Below, in pieces: positions 1-64,000 of a DNA stretch of 64,000 nt. The stretch comes from Collinsella aerofaciens (lineage in GTDB: Bacteria; Actinomycetota; Coriobacteriia; Coriobacteriales; Coriobacteriaceae). The notes beneath the pieces were generated by a model. It ran no database searches and had not been told where the DNA came from. It worked only from the letters and a program-made list of their open reading frames with translations. The DNA is taken from NCBI RefSeq assembly GCF_020181355.1, contig NZ_CP084004.1:496001-560000 (forward strand), in the 5' to 3' direction. Position 1 is the first letter of the stretch. The number at the start of each line of letters is the position of its first letter. The translations under genes and the position numbers were made by a program.

Positions 1-330
1 AACCTCGTCGCAAGCGGCTTTGCCCACCCGGCGCAAGACCTCGTACTCGAGCTCGCCCTCGGCATAGGTCGGGCATTGCACCATCTCCTGCACCCATGCG
101 GGGCTCTCGAGCTCCTCGGCCGCGCGCTCCAGCTGACGCAGAAAACGGCGGCGACGCGCGTACTCGACCACGATGCCGAGCATACCAAAGATAAAGGACA
201 CGCCGACCGCCACGACCACGATAGAGACGGGTGCACCGGCAACCGTCAGCACAAAGCAGCTCAGCAGCACACCGCACGTCCACACGGCGACGGGAAGCAG
301 CGCATCTTTAAAGAACTTGCCAAACGACAT
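1..330 (-). CDS. Sensor histidine kinase, N-terminal part (runs off the window)
   Basis: Reading frame on the minus strand starting at ATG 328-330 and still open at base 1, so only about 110 residues are visible. The start MSFGKFFKDALLP is followed by two closely spaced hydrophobic segments (about residues 10-30 and 33-50) and then a basic, coiled-coil-like stretch rich in Arg and Glu. This is the layout of small intramembrane-sensing kinases of the BceS/LiaS type, and the gene lies 9 nt behind an OmpR-type regulator. No kinase motif is in view, so the assignment rests on topology and context. Confidence 0.72.
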   Translation of the reverse strand, partial: MSFGKFFKDALLPVAVWTCGVLLSCFVLTVAGAPVSIVVVAVGVSFIFGMLGIVVEYARRRRFLRQLERAAEELESPAWVQEMVQCPTYAEGELEYEVLRRVGKAACDEV

Positions 331-339
331 AGCCGGCCC

Positions 340-1011
340 CTAGACCGAATAGCCTTGGCCGCGATGCGTGGTCAAATACCCCTTGATGCCGATTTTTTCG
401 AGCGTGGTGCGCAGGCGGTTGATGTTGACGGTGAGCGTATTGTCGTCCACGAAGGCGTCGGAGTCCCACAGGTCCTGCATGATGGCCGAGCGCGAAACGA
501 TCTTGCCCGCGCGGCTCAGAAGCAGCGAGAGGATACGCAGCTCGTTTTTGGTGAGCTCGGTGCTGGTGCCCGTTTGCGTGTTGGTGACCATTGAGCGGGC
601 GAGGTCGAGCTCCAGCCCCTTGTGGACAAGTGTGCTGCGCTCGCCTGACGCCGCGGTGCGACGCAGCAGTGCGTTGATGCGCGCCACAAGCACACGGGCG
701 CTGTAAGGCTTGGGAACAAAGTCGTCCGCGCCGAGCGTCATGGCCATAACCTCGTCGATCTCGGTCGTGCGCGACGTGAGAACGATGATGGGAACCTCGG
801 ATTCGCGGCGAACCTCGTGGCAGATATGCTGGCCGTCCTTGACGGGAAGCGTGAGGTCGAGCAGCACCAGGTCGGGCACGGCGGCGAGAATATCGCGCGA
901 GACATGCTCAAACGATTCGCAGGCCTCGACTTCAAACCCGGCGCGGGCAAGGATGTCGACAAGCTCACGACGAATGGGCTCGTCGTCCTCAACGATATAG
1001 ATCAGCGCCAT
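340..1011 (-). CDS. OmpR/PhoB-family response regulator (BceR-like)
   Basis: A 223-residue two-component regulator. The receiver domain spans residues 1-115, with the acidic pair in IVEDDE, phospho-acceptor Asp52 in LLDLTLP, the switch Thr/Ser near residue 80 and Lys101 in VPKPY. A winged-helix DNA-binding domain follows (residues 128-223), with the typical TKNELRIL start and the RGQGY wing. A strong ribosome site (GAGGGGAG) precedes the start. The partner kinase gene follows 9 nt downstream. BceR-type regulators answer to cell-envelope stress or antimicrobial peptides, but no ABC transporter is visible, so the signal is unknown. Confidence 0.93.
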   Translation of the reverse strand: MALIYIVEDDEPIRRELVDILARAGFEVEACESFEHVSRDILAAVPDLVLLDLTLPVKDGQHICHEVRRESEVPIIVLTSRTTEIDEVMAMTLGADDFVPKPYSARVLVARINALLRRTAASGERSTLVHKGLELDLARSMVTNTQTGTSTELTKNELRILSLLLSRAGKIVSRSAIMQDLWDSDAFVDDNTLTVNINRLRTTLEKIGIKGYLTTHRGQGYSV

Positions 1012-1188
1012 TGATTCCGCTCCCCTCTTGGTTGTCTTGTCCCATTATGACCGCAAAGCTGCAGGTACACGCCTCGCGCGGTGCCAGGTGACAGAACTGT
1101 TCGCGAGCGGGGGCGTTTTGTCCGCCTCGCACTCGCAGCGGTGGCGGGGACCAAAATGATTCTTTAATCCCCGTCCCAGAAAAATCAT

Positions 1189-1896
1189 TTAGCGGCGGGC
1201 GCGGAGCTTTTCGTAGCCTTCGGCGAAGAAGGCGACCGTGGCGGCGTCGGCCTCGGCGGCGTCCGTCTCGGTTGCGGGGACCACGCCGTGCTCGTCACTC
1301 ACCAGGAACAGCGCGCCCTTGAGCTGCGCGGGAATGTCCACGCGCGTGACCGGGATGCCCTTGGTCTGGGCCAGCTGCTCAATGAGCGTCGCCGTGCCGC
1401 ACAGACACTCGTCCGCTGGCGCCACAAAGGCCAGCTCGCCGTTATCGACGGCGGCGAGCAGCTCGGGCGCCACGCCGGTTTCGTCGGCCTCGGAGCGGGC
1501 CTCGGCGGAGCGGGCACGTAGCGCCTTGGCCGACGTATCGGCCAGCGGCTCGTACTCGCCCACCGTCATGGCGGCGTTGCCGTTGATGTCGATCACCAGC
1601 ATGAGCACGCCGTCGTGTGCGGTGTAATCACCCTCGGCAAGCGACCACTCAACGTGTTGTTTGGCCCAGCTGAGCATGTTGTGGGTAAGCGGCTCGCCCT
1701 GCACCAGGCGCTCGGACAGCGCGCGAATGTGGCGGTTGAGCATGGGCACCTTTTTGTTGGACATGCGCCAACGGCAGACAAGCGCGGGCTTGTCGAGCGT
1801 AAACTTCTCGACCGCCTCCTGATTGGCGCAAAAGTCCTCGTACGCACGCTGATCCTCGGCATTGCCAAACAGCTCGGCATCATCAATCTGGGGCAT
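1189..1896 (-). CDS. Hypothetical protein, SseB-like features possible
   Basis: About 235 residues, acidic and Ala/Glu-rich, without signal peptide or membrane segment. I chose the start at MPQIDDAELFG because GAAAGG sits 8 nt before it; an upstream in-frame ATG (base 1920) would give 243 residues but lacks a ribosome site. The protein has an N-terminal helical part and a C-terminal part with GALFLVSDEHGVVP, a pattern reminiscent of SseB-type or enhanced-serine-sensitivity proteins, but I cannot name a family. It lies alone between the two-component system and purH. Confidence 0.7.
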   Translation of the reverse strand: MPQIDDAELFGNAEDQRAYEDFCANQEAVEKFTLDKPALVCRWRMSNKKVPMLNRHIRALSERLVQGEPLTHNMLSWAKQHVEWSLAEGDYTAHDGVLMLVIDINGNAAMTVGEYEPLADTSAKALRARSAEARSEADETGVAPELLAAVDNGELAFVAPADECLCGTATLIEQLAQTKGIPVTRVDIPAQLKGALFLVSDEHGVVPATETDAAEADAATVAFFAEGYEKLRARR

Positions 1897-1936
1897 GGTC
1901 ATACCTTTCGTGTTAGTCATTCCGTCCTCTTATACC

Positions 1937-1972
1937 AAAAAGACGGCCCTCCAAACGGAGCAGCCGTCTTTT
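1937..1972 (-). terminator. Rho-independent terminator behind purH
   Basis: A 10-bp stem (AAAAGACGGC with GCCGTCTTTT) with an inner CTCC/GGAG pairing and a T-run on the minus strand. It closes the purH transcript after the 95-nt hairpin element and lies just upstream of the next minus-strand gene. Confidence 0.75.
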
Positions 1973-2012
1973 GCAGAGATTATTTTGACGATACGGTCAG
2001 GCGACCGATCGG

Positions 2013-2042
2013 CTTAATGGGATAGAACAACATCCCATTAAG
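2013..2042. repeat. Perfect 11-bp inverted repeat with 8-nt loop
   Basis: Arms CTTAATGGGAT (2013-2023) and ATCCCATTAAG (2032-2042). No T-run follows on either strand, so it is not a classic terminator. It lies between the purH 3' element and the purH terminator. Confidence 0.7.
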
Positions 2043-2044
2043 GG

Positions 2045-2139
2045 TTTTCCAAGTGCCCGAGATTGCCCCGAAAGAGGAGCGCCGCGTACTAAATGTACGC
2101 AAGCGACGGTTTGAGGGGCAAGGTCGGGTGCTTGGGAAA
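2045..2139. repeat. 95-nt hairpin element, copy A (3' of purH)
   Basis: An imperfect long palindrome beginning 4 nt after the purH stop codon. The outer arms share CCARGTGCCCGAGATT on one side and AAGGTCGGGTGCYTGG on the other with the copy at 23029-23123. The apex is a GCGTAC...GTACGC stem in both. Both copies are exactly 95 nt. G-U type pairs in the outer stem suggest that it folds as RNA. Confidence 0.75.
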
Positions 2140-2143
2140 GCCT

Positions 2144-3751
2144 CTAGTGCCTAAAATGCCTGGCCCCTGTGAAGACCATCGCAATACCATGCTCGTTGCA
2201 GGCCTGGACGCTCTCGTCGTCGCGCTTGGAGCCGCCGGGCTGGATGATGCAGGTCACGCCGTGCGCGGCGAGCACGTCGACGTTGTCGCGGAACGGGAAG
2301 AACGCGTCGCTTGCACAGGCAAAGCCGCCCTTCTCCACGCCCTCGCGCTCGCAGAAGTCCTCGGCGCGCTCGCAGGCAAGCAGCGCAGAGTCAACGCGGT
2401 TGGGCTGACCCGGGCCCATGCCAATGCCGGCCTTACCCTTGGAAACCAGGATGGCGTTGGACTTGACGCCCTTGCAGACCTTCCAGGCAAACTCGAGCTC
2501 GGCCATCTCGGCGTCGGTGGGCTTGCGGTCGGTGGGGAACGTAAAGGTCGCAGGATCCTCGGTCACGTGGTCGACCTCCTGCACCAGCATGCCGCCGTCG
2601 ACGGAGCGCAGCTCCACCTGGGCGCCGTGGTCCACGCCGCCGGTGGCCAGCACGCGCAGGTTGGGGCGCTTGGCCATGCGCTCGAGCGCCTCGGCAGTGT
2701 AGCTCGGAGCGATGATAACCTCGACGAACTGCTTGTTCTGATCGGCAAAGTGCTCAACCAGCTCATAGGGAACCTCGCGGTTGCAGGCGATGATGCCGCC
2801 GAAGGCGCTCTTGGGATCGCAGGCGAAGGCGCGGTCGTAGGCGGCCGTGATGTCCTCGGCCACGGCGGAGCCGCAGGGGTTCTGATGCTTGAGGATCACG
2901 CAGGCCGGCTCGTCGAACTCGCGGACTAGGTTCCAAGCGGCGTCGGCATCCAGATAGTTGTTGTAGCTGAGCGGCTTGCCCTGGATCTGCTCGGAGCCCA
3001 CGAGCGGGAACTGCGAGCTCGCGGTATTCTCGCAGCCCTCGGCAAAGCGATAGACCGTGGCCTTCTGCTGAGGATTCTCGCCATAGCGCAGGTCGTCGAC
3101 CTTCTCCAGCGAGATCTCGAGCTTGGCAGAGGTGTCCGCCACGTCGCTTGCGTGGGCGGCGAGCCAACGGGAGATAGCCGTGTCGTAGGCGGCGGTGGTC
3201 TGGTAGACCTTCACCTGCAGGCGACGACGGGTGGAAAGCGTGGTGCAGCCACCGGTCTCGCGCATCTCGGCCAGGACGGCATCATAGTCGGCCGGGTCGG
3301 AGATGACGGTAACGCTCGCGGCGTTCTTGGCGGCAGAGCGCAGCATGGAAGGACCGCCGATGTCGATGTGCTCGATGGCATCCGCGAAGGTGACCTCGGG
3401 GTTGGCGACGGTCTTCTCGAACTCGTACAGGTTGACGACGACCAGGTCGATCAGCTTAATGCCGTGCTGTGCCGCCTCCTGCATGTGCTGCTCGGAATCG
3501 CGGCGGGCCAGCAGCGCGCCGTGAACCTTGGGGTGCAGGGTCTTAACGCGGCCGTCCATCATCTCGGGATAGCCCGTGAACTCCTCGATGGGGGTTACGG
3601 GGACGCCCGCGTCCTCGATGGCACGAGCCGTGCCGCCCGTAGAGATGATCTCGACGCCAAAGTCGTCAACCAGCGTCCGTGCGAAATCGACGACGCCCGT
3701 CTTATCGGTAACCGAAATCAACGCGCGTGCGATCTTCACATCAGATCCCAT
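2144..3751 (-). CDS. purH: Bifunctional AICAR formyltransferase / IMP cyclohydrolase
   Basis: The last two steps of IMP synthesis: formylation of AICAR with 10-formyl-THF and ring closure to IMP. At 535 residues it has the family's usual length. Residues 1-150 form the MGS-like cyclohydrolase domain (ISVTDKTGVVDFA, STGGTARAI, GGPSMLRSAAKN). The formyltransferase domain follows, with the KHQNPCGSA catalytic motif and FGGIIACNREVP. It stands alone rather than in a pur operon. A terminator and two palindromes follow it. Confidence 0.97.
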   Translation of the reverse strand: MGSDVKIARALISVTDKTGVVDFARTLVDDFGVEIISTGGTARAIEDAGVPVTPIEEFTGYPEMMDGRVKTLHPKVHGALLARRDSEQHMQEAAQHGIKLIDLVVVNLYEFEKTVANPEVTFADAIEHIDIGGPSMLRSAAKNAASVTVISDPADYDAVLAEMRETGGCTTLSTRRRLQVKVYQTTAAYDTAISRWLAAHASDVADTSAKLEISLEKVDDLRYGENPQQKATVYRFAEGCENTASSQFPLVGSEQIQGKPLSYNNYLDADAAWNLVREFDEPACVILKHQNPCGSAVAEDITAAYDRAFACDPKSAFGGIIACNREVPYELVEHFADQNKQFVEVIIAPSYTAEALERMAKRPNLRVLATGGVDHGAQVELRSVDGGMLVQEVDHVTEDPATFTFPTDRKPTDAEMAELEFAWKVCKGVKSNAILVSKGKAGIGMGPGQPNRVDSALLACERAEDFCEREGVEKGGFACASDAFFPFRDNVDVLAAHGVTCIIQPGGSKRDDESVQACNEHGIAMVFTGARHFRH

Positions 3752-4028
3752 GCAGTCCTCCTGTCTGGTACGCCGCCGTGCTCTGTGAGTCGGTGATACG
3801 TCGATCTGCAGCGCTCGCGCAGCGGCATTGAAAATACTGATTCAATGTAGCGCATCGAGCGCATCGATGCACCCCGCAACGGGCGCATATGCAGAAAAAG
3901 TTTGCGAGCGGAGGGGATGGGCACGGCACCGGGCACGGTGAGTTCATGGAACACAGGGGCACCATAATTAGATGCCAATAGCGTGGTAGAACTGTGCTCG
4001 ATATGCATCCGCAAAAGAAAGAGGCACC

Positions 4029-4670
4029 ATGGTCTCGCGGGTTCTCTACCGACCGTTTGATACCGAAGACTTCGACGCCATCGCGTTGATTCTGCAGCAG
4101 CTTTGGCATAACAATTCGGATAACGATGAGTACAACCGCCTCGAGGCCGCATGCGACCTCGCCTATTGCCTTTCGTCTTCGACGTTTTCGCAGGTTGCCG
4201 TAATCGACGGCCATGCACGCGGCATTGCGCTTGCACGCGCAGGACAGAGCTCCGGCGCCACCGTTAAGGAACATTGGATGGATACCGAACGCGCGCTGCT
4301 ATCGCAGATGCGTGAGCTGGAGCCCGATGCCTGCGCCGAGTATCTCTCGTTTGTGCGCGCAACCATCCGGACCAACAACCGCCTGCTCGAGAGCAGCCCG
4401 TTGCCGCACGACAACGAGGTCACGCTGCTTGCCGTGGATCGCGATGTCCATGGCCTGGGCGTTGGCACGGTTCTGCTCGATGCCGCGGTCTCACACCTAT
4501 CCTCGCTTGGAGCGACGAGGGCGCACCTGTACACCGACTCCAACTGCTCGTGGAAGTTCTACGAGCTGCACGGCTTTAAGCGCACGGCCACGCACCGCGC
4601 CAACCGCGAAGAGCGTCGCCACGACATGCCGCGCGAAAGCTTCCTCTACGAACTCGATCTAACAGCCTAA
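4029..4670 (+). CDS. GNAT-family N-acetyltransferase
   Basis: 213 residues, transferring an acetyl group from acetyl-CoA to an unknown amine. The acetyl-CoA motif A is clear near residues 137-160 (LLAVDRDVHGLGVGTVLL), followed by AHLYTDSNCSWKFYELHGF, a typical GNAT beta5-alpha4 region. The N-terminal 100 residues are helical and less typical. An AGAGG ribosome site precedes the start. It is monocistronic and diverges from purH; the substrate cannot be deduced. Confidence 0.9.
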   Translation: MVSRVLYRPFDTEDFDAIALILQQLWHNNSDNDEYNRLEAACDLAYCLSSSTFSQVAVIDGHARGIALARAGQSSGATVKEHWMDTERALLSQMRELEPDACAEYLSFVRATIRTNNRLLESSPLPHDNEVTLLAVDRDVHGLGVGTVLLDAAVSHLSSLGATRAHLYTDSNCSWKFYELHGFKRTATHRANREERRHDMPRESFLYELDLTA

Positions 4671-4683
4671 ACCCAGCAGCCAT

Positions 4684-4717
4684 ACCTAGTCATTTAGGGA
4701 TGTTCCCAGTGATTAGT
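4684..4717. repeat. Short palindromic element, copy 1 (CTAGTCATT family)
   Basis: Arms CTAGTCATT (4686-4694) and AGTGATTAG (4708-4716) around TAGGGATGTTCCC. The same layout and nearly the same core, TAAGAACGTCCCC, recur at 22269-22301. It lies just behind the acetyltransferase stop codon. Confidence 0.6.
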
Positions 4718-4808
4718 CGTTGGGGACAGCCTTCGTAGGTAGCGCATGAAAATGGGATGGATCCGTCGGCAGTCGCCGGAGAAGATCCATCCCAAAAATC
4801 AGAGCGCG

Positions 4809-6752
4809 CTAGAACGTTCCGCCGCCGCCTCCGCCGACGCCGCCACCACCGCCGCCAGAGAAGCCGCCGCCGCTGCCGCCGCTCGAGCTATCGGAGCTCG
4901 AAGCCAGCTCGCGGATGGTCTCGTGATACACATCGTTGAACGAATCGAGCGGAGACTCGTTGCCGTAGTGATGGTAATACCACCAGTAGCAGGGGTAGTT
5001 GTCGTAGAAATCGTCGCTGTTGCGCAGGTCCGCAGGCACGGCCTCGGCCAGCTGTCGCAGCACTTCTTTCGAAACGCCCAGGGCAACGCCCATCACCAGC
5101 AGCTTGTTCCACAGCACCAAATCGCCCGGGACGGCTTCCTTTAGGCGTGTGAAATCCTCGAGCCAATGCTTGAGCGCCTTGCAGCGAGCCGCCACCTCGG
5201 CGCCCTCCGGCGTAAAGCGGCGGAACGTAAGGCCCACGCCGATACCCACCAGCACAATCGGCACCGAGATAACCGCGGCGGTAATGTTCGCCTGTGCGCC
5301 ATCGGTAAAGAAGATGGATCCCACGGGAACAAAGGCAATCAGGATACCAAGAACCAGGCAAAACACCATTGCAACAATGCCGTCTGAGGCAACGTACTCG
5401 CTATCGGCCAGCTTGCCCTTAACGGTGTTCTGATAGTCCTCGAGCTTGTCGCCCACGGGTGTAGCGTGCTGCTTGACGTAGTGCTGCAGCTCGTCGAACG
5501 TGCGCGAGCGATCGCCGTTCTCGTCAGGCTTAGTACCGGCAAAGAAGACCTTGAGCACCATGTGGTCAATGCCCTTGGCCGACTTCCAGCCCGCATCACT
5601 CACCGTCACGCGATACGTCTGCTCTTCTTTTTCACGCCCCAACAGACCCTTCTTGGCCTTGGTCACGGTCGCCTGCTCCAGCTTGATCACACGGTCGTCA
5701 GTGAGCTTCATGAGCGTGGCGATATATGCCTGATCGGGCACCTCGTTCCAGCTCATGAGGGCCGAAAGCACGGCGGGATGGTCGGCCGAAGGCACATCGC
5801 GGAAATATTCGTCCTGGAAAAGCGGCTTGGGCTTGCGCTTGCGCAGCTTGAGCATAACGATTGTGCCGGTAAAGGCCACCGCCGCAACAACACTTAGCAC
5901 GGCAAGTGCATTGGCAATCATGCGAGCGTGAGCGCGGCGGGCGTTAGCCTCGTCGGCCCATTCCTTCTCTTCGCTCATGATCGTTGACATGCGCTCTTCG
6001 CCCGAAGCGGTAAGCTGCGGCACCCAGTCGCTAGGGAAGGCGATGCGTGCCTCGGCAAATTCGCCCTGATGCACACAGGGAATGGTATAGGTGACCATGG
6101 GCTCGTCCTCATCGAGCGACACGTCGCCCGTCAGCGGACCATGGCCCCATGCGCGGAAGTTATCGCCCTTGACGGCCGCCGTCCCGGCAGCGGCATTCGC
6201 GAAGCACACTTCCATCTCGACGTCATCGGAATCCGCAGACCAGCCGTCACCTACGAACTTCCAGTAGAGCTCGGCGGTATCGGCCCAGTTCATAACCGCA
6301 CCGGTCATGGTGTAGCTCACGTAGTAGATTGCGCTGTCGCCGCTCTCGTGAGGGCTGAACACCTTAATCCTTACGCCGTCACCGGTCTGCTCGACCGTGT
6401 AGACGCCAGAGTCGCCCTTGTTCGCGCTATCGACTTTGTTAAACGCGGTGTCCTCTTCCTCGACACTCAGCACGTCGACGCCCGCCGTGCCGCCCTGCTG
6501 GTTGGAGCCCGTATTGATCTCCCAAAACACGCCGTTGATGTCGTCGTCGAAATCAAACTGGCGTCCCTCGACAACGGTCAGCGATCCATCGGCCTCGACC
6601 GTGGCACTGATATAGGTCTGGGTCATGGAGTAGCCGTCGGCGTGCGCGGCGACAGGCAGCAGCAACAACGCAAGCGCGACGAGCACGCAGACGGAAGCGA
6701 ATCGCGCAAACAGGTGGCGCTGCCGGCTGACTTTGGCGGCGAGGGTGTTCAT
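4809..6752 (-). CDS. DUF2207-domain membrane protein with Gly-rich tail
   Basis: About 646 residues from the start MNTLAAKVSRQ, which has AAAGGA 9 nt upstream; a longer in-frame start at 6821 is less likely. It has an N-terminal signal peptide (hydrophobic stretch ending AAHADG), then an extracytoplasmic DUF2207 beta domain (residues about 40-260, SMTQTYISATVEADGSL). A membrane helix near residue 285, a cytoplasmic region, a second hydrophobic pair near residue 480 and a C-terminal tail of Gly and Ser (FSGGGGGGV) follow. DUF2207 proteins are widespread in Gram-positives and of unknown function. The Gly-rich tail is typical of the family. Confidence 0.92.
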   Translation of the reverse strand: MNTLAAKVSRQRHLFARFASVCVLVALALLLLPVAAHADGYSMTQTYISATVEADGSLTVVEGRQFDFDDDINGVFWEINTGSNQQGGTAGVDVLSVEEEDTAFNKVDSANKGDSGVYTVEQTGDGVRIKVFSPHESGDSAIYYVSYTMTGAVMNWADTAELYWKFVGDGWSADSDDVEMEVCFANAAAGTAAVKGDNFRAWGHGPLTGDVSLDEDEPMVTYTIPCVHQGEFAEARIAFPSDWVPQLTASGEERMSTIMSEEKEWADEANARRAHARMIANALAVLSVVAAVAFTGTIVMLKLRKRKPKPLFQDEYFRDVPSADHPAVLSALMSWNEVPDQAYIATLMKLTDDRVIKLEQATVTKAKKGLLGREKEEQTYRVTVSDAGWKSAKGIDHMVLKVFFAGTKPDENGDRSRTFDELQHYVKQHATPVGDKLEDYQNTVKGKLADSEYVASDGIVAMVFCLVLGILIAFVPVGSIFFTDGAQANITAAVISVPIVLVGIGVGLTFRRFTPEGAEVAARCKALKHWLEDFTRLKEAVPGDLVLWNKLLVMGVALGVSKEVLRQLAEAVPADLRNSDDFYDNYPCYWWYYHHYGNESPLDSFNDVYHETIRELASSSDSSSGGSGGGFSGGGGGGVGGGGGGTF

Positions 6753-6821
6753 AGGCACATCCTTTGTCTGTGATACCAGCAACGCCATTGTCCCACGTTT
6801 ACGGGCGCACATGACGAACAT

Positions 6822-7260
6822 CTAGGCCAGCGGAGTATCAAACGGGACGAAAGTCACGCCCGCGGCCGGCACCTGGGGACGTTCCTTATCTGCCGGCAAT
6901 CTGGGACACTCCTTGGCATAGCCCGCTCCGGCAATAGATACCACTTCATAGCTCCGTCACAGGTGTAGCGGCTTTGTGTTGCCGCACGCGCACTGATTGA
7001 GTCCGCGAGCAAGGGGCATAAAGCAGTTGAGCGAAAACGGTTTGCCCCTTTGCCGTTCGCTTGAGGATCATGTCCCCCTTTTCCGCGGAAACCCCGGCAG
7101 TTGCGAAGAGCTGCCGGGGTTTCTGTCGTTTGAGGGGTTGGGCTGGCGGGCGGCGATCGAGCTATCGAGCCGGTGGTCCGGCACGCGCAACGCGCGGCCT
7201 CGGCAACTTGCAGGCCACGGCAGCGTCTCCCCCACCGCGCCCCGCGCTATACTCGTCCGC
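6822..7260. other. Long intergenic region with mutually exclusive hairpins
   Basis: No gene is apparent. Near 6865-6915 two CTGGGGAC/CTGGGACAC-type repeats stand in direct order. At 7009-7018 GCAAGGGGCA can pair with 7043-7053, while 7029-7040 can instead pair with 7053-7061 (AGCGAA with TTCGCT). A perfect 13-bp hairpin, GAAACCCCGGCAG with its complement, lies at 7088-7123. The set resembles a leader or small RNA with a terminator-like end, 140 nt before gluQ. Confidence 0.4.
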
Positions 7261-8262
7261 ATGGATATCAACGCATGCAACATAGCAACACACGCCGCGG
7301 ACGCACCAGCAACGGCAGCGCCCATCCCCGTCGTGGGCCGCTTTGCCCCGTCGCCCTCGGGCCGCATGCACCTGGGCAACGTGTTCAGTTGCCTGTGTGC
7401 GTGGCTTTCGGCCCGCAGCCAGGGCGGCAGCATCGTGCTGCGCATCGAGGACCTGGACGATCGCTGCAAGCGCCCGGAACTTGCCGCTCAACTGATTGAC
7501 GATCTAACCTGGCTGGGGCTCGAGTGGGACGAAGGCCCCTACTACCAGCACGATCGCCTGGATCTGTACGAGGACGCCCTGCGCCAGCTGCAAGACGCCG
7601 GCCTCACCTATCCCTGTTTTTGCACGCGTGCCGAACTCCACGCCGCGAGCGCGCCGCACGCCAGCGACGGCACGCCCATCTACCGCGGCGCCTGCCGAGG
7701 CCTTTCTGCCGAGGAGGTTGCCCGCCGCAGCGCCCTGCGCGCCCCGGCCACACGCCTGCGCGTGCCCACCGTCGACGACCTCGCAGACGACGTGATCGAA
7801 TTCGTTGACCGCACGTACGGAGCCCAATGCGAGGCACTCGCCACCGAGTGCGGCGACTTTTTGGTGCGCCGCAGCGACGGCGTTTTTGCCTACCAGCTAG
7901 CCGTGGTAGTCGACGACGCTGCCATGGGCGTCACCGAGGTCGTGCGCGGATGCGACCTGCTGGGCTCCACGCCGCGCCAGATCTACCTGCAGCATCTGCT
8001 GGGACTGCCCACGCCGCACTACGCGCACATTCCGCTGCTCATGTCACCGGACGGCCGCCGCCTTTCCAAGCGCGATCGCGATCTGGACCTGGGCGAGCTC
8101 CGCACCCGCTTTGGCACACCCGAGGCGCTGTTGGGATGGCTCGCCGGGCAAACAGGCATCGCGCCGGACACCACGCCGCGTACCGCCGAGCAGCTGGTCG
8201 AGCACTTTAGCTGGGACGTCATCCGCGCGCATCGGGAGAACATCACTGTAACGGTCGAGTAG
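7261..8262 (+). CDS. gluQ: Glutamyl-Q tRNA(Asp) synthetase
   Basis: Attaches glutamate to queuosine at position 34 of tRNA(Asp). 333 residues from ATG 7261, short for a GluRS and right for this paralogue. The class I signature is PSPSGRMHLGN near residues 30-40. CFCTRAEL with a downstream Tyr and Cys forms the family's zinc site, and LSKRDRDLDLG corresponds to the KMSKS loop. The anticodon-binding domain of GluRS is absent. An upstream frame extension to 6997 has no family residues, so I start at MDINACN. Queuosine salvage genes are not seen nearby. Confidence 0.93.
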   Translation: MDINACNIATHAADAPATAAPIPVVGRFAPSPSGRMHLGNVFSCLCAWLSARSQGGSIVLRIEDLDDRCKRPELAAQLIDDLTWLGLEWDEGPYYQHDRLDLYEDALRQLQDAGLTYPCFCTRAELHAASAPHASDGTPIYRGACRGLSAEEVARRSALRAPATRLRVPTVDDLADDVIEFVDRTYGAQCEALATECGDFLVRRSDGVFAYQLAVVVDDAAMGVTEVVRGCDLLGSTPRQIYLQHLLGLPTPHYAHIPLLMSPDGRRLSKRDRDLDLGELRTRFGTPEALLGWLAGQTGIAPDTTPRTAEQLVEHFSWDVIRAHRENITVTVE

Positions 8263-8277
8263 CCAGCCACCCCGCCT

Positions 8278-9003
8278 CTACGCAACATCCCAGGGCTGGA
8301 GTTCGTCGCCCAGGCGAACGATGCAGTCGTAGAGCACGGTATGGCGCTCGGCCGGGTTGACATCCCGATGAAAATGCCCGTAGTACCAGCGCTTGTAGTC
8401 CAGACGGTCCTCCAGCTCGTCAAAAAACGTGGTGAGTCGATCGACATCGGGATAATTCCAGCCGGGCGCCGGATAGAGCGTGGGCGACAACATGCGCGTG
8501 GAGCAGGTGTGGGTGATCACGTAGTCGACCTTCCAGCCCACGCTGTCGAGCTTTGTCCGCGCCTCCTCAAAGTTGCGCTCGTCCGGCAGCTCCTGCGGCC
8601 ACCAGCTGGAATACGGAATGCGGTATTCCTTGTCCACGCTCGTGGCGCCGCCCATGGTAAAGACCGTTGAGCCGTCGAGCTCAAAAACCTCGCCGCGCGT
8701 CAGGCGCCGTATGGGCGAGGTATCCGACAGGCGCTGCGTCAGCCCACCGTGCCACAACTCCATGGGGCGTTCCGCCCAGTGATCGAAACGCTCGTGGTTG
8801 CCGTCGACAAACAGCACGGTGTAGGGGCGCGACTCCAGCCAAGCAATATCGGCACATTCCTCGGTAGAAAAGTCCCAGGGAAAGCCAAAGTCGCCCGCGA
8901 TGATGAGATAGTCGTCGCTCGCCAGGCTATCCCCAAGCTCCCAATCGCGGAGCTTTTGCATGTCAGCGCCGCCATGAATATCGCCTGTTACATAGACCGT
9001 CAT
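8278..9003 (-). CDS. Metallophosphoesterase
   Basis: A calcineurin-like phosphoesterase of 241 residues. All metal-binding blocks are present in order: GDIHGG, GDFGFPW, GNHERFD, ITHTCS and YGHFHRD. The start MTVYVTGDIHG has AGGGAAG upstream; a 12-residue longer frame is unlikely. It converges on gluQ with only 15 nt between stop codons. The substrate is unknown; the compact single domain resembles protein or nucleotide phosphoesterases. Confidence 0.92.
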   Translation of the reverse strand: MTVYVTGDIHGGADMQKLRDWELGDSLASDDYLIIAGDFGFPWDFSTEECADIAWLESRPYTVLFVDGNHERFDHWAERPMELWHGGLTQRLSDTSPIRRLTRGEVFELDGSTVFTMGGATSVDKEYRIPYSSWWPQELPDERNFEEARTKLDSVGWKVDYVITHTCSTRMLSPTLYPAPGWNYPDVDRLTTFFDELEDRLDYKRWYYGHFHRDVNPAERHTVLYDCIVRLGDELQPWDVA

Positions 9004-9088
9004 CGGATTACCACTTCCCTGTAAGTCGCTAGCCCACATTCTGCACGATCACTAAGTCAACCGTTCCAGCCCTTCCATCCTTTGGGAC

Positions 9089-9328
9089 CTACCCCTCGCT
9101 CTTCCATCCAAACGGGTCAAACACCCAAAAGATCAGATCGAGCACGCCGCCGGTCATCGTGGCGCCGGCAAGAGCCATGCAAACATGCAGAAAGCTGGCA
9201 CTTCGGAGCACGTCGAACGGCCCCAGAACAGCCAACAGCGCGACCGCTGCGCCGGCTACGCACAGCGCGAGGCACGGCCCCGCGTCCTTAACGCACTTCT
9301 TTGCGAGATGCTTTGCGTTGTCACTCAT
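9089..9328 (-). CDS. Small membrane protein, hypothetical
   Basis: 79 residues from MSDNAKHLAKK, with AAGGAG about 10 nt upstream. Two hydrophobic segments (about 20-40 and 48-68) with a short loop and a cytoplasmic-looking C-terminus (VFDPFGWKSEG). No family is recognised. It lies upstream of the phosphoesterase on the same strand and may share its transcript. Confidence 0.7.
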   Translation of the reverse strand: MSDNAKHLAKKCVKDAGPCLALCVAGAAVALLAVLGPFDVLRSASFLHVCMALAGATMTGGVLDLIFWVFDPFGWKSEG

Positions 9329-9686
9329 CGGTATCGAACTCCTTAGAGGGTCGTTGTTCAGACGCATGCCGCCGCGGCAGAGCGGGGCGGCAGGGTAAGT
9401 GTCACATGCTGTGCGGACATCAATGGAGAAACCGCCTGCTCGACCAACCTTTGACGCCGTTTTGCACCGGCACCACATCCCCCGCTATCGAGGTCTAATA
9501 CTTTTCCCACCGCCACCCAAAAACTCATCCAACGTTAATCTTGGCTCAAGAATCGCTTAATCTATAACCTGCACTATAGAGTTCGACCAAGGGCGGGGCG
9601 GCGCCGCGCAACGCAGACCGCCGAACGCAACGCTCGCGCCCGGGCAAATCGTCCGGCGTCGCGCCCATCGAACGAAAGGACAGGTC
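9329..9686. other. 358-nt intergenic region between divergent genes
   Basis: Apart from the probable promoter at 9541-9568, I see no gene, repeat or clear operator here. Confidence 0.5.
9541..9568 (+). promoter_or_regulatory. Probable sigma-A promoter for the DUF4342 gene
   Basis: TTGGCT (9541-9546) and TATAAC (9563-9568) with a 16-nt spacer, about 120 nt before the start codon at 9687. A second TATAGA-like box follows shortly after. Confidence 0.45.
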
Positions 9687-10229
9687 ATGGACGACCTCGA
9701 AAAAGTTGAAACCATCCGCACCAAGTGCAACGTGAGCTACACCGATGCCAAGGCCGCGCTCGACGCCGCCGACGGCAACGTTTTGGACGCCATCATTTGG
9801 CTCGAGTCGCAGGGCAAGACGCAGACCACGTCGGCGCACGCCGCCACCGAGTCCGCGCCAGTCGATGAGCCCTCAGCCGAGATGGTCGCCGCGCAGGCCG
9901 CCTACGAGAAGTCGAGCGAAAAGACCGACTTCTCCAAGAAGATGGACAGCGTATGGGAGTACCTCAAAAAGCTCTTCCGCCTGAGCCTGGACACCAAGTT
10001 TATCGCCACGCGCCGCGATGCGATCATCCTCAACATCCCCATCCTGATCCCCATCATCGCCCTGTTTGCCTGGGGCGCTACGATTTGGCTGATGCTGATT
10101 GGCCTGTTCTTTGGCATGCGCTACCGCATCGACAGCGACGGCGACGTGCCCGGCAGCATCAACAACCTTATGAATCACGCCGCTGATGCCGCGGACGACA
10201 TCAAGCAAAATCTGAACGACGACAAGTAA
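9687..10229 (+). CDS. DUF4342 protein with UBA-like N-terminus
   Basis: 180 residues. Residues 1-45 (VETIRTKCNVSYTDAKAALDAADG) form a three-helix UBA/TS-N-like domain, as in elongation factor Ts and nascent-chain proteins. A charged linker follows, then a domain with one or two membrane segments (about 112-145, ILNIPILIPIIALFAWGA). AAAGGA stands 9 nt before the start. It lies 18 nt before a two-component operon and is probably co-transcribed with it, hinting at a membrane-stress role; no function is established. Confidence 0.85.
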   Translation: MDDLEKVETIRTKCNVSYTDAKAALDAADGNVLDAIIWLESQGKTQTTSAHAATESAPVDEPSAEMVAAQAAYEKSSEKTDFSKKMDSVWEYLKKLFRLSLDTKFIATRRDAIILNIPILIPIIALFAWGATIWLMLIGLFFGMRYRIDSDGDVPGSINNLMNHAADAADDIKQNLNDDK

Positions 10230-10247
10230 TCGCAGACGGGGGCACGC

Positions 10248-11018
10248 ATGGCACGGATCCTGATCGTAGAGGACGAGGAGAAAATCGCCCGCTTTGTGAC
10301 GCTCGAGCTGGAGCACGAGGGCTACCAGGTGGAGCACGCCGCCGACGGCCGCACCGCCGTGGACCTGGCGCTGGAGCGCGACTACGATCTGATTCTGCTC
10401 GACGTGTTGTTGCCGCAGCTCAACGGCATGGAGGTCCTGCGGCGCGTACGCAAGCACAAGGATGTGCCGGTGATTATGGTCACCGCGCGAGATGCCGTGA
10501 TGGACAAGGTGGCCGGGCTCGATGCCGGCGCCGACGATTACCTGACCAAGCCGTTTGCGATTGAGGAGTTGTTCGCACGGATCCGCGTTGCGCTGAAGCG
10601 CTCGGAGGCCGTGCGGGCGGCTTCGGGCGTTGGCGGCGTTGGGGCCGGGGAGGGCGCTACGGGTGCCGCTGCGATACCCCCGGCTGGAGACTCGGCCAAG
10701 ACCTCAGCCGCGCCCTCCCCCGCCGCGCTCACCGTGGGTTCGGTCGCGCTCGATCCCGACCGCCGCGAAGTCATGGTCGGCGGCTCGCCCATCGTGCTGA
10801 CCGCCCGCGAGTTCGACGTCCTCGCCCTGCTTATGGCACATGCCGGCACCGTGCTCACGCGCGAGGGCATTGCGCACGAGGCGCTGGGCTACGAATACGT
10901 GGGCGACACCAACAACGTCGACGTGCACATCGCGCACCTGCGCGCCAAGATCGAGGACGCCGGCGGTGCCCGCATCATCCAGACCGTGCGCGGGGTGGGC
11001 TATGTCTGCCGCACGTAA
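10248..11018 (+). CDS. OmpR-family response regulator
   Basis: 256 residues. The receiver domain (1-118) has Asp52 in LLDVLLP, the MVTARD switch and Lys101 in LTKPF. The winged-helix domain (about 160-256) has LTAREFDVL and RGVGYVCRT. The linker, about residues 122-158, is unusually long and made of Gly, Ala, Ser and Thr; most relatives have 5-15 residues there. Its 3' end overlaps the kinase start by 17 nt, showing translational coupling. Confidence 0.94.
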   Translation: MARILIVEDEEKIARFVTLELEHEGYQVEHAADGRTAVDLALERDYDLILLDVLLPQLNGMEVLRRVRKHKDVPVIMVTARDAVMDKVAGLDAGADDYLTKPFAIEELFARIRVALKRSEAVRAASGVGGVGAGEGATGAAAIPPAGDSAKTSAAPSPAALTVGSVALDPDRREVMVGGSPIVLTAREFDVLALLMAHAGTVLTREGIAHEALGYEYVGDTNNVDVHIAHLRAKIEDAGGARIIQTVRGVGYVCRT

Positions 11019-12297
11019 CGCCGAGGCCAAGCGCGTCACCTCCATCGCCCGCGCCATCAACTGGAGCTATATGTGGCGCCGCCTGATGAGCTACGTCTGG
11101 CTCGATCTGTTGCTGGTGGTGATTGCGGCGGCGATCCTCGTCTATGGATACAACCAGACGCTGCCCAACGGCGCGTTTACCGCAGGATGGATCCCCAGCG
11201 CCACCGTTCGCGGCATGACGCTGACGCCCGCGCGCGGCTGGGACCTGACAACGCTCACCTATACCGTCGAGCTCGCGCGTACCACCAAGACTTTCCCCCT
11301 CGCGCAGGACCTCGTCACGCTATGGCCTCTCTACCTTGTCGTTGTGGGTTGGCAGGTCATCAGCGTGCTCAACATGCTCGGCGGCGCCCGCCGCGTGCGC
11401 CGCACCATGGCGCCGCTCAACGATCTGGCCCTGCGCGTGGACGAACTCGGCCGCATGCAACTCGCCGGCGGCAAAATGGAAACACTGGAGCAGGCCATCG
11501 AGCGCGCAAGCGTCGACTCGCCGAGCGTCACCACCGGCGACGCCGACCTGGCAAGCATCGAGGTCGCACTCAACCGCCTGCTGCGCCAGATGCAAGAGGC
11601 CAAGCTGCAGCAGATGCGCTTTGTCAACGACGCGAGCCACGAGCTGCGCACGCCCATCGCGGTGATTCAGGGCTACGTGAACATGCTCGACCGCTGGGGT
11701 AAGGACGACCCGGACGTGCTGGCGGAATCCATCGCGTCCCTTAAAGCCGAAAGCGAGCACATGCAAGAGCTTGTGGAGCAGCTGCTGTTTTTGGCGCGCG
11801 GCGATGCCGGGCGCACGGTCCTGCGGCGCGCGCATACCAACTTGGCTGCACTGGTCAGCGAGGTATGCGAAGAATCGCAGATGATCGATACCGAGCACAC
11901 GTATCGGCTGGCTTCTGACGCTGCGCTTGCCAGCGACCCGCGCTGCGACGCGCCCGTCGACGTGGCGCTCGTGAAGCAGGCTCTGCGCGTGATCGTGCAA
12001 AACGCCGCCAAGTACTCGGATGCGGGAACGACCGTCACATTTGGCATAACACCGGATGCGGGCGCGGACACGATCGACATAAGTGTTGAGGACGAGGGCA
12101 TCGGCATGAACCAGGAATCCGCAGCTCACGCGTTCGAGCGGTTCTACCGTGCCGACAACGCGCGCGATGCCGGCGCACAGGGTTCGGGTCTGGGGCTTGC
12201 GATCGCCAAGTGGATCGTCGACAGCCACGGCGGCGTCATCGGTGTGACCTCGGTCGAAGGGGTCGGCAGCCGCTTTACGATTCGCCTGCCACGATAG
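11002..12297 (+). CDS. Sensor histidine kinase (HisKA type)
   Basis: 431 residues from ATG 11002, inside the regulator's last codons. Membrane helices lie near residues 32-50 and 105-125, flanking a short extracytoplasmic loop of about 55 residues. A HAMP-like linker is followed by HisKA with phospho-acceptor His213 in DASHELRTP. The ATPase domain has the N box (NAAKYSD), the G1 box (DEGIGM) and GSGLGLAIAKWIV. The ligand is unknown; the small sensor loop suggests an envelope cue. Confidence 0.95.
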   Translation: MSAARNAEAKRVTSIARAINWSYMWRRLMSYVWLDLLLVVIAAAILVYGYNQTLPNGAFTAGWIPSATVRGMTLTPARGWDLTTLTYTVELARTTKTFPLAQDLVTLWPLYLVVVGWQVISVLNMLGGARRVRRTMAPLNDLALRVDELGRMQLAGGKMETLEQAIERASVDSPSVTTGDADLASIEVALNRLLRQMQEAKLQQMRFVNDASHELRTPIAVIQGYVNMLDRWGKDDPDVLAESIASLKAESEHMQELVEQLLFLARGDAGRTVLRRAHTNLAALVSEVCEESQMIDTEHTYRLASDAALASDPRCDAPVDVALVKQALRVIVQNAAKYSDAGTTVTFGITPDAGADTIDISVEDEGIGMNQESAAHAFERFYRADNARDAGAQGSGLGLAIAKWIVDSHGGVIGVTSVEGVGSRFTIRLPR

Positions 12298-12315
12298 GAA
12301 GCCCCTCGGCATAAA

Positions 12316-12350
12316 TAAAGGGATAGGGCCACGCGACCCTATCCCTTTTT
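12316..12350 (+). terminator. Rho-independent terminator of the two-component operon
   Basis: A 14-bp stem around ACGC (AAAGGGATAGGG with CCCTATCCCTTT), ending in TTTTT. It can also serve the convergent minus-strand genes. Confidence 0.85.
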
Positions 12351-12372
12351 GCCAGCTATGGCAGCTTGTGCG

Positions 12373-12747
12373 CTACTCGCGGCACAGGTGCACGGCGAAA
12401 CCGGCGAACTCGCGCTTAAAGTACACGAGCTTGGTACCACCGTCGGGCAGCAGCGCGCGCGGCTCTTCGTTGACCTCGAGCCCGCGCTCGGCAAACCACT
12501 TCTCAGCTGCATCGATGTCGTTAACGGCAAAGCCGATGTGGCCCTTGGTGCCACGACCGTTCTGCTTCATGATCTCGACCAGCGAATCGTTGAAGTACGA
12601 AACCGGGGTCTCGATGACGGGCAGGCCCATCATCGTCGAGAACAGCTCCGCGATCTCCAGGGCGTCTGCCGGGTCGGTGGCGTTAATGCCCACATGGGCA
12701 ACGCGCATGCCAAAGAGCTCGACCGGATTGGCGCTCTGCTCATTCAT
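12373..12747 (-). CDS. VOC/glyoxalase-fold protein
   Basis: 124 residues from MNEQSANPVELFG; the longer open frame upstream is an antisense shadow of the preceding gene. A single vicinal-oxygen-chelate module is visible: RVAHVGINATDPADALEIAELF, then GHIGFAVNDIDAAEKWF and a final FAGFAVHLCRE. Both halves of the beta-alpha-beta-beta-beta motif are present. It starts 11 nt after the PTS IIB gene, so the two are probably coupled and the substrate may be a sugar-acid or sugar phosphate, as for VOC proteins beside aldolases. The exact reaction is unknown. Confidence 0.85.
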   Translation of the reverse strand: MNEQSANPVELFGMRVAHVGINATDPADALEIAELFSTMMGLPVIETPVSYFNDSLVEIMKQNGRGTKGHIGFAVNDIDAAEKWFAERGLEVNEEPRALLPDGGTKLVYFKREFAGFAVHLCRE

Positions 12748-12758
12748 ACAGGCAGCGC

Positions 12759-13046
12759 CTACTGAGCCATAACGTCGAGAACGGCCTTCTCGGCAGCGAC
12801 GCGGTTCATGCCGGTCATGAAGGGCACGCCGCTCACGTATGGGCAGGTGAGGCCTTCGGGGGCAACGGTGGTGGCGATCAGCAGGTCGGCGCCCTCGTCG
12901 CAGTAGTCCTTGGCCTCGGAGATGGCGCACTGCACGATCTCATACTTGCCGGCATAACCGTTGGCGTCGAGCATGGTAGCGACCTTCTGGGCAACAAGCG
13001 TGGAAGTAGCAGCGCCAGCACCGCAAGCCAAAACGATCTTCTTCAT
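12759..13046 (-). CDS. Orphan PTS IIB component, galactitol/ascorbate-like fold
   Basis: 95 residues, the full length of a stand-alone IIB domain. The phosphocysteine loop lies at the N-terminus (LACGAGAATSTLV, Cys8), and the sheet-helix pattern is that of GatB-type IIB proteins. No IIA or IIC gene is nearby, so the domain must work with partners encoded elsewhere or act as a regulator. It is followed at once by a VOC-fold gene. Confidence 0.9.
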   Translation of the reverse strand: MKKIVLACGAGAATSTLVAQKVATMLDANGYAGKYEIVQCAISEAKDYCDEGADLLIATTVAPEGLTCPYVSGVPFMTGMNRVAAEKAVLDVMAQ

Positions 13047-13148
13047 AGGTAATGTCTCCCTTCATGGTTTACTTTAGGTAAGTGTACCGCAGCGAGCGAT
13101 GGCACTCAGCCTCGATGAGCTTTTATGCCAGTTTGCTTGCGCGCTGCG

Positions 13149-13154
13149 TATAAT
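13149..13154 (+). promoter_or_regulatory. -10 box before the hypothetical TPR-like gene
   Basis: A perfect TATAAT 55 nt before the start at 13210; the -35 region is poor. Confidence 0.5.
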
Positions 13155-13209
13155 ACATCTAGTACGTGTTGTCATACCGCTCGCTTTAAGAGCGACTAAG
13201 GACTCTGAA

Positions 13210-13833
13210 ATGCCCGATTCCCGCACCCTCTGGACCGCCGTCGTTATCATCTGTATCGCCGTGTCGGTGTTCTTTAGCGTCAAAAAACGCACAACGTTCA
13301 AGCGCCTGCAGCAGTTGATGGCCGCCAAGCAGTGGGACGAGTTCGATCGTTTGCTCGACGGCAAACTCACCAGCATGCTGTACCCGCGCTACAACCGCGA
13401 CTACCTGCGCCTGAACTCCTATCTGCTGCGCGAGGACCACGAGCGCGCCGACGAGATGTTCGACCTGCTGCTGGGACTCAACCTCCCCAAGATGCAGCGC
13501 GTCGACCTGGTCATTAAGGCCTTTAACTACTATGTTGGCCAGGAGGACCGCAAAAAGTCCAAAGAGCTGTTGCACGAGATCAAGGGCTTTGAGGGCGGTC
13601 AGGCCGAGGCAGTCGCGCACGAATGCCAACTGATGTACGACACGATGATCCTCAAGCGCCACAACGACATCCCCGAGCTGGAGCGCATGCTCAAGGATGC
13701 CGGTGACGACAAGGTCAAGAGCTGCCGCCTGGAATACCTGCTGGCCCTGCAGTACAAGAACAAAGGCGACGAAGCCAAGTTCCAGGAGTTCCTGGAGAAG
13801 TCGGGCCAACACTCGATGGCCGTCAACGCGTAA
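13210..13833 (+). CDS. Membrane-anchored helical-repeat protein, hypothetical
   Basis: 207 residues from MPDSRTLWTAVV, with AAGGA upstream. One N-terminal membrane helix (residues 6-23) is followed by a basic stretch and then helical pairs such as KQWDEFDRLLDGKL, HERADEMFDLLLGL and NDIPELERMLKDAG. These resemble TPR-like repeats facing the cytoplasm. No family name can be given. It ends just before tRNA-Leu. Confidence 0.8.
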   Translation: MPDSRTLWTAVVIICIAVSVFFSVKKRTTFKRLQQLMAAKQWDEFDRLLDGKLTSMLYPRYNRDYLRLNSYLLREDHERADEMFDLLLGLNLPKMQRVDLVIKAFNYYVGQEDRKKSKELLHEIKGFEGGQAEAVAHECQLMYDTMILKRHNDIPELERMLKDAGDDKVKSCRLEYLLALQYKNKGDEAKFQEFLEKSGQHSMAVNA

Positions 13834-13864
13834 CGGACGGCTTGTGCTAGACTTCTAGTCTCAC

Positions 13865-13949
13865 GGGGGCGTGGCGGAATTGGCATACGCAGGAGACTTA
13901 AAATCTCTCGCCGCAAGGATTGTGGGTTCGAGTCCCACCGCCCCTACCA
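13865..13949 (+). tRNA. tRNA-Leu (UAA anticodon)
   Basis: Acceptor GGGGGCG pairs with CGCCCCT. The anticodon loop CTTAAAA gives UAA, and a long variable arm marks a class II tRNA. The T arm is GTGGG-TTCGAGT-CCCAC, and an encoded CCA follows at 13947-13949. All helices close. Confidence 0.95.
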
Positions 13950-13956
13950 TGTATTG

Positions 13957-13999
13957 TTTACGAGCTCGTGTCCCCCAGGGATGCGGGCTCGTTTCTTTT
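13957..13999 (+). terminator. Terminator behind tRNA-Leu
   Basis: ACGAGC pairs with GCTCGT around an inner GTCCC/GGGAT pairing, followed by TTTCTTTT. Confidence 0.7.
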
Positions 14000-14015
14000 A
14001 CACGCCGGTGGGGCT

Positions 14016-14088
14016 CTAAGTTGCGGTGGAATAGTTCCTGTTTTGGCAGTTTACCAGCCCATTTAGGAACTATTCCACCGCAACTTAG
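14016..14088. repeat. 24-bp perfect inverted repeat, loop 25 nt (left of the DUF4143 ATPase)
   Basis: Arms at 14016-14039 and 14065-14088 match perfectly. The core AGTTGCGGTGGAATAG recurs in the imperfect palindrome at 15577-15645 on the other side of the ATPase gene. No T-run follows. Confidence 0.85.
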
Positions 14089-14097
14089 GTTGGTGTT

Positions 14098-14185
14098 CCC
14101 ACATTTTCCGATGGAAAAACGTGGTTGTCTCCCACATTTTCCAATGGAAAAACGTGGTTGTCTCGCACATTTTTCGATGGAAACG
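14098..14185. repeat. Tandem 33-bp direct repeats (2.7 copies)
   Basis: Units at 14098-14130, 14131-14163 and a partial one from 14164. The first two differ by one base (CCGATGG or CCAATGG). Each contains the small palindrome TTTTCCGATGGAAAA. They end about 40 nt before the ATPase start and may hold its operator or promoter. Confidence 0.8.
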
Positions 14186-14226
14186 CCCAAATGGCCTTAT
14201 ACTAGCCGAGAGGGTTGGGAGGCAAT

Positions 14227-15528
14227 ATGCAGCGACAGCTTATGAGTGAACTTATCGCTTGGAAATCAAGGGCGAATCGCAAACCTCTCTTGCTTGAGGG
14301 AGCCCGCCAGACAGGAAAGACTTGGCTTCTTAACGAATTCGCAAGCCAGCAGTATCGAAACGTCATTCGTTTTGACTTTATGCTCGAGCCGAGCACACGC
14401 TCGCTGTTCGATGGGAACCTCGACCCCAAGCGCATCATCTCCCAGATAGAACTCCTACGTGGCCAAACCGTAACGCCGGAAGACACGCTCATCATCTTCG
14501 ACGAGATCCAAGAGGCACCACGCGGGATCACCTCACTCAAGTACTTCAACGAACTTGCACCCGAATACCACATCGTGGCAGCCGGTTCCTATATGGGCCT
14601 CGCGCTCCGACGCGAAAACGAGTCATTTCCCGTCGGTAAAATCGACCAGCTCACCATGCGTCCCATGGGGTTTGCCGAATTCGTTCGTGCCGTCGACGGC
14701 GGCCCGCTCGCCGACGCCGTCCTTGCCGCAGACATGAACCTTCTGGCAAACGTTACCGAAAAGCTCGAGCACTTGCTCAAGGAATACCTTGTTGTCGGCG
14801 GTATGCCCGAAGTTGTCTCCGCTTTCGCCGAGACACGCGATTTCATCGAAGCCCGAAGGCTTCAGCAGCAAATCATCGAGGCTTACGAATCCGATTTTGG
14901 CAAACATGCACCCGCCCGCATCGTCGAGCGCATGAGGTTGGTTTGGAAATCCCTTCCCGGCCAGCTTGCAAAGGAGAACAAGAAGTTTGTCTATGGCGCC
15001 CTTCGTCCCGGAGCGCGCGCACGCGATTTCGAGGAAAGCCTCCAGTGGCTCACGGACTACGGAATCGTTCATAAGGTGCCACGTGTCTCCGCTCTAAAGG
15101 CGCCGCTCTCGAGCTATGAAGACCTCTCGGGCTTCAAACTGTTCTGCATCGACACCGGCATCCTCGGAGCGCTCTCCGGTCTCTCTCCGGCCATCGTTCT
15201 TAACGGATCCGCTGTTTTTACCGAGTTCAAAGGTTCGCTGACCGAACAATACGTCGCGCAGGAGCTTTTGCTCCAGGACAAAACTCCCGCGTATTGGTCC
15301 TCTACCTCCGGCAATGCCGAAACCGACTTTGCCATCGACCATGCGGGAACCGTGCTTCCGCTTGAGGTCAAGGCGGCAGAGAACCTTAAAGCGAAGAGTC
15401 TGAAAATAGCCTGCGAAAAATTCAAACTCGAGCGTTGCGTGAGGAGCTCCCTGGCGGCATATAGAGACGAGGGCATGCTCATCAATATTCCGCTTTGGGA
15501 GATTGGGCAGATCGACAAGCTGGCATAG
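14227..15528 (+). CDS. AAA ATPase with C-terminal DUF4143 nuclease-like domain
   Basis: 433 residues; ATG 14227 has GGGAGG 5 nt upstream. Walker A is GARQTGKT (residues about 26-33) and Walker B is LIIFDEIQEAP near residue 90. The C-terminal third is DUF4143, with TEQYVAQELL, then AETDFAID and LPLEVKAAEN. The spaced Asp and E-V-K fit a PD-(D/E)XK nuclease fold. Such proteins are common in gut bacteria in many strain-variable copies; function is unproven. Codon use is somewhat less GC-rich than in neighbours. Related palindromes flank it, as for an accessory cassette. Confidence 0.9.
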   Translation: MQRQLMSELIAWKSRANRKPLLLEGARQTGKTWLLNEFASQQYRNVIRFDFMLEPSTRSLFDGNLDPKRIISQIELLRGQTVTPEDTLIIFDEIQEAPRGITSLKYFNELAPEYHIVAAGSYMGLALRRENESFPVGKIDQLTMRPMGFAEFVRAVDGGPLADAVLAADMNLLANVTEKLEHLLKEYLVVGGMPEVVSAFAETRDFIEARRLQQQIIEAYESDFGKHAPARIVERMRLVWKSLPGQLAKENKKFVYGALRPGARARDFEESLQWLTDYGIVHKVPRVSALKAPLSSYEDLSGFKLFCIDTGILGALSGLSPAIVLNGSAVFTEFKGSLTEQYVAQELLLQDKTPAYWSSTSGNAETDFAIDHAGTVLPLEVKAAENLKAKSLKIACEKFKLERCVRSSLAAYRDEGMLINIPLWEIGQIDKLA

Positions 15529-15576
15529 GCGCTGTGGGGACGCCCCGCAAGGACTGTCCCCAGGTGCCGGCTGTTG

Positions 15577-15645
15577 AGTTGCGGTGGAATAGGGACTGTT
15601 TGGTGCCCGAAAGGGCGATTGTAGTCCGTATTTCACCGCAACTTA
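15577..15645. repeat. Imperfect palindrome with GAAA tetraloop (right of the ATPase)
   Basis: Arms AGTTGCGGTGGAATAGGGAC and its near complement (two changes, one a G-T pair), then an inner GCCC-GAAA-GGGC stem. Shares its outer arm with the repeat at 14016-14088. It ends next to the stop codon of the Ppx/GppA gene. Confidence 0.75.
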
Positions 15646-15646
15646 T

Positions 15647-16648
15647 TTAGAGGGCGCTGAGGCTGGGGGTCCAGGCGATGGTGGGAGTCGCGCCGTCGAG
15701 AACCTCGTTGATGGTGGCGACCATGCCAGCGAGGAGGCTGCTCTCGCTTACGGTGAGCGTCTTGTAGCCGCCGGCTCGCATGAGCTCGCGAATCACCACG
15801 GCGCCGGCCAGAATCACGCCCGCGCGCTTGGGCTGCACGCCCGGCAGCGCAGCGATACCCTCCACATCCAGCGTAGACATACGATCGATGGCGGCCGAGA
15901 TCTGCTCCATCGAAAGCTCGCGTAGGTGAACAAAACTCGAATCGTACGGTTCCAGCTCGTGGACCAGAGCCACCAGCGTAGTCACCGTGCCACCCACCGC
16001 GACCAGGCGCTCGGCACGCTCAAAATCGACAGGCAAGCTCTTAAAGTAGCCCGCAAACTGCTCGCCTGCCCACGCGGCGGCAGCCGCAAGCTCGTTCGTC
16101 GACGGCGGCAGCGCAGAGAAAAACCGCTCGGTCACGCGGCGGCAGCCAATGTCCAGCGAGCGCGTTCCCTCCAGCGCAAAGACCCCGCGCTCCGGCGCAT
16201 AGACACCCGTCGCGAGTTCCGTGGACCCGCCGCCCGAATCCGCGACAATAATGCGCTCGCCAGCAAAGTCGTGTGCCACGCCAAAAAACGTCAGGCGCGC
16301 CTCGACCTCGCCCGGAATCACCTGCGGTTCGAGCCCCAGATCGCGCAGACCGTCCAGCAGCAGCGCGGCGTTGGACGCATCGCGCGCGGCACTCGTGCAC
16401 GTGGCGCAGACGCACGCGGCCCCAAAGGCACGCGCCTCGTCCACAAACATGCGGCATGCGGCGAGCACGCGCTCGACCGCCGCCTCGCAAAAGCGGCCCG
16501 TCGCGTCCACGCCCTCGCCCAGATCGGTAATCTCGGTATGCTTGGACGATTCCACGATCGCCCCGCCCTCGACCTGCGCTAGCGCTAGTCGCGACGACAC
16601 CGTTCCCAGGTCGATCGCGGCCACCTTATATCGTTTGCAATTTGTCAT
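15647..16648 (-). CDS. Ppx/GppA-family phosphatase
   Basis: 333 residues; hydrolyses polyphosphate or pppGpp. The actin-like ATPase fold is shown by AAIDLGTVSSRLAL (residues 10-23) and VADSGGGSTELATG (about 137-150), with a Glu in the phosphate-2 region. It is the short form without the C-terminal HD-like domain of E. coli enzymes. It is followed upstream by a divisome-like gene, a neighbour pair (FtsB/DivIC then Ppx) seen in many actinobacteria. Which substrate it prefers cannot be told. Confidence 0.93.
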   Translation of the reverse strand: MTNCKRYKVAAIDLGTVSSRLALAQVEGGAIVESSKHTEITDLGEGVDATGRFCEAAVERVLAACRMFVDEARAFGAACVCATCTSAARDASNAALLLDGLRDLGLEPQVIPGEVEARLTFFGVAHDFAGERIIVADSGGGSTELATGVYAPERGVFALEGTRSLDIGCRRVTERFFSALPPSTNELAAAAAWAGEQFAGYFKSLPVDFERAERLVAVGGTVTTLVALVHELEPYDSSFVHLRELSMEQISAAIDRMSTLDVEGIAALPGVQPKRAGVILAGAVVIRELMRAGGYKTLTVSESSLLAGMVATINEVLDGATPTIAWTPSLSAL

Positions 16649-16668
16649 TGCGGGCTCCCCTCCGGGCG

Positions 16669-17430
16669 CTATTTGCCGTTGGACACGACCGTCTGGCCCT
16701 CGACGCCGTTAAATCCAAACAGCATGTCAAGCGTCCGGATGTACCATGGCGCGTCCTTGCCGACTTCTTCGATCTCCTTGGCCACCTCGCTGGCCTTCTT
16801 GGCGTTCGACGACTTCTTTTCAGCCGACGACGAGTCCGAATCGCCGTCCAGGCCCTGCACTTCAATCCTCTTCTCGCCGGGCATCGCCATGCCCAGTTCC
16901 CGTGCCCGATCCTTAATGCCCTCTTCCGAGAGCCACTTGTCAGTGTCTTTTTTCATCTCATCTTTGTATTGCTCGCGAATCTCGACCTGCTTGGCCAAGA
17001 TGTCGTTCGAGCGTTTTGCAACGTACAGGTCGCGCACGGGGAAATACAGGCTCACGAGCGCCAGAGCCACCACGATACCGATAAACAGCGGGCGTAGAGA
17101 GCCATGCGTAAAGTCATAGATCGCCTTAATCACCGCGTTGTCGTTGGCGTAGCGCATAAAGTCCGAACCCGAAAGACGGCTCGAGGGCCTGCTCGATTTG
17201 TCGTGCGTCTGGGCCGAGGGACGCGACGCATGTGTCGAACGTGCCGGGCGCACCGGTCCATCTGTCGAAGTATTCACTTGAGCATTGGGGCGCGAGGTAC
17301 TTGTCGGGCGCTGCATGGAGCGGTCGGCGCCGGCGTAGGCGGACCCACCGAGCTGCACCGTGCGCGCACGGCGAGGCGACGGCTCACGCGAACCGGCGGA
17401 ATAGTACCTGTTGTCGTAAATCTGATCCAT
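16669..17430 (-). CDS. FtsB/DivIC-like septum formation initiator
   Basis: 253 residues from MDQIYDNRYYS. Residues 1-100 are disordered and rich in Arg, Ser, Thr and Pro, and probably cytoplasmic. A single membrane helix lies near 113-132 (LFIGIVVALALVSLYFPV). A coiled coil follows (RSNDILAKQVEIREQYK), then EEGIKDRARELGMAMPGE, the conserved septum-initiator end. FtsB-type proteins link FtsL and FtsQ in the divisome. The long N-terminal tail and Ser/Lys-rich stretch near 205-225 are actinobacterial features. Gap to the phosphatase: 20 nt. Confidence 0.88.
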   Translation of the reverse strand: MDQIYDNRYYSAGSREPSPRRARTVQLGGSAYAGADRSMQRPTSTSRPNAQVNTSTDGPVRPARSTHASRPSAQTHDKSSRPSSRLSGSDFMRYANDNAVIKAIYDFTHGSLRPLFIGIVVALALVSLYFPVRDLYVAKRSNDILAKQVEIREQYKDEMKKDTDKWLSEEGIKDRARELGMAMPGEKRIEVQGLDGDSDSSSAEKKSSNAKKASEVAKEIEEVGKDAPWYIRTLDMLFGFNGVEGQTVVSNGK

Positions 17431-17521
17431 GTGCGCCTTGTGCGGTTGAGGTTTGTTTGCGCTAAGTATTCTAGTTATAGCACGAGCGTGCGCACCACCT
17501 TCGACAGCCTTTGCTCGACAT

Positions 17522-17553
17522 AAAAAAGGCGCTGAGCCATATGGCCCAGCGCC
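17522..17553 (-). terminator. Terminator behind eno
   Basis: GGCGCTG-A-GCC paired with GGC-C-CAGCGCC around ATAT (17528-17553), with six T residues on the minus strand. Confidence 0.85.
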
Positions 17554-17626
17554 CACAGCGCTTTGCGGCGTCCAGCCAAGGCGGGGGCGGAACCGAGTCA
17601 GCCTCCCCCTCGCCAAATTCGCCCGT

Positions 17627-19105
<1,479 letters not shown>

Positions 19106-19966
19106 TTACTCCTCCGCCTTTGCGGCATCCCACAGGTCGTTGAGGCCGTGGGTCGAAAGCTCGGCCAGATCCACGTGGGCATCGGCCGCCATCTGCTCCA
19201 TCGCAGCCCAGCGATGGCGGAACTTTGCCGTACTGGCGCGCAGGGCGCTCTCGGCGTCGATACCCTCTTTGCGTGCCACGTTGACTAGGACAAAGAGCAG
19301 ATCTCCAAACTCCATTTCGCGCTCGGGCGTTCCGGGGGCCTCGGCCTCAAACTCGGCACGTTCCTCGGCAACCTCGTCCCACACGTCCTGGACCGTCTCC
19401 CACTCAAAGCCTACGGCGGCCGCCTTGCGTGACACCTTCTGCGCCTGCATCAATGCCGGCAGATGCGTGGGCACGCCATCGAGCAGACCCTCGGGCGCGG
19501 CCTCGCCCGCCGCCACGGCCTTGTCCTTGGCGGCTTTCTCGGCAAGCTTGACCTCGTCCCAAATCTTGAGCACTTCGTCGGAGCTCTCGGCATCCACATC
19601 GCCAAACACGTGCGGATGGCGTCGGATGAGCTTGGCGTCGATATCGCGTGCCACATCGGCCAGCGTAAACTCACCGGCGTCCGCCGCAATCTGCGTATGC
19701 AACACTACCTGCATGAGCACGTCGCCCAGCTCCTCGCGCAGATGCGCCACGTCGTCCGCCTCGATGCAATCGAGCGCCTCGTAGGCTTCCTCGATCATGT
19801 TCTTGCCAATGCTGCGGTGCGTCTGCTCGCGGTCCCATGGGCAGCCGTCGGGCTGACGAAGGCGCCAGATGGTCTGCACCAGATGCTGCAACTCGGCCGA
19901 CGCGTCGACCAGCGTGGACAGGTCGCGCGAACCCTCGGCATTTTGCTGAGCCATATGCTCGGGCAT
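19106..19966 (-). CDS. mazG: Nucleoside triphosphate pyrophosphohydrolase MazG
   Basis: 286 residues from MPEHMAQQNAEG, preceded by GAGGAGG. Two MazG modules are arranged in tandem. The first has GCPWDREQTHRS and the metal-binding EEAYEALDCIEADDVAHLREELGD. The second, degenerate, lies near residues 180-260 (EEVAEERAEFEAE, EFGDLLFVLVNVARKEG). The enzyme hydrolyses NTPs to NMPs and PPi and acts in housecleaning. It starts 2 nt after the YfcE-like gene, so the two are coupled. Confidence 0.93.
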   Translation of the reverse strand: MPEHMAQQNAEGSRDLSTLVDASAELQHLVQTIWRLRQPDGCPWDREQTHRSIGKNMIEEAYEALDCIEADDVAHLREELGDVLMQVVLHTQIAADAGEFTLADVARDIDAKLIRRHPHVFGDVDAESSDEVLKIWDEVKLAEKAAKDKAVAAGEAAPEGLLDGVPTHLPALMQAQKVSRKAAAVGFEWETVQDVWDEVAEERAEFEAEAPGTPEREMEFGDLLFVLVNVARKEGIDAESALRASTAKFRHRWAAMEQMAADAHVDLAELSTHGLNDLWDAAKAEE

Positions 19967-19968
19967 GG

Positions 19969-20517
19969 TTAGTCCTCCTCCATGATCACGTGGCGGAACG
20001 CGCCGCCCTCGTAGATACCGTAGCTGTGCGAGTCGTCCTTGGGAATGCTCACGCTGCCGGGGTTGAAGAGCCACAGGCCCGGGTGCGCCTCGCTTGCCTC
20101 GTTAACCTTGATGTGCGTATGGCCGTAGACGAGCGCGGAGCCCTCGGGCAGCGCGGGCGCGTGGTCGACGCTGTTGTGCATGCCAGCGCCAAAGACGTGG
20201 CCGTGCGTCAGGAACAGCTCGCGGCCGGTCTCGTCAAACAGCGTGGCGTAGTCGGCCATGACGGGAAAGCCGAGCACCATCTGGTCGACCTCGGCGTCGC
20301 AGTTGCCACGCACCGCGATGATGCGGTCGGCCAGGGCGTTGAGCAGCGGAATCACGCGCTTGGGAGCATAGTCGCGCGGCAGGTCGTTGCGCGGACCGTG
20401 ATAGAGCAGGTCGCCCAGCAGGACGATGCGGTCGGGCTGCTCGGACTCGATGGCGGCGACCAGGCGCTCGGCCCAGTATGCCGAGCCGTGGATGTCGGAA
20501 GCGATGAGGTATTTCAT
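19969..20517 (-). CDS. YfcE-like metallophosphodiesterase
   Basis: 182 residues from MKYLIASDIHG with AAAGGA upstream, the length of YfcE/MJ0936-type enzymes. Metal-binding blocks: SDIHGSAYW, GDLLYHGPRN, RGNCDAE, THGHVFG and GHTHIK. The family cleaves small phosphodiesters with Mn. It precedes mazG by 2 nt, so both may share a nucleotide-cleaning role. Confidence 0.93.
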   Translation of the reverse strand: MKYLIASDIHGSAYWAERLVAAIESEQPDRIVLLGDLLYHGPRNDLPRDYAPKRVIPLLNALADRIIAVRGNCDAEVDQMVLGFPVMADYATLFDETGRELFLTHGHVFGAGMHNSVDHAPALPEGSALVYGHTHIKVNEASEAHPGLWLFNPGSVSIPKDDSHSYGIYEGGAFRHVIMEED

Positions 20518-20572
20518 GGTGGTCCTTTCGGGTGGGGTTGATGGGACTGGGCGTGGCGTGCCACCGGCCGCG

Positions 20573-21058
20573 CTATTCAAATCGCAGTGCCGCGGCTTGT
20601 GCCGCCTGCATCACGCGCTGGAGCGGCACATTATGCTCGCGAGCGAGACGGGCGCAGTCCTCGTACTCGGGCGCTGCACGCTCGCTGCCGTCGGGCAGGG
20701 TGGCCACCTTGACGGACACCTCGCCCCATGGCGTCGCCACCTGCTCAAAGCGGCGTGGTAGGCAAACGCGCTCCATGACCTGGCGACGAATGGCGTTGGT
20801 CGTGGTCTCCAAAAAGATAATCGTCTGCAAGCGCTCGATATCATCGTGCGAGCAGATTACCTGCAGCTGCCAGCCGGGGCGGCCCTTTTTGCAGTAAAGC
20901 GGCAACCAATGCACCTCGCGGGCGCCGGCCTTGCGCAGGCAATCGGCAGCGTAGGCAAGCACCTCGGGCGACGCATCATCGATGTCGCACTCCAGCTTGA
21001 CGATGGTCTCGGGCGCATCGGTCTCGCGGGACAGCGGAGATGTACTTCCACGTTGCAT
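20573..21058 (-). CDS. LarC C-terminal-like protein (nickel-pincer cofactor chelatase half)
   Basis: 161 residues; MQRGSTSPLSRE has AAAGGA upstream, while a GTG 39 nt earlier is also possible. The sequence matches the second half of LarC: VKLECDIDDASPEVLAYAADCLRKAG, LYCKKGRPG, IIFLETTTNAIRRQVMER, and a final PEYEDCARLAREHNVPL. LarC inserts nickel into the pincer cofactor of lactate racemase. Here the first half is missing; in Lactiplantibacillus a frameshift joins the two halves. No larA, larB or larE is in the window. Could be a stand-alone relic or have a partner elsewhere. Confidence 0.85.
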   Translation of the reverse strand: MQRGSTSPLSRETDAPETIVKLECDIDDASPEVLAYAADCLRKAGAREVHWLPLYCKKGRPGWQLQVICSHDDIERLQTIIFLETTTNAIRRQVMERVCLPRRFEQVATPWGEVSVKVATLPDGSERAAPEYEDCARLAREHNVPLQRVMQAAQAAALRFE

Positions 21059-21164
21059 ACGGTCCGGTTCCTTTCCGCGCGGGCTCGTTTTGTTCACTCA
21101 AACGCTAGCACATCGGACGTGGCACAAGCGTGACTTTCGTCCGTCGCCGCCCTCGCCCCTATCC

Positions 21165-21229
21165 AAACGTGTACGTCAGCCTCCAAACATGTCATTATTT
21201 GTCGGTTTTGGAGGCTGACGTACACGTTT
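21165..21229. repeat. Perfect 23-bp inverted repeat, loop 19 nt
   Basis: Arms at 21165-21187 and 21207-21229 match perfectly (core CGTGTACGTCAGCCTCC). Lies between the LarC-like gene and the PHP phosphatase, which diverge. No T-run. Confidence 0.85.
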
Positions 21230-21357
21230 TGAGAGCAAGCGAGGCCGCACCACGCGCCGCGCAACCTTTCCAATCGATTTCGATCCCCGGCGTGCCCGGC
21301 GTGTTGAGAGCTGCGCCATTACAATGAAGCGGATTCGCTTGACGCAAAGGAGCCGCT

Positions 21358-22269
21358 ATGCCCATGTGCCCGCTGGTCGATTGCCATACCCACACCTCGT
21401 TTTCGGACGGGCATGCCTCGTTTGAGGACAACGTCCGTGCCGCTGCTGCGGCCGGCTGCCGCGTCATGGTCTCGACCGACCATCTCACCCTGCCCGCCAG
21501 CATGGATGCTAACTGCGAGGTGCAGGTTACTGAGGGCGACCTCCCGGCGCATCGTCTGGCTTTTGAGGACGCTCGCAATCTTGCCGCTCAGATTGCGCCA
21601 GAACTCACCTTTATCTACGGTTTCGAATGCGATTGGTACGAGGGCTGCGAGCCTTTGGTTGAGCGCTGGTCCCGGGGCGCCGTCATGCGCCTGGGCAGTG
21701 TGCACTGGATTGGCAACCCAGGCGATATCATGGCCGGTGCCGCGGGTACGGCGGGAACGGAGGACGTCGCTCGTCCCGATACGCCCGATTCGCACTGCGG
21801 CTGGATCGACGATGACACCAACCTGCACGTTTGGGAAAACCTGGGGGTACGCGGCGTGTGGGAGCGCTATGTCGATGACTGGTGCCGCGCCTGCGAGAGC
21901 CCGCTCAACTTTGATGTGATGGCTCACCCCGACCTGGTCATGCGCTTTTCGAAGGAAGGCTTTGCGCCCGATTTTGACCCCGCACCGTTTTGGCAGCAGA
22001 TGGCAGAGTGCGCGCACGATACGGGCCGCCGCGTTGAGGCCTCGACGGCCGCACCGCGCAAGGGCTTGGGCGACTACTACCCCGCAACCGGTCTTTTGCG
22101 CTGCTTTGCCCATGCCGAAGTGCCGATCACCTTTGGCTCGGACGCGCACCGCGCCTGCGATATCTGCTGGAACATCCGCGAGGCCCAGGCGCACGCCTAT
22201 GACTGCGGTTATCGAACCTTCGACATCCCCCACGCCACCGGCGAATGGGAATCCACGCCCCTCGCCTAA
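21358..22269 (+). CDS. PHP-family histidinol-phosphatase
   Basis: 303 residues. Probably dephosphorylates histidinol phosphate. Metal ligands of the PHP fold: DCHTHTSFSDG (residues 8-18), STDHLTL, YGFECDWY, GSVHWIG, and SDAHRACD near the C-terminus. It converges on the his operon, which has no phosphatase gene of its own (hisB here is dehydratase only), so it completes the pathway. An AAAGGAG site precedes the start. HisJ-type and HisK names are both used for this family. Confidence 0.9.
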   Translation: MPMCPLVDCHTHTSFSDGHASFEDNVRAAAAAGCRVMVSTDHLTLPASMDANCEVQVTEGDLPAHRLAFEDARNLAAQIAPELTFIYGFECDWYEGCEPLVERWSRGAVMRLGSVHWIGNPGDIMAGAAGTAGTEDVARPDTPDSHCGWIDDDTNLHVWENLGVRGVWERYVDDWCRACESPLNFDVMAHPDLVMRFSKEGFAPDFDPAPFWQQMAECAHDTGRRVEASTAAPRKGLGDYYPATGLLRCFAHAEVPITFGSDAHRACDICWNIREAQAHAYDCGYRTFDIPHATGEWESTPLA

Positions 22270-22301
22270 CTGGTCGTTTAAGAACGTCCCCAATGACTAG
22301 T
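22269..22301. repeat. Palindromic element, copy 2, bridging two stop codons
   Basis: Arms ACTGGTCGTT (22269-22278) and AATGACTAGT (22292-22301) around TAAGAACGTCCCC. It contains the end of the PHP stop codon and the whole hisE stop codon, so the convergent intergenic gap is nothing but this element. Relative of 4684-4717. Confidence 0.7.
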
Positions 22302-22614
22302 GGCGGCGGGCGTTGAGTTCTCCGGCCAGCTCGTCGAGGGTGATGCCGTAGCGCTCGAGCGTCACGAGCAGATGGTAGACCAGGTCGCCGGCCTCATAGC
22401 GAATGTGGTCGTGGTCGTTATCCTTGCAGGCCATGATCACCTCGCTCGCCTCCTCGGCAAGCTTCTTGAGCAGCTCATCCTCGACGTCGGTCAGCAGACG
22501 CGCGGTATAGCTCTCCTGTGGCGACGCGTCACGACGGCGATGAATCACCTCGGCCAGCCCCGCCAGCGTCTCTCCGATATTTCCATCCTGAACATTTGCG
22601 GTGCGCACACCCAT
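22297..22614 (-). CDS. hisE: Phosphoribosyl-ATP pyrophosphatase
   Basis: 105 residues; second step of histidine synthesis, removing PPi from PR-ATP. The MazG-like helical fold has DVEDELLKKLAEEASEVIMACKD and YEAGDLVYHLLVTLERYG, giving the metal-binding Glu and Asp. AAAGGA precedes the start. It is separate from hisI rather than fused, and is the last gene of the operon. Confidence 0.95.
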   Translation of the reverse strand: MGVRTANVQDGNIGETLAGLAEVIHRRRDASPQESYTARLLTDVEDELLKKLAEEASEVIMACKDNDHDHIRYEAGDLVYHLLVTLERYGITLDELAGELNARRH

Positions 22615-22660
22615 GGTTCAATCCTTTCTGGCTGGCCAAGCGCTTGGTCGAGCGCCCGCC

Positions 22661-22990
22661 CTACGCGAGTTTCTTAAAGAAGCAGGTACGGTTGCCGGTA
22701 TGGCAGGCCGGACCCGGAGAATCGACCTTGACCAGCAGCGTATCGCTATCGCAGTCGGCCCAGAGCTCCTTGACCTCCTGCATGTTGCCGCTCGTCGCGC
22801 CCTTGTTCCAGAGCTCCTGGCGGCTACGGCTCCAAAACCACGTGGTACCGGTCTTGAGCGTCAGCCCCACCGATTCCTCATTCATCCAGGCAACCATAAG
22901 CACCTCGCCGGTGTCATATTGCTGAACCACACAAGGAATCAGCCCGTTGGCATCGTATGTAAGCTTTGAAGGATCGGTTATCTCTTCCAT
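22661..22990 (-). CDS. hisI: Phosphoribosyl-AMP cyclohydrolase
   Basis: 109 residues from [13 protein letters not shown]. Opens the purine ring of PR-AMP in the third pathway step. Metal and zinc motifs: [45 protein letters not shown] and [14 protein letters not shown] 142-nt gap containing the 95-nt hairpin element separates it from hisF, while the other his genes are tightly packed. Confidence 0.96.
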
Positions 22991-23028
22991 TTCTCTCCCC
23001 AAATTCAAACTTCGCAGGTCGGCGAGGG

Positions 23029-23123
23029 TTGTCCAGGTGCCCGAGATTCCGAGCGACAAGCCCGACGACGCGTACTTAAGTACGCGAGGAGGGTTGGAGC
23101 CGGAAGGTCGGGTGCCTGGACAA
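23029..23123. repeat. 95-nt hairpin element, copy B (between hisF and hisI)
   Basis: Begins 9 nt after the hisF stop codon and ends 38 nt before the hisI start. Same length, same outer 16-20 nt arms and same apical GTAC-TTAA-GTAC stem as copy A, while the middle of the stem differs. Outer arms 23029-23044 and 23108-23123 pair with only two wobble positions. Confidence 0.8.
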
Positions 23124-23132
23124 GCCGCAGCG

Positions 23133-23915
23133 CTAGAAGTCCAACCTGACAGGGATGCCTTGAGAGGCCATATACTCTTTGACTTCGCGAATGCTGAACG
23201 TCCCAAAGTGAAAGACGCTGGCCGCCAGCACGGCGTCGGCTTCGCCCTCGATCACACCCTCAGCAAAATGCTCGAGCGTGCCCACACCGCCGCTCGCGAT
23301 CACCGGAATCGGCACCGCGCGCGCCACGGCGCGGGTGAGCGCCAGGTCAAATCCGGCCTTGGTGCCGTCGCGATCCATACTGGTCAGCAGGATCTCGCCG
23401 GCGCCGCGACGAGCCGCCTCCTCGGCCCACGCCACCGCGTCGATGCCCGTGGCGTTGCGGCCTCCTGCGGTAAAGACCTCCCACTTGTCGGCACCGGATG
23501 CGCCAGGCAAGCCGACGTGCTTGGCATCGATCGCCACGACCACGGCCTGGCTGCCAAACGCCGCGGCAGCCTGGCTAATCAGCGACGGGTCGCGCACGGC
23601 GGCAGAGTTGAGCGACACCTTGTCAGCACCGGCTGCAACCATGGTGCGCATGCCCGCCAGGTCGCGAAAGCCGCCGCCCACGGTATAGGGAACAGCGAGC
23701 TCCTCGGCCGCATGCGCCGCCATCTCGATGGTCGTCGCGCGGTTGTCGCTCGTGGCGGTAATGTCCAGGAAGACAACCTCGTCCGCACCCTCGCGGTCGT
23801 AGGCGCGGGCCAGCTCCACCGGGTCGCCCGCATCGCGCAGGCTCACAAAGTTGACACCCTTGACCACGCGGCCGTCCTTGACGTCCAAGCAGGGAATCAC
23901 GCGTTTGGTAAGCAT
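23133..23915 (-). CDS. hisF: Imidazole glycerol phosphate synthase, cyclase subunit
   Basis: 260 residues, a TIM barrel. With HisH it turns PRFAR and ammonia into IGP and AICAR. Catalytic Asp in [15 protein letters not shown] (residue 11), and the second Asp in [15 protein letters not shown]. Phosphate-binding loops are [10 protein letters not shown] and [10 protein letters not shown]. Starts 3 nt after hisA stops. Confidence 0.97.
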
Positions 23916-23918
23916 GGG

Positions 23919-24662
23919 CTACTCCTCCCCTCGGGCGGCGGCCAGCGCCTGGGCCAGCGTAAAGTTGCCCTCATAGAGCGCACGACCGGTAATGGCGCCT
24001 TCAATCGCGCCCTCACCCACCGCGGCCAGCGCGCGGATGTCGTCGAGCGTCGAGATGCCGCCCGAAGCCACGACGGGAAAGCCCGCGACCTCGGCCACAT
24101 GACGATACGCTGCCACATCGATGCCCGTCTGCATGCCATCGCGCGCGATGTCGGTATACACCAGATGCTTAAAGCCCAGCTCGGTAAGCTGCGCCACGGC
24201 ATCGTCGAGCACCACGCCCGCGCCGTCACGCCAGCCGTTCACCTTGACCTGACCGTCGCGCGCGGCGATGTCTGCCACCAGCAGCTCGCCAAAGCCTTGG
24301 GCTGCCACCTCGGCAAAACCCGGCTCGGTCACCAGCACGGTGCCCAGCGCAATGCGGCGAGCACCATAGCCGGCCAGCTCGTCGATGCGTGCGAGCGAGC
24401 GGACGCCGCCGCCCACGTCCACGGACAGACCGTCGACGCTGCAGATGGCCTTAATCGCTGCCGAGTTGGCAGCGCATGTGTCCTCGTCCTCGCCAAAGGC
24501 AGCGGACAGGTCGACGACGTGCACCCAGCTCGCACCCTGCTCGGCAAAGGAGCCGGCAACGGCCACGGGGTCGTCGGAATATACCTTGCAGCGGCTCCGG
24601 TCGCCGCGCTCCAGGCGCACGACCTTGCCGCCGATCAAATCGATTGCGGGAAACAGAATCAT
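23919..24662 (-). CDS. hisA: ProFAR isomerase
   Basis: 247 residues, half-barrel-repeat TIM barrel of the HisA/HisF family. Catalytic Asp in FPAIDLIGGKVVRL (residue 8) and Asp in VYTDIARDGMQTG. In many actinobacteria the orthologue PriA also does the TrpF reaction; that cannot be told here. The start overlaps the hisH stop by 4 nt. Confidence 0.96.
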   Translation of the reverse strand: MILFPAIDLIGGKVVRLERGDRSRCKVYSDDPVAVAGSFAEQGASWVHVVDLSAAFGEDEDTCAANSAAIKAICSVDGLSVDVGGGVRSLARIDELAGYGARRIALGTVLVTEPGFAEVAAQGFGELLVADIAARDGQVKVNGWRDGAGVVLDDAVAQLTELGFKHLVYTDIARDGMQTGIDVAAYRHVAEVAGFPVVASGGISTLDDIRALAAVGEGAIEGAITGRALYEGNFTLAQALAAARGEE

Positions 24663-25360
24663 CGGCCGGCCCCCTCGACGATGCTCACGAAGTTCTTAAG
24701 AATGCGCTGACCCAGCGCAGAGGATTTCTCGGGATGGAACTGGCAGCCCCACACGTTGCCGTGGCGCACGATGCACGGGAAGCTCCGCGTGTAGTGCGTG
24801 CGTGCCAGAACATCGGCGGCATCGGCATCGTCGGCCACCGCATAGCTGTGGGTGAAGTACATATTGGCGCCCTCGGCAAAACCGGCGAGCAGCGGATCGG
24901 CCGCACCGGCAGGCGTCATGTGCACCTGGTCCCACCCCACGTGCGGCACCTTCAGGCGGCTCGACTCCAGACGCGCGCACGAACCGCGCATAATACCCAG
25001 GCCATCGACCCAGGGGCCACCGGCCTGCTCGGGGGTGTTGCCGTCGGCAACTGCGCCCTCGTCCGCAGGCACGCCCTCGTTGCCGCGCTCAAAAAATAAT
25101 TGAAGGCCCAGGCAGATGCCGAGCAGCGGAGTTCCAGCGGCAACGGCGTCGAGCACGGCCGCCTCCTCGCCGCTCTGGCGCATAAAGGCGATCGCGTCAT
25201 AGAACGCGCCCACGCCCGGGATGACCAGGCCGTCGGCGTTGCGAATCTGCTCCGGGTCGTCCGATGTGCAGGCGGCGGCACCGGCGCGCGCAAGCCCGCG
25301 CACGACGCTCGACAAGTTGCCCTTGTGGTAGTCGACCACCACGATCTTCGGTTCGCCCAC
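24659..25360 (-). CDS. hisH: Imidazole glycerol phosphate synthase, glutamine amidotransferase subunit
   Basis: 233 residues from a GTG at 25358-25360, which has GGGAGG 6 nt upstream; a TTG 24 nt earlier is open but has no such site. Class I amidotransferase: nucleophile Cys in GICLGLQLFFE, and His and Glu in QFHPEKSS. Supplies ammonia to HisF. An internal segment near residues 95-120 (ADEGAVADGNTPEQAGGP) is an insertion relative to the shortest homologues. Confidence 0.93.
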   Translation of the reverse strand: MGEPKIVVVDYHKGNLSSVVRGLARAGAAACTSDDPEQIRNADGLVIPGVGAFYDAIAFMRQSGEEAAVLDAVAAGTPLLGICLGLQLFFERGNEGVPADEGAVADGNTPEQAGGPWVDGLGIMRGSCARLESSRLKVPHVGWDQVHMTPAGAADPLLAGFAEGANMYFTHSYAVADDADAADVLARTHYTRSFPCIVRHGNVWGCQFHPEKSSALGQRILKNFVSIVEGAGR

Positions 25361-25384
25361 GCGACCCTCCCTTATCTCCTTCAA

Positions 25385-25421
25385 AACCTGCCAAAATAAA
25401 CCTGTCCCTTTTTGGCAGGTT
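25385..25421. repeat. Perfect 12-bp inverted repeat inside the his operon
   Basis: Arms AACCTGCCAAAA (25385-25396) and TTTTGGCAGGTT (25410-25421) around a 13-nt loop. The right arm ends in the hisB stop codon. It could act as an intercistronic stability hairpin. Confidence 0.75.
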
Positions 25422-26007
25422 ACAGTGAGCCCTTGGTGCTGGGGATGCCCTGCACGCGGGGATCGAGCTCGCAGGCGTGGCGCATCGTGCGGCCCACGGC
25501 CTTAAAGGCGGCCTCGATAATGTGGTGCGAATTGCCGCCCGCCAGCTCGCGCACGTGCAGCGTTAGTTTGGCATCGCGCGCAAAGGCGTAGAAGAACTCG
25601 ACGGCCAGCTCGGTATCAAAGCTGCCCACGCGCTCGGTCGGCACGGGCAGCTCGCAATAGGCCTGGCCACGGCCCGAGATATCCACGGCGGCCATCACGA
25701 GCGTCTCGTCCATGGCAATCGCCGCGTCGGCAAAGCGCGTAATGCCCGCCTTGTCACCCAGCGCTTGGCAAAACGCCTCGCCCAGCACGATGCCCGTATC
25801 CTCGACGGTGTGGTGCGCGTCGACTTCCACGTCGCCCACCGCGCGCACCGTCAAATCGAACAGACCATGGCGGCCAAAGGCGTTGAGCATGTGGTCGAAA
25901 AACGGCACGCCGGTCGAGATATCGCACGCACCGGTTCCATCCAGGTCGAGCTTTACGACAATATCGGTCTCCCCCGTCTTACGGGTTACCTCGGCATAGC
26001 GGCCCAT
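25420..26007 (-). CDS. hisB: Imidazoleglycerol-phosphate dehydratase
   Basis: 195 residues, the single-function form without the phosphatase domain. Twin His-rich metal sites: FFDHMLNAFGRHG and DAHHTVEDTGIVLG in the first half, HVRELAGGNSHHIIEAAFKA in the second. It starts right at the hisC stop. Confidence 0.97.
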   Translation of the reverse strand: MGRYAEVTRKTGETDIVVKLDLDGTGACDISTGVPFFDHMLNAFGRHGLFDLTVRAVGDVEVDAHHTVEDTGIVLGEAFCQALGDKAGITRFADAAIAMDETLVMAAVDISGRGQAYCELPVPTERVGSFDTELAVEFFYAFARDAKLTLHVRELAGGNSHHIIEAAFKAVGRTMRHACELDPRVQGIPSTKGSL

Positions 26008-27123
26008 CTACATCTCCTCCTTCACCAGCGCGGCAAACGCAGCCAGCACCTCATCATTTTCCTGCGGGGTACCCACGGTAATGCGCAGACAGTCCGCAAG
26101 CCCCGGCGCATAGCTAAAGTCGCGCACCAAAATCGAATACTCATCGCGCAGACGTTCGCGCACGCGCGTGGCATGCGGCGTGCGCACGAGCACAAAGTTC
26201 GCCGCGCTCGGCCACGCCTCCACGGGCAGGCCCTCGGCAGCCATTGCACGCAGGGCGCACAGCTCGCTCTCGCGCTCGGATGCAACCTGTGCCACCACGG
26301 GCGCGTACGCATCGCGGGCACGCACGCAGGCAAGCGCGGCGGCTTGGCTCAGCACGTTGACCGAATAGATCTGGCGAATCGCCGCGAACACGTCGATGAC
26401 CTCGGGCGCCGCGATCACATAGCCCAGACGCGTGCCGGCGGCGCCAAACGCCTTGGACAGCGTATGCAGAATCACCAGGTTGGGATGCTCGGCGATAAGC
26501 CCCTGCGCCGTGGTGGCCGCGCCAAACGAATCGTCGGCAAACTCAACGTAGGCCTCGTCGACCATCACCATGCCGGGGCACGCATCGCACAGCGCCGCGA
26601 TAAAGTCGAGCGGCGCCACGTCGCCCGTGGGGTTATTGGGCGAGGTCACGATTGCCAGGTTGCACTCGGGCGCTGCCGCAAGCACGGCTGTCTGGTCGAG
26701 CTCAAAGGTCGCGGGGTCGCGCCACACGTCACGCACCTCGGTCTGGCAGAGCGACGCAAAGAACGCGTACTCGCTAAAGCACGGCGGGCAGTTGAGCAGG
26801 GTCCGTCCCACGCCGCCAAACGCCAACAGGTAGTTATAGAGCAGCTCGTCGCCGCCGTTTCCCACGCAGACATTCTCGCGCGCCACGCCATGCCAGGCAG
26901 CAAGCTCGTCGCGCAGGTCGTTCGACATGGGATCGGGATAGCGATTGAGCGGTGTGGCAGCCAGGGCAGCGTCGACCGCCTCGCGCACGCCGGTCGGCAC
27001 GGGATAGGTGTTCTCGTTGGCCGAAAGGTTGATGCGCGTAGGCGTAAAGTTGGGATCGTAGGGCTCAATACCGGCCAGGTAAGGCTGGACGAGCTCCTTC
27101 ATGTGGGGCGTCAGCTCGGCCAT
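26008..27123 (-). CDS. hisC: Histidinol-phosphate aminotransferase
   Basis: 371 residues from MAELTPHMKELVQ. Fold-type I PLP enzyme: INLSANENTYPVP substrate loop, VGNGGDELLYNYLLAFG, SPNNPTGDV, DEAYVEF, and the Schiff-base Lys in HTLSKAFGAAGTRLGYV. The start lies 1 nt after the hisD stop. A longer open frame upstream lies inside hisD and is not used. Confidence 0.97.
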   Translation of the reverse strand: MAELTPHMKELVQPYLAGIEPYDPNFTPTRINLSANENTYPVPTGVREAVDAALAATPLNRYPDPMSNDLRDELAAWHGVARENVCVGNGGDELLYNYLLAFGGVGRTLLNCPPCFSEYAFFASLCQTEVRDVWRDPATFELDQTAVLAAAPECNLAIVTSPNNPTGDVAPLDFIAALCDACPGMVMVDEAYVEFADDSFGAATTAQGLIAEHPNLVILHTLSKAFGAAGTRLGYVIAAPEVIDVFAAIRQIYSVNVLSQAAALACVRARDAYAPVVAQVASERESELCALRAMAAEGLPVEAWPSAANFVLVRTPHATRVRERLRDEYSILVRDFSYAPGLADCLRITVGTPQENDEVLAAFAALVKEEM

Positions 27124-27124
27124 A

Positions 27125-28561
27125 TTAGGCCTCCTTACCAGTCGCGCCAACGCCATCCGCGCCCGCAGCCGCCAGGTCAACGCCCTCGGCAACCGTCGCC
27201 ACGGCGTCGCCCGGCCAGGCGACCTTGGTCAGGTCGGCCGCGGCCAGAGACTCGGCGCTCACGGCATCCTCGCCCTGCTCCAGCACACGGCGACGCAGTG
27301 CGGCGGAAAGCGCGTGTGCCCACAGGCCCTCGGCCTCGGCCAAACGTTGCGTAGCGGGAGCATCGGAGAGCAGGCCCTCGGGCGTATAGCAAATGACGCT
27401 CGAGCGCTTGACGAACTCCTCCACCGAAAGCGGGTTGGAGAACATGGCCGTGCCGCCGGTCGGCAGCGTGTGATTGGGGCCGGCAACGTAATCGCCGAGC
27501 GGCTCGGAGCTCCAAGCGCCCACAAAGATGGCGCCGGCGTTGCGAATGCCGCCGAGCAGGCCCATCGCGTCCTTGCAGTGCAGCTCCAGGTGCTCGGGCG
27601 CCACGGTGTTCACCGCCTCGACGGCGGCAGCCATGTCGGCGGCCACCACGATGGTGCCCTCATTGTCGAGCGAAGCACGCGTGATTTCGGCGCGTGGCGA
27701 CTGCGCTACCAGAATATCGATACCCGCCTCGACCTCACGCGCAAACCGCTCGTCGCAGGTCACCAGATAGCAGGCTGCCAGCGGATCGTGCTCGGCCTGG
27801 GCCATCAGGTCGGCCGCGACCACCATGGGCTTGGCCGTAGCATCGGCCAGCACGCAGACCTCGGAGGGACCGGCGACCATATCGATACCCACGTCACCCG
27901 AGACAATCTGTTTGGCAGCGGCGACAAAGGCGTTGCCCGGGCCGGTGATTTTGTCGACGCGCGGAATGGTCTCGGTACCGTACGCCAGTGCGGCCACGGC
28001 CTGGGCGCCGCCCACCATATAGATCTCGTCCACGCCGCCGAGCTTTGCCGCGGCGAGTGTGTAGGGGCTGATCAGGCCGTCCTTTTGCGGCGGGGTCACC
28101 ATGACCACGCGCTCAACGCCGGCGACCTTGGCGGGAATGGCGTTCATAAGCACGGTGGAGGGATACTGCGCACGGCCGCCCGGCACGTAGATGCCAGCCG
28201 CGGCAAGCGGGGTCACCTTAACGCCGAGCATCGTGCCGTCCGGGCGCGTGGTAAACCAGCTCTGCTCGACCTCGCGCTGGTGGAACTCGCGAATCTGGCG
28301 TGCAGCCTTTTCGAGCGCCGCGACAAAAGCGGGATCGAGGCCCTCGAGCGCGGCATCGATCTGCTCTTGCGGCAGACGGAAGCTCTGCAGCTCAACGCCG
28401 TCAAAGCGCTGGCAATAGTCGCGCACCGCGGCATCGCCGTTGGCACGCACGTTGGCCACGATATCGCGCGCGGCGTCGACGATGTTTTGCGGCAGCACGC
28501 CCTTTCGGTTGAGCTGGTTGGTAACGAGGCGCTCACCGGGAGCAAGCTCGATGGTCTTCAT
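27125..28561 (-). CDS. hisD: Histidinol dehydrogenase
   Basis: 478 residues, about 40 longer than usual because of an Ala-rich C-terminal tail ([20 protein letters not shown]). Oxidises histidinol to histidine in two NAD-dependent steps. Signature: [15 protein letters not shown], zinc-site residues in AQAEHDP and the EHLELH motif, and [10 protein letters not shown]. The tail reads like degenerate sequence after the family end. Confidence 0.97.
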
Positions 28562-28666
28562 ATCGGTATCCCCTATCGGTCGAGGTTGTGTTCGAAAAAC
28601 GAAAGGCCGGGCGGCGGCGCCAGTCGGCCCGCAGCCCGTACGTTGGGGCGCCCGTGCGTGCTCGCG

Positions 28667-30382
28667 CTATTGTGCCGAGCCCGCGACGGGCTCAAAATGC
28701 TTGTCCTTAACAGCAGCTGCCAAGCGATCTGCCAGATTGCGTACGCGCGGATCCAGGCGCGCGGCACCCGGATTGACAAAGAAGCGCGCCGTGCAGTCCA
28801 TAATGCGACCAGTAATAACCAGGTCGTTATCGCGCAGGGTGGCGCCCGTGGCGGTAATGTCCACGATACGGTCGGTCATACCGACGATGGGGCCCAGCTC
28901 GATATTGCCGTGCAGCGAGACGATATCGGCATTCACGCCACGCTCGGCATACCAGGCGCTCGCGATGCGCGGATACTTGGTGGCCACACGAAGCGACCCG
29001 CGACGGGCATAGTTGCGCTCGGCCTGGCCAGCGCGCCACGCGGGCTCTGCCTCGATAAACGTGCACAGGCCGTAGCCCAGATCGACCAGCTGCAGCAAGT
29101 TGAGGTCTGCCTCGATGAGCGAGTCCCAGCCACAGATGCCGCAATCGGCACCACCACAGCCCACAAAAGCGGGCGCGTCGCTGGGACGCACGATGACAAA
29201 CTCGATATCGCCGACCGTGCCCTCGCCGGCACGCGTGTCGCGACCGCGCACAATCAGGTGACGGCCGGGGTCGCGCAGCTCAGAGACGTCCAGGCCCGCG
29301 GCCTCGAGCACGTCGAGCGTGTCGGCCTTAAGCGAGCCCTTGGGCACGGCGATGCGTAGCGGGCCTTCGGCGCCGCGGCCCACGGCGTGGTCACCATCGG
29401 AGGCGGCGTCCTCGGCAGAGGTGCACGCGGCCTCCAGACGCTCGAGCGAAAAGGCGAAGCCCGCCGCCGGCACCTCGATGCCGTCGCCGAACGCGCCGGT
29501 AAAGATAGAGTCGTAGCGACCGCCCGAGCCCACCGGATCGGGCAGGCCACCGGCATAGGCCTTAAAGACCAGGCCCGTGTAGTAATCGAAAGAATTCATA
29601 ATGGAAAAGTCGAAGGACAGCACCTGAGCGTCCTCGGGCGCCAGGCCCTCGACCAGCGCGCGCAGCTCACGCGTGAGCGGCGCGACAATACCGGCAGCCG
29701 CCAGCAGCGCATCCACGCGATCGAGCACTTCGGCCCCACCATGCAAGCGCGGCAGTTCGCTGACGGCGGCCTTAACGGCATCGGTCTCGGCGCTTGCCGC
29801 CACGCGGGCATCGAGGCCCACAAAGTCGTTGGCGTGCACGCAGCGCAGAGCCTCGGCAGCCAGCTCGCGATCCTCGCACACCGCGAGCAGCTCCTTAAAC
29901 GGGCGCACGCTACCTGCGATAATGCGCGCATCGGGCAGCGCCAACTTGCGAACGGCCTCGGCCACCAGCGAGACGATCTCGACATCGCCCGCGGTATCGC
30001 CCGCGCCGATGAGCTCAAAACCCAGCTGGGTAAATTGACGCGAACCGCCGGCATTGCGCTGGCATTCGCGAACCACCGGCGCCTCATAGCGCAGGCGCAG
30101 CGGCAAGTCGGCCGCGCGCATGCGGGTCGAGACCAAACGCACGATCGGCAACGTATTGTCGGGACGAACCACCAACAAGCGGCCGTCATCGTCAAAAAGC
30201 TTAAACGGCGTGTCCGCGATACGGCCGCCCTCCTCGAGCGAGCCCTTGTCCTCGAGCAGCGGCGTCTCAACCGGCAGATAATTATGCTCCCTAAAGCAGC
30301 CCTTCACCGTCAGCGCAATCTCCTCGCGCGCCTGAGCCTCCTCGGGCAATATGTCCCGGAATCCCCACGGTGTGGCCGTCAT
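28667..30382 (-). CDS. hisG: Fused HisZ-HisG ATP phosphoribosyltransferase
   Basis: 571 residues. Residues 1-330 are HisZ, a class II HisRS-like regulatory subunit: GFRDILPEEAQAREEI, motif 2 with LRLRYEAPVVRECQ and FTQLGFELIGA, and GGRYDSIFTGAFG. A linker of about 20 residues leads to short-form HisG (about 345-560): LRIAVPKGSLKADTLDVLEAAG, FVIVRPSDAPAFV, LRVATKYPRIASAWY and DITATGATLRDNDL, which binds PRPP. Short HisG normally needs separate HisZ; here they are one chain. It is the first gene of the operon. The first histidine-synthesis step. Confidence 0.93.
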   Translation of the reverse strand: MTATPWGFRDILPEEAQAREEIALTVKGCFREHNYLPVETPLLEDKGSLEEGGRIADTPFKLFDDDGRLLVVRPDNTLPIVRLVSTRMRAADLPLRLRYEAPVVRECQRNAGGSRQFTQLGFELIGAGDTAGDVEIVSLVAEAVRKLALPDARIIAGSVRPFKELLAVCEDRELAAEALRCVHANDFVGLDARVAASAETDAVKAAVSELPRLHGGAEVLDRVDALLAAAGIVAPLTRELRALVEGLAPEDAQVLSFDFSIMNSFDYYTGLVFKAYAGGLPDPVGSGGRYDSIFTGAFGDGIEVPAAGFAFSLERLEAACTSAEDAASDGDHAVGRGAEGPLRIAVPKGSLKADTLDVLEAAGLDVSELRDPGRHLIVRGRDTRAGEGTVGDIEFVIVRPSDAPAFVGCGGADCGICGWDSLIEADLNLLQLVDLGYGLCTFIEAEPAWRAGQAERNYARRGSLRVATKYPRIASAWYAERGVNADIVSLHGNIELGPIVGMTDRIVDITATGATLRDNDLVITGRIMDCTARFFVNPGAARLDPRVRNLADRLAAAVKDKHFEPVAGSAQ

Positions 30383-30552
30383 CTGGTGAGCCTCCTCATG
30401 CTGTGTTTCGTATGGAACAGAAGACCGGCATAGCTCCGCCGGTTTTCTGGGTACTTTAGCATACTAGAGTGTTTGCGGGGAGAATCGTCCTCCTCGGCTC
30501 ACACCGTATTCATTTGGAAACATAGGAGCGGATTGTCGCAACCCAACCCCAC
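30383..30552 (-). promoter_or_regulatory. Leader of the his operon
   Basis: A small ACCGGC/GCCGGT hairpin lies at about 30423-30445, close to the hisZG start. I see no T-box or histidine-rich leader peptide. The promoter probably lies in the AT-richer 30455-30475 stretch. Confidence 0.35.
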
Positions 30553-31389
30553 CTAGACGCCAATCGCACGACGATACTCTGCCATTACCTGCGCATCGGC
30601 AGCTGCGGGGTCGGCAAAATAGCGCCAGTCATAGGTCTCGGCCGAAACAACTCCGCGATAGCCGCGCGCCACCAGCCTATCCAGGTCGGCGCGCATATCG
30701 CGGTCGCCGTCACCCCAGGCAAGATGCGTCGTGCCATCTGCCGCAACATCGACAAAATGCACGTGGGCGACATCATCGCCAAGCAGATCAAAATAATCGT
30801 CGATGGTATCCCCCGCCACCGCCATAGCGCCCAAATCCAGACACGCCTTAAGTGCCGGATGATCAACTGCCTCGATCATGCGCTTCGTATCGGCCGCCGA
30901 GTTCACGATCATCGACTCAACCGGCTGTAGGGCCTCGAGCACCAGTCGCACGCCGCGCTCTCCCGCATGCTCGGCAATCGCACGCAGCATCGAGGCGCTG
31001 CGACCCCACGCGTCCTCGATCGGCTCGTTCAAAAATGCCCAGCCGCTCGAGACCATGACCTGCTCGGCTCCAAGTTCCGCCGCGATATCCACAACGTTCT
31101 TAAAGTACGCGAGCGTGCGAGTGCGCGCCTCATTCCCGCGCGCCGCGATATTCCACGGCTTGGGATTGTTCTGTTCGGGACAAAGCCCCACAATCCGAAC
31201 CCCATACCGCTGTGATAGCTCCCGCACCTGCTCGAGCGAATCGTATCCATGGCAATCGACATACAGATGCATCGCCCCGGTCCAAAGCTCGCAACACGTG
31301 TAGCCCGAAGCCGACGCCGAAGAAAAGAACTCCTCAAGGTCAAAATAACGATGGCTGATATTCATGACGGCAAGCTGGGGATAGCTCAT
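30553..31389 (-). CDS. FrlC-like sugar isomerase/epimerase (TIM barrel)
   Basis: 278 residues from MSYPQLAVMNISHRYFD with GGAGAG upstream. AP-endonuclease-2 fold: VMVSSGWAFLN, RLVLEALQPVES, KACLDLGAMAVAGD, and AHVHFVDVAADGTTHLAWGDGD, giving the metal-binding Glu, Asp, His and Glu. The length and the downstream position behind a FrlB-like gene fit FrlC, fructoselysine 3-epimerase. Other isomerases of the fold, such as tagatose epimerases, are possible. Gap to the SIS gene is 73 nt. Confidence 0.85.
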   Translation of the reverse strand: MSYPQLAVMNISHRYFDLEEFFSSASASGYTCCELWTGAMHLYVDCHGYDSLEQVRELSQRYGVRIVGLCPEQNNPKPWNIAARGNEARTRTLAYFKNVVDIAAELGAEQVMVSSGWAFLNEPIEDAWGRSASMLRAIAEHAGERGVRLVLEALQPVESMIVNSAADTKRMIEAVDHPALKACLDLGAMAVAGDTIDDYFDLLGDDVAHVHFVDVAADGTTHLAWGDGDRDMRADLDRLVARGYRGVVSAETYDWRYFADPAAADAQVMAEYRRAIGV

Positions 31390-31462
31390 AATTACTCTCC
31401 AACCCAAGCGAGGCCCCGTTCCATATAGGAGCGAGGCCCGATTACACAAACGTTATTTGCTC

Positions 31463-32524
31463 TTAGTAGTCGAACTGGTGATAGTAGCGACGGTAGTTGA
31501 GGTTGTGCTTGGTGACCGTCTCGTAGTAAGCGGCAAGGCGATCGGTGATCAGCGAGGAAAGGATCCACGGGGAGACGATGACGCGGAACTCGTCGTCAAG
31601 GCCGGGGATCGCGAACTCGGCGGTGTCGATGACGTTGATGTCGGTGTCGCCGGTCACGCCGCGGGTCAGGAAGGCGCGGACGCGCTCGTCGAGCTTGCGG
31701 TTCTCGTCCTCGCCCATGAACAGGAAGACCGGGACGCCGGGCTCCACGAGCTCGAGGGTGCCGTGGAAGAAGTCGGCCGAGGTGATGTAGCGGGTGCGCT
31801 TCCACTGCATCTCCTCCAGGATGCACATCGAGAACAGGATGGTCTCGCCCCACAGGGCGCCGGAGCCGATGAACATGGTGTAGGGGGCCAGGGCGTACTT
31901 CTTGGCGAGCTCCTCGGCGCGCGGCTCGAAACTCTTGCGGATGTCGAGCATGTCCTTCCAGATATCCTTGGTCTGCTCGATAAACAGGTCGAACTTGGGG
32001 AAGCAGCCGCGGCGGTTGAGCAGGCGCAGGCCGAAGCAGTCGGCGAGGTAGTAGCCCATCTCGCAGCCACCGTTACCATGATCGGAAGCCATCTTGACGC
32101 AGTTCTCGGCGCCGACAGCCTGGCCGATGGGGCCCTCGGGCTTGGTCATGGCGTAGACGCGCACGCCCATGCCCTTCATCTTCTTGACGGCCTCGAGGAC
32201 CTCGGGGGTGGTGCCGGACTCGGAGGCGGTGAGCACGACGGACTTCTCGGTCATGCGCTTGTGGCCGGAGACGTTCCACTCGGCGGCGTGGATCAGGTAG
32301 ACCTCGAGGTCGCGGTCGCCGAACTTGTTCATGAGGTACTCGAGCTGCATGAGCTCGTCCCAGGTGCCGCCGACGCCCATCAGGAACACGGCGTCGTAGC
32401 CCTCGTCGGCGACCTTGTCGGCGAGCTCAATCATCTTCTTGCCGGTCTCGTAGACGTTCTTGCCGTCCTCGACGTAGCCCTCCTGGCTAAAGTGCATGAT
32501 CTCGATCTTCTCGGTTTCCTTCAT
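31463..32524 (-). CDS. FrlB-like SIS-domain sugar-amine deglycase, copy A
   Basis: 353 residues from MKETEKIEIMHF with AAAGGA upstream. Two SIS modules: FLMGVGGTWDELMQL with SVVLTASESGTTPEVLEAV (first) and MFIGSGALWGETILFSMCILEEMQ, ADFFHGTLELVEPG (second). FrlB-type enzymes split Amadori 6-phosphates such as fructoselysine 6-phosphate into glucose 6-phosphate and the amine. It is about 93 percent identical by eye to the protein at 39445-40506. Two blocks of the DNA are almost free of differences. Upstream lie two GGTAT half-sites and ACCGTTCACCGAGG. Confidence 0.88.
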   Translation of the reverse strand: MKETEKIEIMHFSQEGYVEDGKNVYETGKKMIELADKVADEGYDAVFLMGVGGTWDELMQLEYLMNKFGDRDLEVYLIHAAEWNVSGHKRMTEKSVVLTASESGTTPEVLEAVKKMKGMGVRVYAMTKPEGPIGQAVGAENCVKMASDHGNGGCEMGYYLADCFGLRLLNRRGCFPKFDLFIEQTKDIWKDMLDIRKSFEPRAEELAKKYALAPYTMFIGSGALWGETILFSMCILEEMQWKRTRYITSADFFHGTLELVEPGVPVFLFMGEDENRKLDERVRAFLTRGVTGDTDINVIDTAEFAIPGLDDEFRVIVSPWILSSLITDRLAAYYETVTKHNLNYRRYYHQFDY

Positions 32525-32574
32525 GGCTTTTCCTTTCTGTCCTGCACGCAACTCTATACATCGCGCTTCTTTTC

Positions 32575-32615
32575 GATACCAATTATAGACATACACCTAA
32601 TGTGTTTTTAATACC
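32575..32615 (-). promoter_or_regulatory. Promoter and paired GGTATYAAA sites upstream of SIS copy A
   Basis: On the minus strand, GGTATT (32610-32615) and GGTATC (32575-32580) stand in direct order 35 nt apart, with TATAAT (32582-32587) next to the second. The same arrangement precedes the IIC gene at 35588 and, with 33 nt, the SIS gene at 41682. TGGTAT half-sites are typical of HutC-type GntR operators. Confidence 0.6.
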
Positions 32616-32635
32616 ACTTATCAATCTGCTCCAAT

Positions 32636-32649
32636 CCTCGGTGAACGGT
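32636..32649 (-). promoter_or_regulatory. ACCRTTCRCCGAA motif, copy 1
   Basis: ACCGTTCACCGAGG on the gene strand, 112 nt before the start of the SIS gene. Recurs before four other carbohydrate genes in the window. Confidence 0.55.
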
Positions 32650-32694
32650 CGAAATTCTCTGGTGAGTGGTATTAAATTAGAATTGAATGTATAG

Positions 32695-33909
32695 CTAACA
32701 CCTCTGGCGCCTCCCTTGTGTGACAAAGAACAGCGTTCCTACCAGCGCAATAATGGTCGATGCCCCAAACAGCACCGCCTGAACGCCCAAAGCCTCCGCT
32801 AAAAATGGAGCCGCCAGCAGCGGCAGCACGCCTGCGCTCATCAGGCCAAAACGCACAAAGCCGGTAATGCGCCCCAGGTATTTGATGTCGGCGCGCTCCT
32901 GAATCAAGATCATCTGCAGCGGTTCCAGGAATCCCCAGGCCAGACCGTTAATCGCCTGACCGATAATCGCAACCCCCAGCATATCGGTGCCCACGTACAC
33001 CATGGACCCAATGCCAACGGCCATGAGCGCGCCGAGCAACAATCGCAGGTTGACATGGCGAGCAGAAAGCTTGGTCAGGATGAACGCGCCCACCGAGGAA
33101 GTGAGGCCCACGACCGAAGACAGCCAGCCCAGCCAGACGATATCCACGTTGAGCACATCGCGGTAGAACAACGACTCCAGCGAATCGAACGCGCCAAACG
33201 CAAAGAAGCCCAGAAAGCCCGAGATAAAGATAAGGCGCAGGTCGTGGTCGCGAAACGTAAGTCGCGCGCCCTCGGCCATGCCGCCCAGAATGCCGCCCTT
33301 CGGCTTCTCCCCTTTTGCGGGAGCAACACACTCGTGACAGCCCAAGGAGAGCACGGCCGCCACACCCATCATGCCCGCCATGAGCAGATAGACCGATTGC
33401 GTGGCAAAACAGCTCACGATGGCACCGCCGAGCAGCGGGCCAGCGGTATAGGCGATATTGCTGTAGAACACCATGAGGCCGTTCACGCGGGTACGGCCCT
33501 CGGTGGTCGACTCCAGGTATCCCGGAAACGCATGCGTGCAGGTGTTGATAAAGCCGCCCGCAAGTCCCAAGACGCACGCGGCAAACACAAGCCCGGGGAC
33601 AGACAACGGCGCCAACCCCACGCCAAGCGATAGCACTGCCGTAATCACGCACGTCACAAACGACGTCCGGCGCGGTCCAAAGCGATCGATGACCGAGCCC
33701 GACACCATATTGCCCACCGACGTCATAAGATTGCGCACGAGCGTAATGGCGGCAACCAAAAAGGCCGTGCCGGCCAGATCATACGTGGCCGCACCGATAA
33801 GCCCCAAAAAGTAGACCGCGTTGTTGGCGCACCACTGCAGGGACTCAATAAGAATCAGCCTGACCTCTGCCGGCGTCATGCGCATTGCTTCGCGATCCTT
33901 CGCGAACAT
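32695..33909 (-). CDS. Major facilitator superfamily transporter
   Basis: 404 residues, 12 predicted membrane helices in two bundles. The family loop signature follows helix 2 (GSVIDRFGPRRTSFV), and a long central loop lies near residue 205. AAGGAG stands 6 nt before the start MFAKDREAM. The substrate is unknown. It separates the orphan IIC-IID pair from the SIS gene, so it may export a product or import a related amine compound. Confidence 0.9.
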   Translation of the reverse strand: MFAKDREAMRMTPAEVRLILIESLQWCANNAVYFLGLIGAATYDLAGTAFLVAAITLVRNLMTSVGNMVSGSVIDRFGPRRTSFVTCVITAVLSLGVGLAPLSVPGLVFAACVLGLAGGFINTCTHAFPGYLESTTEGRTRVNGLMVFYSNIAYTAGPLLGGAIVSCFATQSVYLLMAGMMGVAAVLSLGCHECVAPAKGEKPKGGILGGMAEGARLTFRDHDLRLIFISGFLGFFAFGAFDSLESLFYRDVLNVDIVWLGWLSSVVGLTSSVGAFILTKLSARHVNLRLLLGALMAVGIGSMVYVGTDMLGVAIIGQAINGLAWGFLEPLQMILIQERADIKYLGRITGFVRFGLMSAGVLPLLAAPFLAEALGVQAVLFGASTIIALVGTLFFVTQGRRQRC

Positions 33910-33925
33910 ACGAACTCCTTCTATA

Positions 33926-33968
33926 CAAAAAGGGGATGGAGGGCATAGGCCTGCTCCATCCCCTTTCC
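33926..33968 (-). terminator. Terminator behind IID copy A
   Basis: A 12-bp stem, AAAGGGGATGGA (33929-33940) with TCCATCCCCTTT (33955-33966), with a T-run on the minus strand. Confidence 0.8.
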
Positions 33969-34000
33969 AGGTTGCAACGAAAATCTATGCAGCCGGGCCC

Positions 34001-34825
34001 TTACGCCAGCACGCCGAAGAACGCGCCGATGATGCCCACGACCATGGTGGCCACGATCAGCACCATGGGGTTGATCTTCTTGGACAGCAGCCAGTAGTAC
34101 AGCCAGAAGGCGATCATGCCGAGCATGCCGGGCATGATGCCGTCCAGGATGTCCTGGAGGGTCTGGGCGTTCTCGCCCGAGCCGATGGCCACCGGGATGC
34201 TGGCCCAGAACATGTCCTTGCACATGGCGCCCACGACCATGACGCCCACGATGCCGACGCAGGTCATGATCTTCTGCATGAGGCCGGTCCTCTGGGCCTC
34301 GTCCAGGAAGCCCACGCCCAGCTCGTAGCCCTTGACGGCGCCCCAGATGCGCAGCGCGAAGCCGGGGACGTTGTAGATGAGCAGGAAGGCGATGGGGCCG
34401 AAGGGGTTGCCGGCCTGGCACAGGCTGATGCCCACCGCGGCGGCGACCACGCGCAGCGTCGACAGGAAGATGGAGTCGCCGATGCCGGACAGCGGGCCCA
34501 TGAGGGCGGCCTTGACGTCGTTGACGCTCTCGGGCTCGATCTCGCCGCGGGCGACCTTCTCCTCCATGGCCATCGCGATGCCGCCGACGAACGGGGCGAA
34601 CTGGACGGTGATGTTGAAGAACGCGCAGTGGCGGTGCAGGGCCTCGGCGTAGTCGTCGGGGCGGCCGGCGTAGATCTTCTTGAGCATGTTGGCGACCATC
34701 AGGCAGAAGGCGATGTTCATCTGCTTGTAGTAGGTCCAGGAGAACTCCATGCCCAGGGCGCCGACGTTGACGGCGCTCTTGACGAGGTCGGAGCGCGTGA
34801 TCTTGTTCTCGGGACTAGAAGTCAT
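34001..34825 (-). CDS. PTS mannose-family IID, copy A
   Basis: 274 residues from MTSSPENKITRSD; an ATG 9 nt earlier is also possible. Membrane component of a mannose-type PTS, paired with IIC. Features: SAVNVGALGMEFSWTYYKQM, FFNITVQFAPFVGGIAMAMEE, GPLSGIGDSIF, and C-terminal helices. The coding sequence seems identical, base for base apart from the stop codon, to the copy at 36793-37617. Its start overlaps the IIC end. Confidence 0.95.
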   Translation of the reverse strand: MTSSPENKITRSDLVKSAVNVGALGMEFSWTYYKQMNIAFCLMVANMLKKIYAGRPDDYAEALHRHCAFFNITVQFAPFVGGIAMAMEEKVARGEIEPESVNDVKAALMGPLSGIGDSIFLSTLRVVAAAVGISLCQAGNPFGPIAFLLIYNVPGFALRIWGAVKGYELGVGFLDEAQRTGLMQKIMTCVGIVGVMVVGAMCKDMFWASIPVAIGSGENAQTLQDILDGIMPGMLGMIAFWLYYWLLSKKINPMVLIVATMVVGIIGAFFGVLA

Positions 34826-35588
34826 CGTCCTCATCCCCTTCCGCGGAGAGCTGGGGCTGGGCTCCGCCCAGGCCGAGCAGGTCGAACTTGTCGATGCCGA
34901 TGATGATGGCGATCAGGGCGACGCCCAGGACGGGCACGTTGGCGTAGGAGCACAGCAGGAAGCCCAGGAAGTAGAAGGGCACGAGCTGCTTGGTGAGCAC
35001 CAGGCGGCCGAGCATGGCGAAGCCCATGGCCGGCAGGATGTTGGCGGCAACGCCGCAACCGTCGATGATGAAGGGCGGGATGAAGTCGAGCAGGCCCTGG
35101 ATGGCGTCGGAACCCAAATAGAAGGCGCCGCCGCACAGCAGGAAGTACTCGACGCAGCCCCAGATTCCAATTCCCCAATGAACGGCGTAGATGCCTTTGA
35201 GGTTTCCCTTGAGGGCGAACTTGTCTGCCATATCGACAAACACAGGGAACAAGGCATTGGTAATGTTGCCGATCGTCAGCGCAAGGACGGCGATGGGCAT
35301 GGCGAGCGCGATGGCCGTCTCGGTACCCTGACCGAGCTGAATGGCAAACGCGCAGGCGAGCACGCCGCCGACGGTTTCGTTAGGCGGCACGTAGGCGCCG
35401 ATGGAAATCGAGCCCATGAACAGCAACTCCAGGCTGGCGCCAACGGCAAGGCCAGTCTGCAGGTCCCCCAGCACCAGGCCCACGAGCGGGCACAGGACGA
35501 TGGGGCGGAACGCGTAGAGGGTGCCGAGCTGGTAGTCGAGGCATCCAAACGCTCCGACTAAGCCGACGAGGATTGCTTGGACAAGCAT
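34815..35588 (-). CDS. PTS mannose-family IIC, copy A
   Basis: 257 residues from MLVQAILVGLVGAFG with GGGAGG upstream. Membrane translocator with LYAFRPIVLCPLVGLVLGD and LELLFMGSISIGAYVPPNE, the hallmark of the family. The last third (from about base 35030 down) seems identical to copy B, while the first two thirds differ. No IIA or IIB gene accompanies this pair, so it must use those of the second locus or elsewhere. Confidence 0.95.
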   Translation of the reverse strand: MLVQAILVGLVGAFGCLDYQLGTLYAFRPIVLCPLVGLVLGDLQTGLAVGASLELLFMGSISIGAYVPPNETVGGVLACAFAIQLGQGTETAIALAMPIAVLALTIGNITNALFPVFVDMADKFALKGNLKGIYAVHWGIGIWGCVEYFLLCGGAFYLGSDAIQGLLDFIPPFIIDGCGVAANILPAMGFAMLGRLVLTKQLVPFYFLGFLLCSYANVPVLGVALIAIIIGIDKFDLLGLGGAQPQLSAEGDEDDDF

Positions 35589-35725
35589 AATTCCTCCCAA
35601 TAAGGAATCTCGAACCGTCGTCACTCCCGTCGCGCGCGTTGTTGATATCAATTCCGGGAGTTCGATTCCACGGCTCGAAGCGTACCTGGTGTGCTGCTAA
35701 CACCCATGCCAGGCACAAATGATTT

Positions 35726-35766
35726 GATACCAATTATAGGTATGCAGGTTCGCCTTATTTAATACC
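35726..35766 (-). promoter_or_regulatory. Promoter and paired GGTATYAAA sites upstream of IIC copy A
   Basis: GGTATT (35761-35766) and GGTATC (35726-35731), 35 nt apart on the minus strand, with TATAAT (35733-35738). Confidence 0.6.
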
Positions 35767-35813
35767 AGTCGCTCAGCGGGGTGTTTTTTACCGTAAACGG
35801 CAGGCGCATCCCA

Positions 35814-36704
35814 TTAGGCACGCTCTTTGTTTCGATGGCGGACAAGCGCCACCAGAAAGCCGTCGCCAAAAGCATCGGATGCCAAGTTGGCCACAATCAC
35901 CAAAACGATCATCGCTGCGCCCAAAAACTCGTTCCAGCGAAAGACCTCGCCAAAGAGGAGCGCCGACCAGCAGGGAGCGAGCACGACCTCACTCATGCAA
36001 ACCAAGTTGGCCGCAAACGCGTTGGTGCGCGCAATCCCCTTGGCATACAGCACACTCGCAAGGCCGCTGCAAAAAAGGCCATGCACCAGCATAAGCCCCC
36101 ACTCAAAGGGTTTCACGGAGCCTAGGTCGCCGGCAAAATAGACGATCGGAAGTATCGAGATGCCGCAGGAGATGAGCGAGGACACCATGGGCGACGCATC
36201 GGGGCGAGAGTTTAAAAAGAAACACAGCCCAAAGGTGGCGCCCGAAATGACGGCAAGCAGATTTCCGAGCATGCCCTCGGCGCTCAAATCACCTAAAAAG
36301 AAAAGTCCCATACCCGTAAAAGCAACCACCACGGAGGCAATCTTCGCAGGCGAGGGCAACGTGCGAGTTGCGAGCGATTGATACACGATAACGAAAATCA
36401 TCGAGGTGTACTGCAGAACGATCGCGTTGCCGACCGTCGTGAGCTGGTTGGCAAAGTTAAACGTGGTGCCCGTCACGAAGTTGCAGACGGCCACAAGGAC
36501 AATAAGACGGCTGACGCGAAGGACGGGTCTGCCGACGAGCAGGATAAAGAGCGCCATAAATATTGCCGTGACGGCACCGATCAAAAGAGCTGACTGCGAA
36601 TTGGCGCGAACGAGGATGCCGATAAAACTCCACAAGAGCGCCGTGCCAAATAGATACATCGCCCCGCTCACGCCATTATCGGGTGGATTGTCAGATCGAA
36701 TCAC
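35814..36704 (-). CDS. EamA/DMT-family transporter
   Basis: 296 residues with ten membrane helices in two EamA repeats (GTALLWSFIGILVRANS in the first; VLYAKGIARTNAFAANLVCMSEVVLAP in the second). GTG start at 36702-36704 with GGAGG 6 nt upstream. The family exports amino acids or small metabolites. It sits between the two PTS modules behind the IID terminator; its relation to them is unknown. Confidence 0.9.
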   Translation of the reverse strand: MIRSDNPPDNGVSGAMYLFGTALLWSFIGILVRANSQSALLIGAVTAIFMALFILLVGRPVLRVSRLIVLVAVCNFVTGTTFNFANQLTTVGNAIVLQYTSMIFVIVYQSLATRTLPSPAKIASVVVAFTGMGLFFLGDLSAEGMLGNLLAVISGATFGLCFFLNSRPDASPMVSSLISCGISILPIVYFAGDLGSVKPFEWGLMLVHGLFCSGLASVLYAKGIARTNAFAANLVCMSEVVLAPCWSALLFGEVFRWNEFLGAAMIVLVIVANLASDAFGDGFLVALVRHRNKERA

Positions 36705-36733
36705 GAAGCACCTCCAACTAGCTTTCGGTAATA

Positions 36734-36763
36734 AAAAACGGCGACCGCAATGGGTCGCCGTTT
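36734..36763 (-). terminator. Terminator behind IID copy B
   Basis: AAACGGCGACC (36736-36746) with GGTCGCCGTTT (36753-36763), T-run on the minus strand. Confidence 0.85.
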
Positions 36764-36792
36764 CCCTTGGGGGCAGAATAGAACGCAGGAAC

Positions 36793-37617
36793 CTACGCCA
36801 GCACGCCGAAGAACGCGCCGATGATGCCCACGACCATGGTGGCCACGATCAGCACCATGGGGTTGATCTTCTTGGACAGCAGCCAGTAGTACAGCCAGAA
36901 GGCGATCATGCCGAGCATGCCGGGCATGATGCCGTCCAGGATGTCCTGGAGGGTCTGGGCGTTCTCGCCCGAGCCGATGGCCACCGGGATGCTGGCCCAG
37001 AACATGTCCTTGCACATGGCGCCCACGACCATGACGCCCACGATGCCGACGCAGGTCATGATCTTCTGCATGAGGCCGGTCCTCTGGGCCTCGTCCAGGA
37101 AGCCCACGCCCAGCTCGTAGCCCTTGACGGCGCCCCAGATGCGCAGCGCGAAGCCGGGGACGTTGTAGATGAGCAGGAAGGCGATGGGGCCGAAGGGGTT
37201 GCCGGCCTGGCACAGGCTGATGCCCACCGCGGCGGCGACCACGCGCAGCGTCGACAGGAAGATGGAGTCGCCGATGCCGGACAGCGGGCCCATGAGGGCG
37301 GCCTTGACGTCGTTGACGCTCTCGGGCTCGATCTCGCCGCGGGCGACCTTCTCCTCCATGGCCATCGCGATGCCGCCGACGAACGGGGCGAACTGGACGG
37401 TGATGTTGAAGAACGCGCAGTGGCGGTGCAGGGCCTCGGCGTAGTCGTCGGGGCGGCCGGCGTAGATCTTCTTGAGCATGTTGGCGACCATCAGGCAGAA
37501 GGCGATGTTCATCTGCTTGTAGTAGGTCCAGGAGAACTCCATGCCCAGGGCGCCGACGTTGACGGCGCTCTTGACGAGGTCGGAGCGCGTGATCTTGTTC
37601 TCGGGACTAGAAGTCAT
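36793..37617 (-). CDS. PTS mannose-family IID, copy B
   Basis: 274 residues, protein identical to copy A. Last gene of a six-gene operon: SIS, SIS, IIA, IIB, IIC, IID. The DNA identity includes the 3' part of the adjacent IIC gene, giving one continuous tract of about 1.03 kb (34002-35030 and 36794-37822). The overlap with IIC shows coupled translation. Confidence 0.95.
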   Translation of the reverse strand: MTSSPENKITRSDLVKSAVNVGALGMEFSWTYYKQMNIAFCLMVANMLKKIYAGRPDDYAEALHRHCAFFNITVQFAPFVGGIAMAMEEKVARGEIEPESVNDVKAALMGPLSGIGDSIFLSTLRVVAAAVGISLCQAGNPFGPIAFLLIYNVPGFALRIWGAVKGYELGVGFLDEAQRTGLMQKIMTCVGIVGVMVVGAMCKDMFWASIPVAIGSGENAQTLQDILDGIMPGMLGMIAFWLYYWLLSKKINPMVLIVATMVVGIIGAFFGVLA

Positions 37618-38380
37618 CGTCCTCATCCCCTTCCGCGGAGAGCTGGGGCTGGGCTCCGCCCAGGCCGAGCAGGTCGAACTTGTCGATGCCGATGATGATG
37701 GCGATCAGGGCGACGCCCAGGACGGGCACGTTGGCGTAGGAGCACAGCAGGAAGCCCAGGAAGTAGAAGGGCACGAGCTGCTTGGTGAGCACCAGGCGGC
37801 CGAGCATGGCGAAGCCCATGGCAGGCAGGAAGTTGGCGGCAACGCCAAAGCCAGCAAGGACAAAGGGCGGGATGAAGTCGAGCAGGCCCTGGATGGCGTC
37901 AGCACCCAGATAGAACGACAGCGAGCACAGCAGGAACGCCATGATGATACCGGTCAAACCGATCAGGAAGTGCATCGCATAGACGCCCTTAAGGTTGCCC
38001 TGGCCGGAGAAGACATCAGCGCGGTCAACCAGGATCGGCAGGGCGGCGTTAAGGATGTTCTTGATGGCAAGGCACAGCGTGGCGATGGGCATGGCAAGCG
38101 CGATGGCTGCCTCAGTGCTCTGGCCCAGCTGGATAGCGAAGGCGCAGGCGAGCACGCCGCCGATCGTCTCATCAGGCGGCACGTAGGCGCCGATGGAGAT
38201 CGAGCCCATGAACAGCAGCTCCAGACTCGCACCGATCGCGAGGCCGGACTGCAGGTCCCCCAGCACCAGGCCCACGAGCGGGCACAGGACGATGGGGCGG
38301 AACGCATAGAGCGTACCGAGCTGGCAGTCGAACTTACCAAATGCGGCGATAAGTCCGATGAGGATTGCTTGGGTAAGCAT
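37607..38380 (-). CDS. PTS mannose-family IIC, copy B
   Basis: 257 residues from MLTQAILIGLIAAFG. Same family blocks as copy A (LYAFRPIVLCPLVGLVLGD, LLFMGSISIGAYVPPDE). The N-terminal two thirds differ at scattered sites from copy A, consistent with different sugar specificity, and then the sequence becomes identical. It has its IIB, IIA and deglycase genes upstream. Confidence 0.95.
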   Translation of the reverse strand: MLTQAILIGLIAAFGKFDCQLGTLYAFRPIVLCPLVGLVLGDLQSGLAIGASLELLFMGSISIGAYVPPDETIGGVLACAFAIQLGQSTEAAIALAMPIATLCLAIKNILNAALPILVDRADVFSGQGNLKGVYAMHFLIGLTGIIMAFLLCSLSFYLGADAIQGLLDFIPPFVLAGFGVAANFLPAMGFAMLGRLVLTKQLVPFYFLGFLLCSYANVPVLGVALIAIIIGIDKFDLLGLGGAQPQLSAEGDEDDDF

Positions 38381-38438
38381 ATATCCCCCTTTCCTAATAG
38401 GACACTACGAAGAGCTCAGACTCTTCGAAATTGAACGC

Positions 38439-38921
38439 CTAGAGCACGCTGGCGCAGTCAACCTTGGGGTCATCGGCCAGGGGTCGAATCTCGACCTCAA
38501 CGCCACGATCCAGCATCTCGCGCACATCGGCTTCCTCGGCCGCGGTCAGGAAGATCTGACGAGAGACCTGACGAGCATCGGGACGCTTCTCGTCCTTGGG
38601 CTTGGTGTTGCCCAGGTTGACCGACTTGATCTGCGGGCAGCCCTCAACAAGCTGCTTTGCCTCAGCAATAGTGGCGACACAGATGATCATCTTGTACTTG
38701 TCGGTCACGCCCGAGTTGATAGCTTCGATTGCATGCTCCATATCTTTGATGACGAGCTTGCAGCCGGCAGGCTTGCCCATCTTGAGCGTCGTCTTCCACA
38801 CCGGGTCGTTAGCGACCTTATCGCCCACGCAGAAGATGCAGTTGGAGCCAAGGCCCTGAACCCAGGAAACTGCGACCTGGCCATGAAGCAGGCGATGGTC
38901 AACGCGAAGTAGCTGAATCAT
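38439..38921 (-). CDS. PTS mannose-family IIB
   Basis: 160 residues from MIQLLRVDHRLLHGQVAV. The phospho-His lies in the DHRLLHGQV signature (His13). Cytoplasmic; takes phosphate from IIA and gives it to the sugar bound by IIC-IID. Single copy in the window, so it may serve both IIC-IID pairs. Confidence 0.96.
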   Translation of the reverse strand: MIQLLRVDHRLLHGQVAVSWVQGLGSNCIFCVGDKVANDPVWKTTLKMGKPAGCKLVIKDMEHAIEAINSGVTDKYKMIICVATIAEAKQLVEGCPQIKSVNLGNTKPKDEKRPDARQVSRQIFLTAAEEADVREMLDRGVEVEIRPLADDPKVDCASVL

Positions 38922-38978
38922 AATGTGACCCCCCAAAGGTCTTGTGCCGTCTTACGGCGTGTCAGTAGGTGCTGCGGA

Positions 38979-39398
38979 TTAGAACTCTTCTTCCTCGTCG
39001 TCATCGACCAAAAGATCGTTGACAAACTTCACGCGCGTATCGTCCGCAGCGACGATGGCGCGAATCGTCTCCTCAACCGGCGCCGACTCGTCAGAGAACA
39101 GCAACTGGATGAGGAGAGGAAGGTTCATGTTGGTAACGAGGTACGTGCGGGGACGCGTCTGGACGATCTTGGTAAACTCGTTGTTGACGCTGCCGCCAAA
39201 GAGGTCGGTGCAGACAACGACATCATCGTCAGCAGACATGCCTGCCAGCAGTTTTTGGGCCTCCTCGGCCACGTCCATGCGGCCATCGACGAACATCGAA
39301 AGATCGTGGACGTTGTCGCGAGCGCCCGAGAGCAGCTCGACGCTCTCCTTGATGCCGGTAGCGAAGTGCGCATGGCTGGCGATGATGTACTGTCTCAT
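38979..39398 (-). CDS. PTS mannose-family IIA
   Basis: 139 residues. Phospho-His in IIASHAHFATGIKES (His9, with the common Gly replaced by Ala-His). Further blocks: VVVCTDLFGGSVNNEF and TNMNLPLLIQLLF. Ends in an acidic tail of Asp and Glu. Accepts phosphate from HPr. Confidence 0.95.
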   Translation of the reverse strand: MRQYIIASHAHFATGIKESVELLSGARDNVHDLSMFVDGRMDVAEEAQKLLAGMSADDDVVVCTDLFGGSVNNEFTKIVQTRPRTYLVTNMNLPLLIQLLFSDESAPVEETIRAIVAADDTRVKFVNDLLVDDDEEEEF

Positions 39399-39444
39399 TC
39401 TGTGTTCCTCTCAATAGCCCGGCACGTTCCCGCACCCGTTTTCT

Positions 39445-40506
39445 TTAGTAGTCGAACTGGTGATAGTAGCGACGATACTTGAGGTTGTGCTTGGTGACCG
39501 TCTCGTAGTAGCGAGCCAGGCGGTCGGTAACGAGCACCGTCAGAATCCACGGAGACACGATGACGCGGAACTCGTCGTCAAGGCCGGGGATCGCGAACTC
39601 GGCGGTGTCGATGATGTTGATGTCGGTGTCGCCGGTCACGCCGCGGGTCAGGAAGGCGCGGACGCGCTCGTCGAGCTTGCGGTTCTCGTCCTCGCCCATG
39701 AACAGGAAGACCGGGACGCCGGGCTCCACGAGCTCGAGGGTGCCGTGGAAGAAGTCGGCCGAGGTGATGTAGCGGGTGCGCTTCCACTGCATCTCCTCCA
39801 GGATGCACATCGAGAACAGGATGGTCTCGCCCCACAGGGCGCCGGAGCCGATGAACATGGTGTAGGGGGCCAGGGCGTACTTCTTGGCGAGCTCCTCGGC
39901 GCGCGGCTCGAAGCGCTTGCGGATATCGAGCATGTCCTTCCAGATGTCCTTGGTCTGCTCGATAAACAGGTCAAACTTGGGGAAGCAGCCGCGGCGGTTG
40001 AGCAGGCGCAGGCCGAAGCAGTCGGCGAGGTAGTAGCCCTTCTCACAGCCGCCCGAACCATGGTCAGAAGCCATGGCGACGCAGTTCTCGGCGCCGACAG
40101 CCTGGCCGATGGGGCCCTCGGGCTTGGTCATGGCGTAGACGCGAATGCCCTTTTCCTTCATCTTCTTGACGGCCTCGAGGACCTCGGGGGTGGTGCCGGA
40201 CTCGGAGGCGGTGAGCACGACGGACTTCTCGGTCATGCGCTTGTGGCCCATGACGTTCCACTCGGCGGCGTGGATCAGGTAGACCTCGAGGTCGCGGTCG
40301 CCGAACTTGTTCATGAGGTACTCGAGCTGCATGAGCTCGTCCCAGGTGCCGCCGACGCCCATCAGGAACACGGCGTCGTAGCCCTCGTCGGCAACCTTGT
40401 CGGCGAGCGCGGTCATCTTCTTGCCGGTCTCGTAGAGCGCCTTGCCGTCCTCGAGATAGCCCTCCTGGTCGAAATGCATGATCTCGATCTTCTCGGTTTC
40501 CTTCAT
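39445..40506 (-). CDS. FrlB/GfrF-like SIS-domain deglycase, copy B
   Basis: 353 residues with both SIS modules as in copy A. Differences cluster in a few places (VSGHKRM or VMGHKRM; KGMGVRV or KEKGIRV; the C-terminal ILTVLVTDRLARYY). Paired here with a second, divergent SIS gene and a full PTS, the same arrangement as the Salmonella gfrABCDEF operon for glucoselysine and fructoselysine. By this parallel it would split an Amadori-type sugar-amine phosphate. Confidence 0.88.
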   Translation of the reverse strand: MKETEKIEIMHFDQEGYLEDGKALYETGKKMTALADKVADEGYDAVFLMGVGGTWDELMQLEYLMNKFGDRDLEVYLIHAAEWNVMGHKRMTEKSVVLTASESGTTPEVLEAVKKMKEKGIRVYAMTKPEGPIGQAVGAENCVAMASDHGSGGCEKGYYLADCFGLRLLNRRGCFPKFDLFIEQTKDIWKDMLDIRKRFEPRAEELAKKYALAPYTMFIGSGALWGETILFSMCILEEMQWKRTRYITSADFFHGTLELVEPGVPVFLFMGEDENRKLDERVRAFLTRGVTGDTDINIIDTAEFAIPGLDDEFRVIVSPWILTVLVTDRLARYYETVTKHNLKYRRYYHQFDY

Positions 40507-40566
40507 TTGTCTCTCCTTTCTGGGGTTGTTTCCACATCCCCCATGCCAACGGGCATCAAAACCCGC

Positions 40567-41682
40567 TTACATTCCGTAACACTCGGCCGCTTTGGCCTTA
40601 AGCGCATTGACTGACTCTTCGTAGCCCTCCGCCTTGACCTCCATTTGCTTGGAGACAGCATCGAGATACGGGTGAACGTCCCATGACTTCAGACGCTCGG
40701 CGATTATTGCCGCAATCGTCTGGAAGAACACGAGATTGGGAATTGCACTGAGCAGCGGAGCCACCTGAGGCACCACAACCTCGTGAGCCCTACCCTTGGG
40801 ATGGGCCGTGAGCAGCACCGTTTTTGCCGTAACGTTCGATAGCGCATCGGCGATATTCGCAAGACGCTCCGACCCCTGCGGATCGTCGACAATAAACACC
40901 AGGTAGCCCGGAACAATCTGCATCTCGGGACCGTGGACGAACTCCTCGCCTTCGTGATGCATGGCAGGAATCTTGATGGTCTCGCTCAGTTTGAGCGCCG
41001 CCTCCTCGGCAACACCGTAGTTGGGGCCGTTGCCGACGACCATAGCGGGCGTGTGCTCAGAAAGCTCGAGCATGTGGTCTTGGAGATATGCCTCGGCGGT
41101 CTTGCACATCACGGCATTAGCCTGGATAGCCTCGCGCAGGCCATCAAGACGCTGAGCAACGCCCTTGGCGTCAATCGTTCCGCGCGCCTGACCGCCGTAA
41201 ATACCAAAGAGCACCAGGTACTCAACGAGAACCTCGACGCCCAGAGTCACAAAGTCCACCGACTCGACACCCACACCGTAGTCAAGAACGATGTCGGCGT
41301 GTTCCTTGATGGGTGCCTCGACGTTTGCCGTGAGCGCAACTGCAGCCATATCGTGTGCGCGCATGTAATCAAGAGCCGCGATCGTATTGGTCGAATAGCC
41401 ACTCTGCGAAACGGCAATGTTGAGCGCATGCTGTGGATAGGTGTGTTCAAAATCGACGAAGGCCTCGGGCGTCACAACGGACACCTGCATCTGCAGCGTA
41501 TCTTGCAGGAAATCGCGGGTGCAATCCGCAGCATGGCGCGACGAACCCGAAGCAACGATGCGCAGTGCGTCAAAAGAACCGGACTGGAAAATATCAACGA
41601 GCTGCGCTACCAGCTCAGACGAACGCTCGAGGTTCTCCCCCATACGCACATGGGCAAGCTGAACGTAATCGAGCATCTTCAT
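40567..41682 (-). CDS. GlmS-like SIS-domain deglycase (GfrE-like)
   Basis: 371 residues; two SIS domains without a glutaminase domain. First: DALRIVASGSSRHAADCTRDFL, VSQSGYSTNTIAALDY. Second: AMVVGNGPNYGVAEEAALKLSETIKIPAMHHEGEEFVHGPE, close to GlmS isomerase and to GfrE/FrlB-type enzymes. First gene of the PTS operon. Upstream lie GGTATC half-sites, a TGTATATACA palindrome and ACCGTTCGCCGAAG. Which sugar amine it handles is not visible. Confidence 0.88.
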   Translation of the reverse strand: MKMLDYVQLAHVRMGENLERSSELVAQLVDIFQSGSFDALRIVASGSSRHAADCTRDFLQDTLQMQVSVVTPEAFVDFEHTYPQHALNIAVSQSGYSTNTIAALDYMRAHDMAAVALTANVEAPIKEHADIVLDYGVGVESVDFVTLGVEVLVEYLVLFGIYGGQARGTIDAKGVAQRLDGLREAIQANAVMCKTAEAYLQDHMLELSEHTPAMVVGNGPNYGVAEEAALKLSETIKIPAMHHEGEEFVHGPEMQIVPGYLVFIVDDPQGSERLANIADALSNVTAKTVLLTAHPKGRAHEVVVPQVAPLLSAIPNLVFFQTIAAIIAERLKSWDVHPYLDAVSKQMEVKAEGYEESVNALKAKAAECYGM

Positions 41683-41713
41683 CGTCTCACCTCGTTACAA
41701 ATCATTAGTATTT

Positions 41714-41752
41714 GATACCAATCACAGTTATAGGTTACGGCTTTTTGATACC
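41714..41752 (-). promoter_or_regulatory. Paired GGTATCAAA sites upstream of the PTS operon
   Basis: Two GGTATC boxes (41747-41752 and 41714-41719) in direct order, 33 nt apart on the minus strand. Likely operator for one or both GntR regulators encoded just upstream. Confidence 0.55.
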
Positions 41753-41774
41753 TCTTTGTCGATTAATTTATCCC

Positions 41775-41788
41775 CTTCGGCGAACGGT
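41775..41788 (-). promoter_or_regulatory. ACCRTTCRCCGAA motif, copy 2
   Basis: ACCGTTCGCCGAAG on the gene strand, 93 nt before the SIS gene start. Confidence 0.55.
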
Positions 41789-41808
41789 CGATTTTGAGCC
41801 ATGTAAGG

Positions 41809-41820
41809 TTGTATATACAG
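41809..41820. promoter_or_regulatory. TreR-like operator palindrome TTGTATATACAG
   Basis: Contains the perfect palindrome TGTATATACA and differs by one base from the TTGTATATACAA consensus of TreR-type GntR proteins. In the upstream region of the PTS operon. Confidence 0.45.
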
Positions 41821-41875
41821 TCGGTCAAATTGCCCAAACAGACCGGCTGTTACCGCGCGCGATGCAAAGCCCCAG

Positions 41876-42589
41876 CTAGTACGTATAGGTGTAGCCGCCC
41901 GTATCGCCACGATTGAAGGACTTTACATACTCGATAGCCTGACCGCTCGCGTCATAGCTCACGCATTCCAAAAGCAAAACAAGATCGCCCTGTTCCAGTC
42001 CAAGGAGGCCGGCATCTCGTGCGCCCAGTGCCTCGATATCGAGCTTTTCCTGTGCCATGACTGGCTTTCGGCCCAGCATCTCATAGGTCTCGTACAAACT
42101 GAAGACCGACACGTCAATATCTTCGATGGTTGGGAACAGCAGGCAGGGAATCAGCGCCGTCTCAATCGATACGGGGCTACCGTTTATGCAGTTCAGGCGT
42201 CGAACGGAATAGAGCAGGTCGTCCTCGGCGATGCCAAACAGGTCGGCGTAATATGGCCCCGCATAACGCTTGGAACGCGCGAGAATACGGACGGACGGCT
42301 CGCCGCCCGAAGCACGGACCGATTCACGGAAACCGACCGTGCGTTCAAAAAAAGCAGGTACTTTCTGCGCCACAAAGGCACCTTTTCCCCGAACACGGCG
42401 AATCTGCCCGCGTCGAACCAGCTCATCGACAGCGCTTCGGATGGTCAAGCGTGTCGTACCAAATTCCTCGGCGAGGTCTTTTTCGGACGGAATCATGGAA
42501 CCCGTGGGATATGCACCGCGCTCGATACGTTCCTCGATGCAGCGTCGAATGCGCATATAAACCGGGGTGGCATCTACTGTTTCAGCCAT
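41876..42589 (-). CDS. GntR/HutC-family regulator 1
   Basis: 237 residues. Winged helix at 10-75 (YMRIRRCIEERIERGAYPTGSMIPSEKDLAEEFGTTRLTIRSAVDEL), then a UTRA ligand domain (90-237) typical of sensors of phosphorylated sugars. Its start lies inside the end of regulator 2 (16 nt overlap). It directly precedes the PTS operon, the position of FrlR-type regulators. Confidence 0.94.
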   Translation of the reverse strand: MAETVDATPVYMRIRRCIEERIERGAYPTGSMIPSEKDLAEEFGTTRLTIRSAVDELVRRGQIRRVRGKGAFVAQKVPAFFERTVGFRESVRASGGEPSVRILARSKRYAGPYYADLFGIAEDDLLYSVRRLNCINGSPVSIETALIPCLLFPTIEDIDVSVFSLYETYEMLGRKPVMAQEKLDIEALGARDAGLLGLEQGDLVLLLECVSYDASGQAIEYVKSFNRGDTGGYTYTY

Positions 42590-43341
42590 TGTTCACCTGC
42601 CACGCTCCTCATGCCGTTCTCTTCGCCGTTATCGGCAAAGCGGAACTTTGTGGGCAAAATCACCGATTTGCAATGCTCCACAAAACGCATGTCCTTATCA
42701 AATTCGATCGAGCTCTCATAGAACACCGGCGTTCCCTCTTCTTGCTGGAGCAGCTCGGCCTCTTCGAAGTTCAAACGCGAGATGGAGATATGCTCACGTC
42801 CATGCTCAACGCGCACGCCACCTTCTTTGAGCAAGACATCGTAAAGGCTCTCACACTCAAAATCGTGCTCGGGAAGCGATGGGCACAGGGACAGGTTAAC
42901 GTGAGCGGTCTCGATTGACGCCGGCTCGCCCTCAATAAGTCGAACGCGCTGCATGCGGAGCAAGGGAGCGCCTACAGCCACCCCAAGCTTGTCGGCAAGC
43001 GCCTCATCCGCCTCGATGGTCCCGGTGGAAACCAGACGAGAAGAGGGGTGCAGGCCGGCAGTCCGCACAGCATCGGAAAAGTTATACGTTTCCTGGAAGA
43101 TGTTCAGCGGCTTGGGAGGACACACATACGTGCCCGATCCGCGACGGCTCTCGAGCGTTCCACACGAGATAAGCCGCGTGATACCGGCACGCAACGCCGT
43201 ACGCGAAACGCCAATCTCTTCGCACAGCACGCGCTCGGCCGGCAGGCGATCGCCGCCGGCAAGCTGATGGTGCTGGATATACCAAAGAATTCCCTCAACA
43301 GCATGATCTTTGGGGGGAATTGCATAAGATTCGCCTGCCAT
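42574..43341 (-). CDS. GntR/HutC-family regulator 2
   Basis: 255 residues. Winged helix near 15-80 (WYIQHHQLAGGDRLPAERVLCEEIGVSRTALRAGITRLISCGTLESRRGSGTYV) and UTRA domain after it. GAGGAG lies upstream of the start. Two tandem HutC regulators before one operon suggest two effectors, fitting the two deglycases and two PTS loci. Confidence 0.93.
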   Translation of the reverse strand: MAGESYAIPPKDHAVEGILWYIQHHQLAGGDRLPAERVLCEEIGVSRTALRAGITRLISCGTLESRRGSGTYVCPPKPLNIFQETYNFSDAVRTAGLHPSSRLVSTGTIEADEALADKLGVAVGAPLLRMQRVRLIEGEPASIETAHVNLSLCPSLPEHDFECESLYDVLLKEGGVRVEHGREHISISRLNFEEAELLQQEEGTPVFYESSIEFDKDMRFVEHCKSVILPTKFRFADNGEENGMRSVAGEQWLKQ

Positions 43342-43379
43342 TGCACAGACTCCTCATTCAGAAACGTATGCCGCCAAAA

Positions 43380-43868
43380 TTAGGCCAGCCCTCCCATGGC
43401 ATCAAATTCTGCCTTGATCTTCTCGGCGACATTCCGATACGACTTATATAGACTTGAATCGCGTTTGACTTCGTCGGTCATAACGGGAATCTCTAATTTG
43501 GAAACCTCGTCTTTTCCCGTCTGAACCGCCACAACAACGCCCATACCAAGACACATATTACGCTTGGCAGCATTTATTTTTGCTGCCTTGGCAGGATTTG
43601 CCAGGATACGCTGGGCAAATTCCTGTTTAGAGACCGCTTCTTCGGCCTCCGGATCGCCCGCCTCGGCCACTTCGCACTGCAACACGTCCGCATAGTCAAA
43701 AATCTTCGGCTCGCCGCCGCGCTGATGTACGGCCCATTTGCGATGCGTGGCATCCTGGTAGATAGCCGGCAAAAACGTAAACCGCGGCGGGTCCAAAATC
43801 GTATCCGTGATGGTAAACACATCGGGATCAAAGGCATCCTGCGGGTTTTTCTTCTTGAACAGCCCCAT
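43380..43868 (-). CDS. Hypothetical protein with cold-spot PH-like features
   Basis: 162 residues from MGLFKKKNPQDAFDP, a start chosen by its position and the lack of conserved-looking sequence before it. No membrane segment. The strand-rich middle (DTILDPPRFTFLPAIYQDATHRKWAVHQRGGEPKIFDYADVLQCEV) looks like a small beta domain, followed by charged helices. No family is recognised. The 38-nt gap to regulator 2 allows co-transcription. Confidence 0.7.
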   Translation of the reverse strand: MGLFKKKNPQDAFDPDVFTITDTILDPPRFTFLPAIYQDATHRKWAVHQRGGEPKIFDYADVLQCEVAEAGDPEAEEAVSKQEFAQRILANPAKAAKINAAKRNMCLGMGVVVAVQTGKDEVSKLEIPVMTDEVKRDSSLYKSYRNVAEKIKAEFDAMGGLA

Positions 43869-43989
43869 ATCAGCCTCCCGTACTAGCATTAAACAACTCA
43901 ACCTGAATATAGCACCAATTTCAAGCCGCCGCCTTACCCTATCGGTGCGCGGCGTCTATAGCTCGCCCAGCGGAAGAGTTCACGGACGA

Positions 43990-44062
43990 GGGCCGGGGTG
44001 CCTGCCTTGTTTTGAGAAGTGGGCTCCGCGAACTTCTCAAAACAAGGCAGGCACCCCGGCCC
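43990..44062. repeat. Perfect 31-bp inverted repeat, loop 11 nt
   Basis: Arms 43990-44020 and 44032-44062 are exact complements (core GGGGTGCCTGCCTTG). No T-run. Lies between the hypothetical gene and the LacI gene. Confidence 0.9.
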
Positions 44063-44116
44063 CGCCGGCAAATAGCGGACACTCCGCATGCAATCTATGC
44101 AAACAAACAAGTACGC

Positions 44117-45145
44117 TTAGCTACATTCGGTAAGATCGAGCACGCTGCCCTTCACGATAAGCGCCGGCTCCAGAACGACTTCTTCGGCACGTCTACCGCC
44201 CCTACCGGCAAGGCGCTTGGACATGCAGCCAAAAGCATGCTCCGCGAGGATACCAGGATCCTGCTCAATCGCGGTCAGCGCCGGCTCAAAGAGAACGTCG
44301 GCGGCCGAGTTGTCGTAACTCACCACCGAAATGTCGCCCGGAATGCTCTTCCCCATCTCGTGTAAGCGCTTGAGCAGACCAAGGGCAATGTTGTCCGAGC
44401 TTGCAAATACGGCGGTGGCGTCGGTCGCGAGCACCGCCTCCGAGGCCTCGTAGGCACTCGGAATGTAGTACTCGCTCTCAAACTCCAAACGCGCGTCGAT
44501 AGGCAAGCCAACCTCGCGCAGCGCGCGCTCATAGCCGGCAAGTCGCTTACGCCCCGTATTGGAACGGCGCGCGTTAACCAAGCAGGCAATGCGACGGTGG
44601 CCCTGCTCGATCAGATAGCGAGTGGCCATGTAGCCACCCATCTCGTGGTCGAACATCACCTTGTCGCACTCGAGCCCCTCAATGGCACGGTCGACCATTA
44701 CGGCCGGGATGGGCAGGTGGCTGACTTCTTCGCGCAGGGCGCGGTCGTCGGAGAACTCGTCGCCCACGACCAGGAAGACGCCATCAACGCCGCGCGTCAC
44801 CAGCTGGCGCAGCAGCTCCAGATCGTCATCGGCGCTTCCACCCGAGCTGGTAATGAAGAGTGCATAGCCATCCTCGCGGCAGCGCTTTTCCAGGCTACCG
44901 GCGAGCGAGGCAAAAAAGCGGCTCTCGATGTTAGGGACGATAAGGCCCAGCGTGCGCGACTCGCGCATGACCAAACTACGCGCAATCTGGTTAGGAACAT
45001 AGTGGTTGCGCGCCGCGACCTCCTTGATGAGTTTGCGGTTTTCTTCCGAGATGCGACAGGGCCGATTATTGAGCACAAGCGAGACCGACGAGGGGGAAAG
45101 CCCCACCTCCTGGGCGATCTGCTTGAGGGTGACTTTGTTGGCCAT
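44117..45145 (-). CDS. LacI-family transcriptional regulator
   Basis: 342 residues. LacI helix-turn-helix at the N-terminus (VTLKQIAQEVGLSPSSVSLVLNN) with hinge YVPNQIARSLVM, then a periplasmic-binding-like domain (LGLIVPNIESRFFASLAGSLE; ISVVSYDNS). GGAAGGAG precedes the start. Diverges from murB; its targets are not clear, since no sugar operon is adjacent. Confidence 0.95.
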   Translation of the reverse strand: MANKVTLKQIAQEVGLSPSSVSLVLNNRPCRISEENRKLIKEVAARNHYVPNQIARSLVMRESRTLGLIVPNIESRFFASLAGSLEKRCREDGYALFITSSGGSADDDLELLRQLVTRGVDGVFLVVGDEFSDDRALREEVSHLPIPAVMVDRAIEGLECDKVMFDHEMGGYMATRYLIEQGHRRIACLVNARRSNTGRKRLAGYERALREVGLPIDARLEFESEYYIPSAYEASEAVLATDATAVFASSDNIALGLLKRLHEMGKSIPGDISVVSYDNSAADVLFEPALTAIEQDPGILAEHAFGCMSKRLAGRGGRRAEEVVLEPALIVKGSVLDLTECS

Positions 45146-45328
45146 CTCGCTCCTTCCGGGTTTACGCGCAATCTCTTGAAAGTATAGCGACTACCCCTCT
45201 ACCTCGGTGATAAACACTTTACCAATCCGGTAGACGGCTGTTTTATCGCCGTCAGCGCACCAAATCCGTCCGGGTGGGGTATATTGCAATCGATTGATGA
45301 CGACGACCACCAAAAGGCGGATATTCAT

Positions 45329-46291
45329 ATGCACGAGAACGACTTTTTTAACGAGGACCTGCTGTGCGCGCTCGCTGGCGTTGCCGGCGAGGACAACGTG
45401 TTGATGAGCGAGCCCATGCGCGAGCACACCACGTTTAAGATCGGCGGCCCGGCCGACGTCTTTGTCACGCCCGATACCGAGCAGGGCCTCGTCGCCACGC
45501 TCGATACCTGCTATCGCTGCGACCTGCCGCTTACCATCGTGGGCAACGGCTCCGACCTGCTTGTCGGCGACAAGGGCATCCGCGGCGTCGTCGTGGCGCT
45601 GGGCGAAGGCCTCTCCGACATTACGGTCGACGGCACGCACGTCACGGCGGCAGCCGGCGCCTTGCTTTCCGATGTCGCCGCGGCGGCAGCCGAGGCCGGC
45701 CTCACCGGCATGGAGCCCATCTCGGGCATCCCCGGATCGGTCGGCGGCGCCTGCTACATGAACGCCGGTGCCTACGGTGCCTGCATGGCCGATGTGCTAG
45801 AGTCCGTGCGCGTCTACAAACCCGCTCGCCAGCTCGACGACGGCACCCGCGGCAGCGGCAACATCATCGAATTCGATGCCGACGAACTCAACCTGGGCTA
45901 TCGCAAGAGCCGCATCGCCGACGACGGCTTTATCGTGCTTTCGGCCACTTTCAATCTCGCCCCGGGCAACGCCGCGATGATCAAGGCCGACATGGACGAC
46001 TACCGCCAGCGCCGCGAGGACAAGCAGCCGCTCGACATGCCGAGTGCCGGCTCCACCTTCAAGCGCCCCGAGGGCCACTTTGCCGGCAAGCTCATCATGG
46101 ATGCCGGACTGCGCGGACACGCCGTTGGCGGCGCGCAGGTGAGCGAGAAGCACTGCGGCTTCATCGTCAACGCCGACCACGCCACCGCCGCCGACGTCGA
46201 CGAACTCATCCGCGACATCCAAGCCAAAGTCAAAGAGCAGTTCGACGTAGACCTAGAACCCGAAGTCCACCGAGTAGGCGAATTTTTATAA
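45329..46291 (+). CDS. murB: UDP-N-acetylenolpyruvoylglucosamine reductase
   Basis: 320 residues from MHENDFFNEDLLC. Reduces UDP-GlcNAc-enolpyruvate to UDP-MurNAc with NADPH and FAD in peptidoglycan synthesis. FAD-binding blocks: HTTFKIGGPADVFV, IVGNGSDLLVGD and SGIPGSVGGACYMNAGAYG; the substrate loop is AGSTFKRPEGHFAGKLIMDAGLRG. It is the short (type II) form. A GAAA-loop terminator follows. Confidence 0.97.
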   Translation: MHENDFFNEDLLCALAGVAGEDNVLMSEPMREHTTFKIGGPADVFVTPDTEQGLVATLDTCYRCDLPLTIVGNGSDLLVGDKGIRGVVVALGEGLSDITVDGTHVTAAAGALLSDVAAAAAEAGLTGMEPISGIPGSVGGACYMNAGAYGACMADVLESVRVYKPARQLDDGTRGSGNIIEFDADELNLGYRKSRIADDGFIVLSATFNLAPGNAAMIKADMDDYRQRREDKQPLDMPSAGSTFKRPEGHFAGKLIMDAGLRGHAVGGAQVSEKHCGFIVNADHATAADVDELIRDIQAKVKEQFDVDLEPEVHRVGEFL

Positions 46292-46294
46292 AAA

Positions 46295-46324
46295 GAAGGC
46301 CCCGAAAGGGGCCTTCACTTTCTT
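46295..46324 (+). terminator. Terminator behind murB
   Basis: GAAGGCCCC-GAAA-GGGGCCTTC (46295-46316) followed by a T-rich tract. Confidence 0.85.
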
Positions 46325-46368
46325 TAATTCAGACAACCAGTCCGGTGTGCCGCGCCCCGAACCCAAGA

Positions 46369-46504
46369 GGGCCGCGTGCCCGCCCGCAATATATTTGATT
46401 GATCGCGAGTTCCGCACGCAAAGAAGGCCACTTAATGTGGCCTTCGTCTTGCGCAGGACTGCCCGAGCAGGCAATCAAATATATTGCGGGCGGGCACGCG
46501 GCCC
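46369..46504. repeat. Perfect 33-bp inverted repeat with nested hairpin
   Basis: Arms 46369-46401 and 46472-46504 are exact complements (core GCCCGCAATATATTTGATTG). The 70-nt interior itself forms a stem with AAGGCCAC/GTGGCCTT at its tip. Sits between murB and the convergent hydrolase gene, 9 nt from its stop codon. Confidence 0.9.
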
Positions 46505-46512
46505 CGTCGGCT

Positions 46513-47718
46513 TTACGACAGCGCCACGCCGCCGAGCCAGCCCCAACGCACGCCAGAGCCAGTGCCATAGAAGCTAATAAACGAATCAAGCGACTTAGAC
46601 GTAATGGCACCCTCGTTGCTCATAACGATGCCGCCGCCAACGTAGATACCCACATGACCGTAGATAAGGCCCGGAGCACCCGTGCCGCTGTGCGAGGAAT
46701 CGGCCACGATCATGCCCACCTGCAGCGCCGAGCGGTCGGAGCTATAGCACCATGCGTTAAACATGTCGCACGCATTGCCGCCAAAGTAGCCAACGCCGGC
46801 GTTACGGAAGACATTGGTGACCCACGCCGCGCACCAGTTCTGACCCGGCGAAGGCGTGGAGTAGCACGCGTTGACGACAGCCTGCTGCTTGCCCGAGCCG
46901 GCATTCTGCTGCGGAGTTCCGGGCGCGTACGATCCACCACCCGAGCTCGAACCACCCGAGTAGGAATTGTTCTTGTTCGCGGCAGCCGCGGCAGCGGCAG
47001 CCTTCCTAGCGGCCTCCTCAGCCTGGGCGGCAGCGAGGATCTCGGAATCGCGCTGAGCCATGAGCTCCTTGACGTCGTCGGAAAGACCGTTCAGCACGGT
47101 CTGGACTTCTTGCTGCTTGGCCTGCATGTCCTGCATCTGGGCAGTCTGCTGGTCCTTGAGCTTCTCTAAGTCGGCCTTCTGCGACTCGAGCTCGGTCTTT
47201 TGCGCATCGAGCTCTTCCTGGATGGTCTGAATGTCCTCGATGGCGTCGCGGTCGCTCTTGTTGATCTTCTCAACGTAATGCGCGTTGGCGACGAGTTCCT
47301 CAAACGAGCCAGAGGCCAGCAGCAGCGACAGGATGTTCGTGCCGCCGGACTTGTAGCTGGCGGCCACGCGATCGGAAAGGTCGTTGCGCTTCTTCTTGAG
47401 CTCGGCCTTCTTTTCATCGATCTGGGCCTGCGTGTCGTCAATCTTGCCCTGGACATTCTCGATGTCGTTGAGGGTCTGGGCATTCTTGTTGGCCAGCGCC
47501 GCATACTCATTTGCGATGCTGTCGAGCTGGGCCTGAACCTCGTCGAGCTGGGCCTGGGCGGCATTCAGTTTATCGGTGGTTTCTTTGGAAGCCTCCGCCG
47601 CATGGGCGCGAGCGGGCAGGCCAAAAAGAACTGCCGCAGAAGCGGCGCCGAACAGGGCCTTGAGGGCAGTGCGGCGCGAGAGCTCCTGGGAAAGGATAGA
47701 ATCGCTGTTTGGTGACAT
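46513..47718 (-). CDS. Secreted coiled-coil peptidoglycan hydrolase (PcsB/CHAP-like)
   Basis: 401 residues. Signal peptide with twin Arg (SRRTALKALFGAASAAVLFGLPARAHA, residues 14-40), which allows Tat export. Then a long coiled coil (about 45-235), an Ala-rich and Ser/Gly-rich linker, and a C-terminal catalytic domain (about 275-401). Nucleophile Cys in NWCAAWVTNVF and His in IYGHVGIYVGGG fit a CHAP or NlpC/P60 fold. The layout is that of PcsB and RipA-type division hydrolases. Stop lies beside a long palindrome. Confidence 0.9.
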   Translation of the reverse strand: MSPNSDSILSQELSRRTALKALFGAASAAVLFGLPARAHAAEASKETTDKLNAAQAQLDEVQAQLDSIANEYAALANKNAQTLNDIENVQGKIDDTQAQIDEKKAELKKKRNDLSDRVAASYKSGGTNILSLLLASGSFEELVANAHYVEKINKSDRDAIEDIQTIQEELDAQKTELESQKADLEKLKDQQTAQMQDMQAKQQEVQTVLNGLSDDVKELMAQRDSEILAAAQAEEAARKAAAAAAAANKNNSYSGGSSSGGGSYAPGTPQQNAGSGKQQAVVNACYSTPSPGQNWCAAWVTNVFRNAGVGYFGGNACDMFNAWCYSSDRSALQVGMIVADSSHSGTGAPGLIYGHVGIYVGGGIVMSNEGAITSKSLDSFISFYGTGSGVRWGWLGGVALS

Positions 47719-47984
47719 ATGTACTCCGTTACATGCTTATTTATATGTCGCTCAACTCATACATATTAGCGTACATATGGCGCGTCCCAACGATTTCCAC
47801 GAACGGCAGGAAACTACAAGGTCAGCGGCTCGTAAGCAAATGTCAAAGATCAGGTTATGCGTACGCAAGCTCTTCTATGAGTACGTTAGCACAATCCTCT
47901 GCTTTTCCTACAGCGCACGATTTGGGCGTCCCTGCCTGCGCTATACTCCCCTGAAGAAGTGTTCCTGATTCGATAGGAGACTAC

Positions 47985-49046
47985 ATGTCCAAAGCACTCG
48001 ACCCCAAAGACACCTGCGTCCTCGTTACCGGTGGCGCCGGCTTTATCGGCTCGCACACCGTCGTTCAGCTGCTCGAGGGTGGCTACCAGGTCGTCATCGT
48101 CGATGATCTCTCCAACTCCAGCGCCGTCGCCGTCGACCGCGTCAAGACCATCGTGGGCGACGAGGCCGCCAAGAACCTCACCTTCTACGAGGCCAACGTG
48201 CTCGACCGCGATGCAATGAACAAGATCTTCGATACCCATCAGATCGACCGCGTCATCCACTTCGCCGGTTTTAAGGCCGTCGGCGAGTCGGTGAGCAAGC
48301 CCGTCGAGTACTACCACAACAACATCGAGAACACCCTGGTGCTCATCGACGTCATGCGCAGCCATGGCTGCAAGTCCATCATCTTCTCGAGCTCCTCGAC
48401 CGTCTACGGCGACCCGAACAACCCGCCCGTCACCGAGGAGGATCCTAAGAAGCCCGCGACCAACCCCTATGGTTGGACCAAGTGGATGATCGAGCAGATC
48501 CTTATGGACGTCCACACCGCCGACCCCGAGTGGGACGTCGTGCTGCTCCGTTACTTCAACCCCATTGGCGCTCATCCGTCGGGCCTGATCGGCGAGGACC
48601 CCAAGGGCATCCCCAACAACTTGGTGCCCTATGTCGCCCAGGTCGCCGTGGGCAAGCTCGAGGCCGTTCAGGTCTTTGGCAACGACTACCCCACCCCCGA
48701 CGGCACCGGCGTGCGCGACTACATCCACGTGTGCGATCTGGCCTCTGGTCACGTTGCCGCCCTTAACTGGATGAACGGCAAGACCGGCGTCGAGATCTTT
48801 AACTTGGGCACCGGCACCGGCACCTCGGTACTCGAGGTCGTCGCCGCCTTCTCCAAGGCTTGTGGCAAGGAGCTGCCCTACGTGATCCGCGAGCGCCGCG
48901 CCGGCGACATCGCTGCCAACTGGTGCGATGCCTCCAAGGCCGAGCGCATGATGGGCTGGAAGGCCCAATACGACATCGCGGACATGTGCCGCGATAGCTG
49001 GAACTGGCAGAGCCACAACCCCAACGGCTTCGCCGACGCCGAGTAG
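47985..49046 (+). CDS. galE: UDP-glucose 4-epimerase
   Basis: 353 residues. Interconverts UDP-galactose and UDP-glucose. NAD-binding VTGGAGFIGSHTV (residues 14-26), catalytic Ser-Ser-Ser in SSSSTVYGD, and Tyr-x3-Lys in YGWTKWMIEQ. TAGGAG stands before the start. Monocistronic, with a strong terminator at 49069-49102. Confidence 0.97.
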   Translation: MSKALDPKDTCVLVTGGAGFIGSHTVVQLLEGGYQVVIVDDLSNSSAVAVDRVKTIVGDEAAKNLTFYEANVLDRDAMNKIFDTHQIDRVIHFAGFKAVGESVSKPVEYYHNNIENTLVLIDVMRSHGCKSIIFSSSSTVYGDPNNPPVTEEDPKKPATNPYGWTKWMIEQILMDVHTADPEWDVVLLRYFNPIGAHPSGLIGEDPKGIPNNLVPYVAQVAVGKLEAVQVFGNDYPTPDGTGVRDYIHVCDLASGHVAALNWMNGKTGVEIFNLGTGTGTSVLEVVAAFSKACGKELPYVIRERRAGDIAANWCDASKAERMMGWKAQYDIADMCRDSWNWQSHNPNGFADAE

Positions 49047-49068
49047 CAAAAACCTACATACCGCTCTT

Positions 49069-49102
49069 GCCCCGATCTCACGTTGTGAGGTCGGGGCTTT
49101 TT
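49069..49102 (+). terminator. Terminator behind galE
   Basis: A stem of GCCCCGATCTCAC with GTGAGGTCGGGGC, then TTTTT. Confidence 0.88.
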
Positions 49103-49113
49103 CATGGCATGTA

Positions 49114-49127
49114 ACCATTCGCCGAAA
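49114..49127 (+). promoter_or_regulatory. ACCRTTCRCCGAA motif, copy 3 (malQ)
   Basis: ACCATTCGCCGAAA on the gene strand, 140 nt before malQ. Confidence 0.5.
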
Positions 49128-49156
49128 ATCGACCAACTTTTTTATCTTGCCTGTAC

Positions 49157-49168
49157 ATGTTTAAACAA
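49157..49168 (+). promoter_or_regulatory. GTTTAAAC operator in the malQ promoter
   Basis: ATGTTTAAACAA with the palindrome TGTTTAAACA, about 10 nt before a TACAAT -10 box (49176-49181). Matches the sites around the TreR-like regulator gene at 58298-59017. Confidence 0.65.
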
Positions 49169-49266
49169 CATGTTTTACAATAAGCGTATCGAATCAGAAC
49201 ATCGGAGGCGGACTGCACACCCATCGGCAGGCCGACCCCACAACAAGAAGGTTGGTGAGCGCATTC

Positions 49267-50772
49267 ATGGAGCGTGCAAGCGGCGTCCTCATGCCCGTCT
49301 CATCTCTGCCCGGACCATACGGAATCGGCGGCTTTGGCTGGAATGCCTACGACTTCGTCGATTTTCTCGCCTCGTGCAAACAACATTACTGGCAGATTCT
49401 GCCCCTTACGACGACCAGCTATGGCGATTCGCCCTATCAGTCGTTCTCGGCCCGCGCAGGCAACCCCAGCTTTATCGACTTTGCCGAGCTTATCGAGGCA
49501 GGGTATCTGGAGCAGCGCGATATCGACGGCGTGTATCTGGGATCTGACCCCAGCAATGTCGACTACGGTGCTATCTTTGGCGGCCGCCGTCAGATTCTCG
49601 ACCGCGCCGCCGAGCGCTTTGCTGCCGACAAGCCGGCCGATTTCGATGACTTTATCCAGGCCAACGAGGACTGGCTCATCCCCTACTGTGAGTTCATGAC
49701 CGTCAAAGAGGAGTGCGGTCTCAAGGCGTTTTGGGAGTGGCCCGCGGAGCTCCGCACCCGCGGTGAGGCTTCCGCCAAGGTCTGCGCCGACCATCCGGCG
49801 CGTATGCTCTACCACCAGATGACGCAGTACTTCTTCGATCGCCAGTGGAGCCGCCTCAAGGCCTATGCCAACGAGCGCGACATTCTCATCATCGGCGACC
49901 TGCCCATCTATGTCTCGCGTGACTCCGTCGAGATGTGGGCGACGCCTGAGCTCTTTAAGATCGACGCCGCCGGCAATCCCGTGAGCGTCGCCGGCACGCC
50001 GCCCGACCAGTTCTCGGCCACCGGCCAGTACTGGGGCAACCCCATCTACGACTGGGACGCCATGGAGTCCGACGGCTTCTCCTGGTGGGAGGGCCGCATT
50101 CGCGCCGCCCTCGACATGTACGACGTCATCCGCCTGGATCACTTCCGCGGCTTCGAGGCCTATTGGGAGGTGCCGTTCTCCTCGCCCGATTCGTCCTACG
50201 GTTCGTGGACGCAGGGTCCCGGCCTCAAGTTCTTCAAGACGCTCGAGGAAAAGCTCGGCACGCTGCCCATCATCGCCGAGGACCTGGGCTTCCTCACCCC
50301 CGGCGTCATCGACATGCGCGACAACTCGGGCTTCCCCGGCATGAAGATCCTGCAGTTTGCCTTTGAGGGCACCAACTCGTACTACCTGCCGCATAACTAC
50401 ATCGCCAACACCGTCGCCTATGTGGGCACCCACGACAACGAGACGGCGCGCGGTTGGTTTGAGGGAACGGCCACCCCCCGTCAGCGCGAGCAGGCAGCCC
50501 TGTACACCCATCAGCAGGCCGGCGAACCCATGGCAGATGCACTCAACCGCACCATCGCCGCCAGCGTGAGCGACACGTGCATCTACACCATGCAGGACCT
50601 GCTCAACTTGGGCAACGAGGCGCGCATCAACACCCCTGCCACGCTGGGCGGCAACTGGACCTGGCGCATGCTCGACGGCGCCATCACCCGCGAGCTCGAG
50701 CACAAACTCACCGACTGGACCGAGACCTACTTCCGCATCCCGTCGGAAGCCGAAATCGAGCTTCCTCAATAG
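49267..50772 (+). CDS. malQ: 4-alpha-glucanotransferase (amylomaltase)
   Basis: 501 residues from MERASGVLMPVSSLPGPYG; upstream TTG and GTG codons are in frame, but GGTGAG 7 nt ahead favours the ATG. GH77 blocks: PYQSFSARAGNP, GDLPIYVS, RLDHFRGFEAYWEVP (nucleophile Asp), AEDLGFLTPGV (acid Glu) and GTHDNET. Moves glucan chains between maltodextrins, yielding glucose and longer chains for glgP, which follows 128 nt later. Confidence 0.96.
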   Translation: MERASGVLMPVSSLPGPYGIGGFGWNAYDFVDFLASCKQHYWQILPLTTTSYGDSPYQSFSARAGNPSFIDFAELIEAGYLEQRDIDGVYLGSDPSNVDYGAIFGGRRQILDRAAERFAADKPADFDDFIQANEDWLIPYCEFMTVKEECGLKAFWEWPAELRTRGEASAKVCADHPARMLYHQMTQYFFDRQWSRLKAYANERDILIIGDLPIYVSRDSVEMWATPELFKIDAAGNPVSVAGTPPDQFSATGQYWGNPIYDWDAMESDGFSWWEGRIRAALDMYDVIRLDHFRGFEAYWEVPFSSPDSSYGSWTQGPGLKFFKTLEEKLGTLPIIAEDLGFLTPGVIDMRDNSGFPGMKILQFAFEGTNSYYLPHNYIANTVAYVGTHDNETARGWFEGTATPRQREQAALYTHQQAGEPMADALNRTIAASVSDTCIYTMQDLLNLGNEARINTPATLGGNWTWRMLDGAITRELEHKLTDWTETYFRIPSEAEIELPQ

Positions 50773-50900
50773 GAGCTACCGCGCCCGACCCCTCCCCACC
50801 GTGCGGACGCGCTTGCTTTTCCCGCGTGAGGCCACCCCAATCCCCTCGCGCGGGCTTCTTATGAATTGCAGACATGAAACAACCCATCACAGGAGAAAAC

Positions 50901-53168
<2,268 letters not shown>

Positions 53169-53196
53169 TTTCACTTCCCTTACCCATCCTCTTGAG

Positions 53197-53228
53197 AAAC
53201 GGAGTCGTGGCAACACGGCTCCGTTTTT
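53197..53228 (+). terminator. Terminator behind glgP
   Basis: AACGGAG with CTCCGTT and an inner CGTG/CACG stem, then TTTTTT. Confidence 0.85.
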
Positions 53229-53269
53229 TGTGCCCGCACGTTATCCTGTGACCCAACTCGGCCAAACAA

Positions 53270-53485
53270 TCTCGATCTGTAACAACTACTCGGTAAAAAC
53301 GGTCCCAGCTGTTACAGATTGAGACATACCGGCCCCTCCCCTTGGGTTTATCTCGATCTGTAACATCTAGCAGCTGAAATTCACCTTTGGTGTTACAGAT
53401 TTAGATGAAATGGTTAGCTCAGCGGAACCGTCTCGATCTGTAACATCTAACGTCCGAAATCAGCCTCACCCGTTACAGATCGAGA
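53270..53485. repeat. Three evenly spaced 55-nt palindromes
   Basis: Units at 53270-53324, 53351-53405 and 53431-53485. Each has the left arm TCTCGATCTGTAACA, a 25-nt loop and a right arm close to TGTTACAGATCGAGA. The period is 81 then 80 nt. The loops differ but share parts (units 2 and 3: TCTARC..., GAAAT). They fill most of the 457-nt gap between glgP and the ABC operon. Confidence 0.88.
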
Positions 53486-53517
53486 CAAACGACCGGTCAG
53501 ACAGCCCCAACACAAAG

Positions 53518-53556
53518 AAAGGCTCCCCTCTCGCCCAGTGGACGGGAGGGGAGCCT
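53518..53556 (-). terminator. Terminator of the ABC transporter operon
   Basis: AAAGGCTCCCCTC (53518-53530) pairs with GAGGGGAGCCTT (53545-53556); T-rich on the minus strand. Confidence 0.8.
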
Positions 53557-53625
53557 TATATGTGACCGCGGCAAAAGGATGGCAATACCGCAGTCGCCCA
53601 AAGGGAGGGCCTGGATGCACCGGGC

Positions 53626-54825
53626 CTAGATTAGGTTCTTGCCAGAGACCTTATCGAAGAGGTGGGTCGCGTTCTTCTCAAACTTGAACCAGATGGTGTC
53701 GCCAGCCTTGAGCGCGCCCTTGGCCTCGAGGTCGACGACGGGGATAATCAGGACAAACTGGCCGTCGGGAGCGGTCACGTGGACATGCTCGGTCGAGCCC
53801 ATGAGCTCGGTCACCTCGACGGTACCCTGGAGCGCGCCCTCCTCGCCCTTGTCGGCAAGCAGGATCTGCTCGGGACGCACGCCGGCCGTAATCTCCTTCA
53901 CGTCGCCGCCGTCCCAGTTGAGGGCAAGTTGAGCGCAAGTCTCGGGGGCGAGTGCCACGTTCATATCCTCGGTCTTGACGGTAAAGCCGTTGCCCGAGCG
54001 CACCAGCTGGGCATCGAAGAAGTTCATCTGCGGCACGCCGATGAAGCCGGCGACGAAGATGTTCGCGGGATGGTTGAAGACCTCCTGCGGCGTGGCGATC
54101 TGCTGGACGACGCCGTCCTTCATGACCACGATACGGTCGCCAAGGGTCATGGCCTCGGTCTGGTCGTGAGTAACATAAATGAACGTGCCCTTGATCTCGT
54201 GGCGCAGCTTAATGAGCTCGGCACGCATCTGGTTACGAAGCTTGGCGTCCAGGTTGGACAGCGGCTCGTCCATCAGGAAGACCTTGGGGTCACGCACGAT
54301 GGCGCGGCCGATAGCGACACGCTGGCGCTGGCCGCCGGAGAGCGCCTTGGGCTTACGGTCGAGGTACTCGGTAATGCCCAGAATCTCGGCAGCAGAGCGA
54401 ACCTTGCGGTCGATCTCGTCCTTGGGAACCTTCTTGAGCTCGAGCGTAAATGCCATGTTCTCGTACACCGTCATATTGGGGTACAGAGCGTAGCTCTGGA
54501 ACACCATGGCGATGTCGCGGTCCTTGGGCGCCACGTCGTTGACACGCTTGCCGTCGATGAGCACATCGCCCGAGGTAATGTCCTCCAGGCCGGCGACCAT
54601 GCGCATCGTCGTGGACTTACCGCAGCCAGAGGGGCCAACGAGGACGACGAACTCCTGGTCGTGAACGGTGAGGTTGAAGTCCTCTACAGCGAGCACACCG
54701 TCCTCGGTAACCTTGAGGTTGTGCTTCTTCTCCTCGGTCTTCTTCTTTTTGCCAAAGAAGCCTTTCTTTTTTGACTCGTTGTTGGGATACACCTTCTGAA
54801 CATGTTTGAGAACAATCTCGGCCAT
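53626..54825 (-). CDS. MsmK/MalK-type sugar ABC ATPase
   Basis: 399 residues. Walker A GPSGCGKST, Q-loop FQSYALYPNMTV, signature LSGGQRQRVAIGRA, Walker B VFLMDEPLSNLDAKLR, H-loop YVTHDQTEAM, and a C-terminal TOBE/OB regulatory region (about 270-399). Residues 14-45 are an unusual Lys-rich insert (SKKKGFFGKKKKTEEKK) between the first two strands, absent from most MalK proteins. Energises the permeases encoded upstream. Confidence 0.95.
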   Translation of the reverse strand: MAEIVLKHVQKVYPNNESKKKGFFGKKKKTEEKKHNLKVTEDGVLAVEDFNLTVHDQEFVVLVGPSGCGKSTTMRMVAGLEDITSGDVLIDGKRVNDVAPKDRDIAMVFQSYALYPNMTVYENMAFTLELKKVPKDEIDRKVRSAAEILGITEYLDRKPKALSGGQRQRVAIGRAIVRDPKVFLMDEPLSNLDAKLRNQMRAELIKLRHEIKGTFIYVTHDQTEAMTLGDRIVVMKDGVVQQIATPQEVFNHPANIFVAGFIGVPQMNFFDAQLVRSGNGFTVKTEDMNVALAPETCAQLALNWDGGDVKEITAGVRPEQILLADKGEEGALQGTVEVTELMGSTEHVHVTAPDGQFVLIIPVVDLEAKGALKAGDTIWFKFEKNATHLFDKVSGKNLI

Positions 54826-54893
54826 GTCTCTACCTTTCGATATGCGGCGCCGCGCTGAGGGGCGCCGCAGAAACTTGCAAAACAGTTACGGCA

Positions 54894-55733
54894 TTAGCCC
54901 TTGACGGCACCTGCCACCACGCCGTCGATGATGTACTTCTGACAGAGGATGTACATGATAACGATGGGGATAACGACCATCATGATGCAGGCCATCATGG
55001 GGCCGAGCTCGACGTGGCCGTAGCCGCCGCGGAAGTACTGAATCAAGATAGGAATGGTCTTGTACTTGGTGGAGTCGAGCGTAAGGTAGGGCAGCAGATA
55101 GTCGTTCCAGACCCACATGGTCTCGAGGATGCCGACCGAAAGATAGGTGGGCTTCATGATGGGAAGGACGATCTTAAAGAACACCTGGACCGGGTTGCAG
55201 CCATCAATCATGGCCGCCTCCTCGATCTCGAGCGGGATGTTCTTTACAAAACCGGCGAACATAAAGACCGCCAGGCCCGCGCCAAAGCCCAGATAGATAA
55301 AGCAGATGTTGAACGGCGTGTTAAAGCCGATGCGGTCCGCCAAATTGGACAGCGTGAACATGAGCATCTGGAACGGCACGACCATCGAGAACACGAACAG
55401 GTAATAGAAGAAGTTCGAGATCTTGTTGTTGACACGAACCACGTACCAAGCGCACATGGAGCAGCACACCAAGATCAGCACGACCGACGTGACCGTGATG
55501 ATGAGCGAGTACATAAATGCCGAGGCAAAGCCCTGCTCGTTAAGGGCGTGCATGTAGTTTGCGAGGCCGTTGAACGTCTCGGGCGTGAGCAGATCGAATG
55601 CCGTGGTGGTGCTGATTGCGGTCGCTTTCTTAAAAGAATTAAGCGCAATCATGAACACGGGGTAGATCCACGCGAGCGACAGGATCGTAAAGAAAATCGA
55701 GAGCGCGCGGTTGATAACCTTATCGCGTTTCAT
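54894..55733 (-). CDS. Sugar ABC permease, MalG-like
   Basis: 279 residues, six membrane helices. The EAA loop near residues 175-195 (EIEEAAMIDGCNPVQVFFKIVLPIMKP) contacts the ATPase. The start overlaps the upstream permease stop by 1 nt. Belongs to the CUT1 class. Confidence 0.95.
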   Translation of the reverse strand: MKRDKVINRALSIFFTILSLAWIYPVFMIALNSFKKATAISTTTAFDLLTPETFNGLANYMHALNEQGFASAFMYSLIITVTSVVLILVCCSMCAWYVVRVNNKISNFFYYLFVFSMVVPFQMLMFTLSNLADRIGFNTPFNICFIYLGFGAGLAVFMFAGFVKNIPLEIEEAAMIDGCNPVQVFFKIVLPIMKPTYLSVGILETMWVWNDYLLPYLTLDSTKYKTIPILIQYFRGGYGHVELGPMMACIMMVVIPIVIMYILCQKYIIDGVVAGAVKG

Positions 55734-56587
55734 TACTGCTGCACCTCCTTGGACCTCGTGGCCTTAAGCTGGATCATGGAAATAGCAACAACCAGGATGC
55801 AGAAGATAACCGCCTTGGCCTGACCGATGCCCTGCCATGCAATACCGGCACGCGAATAGAACGTGTTGTAGATGTTCAGGGCGAGCATCTCGGTGGAGTG
55901 CGCGGGGGCGCCGCCGGTAAGGGCGAGGTTCTGGTCGAACAGCTTAAAGCCGTTGGTGATGGACAGGAACAGGCAGATGGTGATGGTCGGCATCAGGTTA
56001 GGGACCTTAACCTTCCAAAACGTCTGCCATGCCGTGGCACCGTCGACCTTGGCGGCCTCGATGTAGTCGGACGGAATGGACTGCAGACCAGCGATGTAGA
56101 TGATCATCATGTAGCCGACCTGCTGCCACAGGGTCAGGATGATAAGGCCCCAGAAGCCAGCAGCAGAGTTAAGGGCGATGAGCTGGGCGCCGATGTTGGA
56201 GAGCAGGCAGTTGATCAAGATCTGCCAGATGTAGCCCAGCACGATGCCGCCGATCAGGTTCGGCATAAAGAAGATCGTACGGAAGATGTTAGTGCCCTTG
56301 AGCGCCTTGCGGGTGAGCGCCTGCGCGATGGCGAGGGCAATCACGTTGATGAGCACCGTCGACAGGAAGGCAAACGCCACCGTAAAGAAGAACGACGTGG
56401 TAAACTGCGAATCGGACAATGCGCGCACGTAGTTCTCGATACCGACAAAGTGCGCGTTGTTAATGGTAATAAACTGGCAGAACGAGAGATAGAAGCCCTG
56501 GATAAAGGGAATCACGAACCCGATCATAAACGCCAGGCACGTGGGCAGCATAAAGAGCGGCCACCAGCGCTTAAGTGCTTTGCCCAT
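55733..56587 (-). CDS. Sugar ABC permease, MalF-like
   Basis: 284 residues with six helices and the EAA loop DYIEAAKVDGATAWQTFWKVKVPNLMPT. Short form without the large periplasmic P2 loop of E. coli MalF. It lies between the binding-protein gene and the MalG-like gene. Confidence 0.95.
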   Translation of the reverse strand: MGKALKRWWPLFMLPTCLAFMIGFVIPFIQGFYLSFCQFITINNAHFVGIENYVRALSDSQFTTSFFFTVAFAFLSTVLINVIALAIAQALTRKALKGTNIFRTIFFMPNLIGGIVLGYIWQILINCLLSNIGAQLIALNSAAGFWGLIILTLWQQVGYMMIIYIAGLQSIPSDYIEAAKVDGATAWQTFWKVKVPNLMPTITICLFLSITNGFKLFDQNLALTGGAPAHSTEMLALNIYNTFYSRAGIAWQGIGQAKAVIFCILVVAISMIQLKATRSKEVQQ

Positions 56588-56674
56588 AAAAGGGTCCTTT
56601 CAATATGCAGGGGGCGGGCAAACCTACGTCTGCCCGCCCCCTGTCGCTAATCAGATAGCTTGGGCAGCAACTGC

Positions 56675-57991
56675 TTACTCGGAAGCAGCCTTCTCGGTCT
56701 TCCAGCCATCGACGAAGGCGTTCTTGACGCCGTCCCACTTGCTGTTATCGGCAGCGTAGGCAATCAGAGCCTGCTTGAGGTTCTTCTTCCACTCCTCGGA
56801 GGGAATGTAGACGAAGTCCCAAGCGACGGTCTTCTTGCCGTCCTTGGCCATGGCAACGGCCTGCTGCGAGAAGACGTTGGTGGTCTCCTTGGCGCTCTTG
56901 AACGGAGCGGTCAGACCCATCTTGTCGGCGATGATGCTGGTCGGGGTGTCAGCGGTGACGCACCAATACATGAAGTCCTCGGTGGCCTTCTGGGCATCCT
57001 CGGAAGCCTGGGAACTGACGCACCAATAGTTCTCGCCGCCGGAGCACAGGCCCTGGTTCTCCTCGCCGTCAACACCGATGTAGATGGGCATCATGCCAAT
57101 CTGATCGTCGGTCATGCCGGCCTTGACGAGGTCAGAGTAGGCCCAAGAGCCGTTCTGGTAGAAGACGGCCTTGCCGGTTGCGAACTCGTTGGTGGCGTCG
57201 TCGCCGGTCTTGGAAGCAAGCTGCGAAGGATCGCAGGTGGAGTCGGTGATGTACAGGTCGAAGATCTGCTTGTAGTTGTCGAGGAACTCACCCTTGATCT
57301 CGTCGTCCTCCTGGTTGTGCTCCTTCTCAAACTCGTAGTAGAGCGGCACGTTGGCAAGGTGGGTGGTGTAGCGCCAGCTGGAGGAGTCGTCCATGCCGGC
57401 GGAAGTGAAGGCACCCTCGACACCAAGCTCGTCCTTGCGGGCCTGGATGTCATCGGCACAAGCCTTCAGCTTGTCGAAGGAGTTGATGTCCTCGGCCTTG
57501 TAGCCAGCCTTCTCGAGCAGCTGCTTGTTGTAGATGATGCCGAAGCTCTCCTGGACCCAGTCGATACCCAGATCCTTGCCGTCGGACTGCAGAGCCAGGG
57601 AGTCGTCAATGAGCTCACCGCGGAGCTTGGTATCGGACAGGTCGGCGCAGTAATCCTTCCAGTTCTTAAGACCGGTGGGGCCGTTGACCTGGAACAGGGT
57701 CGGAGCGGAGCTCTTGGACATCTCGGACTTAAGCTTCTCCTCGTAGGTGTTGGAAGCGGCGGTCACGATCTTGACCTCGACGCCCTTCTCCTTCTTATAG
57801 GCCTTGGCGATCTCCTTCCACTCCTTGTCGACCTCGGGCTTGAATTGGAGGAAGTAGACCTCGGCAGCGTCACCAGAAGCAGAGGAGCCGGAGCCGGCAG
57901 AACCACCGCAACCCACGAGGCCCAGACCAAGAACTGCAGCCGCGGAACCAGCAAAGCCCAGGAACTGCCTTCTGCTCATTTCGTTCTTCAT
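56675..57991 (-). CDS. Sugar-binding lipoprotein of the ABC transporter
   Basis: 438 residues from MKNEMSRRQFLGFAG. Twin-Arg signal and a lipobox ending in LVGCGGS (Cys about residue 28), so a lipoprotein possibly exported by Tat. Extracellular solute-binding family 1: EVDKEWKEIAKAYKKEKGVEVKIVTA, VQESFGIIYNKQLLEKAGY, FATGKAVFYQNGSWAY. First gene of the operon, preceded by TTGTTTGAACAA and TTGTATAAACAA. Maltodextrin is the likely ligand given malQ and glgP upstream, but other oligosaccharides are possible. Confidence 0.93.
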   Translation of the reverse strand: MKNEMSRRQFLGFAGSAAAVLGLGLVGCGGSAGSGSSASGDAAEVYFLQFKPEVDKEWKEIAKAYKKEKGVEVKIVTAASNTYEEKLKSEMSKSSAPTLFQVNGPTGLKNWKDYCADLSDTKLRGELIDDSLALQSDGKDLGIDWVQESFGIIYNKQLLEKAGYKAEDINSFDKLKACADDIQARKDELGVEGAFTSAGMDDSSSWRYTTHLANVPLYYEFEKEHNQEDDEIKGEFLDNYKQIFDLYITDSTCDPSQLASKTGDDATNEFATGKAVFYQNGSWAYSDLVKAGMTDDQIGMMPIYIGVDGEENQGLCSGGENYWCVSSQASEDAQKATEDFMYWCVTADTPTSIIADKMGLTAPFKSAKETTNVFSQQAVAMAKDGKKTVAWDFVYIPSEEWKKNLKQALIAYAADNSKWDGVKNAFVDGWKTEKAASE

Positions 57992-58099
57992 TACAATCCA
58001 CCCTTTCACACCGTGGCGGCACCCTTTGCCGCCGCCTTCGGAGATTGGCTCGGGGACTTTGCCCCTTTTGCTGATTTGAACGATACGCTATTTGGCTAG

Positions 58100-58111
58100 T
58101 TGTTTGAACAA
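58100..58111. promoter_or_regulatory. TTGTTTGAACAA operator (ABC operon)
   Basis: Near-palindrome differing by one base from TTGTTTAAACAA, about 110 nt before the binding-protein start. A second site is TTGTATAAACAA at 58175-58186. Confidence 0.6.
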
Positions 58112-58134
58112 GTATTACTAGAGCGGTAGAAAAA

Positions 58135-58148
58135 CTTCGGTGAACGGT
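58135..58148 (-). promoter_or_regulatory. ACCRTTCRCCGAA motif, copy 4
   Basis: ACCGTTCACCGAAG on the gene strand, between the two TTGTNTNNACAA sites. Confidence 0.55.
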
Positions 58149-58174
58149 AATTTCAACTTGATACTTGACAAGTT

Positions 58175-58186
58175 TTGTATAAACAA
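58175..58186. promoter_or_regulatory. TTGTATAAACAA operator (ABC operon)
   Basis: A second TreR-like site, in the AT-rich stretch that probably carries the promoter. Confidence 0.55.
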
Positions 58187-58206
58187 TTATTTGTTATCTA
58201 ATGCAG

Positions 58207-58257
58207 AGAAAACGCCCGGTCAAGCCGATGTACCGTCGGTTTGACCGGGCGTTTTCT
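58207..58257 (-). terminator. Bidirectional terminator behind the TreR-like gene
   Basis: A perfect 17-bp stem with core AACGCCCGGTCAA (58207-58223 and 58241-58257), A-rich before and T-rich after. Confidence 0.88.
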
Positions 58258-58297
58258 CTTTGAGGCCATGAGTCTCGTCAGGCTGCGAGCTAGCCGG

Positions 58298-59017
58298 CTA
58301 TCGCTTGGAATTGACGCGGTAATGGAAGATCTCGGGGTGTGTGCGAGTGTGCGTCACCTCAAACAAGATGCCATCCGAGGTGTACGACTGACTCTCCATG
58401 ACGGCAACGCAGTTGTATTTGCCGAGGTCAAGATAGCTGCAGTCCTCATCGTTGGCGAGCTCGACACTCACCGTACGACGGCTCGCCATCACTTTGACAC
58501 CGCGCTTGTGCTCCAGATAGCCGTAAATAGAATCTGCCGCGATCTCGGGAGTCAGGCCCTTGGCGATCGACGCCAAAAAATAGCCATGGTCCACTTGGCG
58601 CGCGTTGCCGTTGAGGCTTCGGACACGCACTACGCGAATCAACTCCTCGCCCACCTTAAAGCCCAGGTGACGAGAGAGTTGCTCGGTGCAAACCAGATGT
58701 TCGAAAGACTTAACGTCCGTCGATGCAACGGCATTGTTGCGCTTTGCAAACTCGCCAAACGACTCAACCTCTTCGAGTGCGCCCAACATGTCGGTTTCGC
58801 CCTTAAGCCAAATAACGCGCACGCCCTTGCCGTGTATGGGCTGCACAAACATCCCGTCGGCCAGCATGCTCAAAGCGCGGCGGACGGTATTGCGCGTGCA
58901 GCCAAATTCCGCGGTCAGCTCGGCTTCGGTTGGCAGCATCTCCTGAAACGCATAGGTCCCATTAATGATGCGCGAGCGTATTTCTCGGTAGATTCCTTCG
59001 TATATCGCTTTTGGCAT
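58298..59017 (-). CDS. TreR/MalR-like GntR regulator
   Basis: 239 residues. Winged helix (residues 5-70: IYREIRSRIINGTYAFQEMLPTEAELTAEFGCTRNTVRRALSML) and UTRA domain (85-239). AGAGGTGA precedes the start. Diverges from the PTS-HAD fusion. GTTTAAAC boxes lie in both promoters (59074-59081 and 59196-59203), and related sites precede malQ and the ABC operon. TreR of Bacillus uses TTGTATATACAA and responds to a sugar 6-phosphate; by analogy this one may sense maltose or trehalose phosphate. Confidence 0.93.
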   Translation of the reverse strand: MPKAIYEGIYREIRSRIINGTYAFQEMLPTEAELTAEFGCTRNTVRRALSMLADGMFVQPIHGKGVRVIWLKGETDMLGALEEVESFGEFAKRNNAVASTDVKSFEHLVCTEQLSRHLGFKVGEELIRVVRVRSLNGNARQVDHGYFLASIAKGLTPEIAADSIYGYLEHKRGVKVMASRRTVSVELANDEDCSYLDLGKYNCVAVMESQSYTSDGILFEVTHTRTHPEIFHYRVNSKR

Positions 59018-59073
59018 TGTTTCACCTCTACATTATTCATTTCCGGCTAGGCACGATAGCATTTCTTAAAGTT

Positions 59074-59081
59074 GTTTAAAC
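59074..59081. promoter_or_regulatory. GTTTAAAC operator (regulator promoter)
   Basis: TTGTTTAAACC, about 60 nt upstream of the regulator start. A weaker relative of the ACCRTTCRCCGAA motif (CGCTTCACCGATA) follows at 59086-59098. Confidence 0.6.
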
Positions 59082-59195
59082 CGAATATCGGTGAAGCGAC
59101 AGGATTTAGCCGTTGACGGTTTCTGTCATGCCCAAATCGGTTTCGCTCAAAACTGCCGGTACGACAATCGTCTGGTCCTCTACAATGAATCCATT

Positions 59196-59203
59196 GTTTA
59201 AAC
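59196..59203. promoter_or_regulatory. GTTTAAAC operator (PTS-HAD promoter)
   Basis: TTGTTTAAACG 44 nt before the fusion gene start, just after a TACAAT-like box (59181-59186), so a bound regulator would block transcription. Confidence 0.65.
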
Positions 59204-59246
59204 GTTTCCCCACGCGCAACGCGCCTCGATATTCGGAAGGCAGAAC

Positions 59247-61697
59247 ATGCTGCAAAAAATCCAACGCTTTGGCGGGGCAATGTTCGCGCCCGCCATGCTG
59301 TTTTCTATATCAGGCCTCATGGTCGGCGTCTCCGCTCTCGCAACGACTGCGGACATCGTCGGCGATCTCGCCGTATACGGAACCCCTTGGTACGTTTTCT
59401 GGGCTATCATCCAGCGCGGCTCGTGGACGGTCTTTAAACGCCTCCCGCTCCTTTTTGCCGTAGCGCTGCCCATCGGTCTTGCCCAAAAACAACCGGCTCG
59501 TTGCTGCCTCGAGGCTCTCGTCGCCTATTTTGCCTACTGCTTCTTTTTGAGCGAGATCATTAAGCTGAGCGGAGACAACCTTGGACTTGAGTACCCGTCA
59601 TCTTTGACCTCCGCCAGCGGTATCACCGTCATCGACGGCATCAAGACGCTCGACACCGGCATTATCGGCCCGCTGGCGGTATCGGCAACCGTCGTTGCCA
59701 TCCATGACCGCTTCTACGATGCCAAGGTTCCCGATTGGCTCGGCACCTTCTCGGGCTCCTCGCTGGTCTACCTCATCAGCTTTTTTGCCGTGTTTGCCCT
59801 TGCTGCTATCTCGGCCGCCATCGTGCCCTACGTATACGATGTAACCGATACGCTGCGTCACGCGCTTGCAGGCGTCGGTCCCTTTGGCGTGGGCATCTTT
59901 GTCTTTTTAGAACGAGCACTCGAGCCCTTTGGCCTGCACCACCTGCTCTACATGCCGATCTACTACGACAACCTGGTCATTAACGACGGCATCTACGCCA
60001 CGTGGAGCAGTTTGCTCCCCATCCTCTCCCATAGCACGCGCCCCCTTAATGAGCTTGCGCCGTGGGCCGGTTTTACCGCCACCGGCTGGGTCAAGCTCTT
60101 TGGCCTTCCTGCCATCGCAGCTGCGTTCTACTCCACCGCAAAACCCGAGCGCCGCGCCGGCCTCAGGGTCATCCTTGTTCCCGCCATCATCGCCTCGGTG
60201 GTTTGCGGCGTTACCGAGCCACTCGAGTTTCTCTTTATGTTCACCCACCCCGGGCTCTTTTTGCTCTACGCCGTCTTATCGTCTTGCCTTGCCACAGCCA
60301 TGAATCTCTTTGGCATCGTCGGCATCTTCTCGGGCGGCCTCATGGAGATGGCAGCCTTCAACTTTATTCCGCTCATGCGCACGCATGCCGGTGCCTATCT
60401 TTTGGCGCTCGGTATCGGCCTTGCCTTTAGCCTCATCTTTTTTGTTAGTTTTCGAGCACTCATCTTGGTCTATGACCTTAAGACTCCGGGCCGCGAGGAT
60501 CATGTCGTCAATCGCGCGGCAATCGATTGTTTAACGGGAAGCGACTTTGCCAAAGAGCAATCTCCCAATGACGAGGTCAATAGTCGATCCGATCAAGATC
60601 ACGTCCTCGCTGAGCGGGTAATTCAGCTTTTAGGTGGCGTTGGCAATATCGTGGGCGCAACCAACTGCGCCACGCGCCTGCGCGTCGAGGTCGCAGACCC
60701 TTCCATCGTTGCAGATAACGCGTCGTTTGTCGCGGTGGGCGCCAAGGGCCTCATCATTACGGGCAAGACCGCCCAGGTGGTCATCGGCATCTCCGTTCCC
60801 CGCGTTAAAGAGCATTTTGACCAGATCATGGGCCTCGAGCCGGAATTTGTGCCCACCACCTCGGCCTCCCCTGCCGCCAGCGCAGCCCATAAGCGCGGCG
60901 ATATTTGCTTCTTCGATATCGACGGAACGCTCGCCTGGCAAGACCCCAGGCTCGCCCAAGACCTTCCCGAAGACGAGCGGGACCTCTCCCCCTATCCCAA
61001 CGAGGCGGTTTCGCAGGCAATCCGCGAGTTTGTCGCCAACGGCAACATGGCCTTTATCTGCACGGGACGTACCCTCAGCTGCATCCACCCCAAACTTCTT
61101 GAGCTGCCTTGGACCGGCATCGTCTGTCTTGCGGGCGGTTACGCCGAGATCAACGGACACGCAATTCGCGATCTGTCGATGACGCCCAGCATGCTGCAGC
61201 GTCTTGCCCCCTACCTTGAGCAATCGGGCGAGGTCATCCGCTTTGAGGGCCTCAACGGCGTCGTGCGCATGAGTGCCGATGCGCCCGATGCTCCCGGATA
61301 CGCGCGCACCCTGGGCGACGCAGTCACGCAGCTGCAACATTACAGTGTCTACAAGATCTTGATGTCTACATCGCTCGCCAACCACATCGCTCAAGATAAG
61401 GCACTTGAGCCGCTGCTGTGCTTTAACGAGCTCGAACTCGAGGTAACCGAAATCTCGCCCCGCGAATGCACGAAGCGCGGGGGCATCCAGTCTGTACTCG
61501 ACGCCCTCGATCCCCACCACGGAACCGTATACGGCATCGGCGACGCCAGCAATGACGTCTCGCTGATGAACGCCGTCGATGTCGGTATCGCCATGGGCAA
61601 TGCACCGGACTATCTCAAGGATAAGGCCGATTACGTGACCGACACCGTCGATCACGACGGTGTCGTTGCGGCGCTCGAGCATTTTAGGCTGATTTAG
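59247..61697 (+). CDS. PTS IIC-IIB fused to a HAD-family phosphatase
   Basis: 816 residues; GGAAGG precedes the start. Residues 1-425: glucose/maltose-type IIC, ten or so helices (RFGGAMFAPAMLFSISGLMVG, GVTEPLEFLFMF). Residues 450-530: IIB with phospho-Cys474 in VGATNCATRLRVEV. Residues 552-816: Cof-type HAD phosphatase with Asp557 and Asp559 in FFDIDGTLAWQ, and GDASNDVSLMNAVDVGIAMGNA. No IIA domain. I infer import with phosphorylation followed by dephosphorylation, as Enterococcus MalT and the separate phosphatase MapP do for maltose. Sugar not proven. Confidence 0.92.
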   Translation: MLQKIQRFGGAMFAPAMLFSISGLMVGVSALATTADIVGDLAVYGTPWYVFWAIIQRGSWTVFKRLPLLFAVALPIGLAQKQPARCCLEALVAYFAYCFFLSEIIKLSGDNLGLEYPSSLTSASGITVIDGIKTLDTGIIGPLAVSATVVAIHDRFYDAKVPDWLGTFSGSSLVYLISFFAVFALAAISAAIVPYVYDVTDTLRHALAGVGPFGVGIFVFLERALEPFGLHHLLYMPIYYDNLVINDGIYATWSSLLPILSHSTRPLNELAPWAGFTATGWVKLFGLPAIAAAFYSTAKPERRAGLRVILVPAIIASVVCGVTEPLEFLFMFTHPGLFLLYAVLSSCLATAMNLFGIVGIFSGGLMEMAAFNFIPLMRTHAGAYLLALGIGLAFSLIFFVSFRALILVYDLKTPGREDHVVNRAAIDCLTGSDFAKEQSPNDEVNSRSDQDHVLAERVIQLLGGVGNIVGATNCATRLRVEVADPSIVADNASFVAVGAKGLIITGKTAQVVIGISVPRVKEHFDQIMGLEPEFVPTTSASPAASAAHKRGDICFFDIDGTLAWQDPRLAQDLPEDERDLSPYPNEAVSQAIREFVANGNMAFICTGRTLSCIHPKLLELPWTGIVCLAGGYAEINGHAIRDLSMTPSMLQRLAPYLEQSGEVIRFEGLNGVVRMSADAPDAPGYARTLGDAVTQLQHYSVYKILMSTSLANHIAQDKALEPLLCFNELELEVTEISPRECTKRGGIQSVLDALDPHHGTVYGIGDASNDVSLMNAVDVGIAMGNAPDYLKDKADYVTDTVDHDGVVAALEHFRLI

Positions 61698-61810
61698 GCG
61701 CGCTCCATCAAACGCACGCCCGTTGTCCTAAATCGCCAAAACTGCCGCGCCAAACGCCCTAATGTGGCAATATGTTGTCTGCATATTGCATCAACGCAAC
61801 CTCAGAAAGA

Positions 61811-62836
61811 ATGCGAGAACCCGTGTCCAGTCCGTTTACCAGCTTTTTAGCCCAGCACTTTGACCAGATTAACGCCTATCTGGCCACGTTCTTTGACGGA
61901 CAGGCGACCTCTGCCGATATCGAGCGCTACCTGTATGCGCCGCTCTCGGCTTTTACGGCCAACGCCGGCAAGCGCCACCGCCCGCTTATCTGCATGCTCG
62001 CCGCAACCGCAGTGGGCGGTAGCTTTGAGAGCGCCCGCAGCGCCGCGGCAGCCATCGAGCATTTCCAGTCGGGCGCGCTGATCCACGACGACATCGCCGA
62101 CAACGGACAGCTTCGTCGAGGCAAGCCCTGCATGCACCTTACCGAGGGCACGGGCCTTGCCATCAATTGTGGCGACCTGGCGCTCACCATGGTCACCAAG
62201 ACGGTTCTCGACGACCCCACGCTGGAGTCCGACGTGAAGCTGCGCGTGCTCCACGAGCTTACCGAGATGATCGTCCGCACCATTGAGGGTCAAGCACTCG
62301 ACCTGGGTTGGGTCCGTGACGGGCGCTTTGATATCTCGGTTGATGACTACCTGGACATGGCGACGCACAAGACCGCGTTTTACAGCGGAGCCACGCCGCT
62401 TGCCGCCGGAGCCATTATCGGCGGCGGCAGCGATGAGCAAATCGAAGCGCTGCGCGCCTTTGGCCTACACACAGGCCTCGCCTTTCAGATTCAGGACGAC
62501 CTGCTCAACTTGATCGGCACCAAAGAGGCCGCCAACAAGGACTTCCGCACCGACATCACCGAGGGCAAGCGCACGCTTGTCGCCGTACACGCCCTCTCTG
62601 ATGAGCGCCACCACGACGAGGTCGAGGCGATTCTTTCCTCGGGCACCGATGATCCCGCGCAGCTCGCACGCGCTGTGGAGATCTTCCAGGAGACCGGCTC
62701 CATCGATTACGCCCACACTTACGCGCTCGACCTGACCGCTAAGGCCAAAGCGGCCATCGAGAACGTTGAGCTTGATCCGCACGCACGCGAGCTGTTCCTC
62801 TCCATGGCAGATTTCTTTGTGGAGCGCCTTAACTAA
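61811..62836 (+). CDS. Polyprenyl (farnesyl/geranylgeranyl) diphosphate synthase
   Basis: 341 residues from MREPVSSPFTSFL; the start could also be GTG 61823. Trans-prenyltransferase fold: GKRHRPLICMLAA, first Asp-rich motif in LIHDDIADNGQLRRGKP, FQIQDDLLNLIGT as second motif. The second motif reads DDLLN, so the third Asp is replaced by Asn. Makes C15-C20 or longer isoprenoid chains for cell-wall lipid carriers or quinones; chain length cannot be told. Confidence 0.92.
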   Translation: MREPVSSPFTSFLAQHFDQINAYLATFFDGQATSADIERYLYAPLSAFTANAGKRHRPLICMLAATAVGGSFESARSAAAAIEHFQSGALIHDDIADNGQLRRGKPCMHLTEGTGLAINCGDLALTMVTKTVLDDPTLESDVKLRVLHELTEMIVRTIEGQALDLGWVRDGRFDISVDDYLDMATHKTAFYSGATPLAAGAIIGGGSDEQIEALRAFGLHTGLAFQIQDDLLNLIGTKEAANKDFRTDITEGKRTLVAVHALSDERHHDEVEAILSSGTDDPAQLARAVEIFQETGSIDYAHTYALDLTAKAKAAIENVELDPHARELFLSMADFFVERLN

Positions 62837-62974
62837 CGGGGGTTATAAAATCTGTCAGCAGCGTATTTAGGCACAACTTGCTACACTGTTGAGTGCATGT
62901 TTATGCATCCCTTTGCGTTGTCTATCCGACAGACGCTCAAATAGTACGAATGGTACGCCGAAAGGGGTTCGTTC

Positions 62975-63880
62975 ATGGAACCTATTACAACGGGCATGCA
63001 AGGAGCAGCCGTCGAGGACGTGCAGTCTCGTCTCCTGCAGCTCGGCTACACGATTGATGCCGCCGAAGTCACCGACAAGTACTTTGGAGCCACCACTGAG
63101 CAGGCCGTCAGCACCTTCAGGCTCGACAGCGGCCTTGCTGCCGGTCATGCCGTCGATATCCCCTGTTGGAGCGCCCTTGTAGACGCTTCGTATAAGCTGG
63201 GCGACCGCACCCTCTATCTGCGCATGCCCAATTTCCATGGCGCCGATGTGCAGGCCCTGCAGCGCGCTCTCAACGTTTTGGGCTTTGCCTGTGGCGAAGA
63301 CGACGGCTACTTTGGTCCGCATACCGAGGCCGCCCTGCAGCAGTTCCAGGAAAATGTCGGCCTGTTTGCCGACGGCATGGCCTTCCAGGACACCTACGCC
63401 TACATCAACCGCCTGCACCATGTGTGGGAGGGCAAGCCCTCGGTCACCGAAGCCGAGTCCCGCATCGGTTTTGCTCGCGCCGCCAACGTGCTCGAGCGCT
63501 TCCAGATTGCCGTTATCGGCGAGGACCCCATCGCACGCAGCGTTGCGTCGCGCATGTGGAATATCGCCACGGCAACGACCGACAACAGCGGCATGATGCT
63601 CTGTGACTCCGAGGTCCCAACCGACGTTGACCTGGTGCTCGAAATCACAAGCGACGAGCTGCCCGCCGACGCCGCACCGCGCGCCACGATTGCCCTCGCC
63701 GAGTGCCACAACCTGGCCCAGCGCATCCGCACCGCCAATGTCGCCGCGCAGCAGAAGCCGGCTCGCATTCGCATTGAGCTCACGGGCATGACGCGCTACA
63801 ACGGCACTTTCACGGCCAGCGACGCGCAGACACTCGCCGTACGCCTGCTCGATGGCGTTTGCGATGCCCTCGCAGATTAG
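62975..63880 (+). CDS. CwlM-like protein: two peptidoglycan-binding domains plus degenerate amidase fold
   Basis: 301 residues, no signal peptide. Residues 5-70 and 77-150 are two PG_binding_1 repeats (VEDVQSRLLQLGYTID, GATTEQAVSTFR; ADVQALQRALNVLGFACGEDDGYFGPHTEAALQQFQ). Residues 165-301 show the strand-helix pattern of N-acetylmuramoyl-alanine amidase 3 (VIGEDPIARSVASRMW, VDLVLEITSDEL, IRIELTGMTRYN), but the zinc His and Glu are missing. CwlM of mycobacteria has this domain order, is cytoplasmic and activates MurA. An AAAGGGG site precedes the start. Confidence 0.8.
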   Translation: MEPITTGMQGAAVEDVQSRLLQLGYTIDAAEVTDKYFGATTEQAVSTFRLDSGLAAGHAVDIPCWSALVDASYKLGDRTLYLRMPNFHGADVQALQRALNVLGFACGEDDGYFGPHTEAALQQFQENVGLFADGMAFQDTYAYINRLHHVWEGKPSVTEAESRIGFARAANVLERFQIAVIGEDPIARSVASRMWNIATATTDNSGMMLCDSEVPTDVDLVLEITSDELPADAAPRATIALAECHNLAQRIRTANVAAQQKPARIRIELTGMTRYNGTFTASDAQTLAVRLLDGVCDALAD

Positions 63881-63918
63881 GTAAACTAAACGAGTTGCTT
63901 TTGGGCAACACCACACAT

Positions 63919-63990
63919 TGGGACGTAGTTCAACGGTAGAACTCCGGTTTTTGGTGCCGGCTGTTGGGGGTTCGAATCCCTCCGTCCCAG
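63919..63990 (+). tRNA. tRNA-Gln (UUG anticodon)
   Basis: Acceptor TGGGACG pairs with CGTCCCA. The anticodon loop TTTTGGT gives UUG. T arm GGGGG-TTCGAAT-CCCTC, discriminator G. CCA is not encoded. Confidence 0.95.
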
Positions 63991-64000
63991 CCCTTAAGAA

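Follow-up and report, generated by a model that had tools for sequence, protein, structure and literature searches.

A PTS permease fused to a HAD phosphatase in Collinsella: a probable route for PEP-driven import of free alpha-glucosides

It is a known feature of PTS permeases that the sugars they bring in arrive phosphorylated. In MalB/MalH, an alpha-glucoside PTS works together with a phospho-alpha-glucosidase, and partners of this kind are assigned to GH4. For MalT/MapP of Enterococcus faecalis, the description is said to be that of Mokhtari et al. 2013. In this system the PTS makes maltose 6'-phosphate and a phosphatase frees maltose from it (as cited in the available parts of PMC3737437 and PMC3737153). 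According to the same part of PMC3737437, the presence of MalQ lets GlgP of S. mutans free glucose 1-phosphate from maltose, and a MapP-like phosphatase has been suggested as the maltose supplier. Many MalQ enzymes take maltose as acceptor only, maltotriose being the smallest donor, and S. mutans MalQ is an exception (PMC3737437, part available). AglA/AglB and GlvC/GlvA contain the same kind of IICB as the one described here, but their sugar phosphate is cleaved by a phospho-alpha-glucosidase and there is no dephosphorylation (PMC5309279, part available). No mention of MapP was found in the available part of PMC11046441.

The window, that is, the whole stretch of 64,000 nucleotides of Collinsella aerofaciens DNA analysed here, belongs to a genome of 2.28 Mb (G000). 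It contains a gene with the following parts:

59247..61697, plus strand: fused gene IIC-IIB-HAD (ORF, Pfam and genome comparison)
59277..60281, plus strand: IIC membrane domain (Pfam, aa 11-345; matches PtsG and bcMalT)
60597..60836, plus strand: IIB domain, about aa 451-530 (Pfam and motif; codon of the phospho-acceptor Cys474 at 60666-60668)
60837..60902, plus strand: linker, aa 531-552, rich in Ala, Pro and Ser (sequence and model, model confidence mostly low; omega 0.58)
60903..61694, plus strand: HAD-IIB (Cof-type) phosphatase domain, aa 553-816 (Asp557, Thr606, Lys743, Asp766/Asp770)

The open reading frame is intact from ATG to stop and encodes 816 aa. Three Pfam domains exceed their cut-offs: PTS_EIIC (aa 11-345, E 7.8e-39), PTS_EIIB (aa 457-488, E 1.6e-11) and Hydrolase_3 (aa 555-810, E 1.5e-27; 97 bits vs a cut-off of 20.9). 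With both PTS domains and the active cysteine of IIB present, the transporter part has the marks of a glucose-superfamily PTS IICB, and Hydrolase_3 together with the HAD catalytic motifs identifies a HAD-IIB phosphatase, with which the fold agrees. All this bears out the first-pass annotation, which had placed IIC, IIB (Cys474) and a complete HAD on one chain. In the predicted model the IIC helices run on to about aa 408, and the arrangement of the domains is uncertain (pTM 0.49). No IIA domain was found by Pfam in the fused protein, and four EIIA_1 domains are present elsewhere in the genome. For aa 2-528 the highest score goes to TIGR02005 (alpha-glucoside IIBC), at 516 bits and below the cut-off of 607, which is also missed by L026 (512 bits) and passed by L030, an unfused relative paired with a HAD (622 bits); the alpha-glucoside label is used here as a best match, not as strict membership. 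Similarly, the best model for aa 553-810 is TIGR00099 (Cof subfamily of HAD-IIB; 92 bits, under the cut-off of 137), and the separate HADs of L030 and L029 also stay below it (93.5 and 90.8 bits). In one annotated, near-identical record the RefSeq name is "PTS transporter subunit EIIC".

The likeness to MalT/MapP would lie in the order of the steps: a PTS makes the sugar phosphate and a phosphatase then gives free maltose to enzymes that need the unphosphorylated sugar. Nevertheless, MapP of E. faecalis forms a protein of its own and belongs to the endonuclease/exonuclease/phosphatase family (PMC3737437, part available), whereas Collinsella has an unrelated HAD in the same chain; no domain of the MapP family was found in its phosphatase part, where Hydrolase_3 is the sole Pfam domain. 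The next step also differs, being maltose phosphorylase in E. faecalis, whereas Collinsella has MalQ and GlgP. Maltose phosphorylase (GH65) was found in 0 of 44 genomes including that of the window (27 of them Collinsella, and 4 of the 14 control genomes positive), a sample that lies outside the pair-bearing genomes mentioned below. The MalQ/GlgP route of S. mutans is the nearer parallel. There, malT-SMU_2046c and MalQ/GlgP form a proposed route of maltose PTS, phosphatase, MalQ and GlgP; it differs in that the phosphatase is separate and MapP-like, unconfirmed in that source, and neither a HAD nor fused (PMC3737437, part available). The same route would fit Collinsella provided that its MalQ resembles the S. 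mutans enzyme or has a primer to start from. The HAD-IIB sugar phosphatase BT4131 (1ymq) resembles the fused domain in fold and catalytic motifs but stands alone, without a transporter. In a literature search with little coverage of subscription journals, no description was found of a HAD in a MapP-like role or fused to a permease; the logic itself is already known from MalT/MapP.

The fusion occurs without internal stops, across the full 816 aa and with 83-100% identity, in 21 of 43 Collinsella genomes including that of the window. It was also found in 19 of 19 related loci from Collinsella contig records, some of which represent the same genomes. The first-pass annotation had left room for a fusion confined to a single assembly or produced by a sequencing error; an assembly or frameshift error joining two genes is ruled out because the same stop-free fusion recurs in those 21 genomes. 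Cys474, DIDGT (557-561), CTGR (605-608), Lys743 and GDASND (765-770) are kept in all 21 proteins, and the IIB motif reads CATRLR in 19, CGTRLR in one and CATRLS in one. Purifying selection acts on the HAD part (omega 0.10) as it does on IIC and IIB. On this evidence the reading of the HAD as a decayed passenger was rejected. More generally, an inactive or passenger HAD domain is highly improbable: no point in its favour was found, and the intact motifs, the low omega and the recurrence of the transporter-HAD partnership in 19 unfused pairs all count against it.

Outside Collinsella, no full-length fused match was found in 148 related genomes (best 6 candidates scored per genome), in 396 class genomes or in 396 phylum genomes (best 2 candidates per genome in each), samples that overlap. 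Contig records of all phyla were scanned with short exact peptides of the fused protein, a query that detects close relatives only. Among 615 matching plasmid records, the one that covers at least 80% of the query is from Collinsella. For what was searched (relatives, class and phylum, and other phyla by exact peptides), the fusion is thus a Collinsella-only trait. The first-pass annotation had proposed looking for it elsewhere in Coriobacteriia; the single-chain form was met in further Collinsella, whereas another family of the order has a two-gene IIBC and HAD form. As a minor observation, an 899,693-bp record labelled Collinsella aerofaciens "plasmid 6" (NZ_OY725717.1) carries the cluster, from glgP to the fused gene, amid chromosomal-looking genes and is probably a mislabelled piece of chromosome.

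Within the order, the usual partner of such an IICB is a GH4 enzyme, whereas the Collinsella fusion has a HAD. In the genomes scanned, 66 unfused transporters closely related to this one were identified. A gene for a 6-phospho-alpha-glucosidase-like GH4 protein adjoins 44 of them, 19, all from a single other family within the order, have a separate HAD gene directly downstream, and 3 have neither. The 148-genome sample contributed 42 of them (E below 1e-100), 40 with a GH4 match within about 1.1 kb and 2 (G144 and G135) with a HAD. The class genomes added 24, of which 17 adjoin a HAD, 4 adjoin a GH4 gene and 3 neither, one of the latter being a broken gene (L176). Since these counts come from the best 6 (148 genomes) or best 2 (396 class genomes) candidates per genome, weaker copies may be missing from them. 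As for the identity of the GH4 partner, that of L033 is a Glyco_hydro_4 protein. NCBIfam places it closest to a model for alpha-galactosidase, though far below the cut-off, and it shows 66% and 63% identity to annotated 6-phospho-alpha-glucosidases of Cetobacterium and Companilactobacillus whose genes adjoin one for an alpha-glucoside IIBC.

In the HAD-type pairs the distance from the transporter stop to the codon of the HAD Asp is 146-230 nt in 14 of 19 cases and 17-95 nt in the other 5, and the two genes overlap in G135 and G328, which suggests a graded series of spacings. Some details of these and similar loci may be recorded here. In the broken L176 (positions 2490-4226; second copy of G391), the alpha-glucoside IIBC is divided between two ORFs, with an apparently whole GntR gene adjoining, and G391 has a HAD-paired copy elsewhere. 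In L162 a YdjM-like membrane protein gene (5133-5768) follows straight after the separate HAD gene, and the start of L163:890-1525 resembles it. In Aerococcus tenax (CP127381.1) an annotated HAD hydrolase (L226:6899-7672) lies three genes downstream of an alpha-glucoside IIBC; a 6-phospho-alpha-glucosidase belongs to the same cluster.

The surroundings of the fused gene in the window are as follows:

49159..49166, unstranded: putative operator before malQ, within the full palindrome TGTTTAAACA (49158-49167)
49252..50772, plus strand: malQ, GH77 4-alpha-glucanotransferase, the proposed consumer of free sugar (start codon unsettled)
50874..53168, plus strand: glgP, alpha-glucan phosphorylase (TIGR02093, 872 bits)
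53626..58009, minus strand: sugar ABC importer with ATPase, two permeases and binding protein (Pfam and annotation of a near-identical record)
58298..59017, minus strand: GntR/UTRA regulator, TreR-like, divergent (TIGR02404, 161 bits, under the cut-off of 212)
59074..59081, unstranded: putative operator GTTTAAAC on the GntR side (sequence motif)
59196..59203, unstranded: putative operator GTTTAAAC, its end 43 bp upstream of the fused gene (sequence motif)

The ABC genes are named malK/G/F/E for convenience and their substrate label is provisional; the binding protein has its Pfam domain and a weak MalE match under the cut-off. Comparison was made between 14 HAD-type and 18 GH4-type loci, picked by hand and not drawn at random, each with 15-20 kb of sequence. 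Of the 14 HAD-type loci, 13 have malQ nearby, accompanied by glgP, by the ABC genes or by both, the exception being the G144 pair, with neither malQ nor glgP nearby. Near the GH4-type loci a malQ above 60% identity was found in 0 of 18, and the edge of L213 shows a weak match of 35%. The presence of GH4 beside 44 of the 66 relatives, together with malQ above 60% identity near HAD-type loci only, indicates that the phosphatase has replaced the phospho-glucosidase in a context of maltose, MalQ and GlgP.

A different role for the HAD has to be weighed at this point, namely that it holds the sugar phosphate low, against stress or to end GntR induction, and is no main catabolic step. A tethered HAD would act at the source, the TreR type of regulator senses trehalose 6-phosphate in Bacillus, and a GH4 gene, which could be the catabolic enzyme that uses the sugar phosphate, exists somewhere in 18 of the 21 fusion genomes (two in that of the window, G000:C1:47901 and 1238961). 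Five of them (G004, G007, G028, G040 and G042) keep a separate GH4-type system of the same transporter family. However, no GH4 gene was found beside any HAD-type transporter, the HAD sits where the catabolic enzyme is otherwise encoded, and in three fusion genomes (G010, G012 and G030) no GH4 was found at all. A purely protective or signal-limiting HAD is considered improbable.

Regarding the origin of the partnership, in a tree with 20 other HADs those from fusions and pairs fall into a single clade (support 100/99). In a transporter tree of 21 fusions and 42 unfused rows, the fusions and two pairs form a clade as well (99/99). With the 24 new rows added and 7 fusions included, 26 HAD-type rows and the broken L176 grouped together (98% SH-aLRT), beside one GH4-type row and two rows with neither partner. 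The simplest reading would be a single change from GH4 to HAD. The two trees disagree on what followed: the fusion is nested among the pairs, next to G287, in the transporter tree (a long-branch join, flagged by the program), whereas fused HADs are sister to all paired HADs, outside them, in the HAD tree. Accordingly, the claim is confined to that single change and does not extend to a path from pair to fusion. In L101:529-2292 (G046) and L106:1387-2985 (G057), a phosphoribulokinase/uridine-kinase-like domain is followed by a HAD-IIB domain in one ORF (Pfam PRK and Hydrolase_3); these HAD-IIB domains are among the nearest tree relatives of the transporter HADs.

The first-pass annotation had also claimed an operator common to the malQ/glgP promoter and the fused gene. 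This is confirmed at the level of putative sites: GTTTAAAC occurs three times in the window, once before malQ (49159) and at two positions (59074 and 59196) in the interval that separates the GntR gene from the fused one, vs 0.31 expected, and 1 of 100 shuffles reaches three. Both intergenic sites are kept in 6 of 7 fused genomes compared, one being changed in G038. The motif was found in only 8 of the 14 HAD-type loci (10 sites vs 1.3 expected from simple shuffles) and in 2 of the 18 GH4-type ones (2 sites vs 1.95 expected). Conversely, the palindrome TTGTwCGwACAA or a near form is present in 13 of 18 GH4-type vs 0 of 14 HAD-type loci. The GH4-type L211 (G348) has GTTTAAAC right before its transporter, which stands beside the HAD-type group in the tree.

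These sites and the malQ linkage bear on the identity of the sugar. The same chemistry could serve isomaltose, trehalose, sucrose isomers or glucose, freed in each case by the HAD: TIGR02005 spans alpha-glucosides in general, and the regulator is TreR-like. Moreover, the related AglA/AglB and GlvC/GlvA serve isomaltose, turanose, maltulose and others (PMC5309279, part available). The fused IIC is also strongly diverged (branch 1.43), with LEP instead of LIP and EFLF instead of EFTF in 21 of 21, so its substrate may have shifted and is the weakest point of the reading. Against another sugar stand the malQ linkage in 13 of 14 HAD-type loci, the operator-like sites common to malQ and the fused gene, and the action of MalQ and GlgP on alpha-1,4-glucans. 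This alternative is regarded as unlikely. No trehalose-6-phosphate hydrolase above the cut-off was found in the genome of the window.

Taken together, the comparisons make it probable that the fused protein is a PEP-driven importer of an alpha-glucoside, probably maltose, in which a tethered HAD dephosphorylates the sugar and leaves it free for MalQ and GlgP. The proposed steps would be: i) IIC moves the alpha-glucoside, most likely maltose, inward, ii) IIB, charged at Cys474 by a separate glucose-type IIA, phosphorylates it at the 6' position, iii) the tethered HAD hydrolyses the sugar phosphate, giving free maltose and phosphate in the cytoplasm at the price of one PEP, iv) MalQ and GlgP, whose genes share the cluster and probably also the GntR repressor with the fused gene, convert the free sugar to glucose and glucose 1-phosphate. 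Residual sugar phosphate is a plausible inducer of the TreR-like GntR. From comparison of genomes we infer that the HAD acts on the sugar phosphate taken up and that the substrate is maltose (through maltose 6'-phosphate), as well as any channelling, the repressor and the inducer. Cof-type HADs are often promiscuous, and the ABC importer of the cluster could feed MalQ by itself. The central idea of the first-pass annotation, PTS import with instant dephosphorylation and free sugar for MalQ and GlgP, finds support in the HAD in the place of GH4 and in the malQ/glgP linkage of HAD-type transporters, which the GH4-type ones lack. A stronger version, a single-chain importer of unmodified sugar powered by PEP, in which sugar phosphate exists only locally and its leak sets the GntR switch, is put forward tentatively, at slightly under an even chance. 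If the reading is true, a permease that brings along a phosphatase would behave as an ordinary active transporter that runs on PEP, and enzymes of starch breakdown could use the free maltose-like sugar delivered, which bears on the use of starch sugars by the gut genus Collinsella. Coriobacteriales offers four states, the transporter with GH4, with a distant HAD, with an overlapping HAD and with a fused HAD, and both the change of route and the fusion are therefore directly testable there.

Further operator-like sites were seen elsewhere in the genome. The motif TGTTTAAAC has 15 matches vs 9 for a backwards control, so single sites mean little. GTTTAAAC lies 18 bp before the start of a ROK kinase, possibly a glucokinase (L200:2067), and was seen in 4 of 5 genomes (G000, G019, G030 and G038, not G010); its membership of the regulon is not claimed because the site may be coding sequence, readable as MFKR from an earlier start. 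Two GTTTAAAC sites precede a mannose-type PTS IIAB gene (L124:1501-1673, G000:C1:928224-928396) and are kept in 5 of 5 fusion genomes (G000, G010, G019, G030 and G038); this gene is a possible further member of the GntR regulon.
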